11,843 nucleotides of DNA from an uncultured Oscillospiraceae bacterium (lineage in GTDB: Bacteria > Bacillota_A > Clostridia > Oscillospirales > Oscillospiraceae), in assembly GCA_900769845.1 (NCBI GenBank), contig CAAGIF010000074.1, positions 1 to 11,843 of the forward strand, in the 5' to 3' direction. Under the pieces are notes generated by a model, which saw only the letters and a list, made by a program, of their open reading frames with translations, did not search any database and was not told the DNA's origin. The position numbers were made by a program, and so were the translations under genes. Shown piece after piece: positions 1 through 11,843 of the stretch; position 1 is the first letter of the stretch, and every line of letters starts with the position of its first letter.

Positions 1-22
1 CCCGGTGGGAGTATCCTGTCTT
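1..22 (-). terminator. partial terminator hairpin behind tRNA-Thr
   Basis: Immediately downstream (minus sense) of the tRNA-Thr CCA end the sequence runs GACAGGATACTCCC, then ACC, then GGG at the window edge. This is one arm, a three-base loop and the first three pairs of a hairpin; the rest lies outside the window. Its position matches the intrinsic terminators right behind tRNA-Arg and tRNA-Ser. Only three base pairs are visible, so the call rests on analogy. Confidence 0.45.
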
Positions 23-98
23 TGGAGCTAGTGACCTGACTCGAACAGGCGACCTTCTCATTACGAGTGAGATGCACTACCGACTGTGCTACACTAGC
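23..98 (-). tRNA. tRNA-Thr (anticodon CGT)
   Basis: The minus strand folds into a complete cloverleaf. The acceptor stem GCTAGTG/CACTAGC pairs perfectly (92-98 with 27-33), the discriminator base is U, and CCA is encoded at 23-25. The anticodon stem TCTCA/TGAGA closes the loop CTCGTAA, giving anticodon CGT (plus-strand 63-65), which reads the threonine codon ACG. The T-arm is CCTG-TTCGAGT-CAGG. A near-consensus promoter lies just upstream at 115-143. Confidence 0.95.
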
Positions 99-114
99 AT
101 TATTTCACCCGCTC

Positions 115-143
115 ATTATATCGGCTTTGGGAGGAAAAGTCAA
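115..143 (-). promoter_or_regulatory. sigma-A promoter of tRNA-Thr
   Basis: On the minus strand, TTGACT (138-143) and TATAAT (115-120) are separated by exactly 17 bases. The -10 box ends 16 bases before the mature tRNA-Thr 5' end, so the leader to be trimmed by RNase P would be roughly 10 bases. This shows tRNA-Thr can be transcribed independently of the tRNA-Arg unit upstream. Confidence 0.85.
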
Positions 144-162
144 CTGCTTTTTCCAAGCCGGG

Positions 163-197
163 GTCTACCGGACGGTTGTATTTGATGGCTCAAGTTT
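163..197 (-). repeat. truncated copy of the tRNA-flanking repeat
   Basis: In minus sense this reads AAACTTGAGCC, then ATCAAAT, then ACAACCGTCCGGTAGAC. It aligns with the start of the tRNA-Ser-associated repeat (GGGATTTGAACCC, ATTAAAT, GCAACCGTCCGGGGGAC). The terminal segment, the AAAT linker and the left arm of the first hairpin are recognisable. The remaining two hairpins and the tRNA tail are absent, and the tRNA-Thr promoter begins 20 bases further on. The terminal segment matches neither neighbouring tRNA T-arm (Arg or Thr). It is best read as a decayed remnant. Confidence 0.6.
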
Positions 198-207
198 AAG
201 AATGCAA

Positions 208-248
208 CAAAATTATCCAAACCAGCAAACGTGGTTCGGATTATTTTG
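208..248 (-). terminator. terminator behind the duplicated tRNA-Arg tail
   Basis: A long stem-loop: 208-224 pairs with 232-248 over 17 positions with two mismatches, and the loop is seven bases (225-231). In minus sense it follows three bases after the re-created tRNA-Arg CCA (252-254) and ends in TTTTGTTGC. Position and form match an intrinsic terminator. It may be the original tRNA-Arg terminator, displaced when the 184 bp unit arose (inference). Confidence 0.6.
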
Positions 249-251
249 CTT

Positions 252-386
252 TGGTATGCCGAAAGGGACTCGTTGCAAAACATTCCCCTTTTGGAAGGTA
301 GAATGTTTTGTATGGTGTTGCCGCTGTCGAGGCCGGCGACAAGCGAATGTCCACCGGATATTCGCATTGAACCTTTCGAGTCCCTT
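252..386 (-). repeat. tRNA-Arg-associated structured repeat with tRNA tail copy
   Basis: Bases 252-272 repeat the tRNA-Arg 3' end (436-456) with one difference, including CCA. Bases 263-272 (AAGGGACTCG) pair with 377-386 (CGAGTCCCTT), a 10 bp inverted repeat equal to the tRNA-Arg T-arm half plus flanking bases. Between them lie three hairpins: 276-285 with 301-310 (10 bp, perfect), 316-323 with 334-341 (8 bp, one wobble), and 343-352 with 356-365 (10 bp, one G-T). Linkers TTGC, TATGGTGT and GCATT and the loop GTCGAG are shared with the tRNA-Ser copies at 11389-11709, although the stems differ. No open reading frame with a convincing start lies here. The sequence period to the real tRNA is 184 bases. 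Confidence 0.8.
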
Positions 387-404
387 CCTCTCAAATATGC
401 AAAA

Positions 405-432
405 ATGCAGATACCCGTTCGGGTATCTGCAT
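405..432 (-). terminator. intrinsic terminator of tRNA-Arg
   Basis: A perfect 12 bp stem (405-416 with 421-432) with a four-base loop, starting three bases beyond the tRNA-Arg CCA in minus sense and followed by TTTTT. A transcript stopping here would not include the structured repeat at 252-386 unless it reads through. Confidence 0.8.
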
Positions 433-435
433 CTT

Positions 436-512
436 TGGTACGCCGAAAGGGACTCGAACCCCCGACCTACTGATTCGTAGTCAGTCACTCTATCCAACTG
501 AGCTATCGGCGC
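436..512 (-). tRNA. tRNA-Arg (anticodon ACG)
   Basis: Minus-strand cloverleaf of 77 bases including encoded CCA (436-438). The acceptor stem is GCGCCGA with TCGGCGT, with a G-U pair at position 1-72. The anticodon stem CTGA/TCAG encloses CTACGAA, giving anticodon ACG, normally edited to ICG to read CGU/CGC/CGA. The T-arm is GGGG-TTCGAGT-CCCT. Its 3' 21 bases recur at 252-272 as part of the downstream repeat. Confidence 0.95.
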
Positions 513-538
513 ATAGCGCATTTCTCACGCGCCTAGAT

Positions 539-567
539 ATAATAGCACAGCAAGCTGGAAAAAGCAA
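539..567 (-). promoter_or_regulatory. sigma-A promoter of tRNA-Arg
   Basis: On the minus strand TTGCTT (562-567) and TATTAT (539-544) are spaced by 17 bases, about 26 bases upstream of the mature tRNA-Arg 5' end. It sits between the stop codon of the deacetylase gene (604) and the tRNA. No clear intrinsic terminator for the deacetylase gene is visible between, only A/T-rich sequence. Confidence 0.65.
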
Positions 568-603
568 GTACTTTTTTCTGTTTTTTGAAAAATTTTTAGG
601 TAC

Positions 604-2154
604 TTAACCACGGCGCTTTTTGATTACCCAGATAAGAAGAATACTGCCCGCTGCGACAGCAAATAAGATTGCGCCAGCAGTAATCAGAACGGTCTTTTGC
701 TTTTGCTGCCGTGCTTGCTCCGCCAGACGAGCGGCTTCCTCCTCGCGGCGAAGCGCTTCCGCCCGTTCTGCTTCTTCTTTCCTTGCGGATTCCTCTGCTG
801 CCAAACGCTCCTGTTCTGCCCGCTCTGCGGCAAGGCGTTCTTCTTCAATTCGTGCTTCTTCTGCCAGTTTTTCCTGCTGGGCGTAACTGATCAGATTCTC
901 AAAAAAGTCATTCTTCGCCACATCCGGCCCCACAGTGCTGCGGTACAGGCCGTAATAACAGGGACTGTAATAAGGACAGGCAGCGGCGCTGGCCCGGTTC
1001 AGATGATACCAGCTGAAATATGCAACTTGGCTTGCGTGGCAGGGGAACCCCAATTTCTGGCTTACTTGGAAGGCGGTCATGCCGTCAAAGGATTCCAGGG
1101 GCTGATCCCAATCCATGACGATCTGATTTTCTTCGTACAGATGGAAATACGCCTTCGGCGTATCCCATATGCCGTATGCCTCTGCGGATTGGGGAAACAG
1201 CGACTGCTTATTGGAATCCTCCAGCGCCTGGGCCACTACATCTGCGCAAATGATATGCTGTGGATGACCATATTCTCCTGCAAAATCATGGGTGACGATG
1301 ACCTGGGGCTTGAATCGGCGAATTTGCTCTACCGCAAATTCCAGGATCATTTCCCGGGGTTGCCCGATTCGGCTGTACCAGCCATAGACATAATCCAGCT
1401 CGTATTTCCCGTTAAATACATATTCAGAGAAATCGTAAAACTCTGCAAATACCGGGTAGGTTTCCACACCAACTGACCATAGTCCGTTGAGCATTTCATG
1501 AACCCGGTAAGGCTCGGTGTTCTGATGGGAGGTCATGTACACCACCTGGACCTGATAGCCCAGTTCCTTGGCGTAATAGGGAAGTACGCCGGTGAAGAAA
1601 AGCTGCTCGTCGTCGCCGTGGGCAGAGAAAAGCAACAGATCGGTTTTTCCCTCCACGGGAGGATTCCACCTCTGGACAAAAGAGGGAACTTCCCCTTCGG
1701 TAAATGCATACAGCTCATTGATGGTAATGGGATTCGTACCGAAGTCCAGAGTTAGGGAAGTGGGAGCATAGCCAAACCGGGTCACAAGATCCACAAACTG
1801 ATGATAATACCCGTTTTCTCCGGCGGTGACGGATACGCCGGTTGCATTATCGGTGATGGTATACGGATTTCGGGTATGCAGGATCAGATACAAAGATCCC
1901 ATACCCTCGGAATAATCCAGCTGGATCCATGCGGTTTCACCCTCATAGAGATAGGCGGATATTCCATAGGTTTCGTTGCCGTCATAGAGCCGGTGGGTCT
2001 GGTCAAATCCGTTGGAGGCGGTTATGACATTTCGGCTGCAAATATTTATCGCCTGGGTTTCCGCTTCCTGACCCCATACGGTCGTGGGCGTACACAACGC
2101 GAAAAGGCACAGGAAAACAAAATATATGGCAACTCTTCTTCCGATGTGTTTCAT
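604..2154 (-). CDS. secreted, membrane-anchored PIG-L/LmbE-family deacetylase
   Basis: A 516-residue protein, probably hydrolysing an N-acetyl group on an amino-sugar outside the membrane; the substrate is unknown. Residues 1-28 look like a signal peptide (basic start, hydrophobic core, cleavage near VWG). Residues about 35-160 are beta-rich with an RLYDGN...WIQLDY pattern like galactose-binding (discoidin-type) modules (tentative). The PIG-L domain follows at about 170-390: the metal/catalytic motif AHGDDE at 178-183 (family norm AHPDDE, so Pro is replaced by Gly) and GEYGHPQH at 293-300 (norm GHPDH), with H300 the likely third zinc ligand. Residues 424-486 form a Glu/Ala/Arg-rich coiled coil, then a membrane helix at 488-511 and a basic tail KKRRG. 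The start is supported by AGAGGTG six bases upstream. It is transcribed away from mutY. Confidence 0.87.
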   Translation of the reverse strand: MKHIGRRVAIYFVFLCLFALCTPTTVWGQEAETQAINICSRNVITASNGFDQTHRLYDGNETYGISAYLYEGETAWIQLDYSEGMGSLYLILHTRNPYTITDNATGVSVTAGENGYYHQFVDLVTRFGYAPTSLTLDFGTNPITINELYAFTEGEVPSFVQRWNPPVEGKTDLLLFSAHGDDEQLFFTGVLPYYAKELGYQVQVVYMTSHQNTEPYRVHEMLNGLWSVGVETYPVFAEFYDFSEYVFNGKYELDYVYGWYSRIGQPREMILEFAVEQIRRFKPQVIVTHDFAGEYGHPQHIICADVVAQALEDSNKQSLFPQSAEAYGIWDTPKAYFHLYEENQIVMDWDQPLESFDGMTAFQVSQKLGFPCHASQVAYFSWYHLNRASAAACPYYSPCYYGLYRSTVGPDVAKNDFFENLISYAQQEKLAEEARIEEERLAAERAEQERLAAEESARKEEAERAEALRREEEAARLAEQARQQKQKTVLITAGAILFAVAAGSILLIWVIKKRRG

Positions 2155-2178
2155 GAAATCACCTCTGCTTCTGATGAT

Positions 2179-2206
2179 ATTTTAGCAAAAAACATACCAA
2201 TTGCAA
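2179..2206 (-). promoter_or_regulatory. promoter of the PIG-L deacetylase gene
   Basis: Minus-strand TTGCAA (2201-2206) and TAAAAT (2179-2184) with a 16-base spacer, 24 bases before the deacetylase start codon. It stands back to back with the mutY promoter, with the two -35 boxes only five bases apart, so binding of polymerase to one may exclude the other. Confidence 0.6.
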
Positions 2207-2211
2207 GAGTC

Positions 2212-2240
2212 TTGACGATATTTTTGTTTCATAGTAAAAT
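2212..2240 (+). promoter_or_regulatory. promoter of the mutY operon
   Basis: Plus-strand TTGACG (2212-2217) and TAAAAT (2235-2240) with a 17-base spacer, 29 bases before the mutY start. The short leader carries AGGAGG at 2256-2261. Confidence 0.7.
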
Positions 2241-2269
2241 AGTGCAAAACCCAGAAGGAGGGCAGGTTT

Positions 2270-3316
2270 ATGGACATGGCAAAACTGAACATGCTGCCGG
2301 AAGCGCTGGTTCCCTGGTACCGGAACAACAAGCGGGATCTGCCCTGGCGGAAGGACCGGGACCCATACCGTGTCTGGCTGTCGGAGATCATGCTGCAGCA
2401 GACTCGCGTGGAGGCGGTGAAAGGGTATTACGCCCGGTTTTTGGAGAAACTGCCCACTGTTGAATCCCTGGCAAACTGTGATGATGACGCGCTGCACAAG
2501 CTCTGGGAAGGATTGGGATATTACAGCCGCGTCCGGAATCTGAAGAAAGCTGCCCGGCAGATTATGGATACGCATGGCGGCATTTTTCCACGCAGCTATG
2601 GACAGATTCGGGCGCTTCCCGGGATCGGAGATTATACTGCCGGAGCAATATGTTCCATTTGCTTTGATGCGCCTACCCCTGCGGTGGACGGAAATGTGCT
2701 GCGGGTTATCTCACGGCTGACGGAGGATCCCACTCCGATTGACTTGCCTGCCCGGAAAAAGGCGGTACAGGATGCCCTGGCTGAGATATATCCCCCGGAA
2801 ACGGGGGATTTTACCCAGGCGCTGATGGAACTGGGGGCAACCCTTTGCGGACCGAACCGGAAACCTCAGTGTGAGGATTGCCCCTGCAGGTCTTTTTGCG
2901 GCAGCGCCATCCACGGCACAGCGGAGCAGTTTCCCGTAAAACTGCCAAAGAGGGGGAAAAAGGTCGAAAAGAAGACGGTTTTCATCCTCTCCTGCGATGG
3001 CTGTTATGCCCTGGAGAAACGGCCAGAGTCGGGACTGCTGGCAGGATTATGGCAGTTTCCCAACCTGCCGCAAGAACTGGATGCTGCGGAGGCCGTTGCC
3101 GCGCTGGAGCAGCTGGGAATTAGACCGCGGCATGTGATCAAACAGCTGGAGCGCAAGCATGTATTTACCCATATTTATTGGAAAATGCGGGGATTTTACA
3201 TGGAAGCAATGGAAAAAACGGGCGGATTTGTGTGGATGAGCCGGGCGGAGATAGATAATAACGTCGCGCTGCCTACGGCATTCCGGCAGTTTTGGGAGGA
3301 AGCAGAAGATGTTTGA
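2270..3316 (+). CDS. mutY: A/G-specific adenine glycosylase MutY
   Basis: Removes adenine mispaired with 8-oxoguanine in base-excision repair. The 348-residue length is typical. The order is the HhH-GPD glycosylase domain (about 10-220), with catalytic Glu39 in SEIMLQQT, helix-hairpin-helix LPGIGDYTAGAI at 116-127 and catalytic Asp140 in AVDGNV. The 4Fe-4S ligands are Cys193, 201, 204 and 210, spaced C-X7-C-X2-C-X5-C, one residue longer in the first gap than in E. coli MutY. A NUDIX-like C-terminal domain that reads 8-oxoG follows (about 230-345, with RPESGLLAGLWQFP at 251-264). AGGAGG lies eight bases before the chosen ATG. It is first in an operon, and its 3' end overlaps the next gene by eight bases. 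Confidence 0.96.
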   Translation: MDMAKLNMLPEALVPWYRNNKRDLPWRKDRDPYRVWLSEIMLQQTRVEAVKGYYARFLEKLPTVESLANCDDDALHKLWEGLGYYSRVRNLKKAARQIMDTHGGIFPRSYGQIRALPGIGDYTAGAICSICFDAPTPAVDGNVLRVISRLTEDPTPIDLPARKKAVQDALAEIYPPETGDFTQALMELGATLCGPNRKPQCEDCPCRSFCGSAIHGTAEQFPVKLPKRGKKVEKKTVFILSCDGCYALEKRPESGLLAGLWQFPNLPQELDAAEAVAALEQLGIRPRHVIKQLERKHVFTHIYWKMRGFYMEAMEKTGGFVWMSRAEIDNNVALPTAFRQFWEEAEDV

Positions 3317-4094
3317 TTACCATATGCATACGGTGGTGTCCTTTGACGGTCACTGCCGGGGAATCGAAATGGCTCAGGCGGCCCAGACAGCGGGACTGAA
3401 AGAGATCTGCTTTACAGACCATCTGGATTATGACCCCCTGGGGAAAATGGGAATCCTGGCATTTGATACCGGAGTATATAATGCGGAATATGATGCTTTG
3501 GAGCTGCCCGGGCTGAAGATCCGCAGGGGAATGGAATTTGGTATGACCATAGATAACCGGGAGCAATTTCGGAAGGATCTTCAGCGCAGACCCTTTGATT
3601 TCGTGCTGGGTTCCATTCATTTTGTAGATGATCTGGATGTGTATTACGAAGACTTCTGGCAAGGAAAGACGGTCTTTCAAGCGGAACGCCGGTATTTGGA
3701 GGCAACCCTTGATTGCGTTCGCGTCCATGATGATTTTGATGTTCTGGCGCACCTGACCTACATTGCCAAGACCCATGCCAATCCCGCTCCCAGACCGGTT
3801 CCTTATGAACAGCATCGGGAGCTGATCGACGAAATTCTGAAAGTGTTGGTTCAAAAGGGAAAGGGATTGGAGATGAACACCAGCGGCGTGGACCGCTGCG
3901 GCGGATTCCTGCCAACCGCGGACTATTTTCGCAGATTCAAGGAGCTGGGCGGCGAGATCGTTACAGTCGGCTCCGATGCTCACCATGCGGACCGGGTGGG
4001 GCAGTACTCCCATGAGGCCTGCCAGATATTGCGTGACATCTTTGGATATGTATGTACATTTGAGGACAGAAACCCGATCTTTCACAGACTGTAA
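3309..4094 (+). CDS. PHP-domain phosphoesterase, histidinol-phosphatase (HisJ/HisK) type
   Basis: Predicted to remove phosphate from histidinol phosphate in histidine synthesis, or from a similar small phosphoester. The 261 residues carry the PHP trinuclear metal site: HMH at 5-7, TDH at 36-38, GMEFG with Glu76, GSIHF with His104, AHL with His148 and GSDAHH with Asp223 and His225. Its start codon lies inside the end of mutY (eight bases shared), with GGAGG nine bases upstream in the mutY coding sequence, so translation is probably coupled. No other his gene is visible here, so the histidinol phosphate assignment rests on family resemblance alone. Other PHP phosphatases cannot be excluded. Confidence 0.88.
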   Translation: MFDYHMHTVVSFDGHCRGIEMAQAAQTAGLKEICFTDHLDYDPLGKMGILAFDTGVYNAEYDALELPGLKIRRGMEFGMTIDNREQFRKDLQRRPFDFVLGSIHFVDDLDVYYEDFWQGKTVFQAERRYLEATLDCVRVHDDFDVLAHLTYIAKTHANPAPRPVPYEQHRELIDEILKVLVQKGKGLEMNTSGVDRCGGFLPTADYFRRFKELGGEIVTVGSDAHHADRVGQYSHEACQILRDIFGYVCTFEDRNPIFHRL

Positions 4095-4159
4095 AGTATG
4101 CTATTCCTGCAGTGAAAAAAGAGAGCGCACTGCTTCAATGATAAATAGGAGATATGACG

Positions 4160-4915
4160 ATGAAAATTCATGAATTTGTCGAGGGACCAAAACCTGCTAT
4201 GATTTTGGTGCATGGAGTTCTTACACCATGGCAGATATGGATGCCCCAGATTGAGGCATTTAAGGATCAATATAACATCTATGCAGTTGCGCTGAATGCC
4301 CACACGGAGGAAGCTCCCAGCGAATTTGCATCCGTGCTGGCAGAAGCAGAAGAAATTACGCAGTATATGCTTGCCAAGGGGATCGACAGGGTAGAGGTTC
4401 TGTGCGGCCTGTCCCTGGGAGGAAAAATTGCCCACGAGATATGGAAAAGCGGTAAGCTTCGTATTTCCAATCTGATCCTGGACGGAGCGCCCTTGGTGGC
4501 CTGTCCCGGATTTGCGATTAAGATCATGATAAAGAATTACCAGAGCATCCTTTGTGGCTCAAGGAAGCGGGACGCCAAAGTAATGAAGGGCTTTAAAAGC
4601 TTCCTCCCGGAAAAATATCTGGAAAATTATTTGGCGATAGCGGATCTGTTTTCTGATAAGTCTGTAGAAAACATTGTCAATTCGGTATTTGCAGGGGGGA
4701 ATATGGAAGGCGTGGATAACAAAAGCAGAATTCTATTCCTTCATGGGACAAAACCCAATGAGATTTTGTCCGCGATATCTGCCAGACGCATGAAGAAACT
4801 GTACCCGGAAACGGAGGTTATCTGTTTCAGGGGAGATGCCCACTGCCACAAGGTAATCTTCCAGCCGGAGAAATGGATATCGGTTGTGAAGCAATTTCTG
4901 CGATATGATTGCTAA
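4160..4915 (+). CDS. alpha/beta hydrolase of unknown substrate
   Basis: A small cytoplasmic serine hydrolase of 251 residues. An ATG six bases earlier (4154) is also in frame, but AGGAG at 4147-4151 is only two bases from it and eight from 4160, so 4160 is preferred. Numbered from 4154, the oxyanion-hole motif LVHG ends at residue 21, the nucleophile elbow GLSLGG places Ser87, and the late GDAHCHK provides a catalytic His (230 or 232). Where the acid residue is normally an Asp, in LHGTKPNEI after the sixth strand, there is a Glu (203). A lid-like insertion, rich in Lys and Phe, lies between about 120 and 180. Base composition is visibly more A/T-rich than its neighbours. It is separated from the PHP gene by 65 bases without an evident promoter or terminator, so it is likely the last gene of the mutY operon. 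Confidence 0.85.
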   Translation: MKIHEFVEGPKPAMILVHGVLTPWQIWMPQIEAFKDQYNIYAVALNAHTEEAPSEFASVLAEAEEITQYMLAKGIDRVEVLCGLSLGGKIAHEIWKSGKLRISNLILDGAPLVACPGFAIKIMIKNYQSILCGSRKRDAKVMKGFKSFLPEKYLENYLAIADLFSDKSVENIVNSVFAGGNMEGVDNKSRILFLHGTKPNEILSAISARRMKKLYPETEVICFRGDAHCHKVIFQPEKWISVVKQFLRYDC

Positions 4916-4940
4916 AAGGCTGCTAAACTATGACCAAGCT

Positions 4941-4969
4941 GCCGCCGCTGCAACTGCAGCGGCGGTTTT
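4941..4969 (+). terminator. intrinsic terminator of the mutY operon
   Basis: CCGCCGCTGC (4942-4951) pairs perfectly with GCAGCGGCGG (4956-4965) around an AACT loop, followed by TTTT. It lies 26 bases after the hydrolase stop codon and 11 bases before the next promoter. Confidence 0.88.
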
Positions 4970-4979
4970 ACAGTTCAAT

Positions 4980-5008
4980 TTGACAACCGGGGAGAAATTG
5001 GATATAAT
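4980..5008 (+). promoter_or_regulatory. consensus sigma-A promoter of the topoisomerase operon
   Basis: TTGACA (4980-4985) and TATAAT (5003-5008) match the sigma-A consensus at all twelve positions with a 17-base spacer. Transcription would start near 5015, giving a leader of about 45 bases. The ribosome binding site ahead of the first gene is weak (GGTAGG at 5044-5049, ten bases before the ATG), so strong transcription is paired with modest translation signals. Confidence 0.9.
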
Positions 5009-5059
5009 ATACTGGATTTATTATGGATAACTATTGACATTATGGTAGGTTTTTGAACT

Positions 5060-7045
5060 ATGGCTATGAAAAAACAGGAACAATACGGAAATTCCAGCAT
5101 TTCCATGCTGAAAGGAGAGGAGCGGGTCCGCAAGCGCCCTGCGGTCATTTTCGGATCCGATGATCTGGAAGGCTGCAAGCATGCGGTTTTTGAGATCCTC
5201 TCCAATGCGATCGACGAGGCTCGGGAAGGCCACGGCGATACCATCATCGTCACCCGTTATGAGGACCTAAGTGTTGAGGTGGAGGACTTCGGACGGGGCT
5301 GTCCCGTGGACTACAACGAAAAGGAAAAGCGCTATAACTGGGAACTGGTTTTCTGCGAAATGTACGCCGGTGGCAAATACGGCGAAAACGGCGAAAACTA
5401 CGAGTACAGCCTGGGTCTGAACGGCTTGGGTTCCTGCGCCACCCAGTATGCCTCTGAGTTTTTTGACGCAACCATCCGCCGGGACGGCTTCCGCTATGAT
5501 CTGCATTTTGAAAAGGGCAGAAACAAGGGCGGATTGAAGAAAGAACCCACAGATCGGGGCCGTAAGACCGGCTCCTGCTTCCATTGGCGTCCCGACCGGC
5601 AGGTCTTCACGGATATCAATATCCCCGTGGAATACTACCGGGATGTGCTGCGCCGCCAGGCAGTTGTGAACAAGGGAATCACCTTCAAATTCCGCAACCA
5701 GGTGGGTAAGAAGTTTGAGGAAGAGGAATTCTGCTACGAAAACGGCATCAAGCAGTATATTGAGGAACTGGTGGGGGACAATGCCTTTACCATGCCGGTT
5801 TTCTGGGAGACGGAGCGCCGTGGACGGGATGCGGAAAACCGCCCGGAAATGAAGTTGAAGATCACGGTGTCCTTCTGCATGTCCAAGCAGGTCAGCCACA
5901 CAGAGTATTACCACAACTCCTCCTGGCTGGAGTACGGCGGTAGCCCCGACCGGGCAGTTCGTTCCGGTTTCACCTCAGCTTTCGACAAATACCTCCGGGA
6001 TACCAACAAATATACCAAGAACGAGAGCAAGATCATCTACCAGGATATTCAGGATTCTCTGGTATTGGTGACCAACTGCTTCTCCACCATCGGCTGCTTT
6101 GAAAACCAGACTAAGAAATCTGTCAACTCCAAGTTTACTCAGGAAGCCATGACCGCCTTCTTTAAAGAACAGCTGCAGGTCTGGTTCATTGAGAACAAGC
6201 AGGAGGCGGACCGGGCGGCGGAACAGATCCTTATCAACAAGCGGGCCCGGGAATCTGCGGAGAAGACAAAGAGCAATATTAAGAAAAATCTTTCTGCCAA
6301 GGTGGATATTGCCAACCGGGTGCAGAAGTTTGTGGATTGCCGCAGCAAGGATACTGCGGTCCGGGAGCTTTACATCGTGGAGGGTGACTCCGCATTGGGC
6401 AGCGTTAAGCTTTCCCGTGACGCGGAGTTCCAGGGTATTATGCCTGTTCGCGGTAAGATCCTGAACTGCCTGAAGGCGGATTACAACAAAATTTTCGCAT
6501 CCCCTATTATTACGGATCTGATGAAGGTGCTGGGCTGCGGCGTGGAGGTCCAGGAAAAAAAGGCCAAGGAGCTTTCTTCCTTTGACATCGACAACCTGCG
6601 GTGGAATAAAGTGGTCATCTGTACCGACGCGGACTATGACGGCTTCCAGATCCGGACACTGATCCTTACCATGATCTACCGGCTGTGTCCCACCCTGATC
6701 CGGGACGGCTATGTGTATATTGCAGAGTCCCCGCTGTTTGAGATCACCTATAAGGACAAGACCTGGTTTGCCTATACCGAGGGAGAAAAAACAAAAATCC
6801 TGAAGGAATTGGAAGGCAAGCATGTGAAGATCCAGCGCTCCAAGGGTCTCGGTGAGAACGATCCCGAAATGATGTGGATGACCACCATGAACCCCGGAAC
6901 CCGGCGGCTCATTAAAGTTATGCCCGAGGATGCGGAGCGGACTGCCCATTATTTTGATGTGCTGTTGGGTGACGCTCTGCAGGAGCGGAAGAATTTTATT
7001 GCGGAAAACGGCGCCAAGTATTTGGATTTGGCGGACATTTCCTAA
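5060..7045 (+). CDS. parE: divergent type IIA DNA topoisomerase, subunit B (ParE/GyrB-like)
   Basis: ATPase and TOPRIM subunit of a DNA gyrase/topoisomerase IV type enzyme, 661 residues. The GHKL ATPase domain starts at about 20: EILSNAIDE (Glu45, Asn49, Asp52) is the N-box. The next box reads DFGRGCPV at 76-83 (usual DNGRGIPV) and the glycine-rich lid reads GLNGLGS at 119-125 (usual GLHGVGA). QTK at 350-352 is the ATP-sensing loop. TOPRIM follows: EGDSALG at 441-447 (usual EGDSAGG) and TDADYDG at 522-528 (usual TDADVDG), with metal ligands Glu441, Asp523 and Asp525 kept, and KGLGE near 595 closes the domain. All catalytic acids are present, so it should be active. It lies 12 bases ahead of its partner subunit. 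The symbol is provisional: sequence alone does not separate ParE from GyrB for this divergent type. Confidence 0.9.
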   Translation: MAMKKQEQYGNSSISMLKGEERVRKRPAVIFGSDDLEGCKHAVFEILSNAIDEAREGHGDTIIVTRYEDLSVEVEDFGRGCPVDYNEKEKRYNWELVFCEMYAGGKYGENGENYEYSLGLNGLGSCATQYASEFFDATIRRDGFRYDLHFEKGRNKGGLKKEPTDRGRKTGSCFHWRPDRQVFTDINIPVEYYRDVLRRQAVVNKGITFKFRNQVGKKFEEEEFCYENGIKQYIEELVGDNAFTMPVFWETERRGRDAENRPEMKLKITVSFCMSKQVSHTEYYHNSSWLEYGGSPDRAVRSGFTSAFDKYLRDTNKYTKNESKIIYQDIQDSLVLVTNCFSTIGCFENQTKKSVNSKFTQEAMTAFFKEQLQVWFIENKQEADRAAEQILINKRARESAEKTKSNIKKNLSAKVDIANRVQKFVDCRSKDTAVRELYIVEGDSALGSVKLSRDAEFQGIMPVRGKILNCLKADYNKIFASPIITDLMKVLGCGVEVQEKKAKELSSFDIDNLRWNKVVICTDADYDGFQIRTLILTMIYRLCPTLIRDGYVYIAESPLFEITYKDKTWFAYTEGEKTKILKELEGKHVKIQRSKGLGENDPEMMWMTTMNPGTRRLIKVMPEDAERTAHYFDVLLGDALQERKNFIAENGAKYLDLADIS

Positions 7046-7057
7046 GAGAGGTTCACC

Positions 7058-9304
7058 ATGGCAAAAAAGAAACAAGAACCCGAAAAGAAGAAAAAAGTAA
7101 ATACCGACGGTATTATGGGGCTGGTTGGCAGCACCACCGAGCAGGCGATTTCCGAAACCCTGGAGCTGAACTACATGCCCTATGCCATGTCGGTTATCGT
7201 GTCCCGGGCCATTCCGGAGATCGACGGCTTTAAGCCCTCCCACCGGAAGCTGCTGTACACCATGTATAAAATGGGTCTGCTCTCCGGAGGCAGAACCAAG
7301 TCTGCCAACATCGTGGGTCAGACCATGCGGCTGAATCCCCACGGCGACGCGGCAATTTACGAAACCATGGTCCGTCTGGCCAAGGGAAATGAGACCCTGC
7401 TGCATCCCTTTGTGGATTCCAAGGGTAACTTTGGTAAGGTCTACTCCCGGGATATGGCCTATGCGGCATCCCGGTATACGGAAGCTAAGCTGGATGCTAT
7501 CTGCGCCGAACTGTTCCGGGACATCGATTCCGATACGGTGGATATGGTGGATAACTACGATGCCACCATGAAAGAGCCTGCCCTGCTGCCTACCACATTC
7601 CCCAATGTGCTGGTATCCGCAAACCAGGGCATCGCTGTTGGCATGGCGTCCAATATCTGCTCTTTCAATCTGAAAGAGGTTTGCGACACTGCCATTGCTC
7701 TGATGAAGAATCCTGACCATGACATCCTGGAGACCTTGCCCGGTCCGGATTTTTCTACCGGCGCGGAACTTCTGTTTGATGAGACCACCACCCGGGAAAT
7801 CTATTCCACCGGCCGGGGCAGTTTTAAGCTCCGGGCGAAATGGCGCTATGTGAAAGAGGGAAATCTCATTGAGATTACAGAAATTCCCTATTCCACCGCT
7901 ACGGAGATTATCATGGACAAGGTGGCGGAGCTGATCAAGGTTGGCAAGATCAAAGAGATCAGCGATATGCGTGATGAAACAGATCTTGGCGGTTTAAAGC
8001 TAACCATTGATCTGAAGCGTGGCGCGGAACCGGACAAGCTGATGCAAAAGCTCTACCGGCTGACTCCGCTGCAGGACAGCTTCCCCTGTAACTTCAATAT
8101 CCTCATCGCCGGTATGCCCCGGGTGATGGGCGTGGGGGAGATTCTGGAGGAGTGGACTGCCTGGCGTACGGACTGCGTTAAGCGGCGTATCTTCTTCCAA
8201 ATCCAGAAAAAGGAAGACCGGCTCCACCTGCTGAAAGGTCTGGAACGGATCCTGCTGGATATCGATAAGGCTATTCGGATCATTCGGGAAACGGAGCTGG
8301 AAAGCGAAGTGATTCCCAACCTGATGATCGGCTTTGGCATCGATGAGATCCAGGCGAATTTTGTTGCGGAGATCAAACTGCGTAACATCAACAAAGAGTA
8401 CATTCTCAAGCAGACCCGGGCCATTGACGACCTGGAACGGGAGATCGACGAGCTGCGGGACACCCTGAATTCTGCGCGCCGGCTGAAGAATGTGATCATC
8501 AAGGAGCTGGAGCAGGTTTCTGCCAAGTACGGCAAACCCCGGAAGACTCAGATCGTCTACGAGGTGGAAGAAGCCTCCCTGGAAGAGGAAGAAGAGCAGA
8601 TCCCGGATTATCCGGTGACCCTCTTCGTGTCCCAGGAGGGCTATCTGAAAAAGATCACCGCCCAATCCCTGCGGATGAGTGGCGAGCAGAAATTCAAAGA
8701 GGGCGACGGTTTGGCCTTCTCTGTGGAGACCAGCAACCGGGCGGAACTTCTGGTGTTCTCCGATAAGTTCCAGTGCTACAAGACCCGGCTGTCTGATTTT
8801 GAAGACTCCAAGGCATCTCTGCTGGGTGATTATCTGCCCCAGAAGCTGGGATTTGATCCCGGCGAAGCAGTGCAGCAGGTGATCCTGCCGGGAGATTATA
8901 AGGGCTTTGTGCTGTTCTTCTTTGAAAACGGCAAGGTGGCGAAGGTTCCCTTCAGTGCTTATGAGACAAAGACCAACCGGAAGAAGCTTACCGGCGCGTA
9001 CTGCGAGAAATCTCCCGTGAAGGCAATCATCGGCATGACCGCGGATGATCAGATCGCGGTGTACACTTCCGACAGCCGCTGCGGCATTTTCTCCACCGCT
9101 CAGCTGCTGCCCAAGACCACAAGAAACACCCAGGGGGTGTCGGTGATCACTCTGAAGAAAAAGGCAACCCTGGAATCTGCGGCAATTCTTGGGGAAAGCG
9201 GCATCGTAAATCAGAGCCGTTACCGCACCAAAACCATCCCCACAGCCGGAGCAATCTTGAAACCGGAGGATATGGGTCAAAAGCAGGAGAGCTTCGAAGT
9301 CTAA
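7058..9304 (+). CDS. parC: divergent type IIA DNA topoisomerase, subunit A (ParC/GyrA-like)
   Basis: DNA-cleaving subunit, 748 residues. A Lys-rich start (1-14) precedes the winged-helix cleavage domain, with HGD at 95-97 and the catalytic Tyr140 in AASRYTEAK next to Arg139. A tower domain and a coiled coil at about 440-490 follow. After an acidic linker (507-515, seven of nine residues Glu) a reduced C-terminal beta-pinwheel (about 518-715) shows four or five blade-like repeats such as LFVSQEGYLKKI and VLFFFENGKVAKV. The GyrA-box QRRGGKG is not seen, which favours a topoisomerase IV-like decatenase over a gyrase (inference). At the quinolone-contact positions equivalent to GyrA Ser83 and Asp87 it has Ala98 and Glu102. 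AGAGG lies six bases before the ATG. The symbol is provisional. Confidence 0.9.
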   Translation: MAKKKQEPEKKKKVNTDGIMGLVGSTTEQAISETLELNYMPYAMSVIVSRAIPEIDGFKPSHRKLLYTMYKMGLLSGGRTKSANIVGQTMRLNPHGDAAIYETMVRLAKGNETLLHPFVDSKGNFGKVYSRDMAYAASRYTEAKLDAICAELFRDIDSDTVDMVDNYDATMKEPALLPTTFPNVLVSANQGIAVGMASNICSFNLKEVCDTAIALMKNPDHDILETLPGPDFSTGAELLFDETTTREIYSTGRGSFKLRAKWRYVKEGNLIEITEIPYSTATEIIMDKVAELIKVGKIKEISDMRDETDLGGLKLTIDLKRGAEPDKLMQKLYRLTPLQDSFPCNFNILIAGMPRVMGVGEILEEWTAWRTDCVKRRIFFQIQKKEDRLHLLKGLERILLDIDKAIRIIRETELESEVIPNLMIGFGIDEIQANFVAEIKLRNINKEYILKQTRAIDDLEREIDELRDTLNSARRLKNVIIKELEQVSAKYGKPRKTQIVYEVEEASLEEEEEQIPDYPVTLFVSQEGYLKKITAQSLRMSGEQKFKEGDGLAFSVETSNRAELLVFSDKFQCYKTRLSDFEDSKASLLGDYLPQKLGFDPGEAVQQVILPGDYKGFVLFFFENGKVAKVPFSAYETKTNRKKLTGAYCEKSPVKAIIGMTADDQIAVYTSDSRCGIFSTAQLLPKTTRNTQGVSVITLKKKATLESAAILGESGIVNQSRYRTKTIPTAGAILKPEDMGQKQESFEV

Positions 9305-9325
9305 CGATAAGACCGGAGGGTTATT

Positions 9326-10189
9326 ATGCAAAAGATTTGGGAAATGTGCAAATGGGTTGTTGCTACCATTGTGGGAAGCGCAATCTTCGCTCTGGGATTT
9401 GCATTGTTTTTGCAGCCCAATGACATGAATGCCGGCGGTATTTCCGGTCTGGCAATGATCATTGTGGAGATATTTGGAATCGGCTCCGTGGGTCTGTTTT
9501 CGATTCTTATCAATCTTCCGCTGTTTCTCCTTGGCGGATTAAAAATTGGCAGACGGTTCTTTGCGGGTTCTCTGCTGGGCATGGTGCTTAGCTCGGTGCT
9601 TATCGATACCTTTGCACAAGTGGCCTTTATTGTGGTGGATCCATTGATTGGCGCGCTGTACGGCGGAGTGCTGTGCGGCTTGGGTCTGGGAATGGTGTTT
9701 ATTTGCGGAACTTCCACCGGCGGTTCGGATATTTTGGTTCGGCTGCTGAAGCTCCGTTATCGGAACGTGCCCATCGGTCAGATTTCCATGTACTTTGACC
9801 TGTTCGTGGTCTTGCTGACCGGTCTTGTATTCGGTGATATTGCCAAAGCTTTGTATACCGGCATCGCCGTCTTTGTTACCGGCCAGGTGCTGGATGCGGT
9901 GGTTTACCGCTTTGACTACTCCAAGGTTGCCCTGATCATCACATCCAAGCATGAAGAGGTTGCTCACGCCATCGACATAAAACTGGAACGGGGCGCAACA
10001 TACCTGCATGCTGAGGGCAGCTACAGCCACAAGGAAATGAAGGTGGTTCTCGCCGCTGTGAAAAAGCAGCAGGTGGCAGAACTGAAGGAATTGATTATGG
10101 AAATCGATCCCGCTGCTTTTGTAATTGTGCAGGAGGCCCACCAGGTGCTTGGTGACGGCTTCTCCCGGTATACCAAGGACTCCCTGTAA
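9326..10189 (+). CDS. YitT-family integral membrane protein
   Basis: A 287-residue member of the YitT family, whose function is poorly defined. About five to six hydrophobic helices span residues 10-190 (near 10-30, 52-72, 78-100, 106-128, 155-170 and 172-190). The family-typical motifs NAGGISG (35-41) and STGGSDIL (130-137) sit at helix ends. A cytoplasmic C-terminal DUF2179 domain covers about 200-279, ending in the usual GDGF. GGAGGG lies six bases before the ATG. The 21-base gap from the topoisomerase A subunit and the absence of a terminator suggest cotranscription, though nothing ties its role to DNA topology. Confidence 0.93.
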   Translation: MQKIWEMCKWVVATIVGSAIFALGFALFLQPNDMNAGGISGLAMIIVEIFGIGSVGLFSILINLPLFLLGGLKIGRRFFAGSLLGMVLSSVLIDTFAQVAFIVVDPLIGALYGGVLCGLGLGMVFICGTSTGGSDILVRLLKLRYRNVPIGQISMYFDLFVVLLTGLVFGDIAKALYTGIAVFVTGQVLDAVVYRFDYSKVALIITSKHEEVAHAIDIKLERGATYLHAEGSYSHKEMKVVLAAVKKQQVAELKELIMEIDPAAFVIVQEAHQVLGDGFSRYTKDSL

Positions 10190-10202
10190 AGGAGGAGATG
10201 CT

Positions 10203-11300
10203 ATGAAACGGCGGATCTTATGTCTGGCAACGGCAGTCATTCTGCTGCTGGCAGGCTGCAGCTGGATGGACGGCAGCTATGTTTCTGTTACTCCCCACCA
10301 GGCGCAGATGTCGGGGAATCAATCGGACCGTATTTCCGCGTCCAATTACCTGCAGCTGCGTAATGCCCTGGTCGCGCTGATCCAGACGGGAACAGAAAGC
10401 GCGGTGATTCATGTGGCGGAGTATGATCAGGACCTGATCAGCAACGCCATGGAGTCTGCGGTCGATTATATCTGCCATACCCATCCTCTGGGTGCTTATG
10501 CCGTGGAGTCGTTGGATTATGAGATCGGCTCTGCCGGCGGTCAGCCAGCGGTATCTATCGAGATATCCTATATTCACGGGAGATCGGAAATCCGAAAGAT
10601 ACAGCAGGTTTCCGACATGGATGCCGTGGAGGCGGCGATTGCCAAGGCGCTGCAGCAGTGCGACGAGGGTATCGTCCTGCAGGTCAGACAGTATACCCGC
10701 AGAGATCTTGTGCAGTATGTGGAGGATTTTGCAGAAGAGAATCCTAATCTGATCATGGAGACTCCGCAGGTTGCCGTGGGACTGTATCCGGAATCGGGAT
10801 CCAACCGGATTCTGGAGATCAAATTCACCTATGAAACCAGCAGAGATTCCCTGCGCTCCATGCAGTACGAGGTTGCCCGCGTGTTTGCCTCTGCGTCTTT
10901 GTACATAAATCAAAATGATCCCCAGATCCAGAAATACACCCAACTTTACAATTTTTTAATGGAGCGTTTTGACTATCAGTTTCAGACTTCCATTACACCG
11001 TCCTACAGCCTGCTCAATCATGGTGTTGGCGACGCAAAGGCATTTGCAGAAGTATATTCTGCTATGTGCCGACAGGCTGGGCTGGATTGCCGGGTCATAT
11101 CCGGCACCCGTTCCGGTGAGGCCTGGTACTGGAATCTGATCTGTGACGAGGGGGTCTATTACCATGTGGATCTGCTGCAAAGCTATCAATCCGGTAGATT
11201 TACCAGACTCATGGATTGGGATATGCAGAATTATGTCTGGGACTATTCCGCTTATCCCCAGGCCATAATTATCACGGAAGAACCCGTACCAACAGAATAA
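10203..11300 (+). CDS. lipoprotein with degenerate transglutaminase-like domain
   Basis: A 365-residue exported lipoprotein. The start at 10203 is chosen because AAGGAGG lies upstream at a good distance and because it opens a lipoprotein signal: KRR, a hydrophobic core, and lipobox LAGC with acylated Cys19. An in-frame ATG 78 bases earlier would fall inside the preceding gene. Residues 40-240 hold two similar alpha/beta segments without a family I recognise. Residues about 245-355 resemble a transglutaminase/protease-like fold: GVGDAKAFAEVY where active members have G-x-G-x-C-x-G-Y-A, then SGEAWYWN where they have HAWN, then YYHVDLL with the usual Asp. The Cys position is Ala278 and the His position Glu306, so it is predicted to be catalytically inactive, perhaps a binding domain. 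It is last in the operon, 13 bases after the YitT gene. Confidence 0.85.
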   Translation: MKRRILCLATAVILLLAGCSWMDGSYVSVTPHQAQMSGNQSDRISASNYLQLRNALVALIQTGTESAVIHVAEYDQDLISNAMESAVDYICHTHPLGAYAVESLDYEIGSAGGQPAVSIEISYIHGRSEIRKIQQVSDMDAVEAAIAKALQQCDEGIVLQVRQYTRRDLVQYVEDFAEENPNLIMETPQVAVGLYPESGSNRILEIKFTYETSRDSLRSMQYEVARVFASASLYINQNDPQIQKYTQLYNFLMERFDYQFQTSITPSYSLLNHGVGDAKAFAEVYSAMCRQAGLDCRVISGTRSGEAWYWNLICDEGVYYHVDLLQSYQSGRFTRLMDWDMQNYVWDYSAYPQAIIITEEPVPTE

Positions 11301-11307
11301 AGTGATG

Positions 11308-11340
11308 ACCCGGGCCGGTTTGATCCAGCCCGGGTATTTT
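11308..11340 (+). terminator. intrinsic terminator of the topoisomerase operon
   Basis: ACCCGGGC (11308-11315) pairs with GCCCGGGT (11328-11335), followed by ATTTT, seven bases after the lipoprotein stop codon. It faces the convergent minus-strand terminator at 11355-11386. Confidence 0.8.
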
Positions 11341-11354
11341 GATGCACTATGAGA

Positions 11355-11386
11355 AAACACCAATACCCGGTTGGGTATTGGTGTTT
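11355..11386 (-). terminator. distal terminator of the tRNA-Ser repeat array
   Basis: A perfect 14 bp stem (11355-11368 with 11373-11386) with a four-base loop. In minus sense it starts three bases beyond the most distal tRNA-Ser tail copy (CCA at 11389-11391) and ends in GTTTTCTC. Its stem sequence differs from the two other terminators of the array and may be the original tRNA-Ser terminator (inference). Confidence 0.75.
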
Positions 11387-11388
11387 CA

Positions 11389-11548
11389 TGGCGGAGTGAG
11401 AGGGATTTGATTGCCATTCTGCGGTGCAGAATGTATGGTGTCGTTCCCGTCGAGCCGGGAACGAGCAACCGTCCCCCGGACGGTTGCATTTAATGGGTTC
11501 AAATCCCCTGTTATATGAAAAAACCACACTCCGAAAGGGTGTGGTTTT
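11389..11548 (-). repeat. tRNA-Ser-associated structured repeat, distal copy
   Basis: A 160-base unit. It begins (plus coordinates) with a copy of the tRNA-Ser 3' end including CCA (11389-11410). GGGATTTGA (11402-11410) pairs with TCAAATCCC (11499-11507), enclosing three hairpins: 11415-11422 with 11426-11433 (8 bp), 11441-11449 with 11456-11464 (9 bp) and 11465-11474 with 11478-11487 (10 bp), all perfect. Bases 11495-11507 are the exact T-arm/T-loop sequence of tRNA-Ser in the opposite orientation. Then come CTGTTATATG and a terminator hairpin. Its core is nearly identical to the proximal copy, differing at two positions between the tail copy and TTATATG. No coding potential is apparent. Confidence 0.9.
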
Positions 11549-11549
11549 T
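11519..11549 (-). terminator. middle terminator of the tRNA-Ser repeat array
   Basis: A hairpin with arms AAAAACCACAC and GTGTGGTTTTT plus inner pairs. In minus sense it abuts the tail copy of the proximal repeat unit and is followed by TTTTTTC. It resembles the proximal terminator (shared CCACAC/GTGTGG) but differs in loop and flanking pairs. Confidence 0.75.
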
Positions 11550-11709
11550 GGCGGAGTGAGAGGGATTTGATTGCCATTCTGCGGTGCAGAATGTAAGGTG
11601 TCGTTCCCGTCGAGCCGGGAACGAGCAACCGTCCCCCGGACGGTTGCATTTAATGGGTTCAAATCCCTTGTTATATGAAAATAACCACACCCCGGAAGGG
11701 TGTGGTTAT
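11549..11709 (-). repeat. tRNA-Ser-associated structured repeat, proximal copy
   Basis: The second tandem unit (161 bases) directly behind tRNA-Ser in minus sense. It repeats the tRNA-Ser tail with CCA (11549-11570), the closing inverted repeat (11562-11570 with 11659-11667), and hairpins at 11575-11593, 11601-11624 and 11625-11647. The hairpins are identical to those of the distal copy. The near identity points to recent tandem duplication or ongoing homogenisation, while the terminator within each unit has already diverged. Confidence 0.9.
11681..11709 (-). terminator. intrinsic terminator of tRNA-Ser
   Basis: A perfect 12-13 bp stem, ATAACCACACCC (11681-11692) with GGGTGTGGTTAT (11698-11709), loop five bases, followed in minus sense by TTTTC. 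It touches the encoded CCA of tRNA-Ser. Normal transcripts should stop here, before the repeat units. Confidence 0.8.
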
Positions 11710-11801
11710 TGGCGGAGTGAGAGGGATTTGAACCCTCGCGCGCTTTTTAGACGCCTACTCCCTTAGCAGGGGAGCCCCTTCGGCCACTTGGGTATCACTC
11801 C
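11710..11801 (-). tRNA. tRNA-Ser (anticodon GCT)
   Basis: A minus-strand class II tRNA of 92 bases with encoded CCA (11710-11712). The acceptor stem GGAGTGA/TCACTCC is perfect and the discriminator is G, as expected for serine. The anticodon stem CTCCC/GGGAG encloses CTGCTAA, giving anticodon GCT for AGC/AGU codons. A long variable arm is present (TAGGCGTC...GCGCGC region). The T-arm is GAGGG-TTCAAAT-CCCTC, and its sequence is copied in both orientations in the two repeat units behind it. Confidence 0.96.
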
Positions 11802-11830
11802 GAATAAAATGTCTGTTTGGTTACCAGGGT

Positions 11831-11836
11831 ATTCTA
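11831..11836 (-). promoter_or_regulatory. possible extended -10 box for tRNA-Ser
   Basis: The minus strand reads TGCTAGAAT, an extended -10 element (TG-n-TAGAAT), 29 bases before the mature tRNA 5' end. A -35 box would lie beyond the window edge, so this cannot be confirmed here. Confidence 0.4.
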
Positions 11837-11843
11837 GCACAAG

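Follow-up and report, generated by a model that had tools for sequence, protein, structure and literature searches.

Repeat units behind tRNA genes in Clostridia share the layout of Escherichia coli TLRs and carry an unrelated hairpin core

The tRNA-linked repeats (TLRs) of Escherichia coli, including the 178-bp repeats at tyrT, have been known since 1978. As far as the accessible source text describes them, they lie behind tRNA or 5S genes with one to five units per locus, and the 3′ end of a unit is a repeat of the 3′ end of the upstream gene. Egan and Landy 1978 and Rudd 1999 are cited for these repeats in the accessible part of PMC8144298, where Bosl and Kersten 1991/1994 are cited as well; the paper states that no function of TLRs was known before the work on the sRNAs RrA, RrB and RrF. 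These are reported there as transcribed by read-through and processed; for RrB, the processed read-through transcript binds Hfq and CsrA (PMC8144298).

We analyzed a stretch of 11,843 nucleotides from an uncultured Oscillospiraceae bacterium (the window; contig CAAGIF010000074.1), for which an original prediction had described two tandem units behind a tRNA-Ser gene and had known of no described family with their form. A described kind of this form does exist: both the E. coli TLRs and the Rfam family RtT (RF00391) have this layout.

Three units behind two tRNA genes

Behind tRNA-Ser(GCT), which is encoded on the minus strand, come a terminator-like hairpin and then two units of 160 and 161 nt (Table 1). 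The predicted parts, namely an inverted T-arm, three hairpins, a rebuilt T-half, the acceptor strand and CCA, were all found in both units, and the hairpins of 10, 9 and 8 bp are Watson–Crick paired throughout. The direct copies comprise two stretches of 141 nt with 96% identity at a spacing of 160; once the 3′ end of tRNA-Ser itself is included, the spacings are 160 and 161. In the predicted RNA fold of unit A (−58.2 kcal/mol, z −6.9, equaled by none of 200 shuffles), all three hairpins lie within a closing stem GGGATTTGA/TCAAATCCC of 10 bp in total and the acceptor strand stays unpaired, as in the proposed structure with its single-stranded tRNA-like tail. Folded as DNA, the two strands of unit A reach z −6.6 and −6.7. 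As had been argued, the units are not a tRNA pseudogene, and besides tRNA no Rfam family reaches its gathering score in the window. The terminator proposed after each unit is present as a hairpin, by inspection and inverted repeats; a consensus terminator scan, however, flagged none of the terminator-like hairpins in the window, probably owing to A-tracts that base-pair with the T-tracts of these hairpins, and the label "terminator" is therefore based on shape and position. The last of these hairpins (11355..11386) differs in sequence and is perhaps the native one.

Table 1. Coordinates of the units and their tRNA genes in the window.
Feature	Position	Strand	Basis
Last terminator-like hairpin, different sequence	11355..11386	-	inverted repeat
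Unit B rebuilt T-half + acceptor strand + CCA	11389..11410	-	sequence
Unit B hairpin 3	11415..11433	-	pair count
Unit B hairpin 2	11441..11464	-	pair count
Unit B hairpin 1	11465..11487	-	pair count
Unit B inverted T-arm	11495..11507	-	inverted repeat (exact copies at both units: 13-14 nt)
Terminator-like hairpin after unit A	11519..11548	-	sequence; repeat search
Unit A rebuilt T-half + acceptor strand + CCA	11549..11570	-	sequence, match to tRNA
Unit A hairpin 3, 8 bp	11575..11593	-	fold + pair count
Unit A hairpin 2, 9 bp	11601..11624	-	fold + pair count
Unit A hairpin 1, 10 bp	11625..11647	-	fold + pair count
Unit A inverted T-arm	11655..11668	-	exact 14-nt inverted repeat
Terminator-like hairpin after tRNA-Ser	11680..11709	-	inverted repeat; consensus terminator scan negative
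tRNA-Ser(GCT), arm donor	11710..11801	-	ARAGORN; RF00005
Third unit rebuilt T-half + acceptor strand + CCA of tRNA-Arg, one mismatch	252..272	-	repeat search, tRNA match
Third unit hairpin 3, imperfect	277..308	-	fold, pair count
Third unit hairpin 2, imperfect	319..342	-	alignment
Third unit hairpin 1, one mismatch	343..365	-	fold, alignment, pair count
Third unit inverted T-half of tRNA-Arg	375..386	-	inverted repeat
Terminator-like hairpin after tRNA-Arg	400..435	-	inverted repeat
tRNA-Arg(ACG), arm donor for third unit	436..512	-	ARAGORN

The original prediction missed a diverged third unit in the same window, at 252-400 behind tRNA-Arg(ACG). It has the part order of the Ser units and shares their core, and its arms fit tRNA-Arg and not tRNA-Ser. 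When the rebuilt end is scored against the own tRNA, Ser unit A matches at 22 of 23 positions and the Arg unit at 20 of 23. Compared with the Ser units, 6 of the 19 base pairs in hairpins 1 and 2 of the third unit have both partners exchanged, and 96.5% of the cells pair, in an alignment of three rows of which two are nearly alike. When the third unit is folded as RNA (z −5.4), the closing stem and hairpins 1 and 3 are retained, while hairpin 2 does not form as drawn.

Local arms and exchangeable cores among relatives

The original prediction had proposed a covariance-model search for copies beside tRNA genes, and such copies were found. Starting from an anchor genome (that of L042, titled Oscillospiraceae) that was picked via the window protein at 5060-7045 (68% identity), a model of the core (hairpin 1, hairpin 2 and ACACCATACA; E up to 0.01) matched in 14 of 200 genomes of the anchor's family, with a maximum of nine matches per genome, some of which cover hairpin 1 only (L105, L106). 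A tRNA gene (Arg, Gln, Gly, Pro, Val, Met, Leu and others) is present in 22 of the 30 fetched, partly overlapping loci; ARAGORN found none in the other eight, some of which by inspection contain tRNA remnants or lie near a contig end, and in L118 the tRNA is cut. In 18 units, 55-72 nt separate the core from the end of the tRNA. Genome G202 was sampled by fetching 30 loci from 45 tRNA hits (32 distinct tRNA genes). Of its 20 tRNA genes with at least 150 nt of free downstream sequence, nine are followed by a rebuilt end 10 nt or longer, and six of these nine also have an inverted copy 8 nt or longer. Homologous neighbor genes (28-36% identity) recur beside tRNA genes in the window (10125-11300), L101, L213 and L105.

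The hairpin 1 palindrome occurs 39 times in seven of eight genomes (reversed control: 0). Thirteen loci chosen from 30 fetched include tRNA-Pro, -Leu, -Gly, -Lys and -Ser as well as a 5S gene, partly with other cores; some of the 13 show no RNA gene, often near contig ends. At the single 5S locus, L151, an RF00001 match at 1-84 is followed by a terminator-like hairpin, the hairpin 1 palindrome and a repeat of the 5S end with its hairpin, and the duplicated parts align across about 80 columns with one 6-nt gap. A pattern scan of the named genomes' contigs returned 84 stretches: L010 alone adjoins a tRNA, Arg(CCT), with a rebuilt 3′ end; L037 and L078 have a tRNA within 600 nt and no rebuilt end in the stretch shown, and the other 81 are without tRNA. 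Across the wider order, the core model matched in 8 of 394 genomes, three of them found previously; among the new loci L186-L190, all except L186 show hairpin 1 and an inverted-arm-like or rebuilt end by inspection. Across the wider class it matched in 2 of 391 genomes, once at a plain terminator-like hairpin (L195) and once at nothing recognizable (L196). Searches across more than 40 genomes used stricter filters, at which weak matches are lost. Searching phages with the units gave no match, the plasmid search one match of 26 nt at chance level, and a pattern scan of viral contigs three hits with a tRNA in none of the three loci. The primary sequence of hairpin 1 is conserved. The units were found through it (around CCGGTGG), so that how often it occurs is not counted here without bias; two units of the census, L197 and L221, lack it by inspection. 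Hairpin 2 was not alignable across units in one register, and hairpin 3 is by inspection absent from L094, L095, L096, L100 and L109.

For the arms, we compared each unit with its own tRNA in 18 of the 36 collected units, the others being without an intact tRNA within 160 nt upstream. The inverted arm matches the own tRNA at a mean of 11.94 of 13 positions versus 10.01 after permutation, and the rebuilt end at 19.0 of 23 versus 13.6 (0 of 10,000 permutations in both cases). Single arms of other tRNAs at times score equally (maximum 13/13 and 21/23) because T-arms resemble one another. The cores behave differently: core identity is 0.77 within the same genome behind different tRNAs (24 pairs) and 0.666 behind the same tRNA in different genomes (16 pairs), a third value alongside these being 0.656. 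Among the 23 of 36 units used here (excluded were eight tandem or near-duplicate copies, L093, L095, L096 and L102, each alone in its genome, and the decayed L143), core sequence follows the genome label (0 of 5,000 permutations) and not the tRNA (p 0.497). As the arms fit the local tRNA and the cores track the genome, the arms are local and the cores exchangeable.

The left border of the rebuilt end is constant and lies inside the T-loop. CCA is absent from at least five of the 18 units whose upstream tRNA is intact (L097, L098, L100, L107 and L111); L117, which is cut by its contig edge, is not part of this count. In L097 and L101, the inverted copy extends through the acceptor and TGG up to the terminator; over all 18 units, this extension has a mean own score of 4.67 versus 3.77 (4 of 10,000 permutations), with a score of at least 5 in nine units versus 18.7% of shuffles, the acceptor part being absent from many units. 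Several loci contain the gene's 3′ end together with a similar terminator duplicated as direct repeats. By inspection, consecutive units at L201 (tRNA-Val) have different core types between like arms, and the array at L211/L115 (G202, tRNA-Gly(CCC)) is inverted relative to its tRNA, which could be the result of one recombination event.

Further arrangements were observed at individual loci. Downstream of the L098 unit at 1501-1560 (minus strand) lie six more units of 106-109 nt with a different interior, which keep the hairpin-3 module, the rebuilt T-half and the acceptor and have no CCA. L144 (G109) has four tandem units about 106 nt apart, which follow a tRNA-like 3′ end and have another core type, GGGC-hairpin-hp1-GCCC. 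The spacer between the two units of L122 contains an inverted T-half-like sequence, GCGGGACTCGAATG; it is a poor match for the tRNA-Leu at this locus and looks like an inserted partial unit from another tRNA. L107, L123 and L141 (G140) carry a further dispersed repeat resembling AATTTCGCAC / CGTTACTGCCC within or next to units.

Proposed origin of the frame and alternative readings

Selection on RNA would be expected to leave more G.T than A.C among hairpin mismatches, and no such excess was found: of 717 pairs in distinct hairpins, 692 are Watson–Crick, 10 G.T, 9 A.C and 6 other. At the same loci, tRNA stems have 35 G.T and 1 A.C in 216 pairs, and terminators 3 G.T and 0 A.C in 276 pairs. As the terminators are equally perfect, the comparison is a hint and not proof, and it depends on delimitation, a looser hairpin 3 giving 10 G.T and 16 A.C in 783 pairs. 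Judged from the sequences, these counts are suggestive of hairpins that may be kept palindromic mainly at the DNA level.

Unit-free sites were found in both groups of bacteria. L153 has a tRNA-Arg(ACG) and a homologous upstream gene (51% identity) with no unit within 330 nt after the tRNA, and L213 has a tRNA-Gly(GCC) without a unit where L101, with homologous neighbors in matching layout (36% identity), has one; both are comparisons between species, in which gain and loss look alike. Synteny at the Leu locus yielded no informative unit-free site. In E. coli SK1144, the flank that lies beyond the tyrT unit of K-12 directly adjoins the tRNA, a precise unit-free site; a K-12 tyrT-like unit is present in 1,921 of 5,426 E. 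coli genomes, in 1,920 of them at 80% or more of the unit length. These sites (L153, L213, SK1144), the mixed cores of L201 and the inverted L211 were counted in favor of an origin at the DNA level.

The reading to which we give an even chance is that in units of the TLR kind the frame is made by fold-back copying of the tRNA 3′ end at the terminator, with cores spreading between loci. The frame consists of the 3′ end of the host tRNA or 5S gene, present twice as direct repeats, and an inverted T-half after the first terminator; the core is a set of near-perfect hairpins that is exchangeable inside this local frame. We infer that copying folds back at the terminator palindrome by strand switching while the heavily transcribed gene is replicated, that cores spread among the frames of one genome by ectopic conversion or by insertion between arms, and that the palindromes are upheld mainly as DNA. 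Any RNA from the units would arise by read-through beyond the first terminator. The inverted copies of L097 and L101 extend to the terminator and therefore fit fold-back at this point. Against it, many units lack the acceptor part in their inverted copy, and random strand switching would seem less site-specific than a rebuilt end that always starts in the T-loop; moreover, an idle palindrome would not need the conserved sequence of hairpin 1.

That constant left border counts in favor of a site-specific recombinase, and T-loops are common integrase sites. The original prediction had offered a small mobile DNA using the T-arm, and mini-elements of this kind, with the T-arm as attachment site and perhaps moving as folded single-stranded DNA like an integron cassette, would also fit the arrays of L201 and L098, in which like repeats flank different cores in the manner of cassettes. 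Local arms and cores shared within a genome bring this idea close to the evidence, yet both arms would have to be remade at each new tRNA, and Y1 transposases, the one mover tested, were unmatched in 7 of 14 carriers; we consider it improbable. Somewhat better placed, although still unlikely, is an sRNA comparable to E. coli RrA/RrB/RrF behind 5S genes: RrB is a processed read-through product that binds Hfq and CsrA according to the accessible part of PMC8144298, the predicted RNA folds are strong (z −6.9 and −5.4) and the stems covary. The stems nevertheless show no wobble excess, the core hairpins differ in sequence and number, the array of L211 is inverted, and at least 5 of 18 units have no CCA end. 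The proposed RNA that mimics tRNA and engages RNase P/Z, CCA-adding enzyme, synthetase or EF-Tu draws on the acceptor tail with CCA, which is predicted to be single-stranded; it is weakened to the point of being very improbable because at least 5 of 18 ends are CCA-less, a like unit lies behind a 5S rRNA gene (L151) and every unit is positioned beyond a terminator-like hairpin.

Beyond fold-back copying as such, a general process in Gammaproteobacteria and Clostridia may be envisaged, in which a locally templated frame behind tRNA and 5S genes, made of the gene's 3′ end in direct and inverted copy, receives genome-specific hairpin cassettes and a putative dedicated machinery rewrites the arms per site; we put this forward tentatively, as a possibility with the odds against it. 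Local arms combined with genome-specific cores are not produced by ordinary transposition with a fixed end sequence. If true, "frame and cassette" would be a class of repeat in which each move to a new site rewrites the target arms.

Comparison with known systems

REP elements are short palindromes scattered between genes and moved by Y1 (RAYT) transposases. The Clostridia units likewise contain short palindromes dispersed between genes, but they are tied to RNA genes, have gene-specific arms and show no Y1 link: the Y1 transposase family PF01797 was matched in 7 of 14 carriers and in 82 of 200 genomes overall, and no match was obtained in the other seven carriers, including five of the six richest in hits (G202, G109, G140, G142, G145; genomes may be incomplete). 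A Y1 transposase as mover was rejected, as half of the carriers have no match.

RtT (RF00391) is closer. The closing stem of its consensus, GGGGAAGGAU/AUCCUUCCCC, pairs an inverted T-half with a rebuilt T-half and has hairpins inside it, and the model's consensus also contains an unpaired CCACCACCA tail, CCA included. RF00391 had no match at gathering (45 bits) in the window and none at E up to 1 in eight loci, while three E. coli K-12 units score 112-138 bits; the Clostridia units therefore have the TLR layout without being members of RF00391. RrA, RrB and RrF, as described in the accessible part of PMC8144298, are units that follow a 5S gene, rebuild its end and are flanked by a terminator on either side, and L151 is alike. 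They differ in having no sequence relation to the Clostridia units by eye. Among titles and abstract beginnings, with subscription journals mostly outside the scope, no such units were found in the literature for Clostridia.

In E. coli, where the regions were hand-picked and hence form no census, a rebuilt end of at least 13 nt was found at 8 of 30 RNA genes: tyrT, tyrV, argQ, argZ, argV, proK, lysV and rrfB. By inspection, like cores stand behind different tRNAs, and at proK and lysV the terminator is also duplicated, as in the Clostridia set. Taken singly, the inverted arm is significant at tyrV alone (6 of 2,000 shuffles); at the remaining seven loci it is weak or lacking (148 to 1,916 of 2,000); in all five tyr and arg units, its best place is at +57 to +62. 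The Clostridia core is unrelated, both by eye and by covariance model. The TLR traits recur in Clostridia as one to several tandem units at several RNA genes per genome (two and one in the window), and at one locus (L151) behind a 5S rRNA gene. A set from a second phylum whose core is unrelated makes it possible to tell the constant traits, local arms and the position after the terminator, from the variable one, the core sequence, and moves the question from the RNA of the core to the making of the frame. The two sets may derive either from shared descent or from separate origins; by their anatomy, as read from sequence, the Clostridia units are of the TLR kind, with a new and unrelated core.
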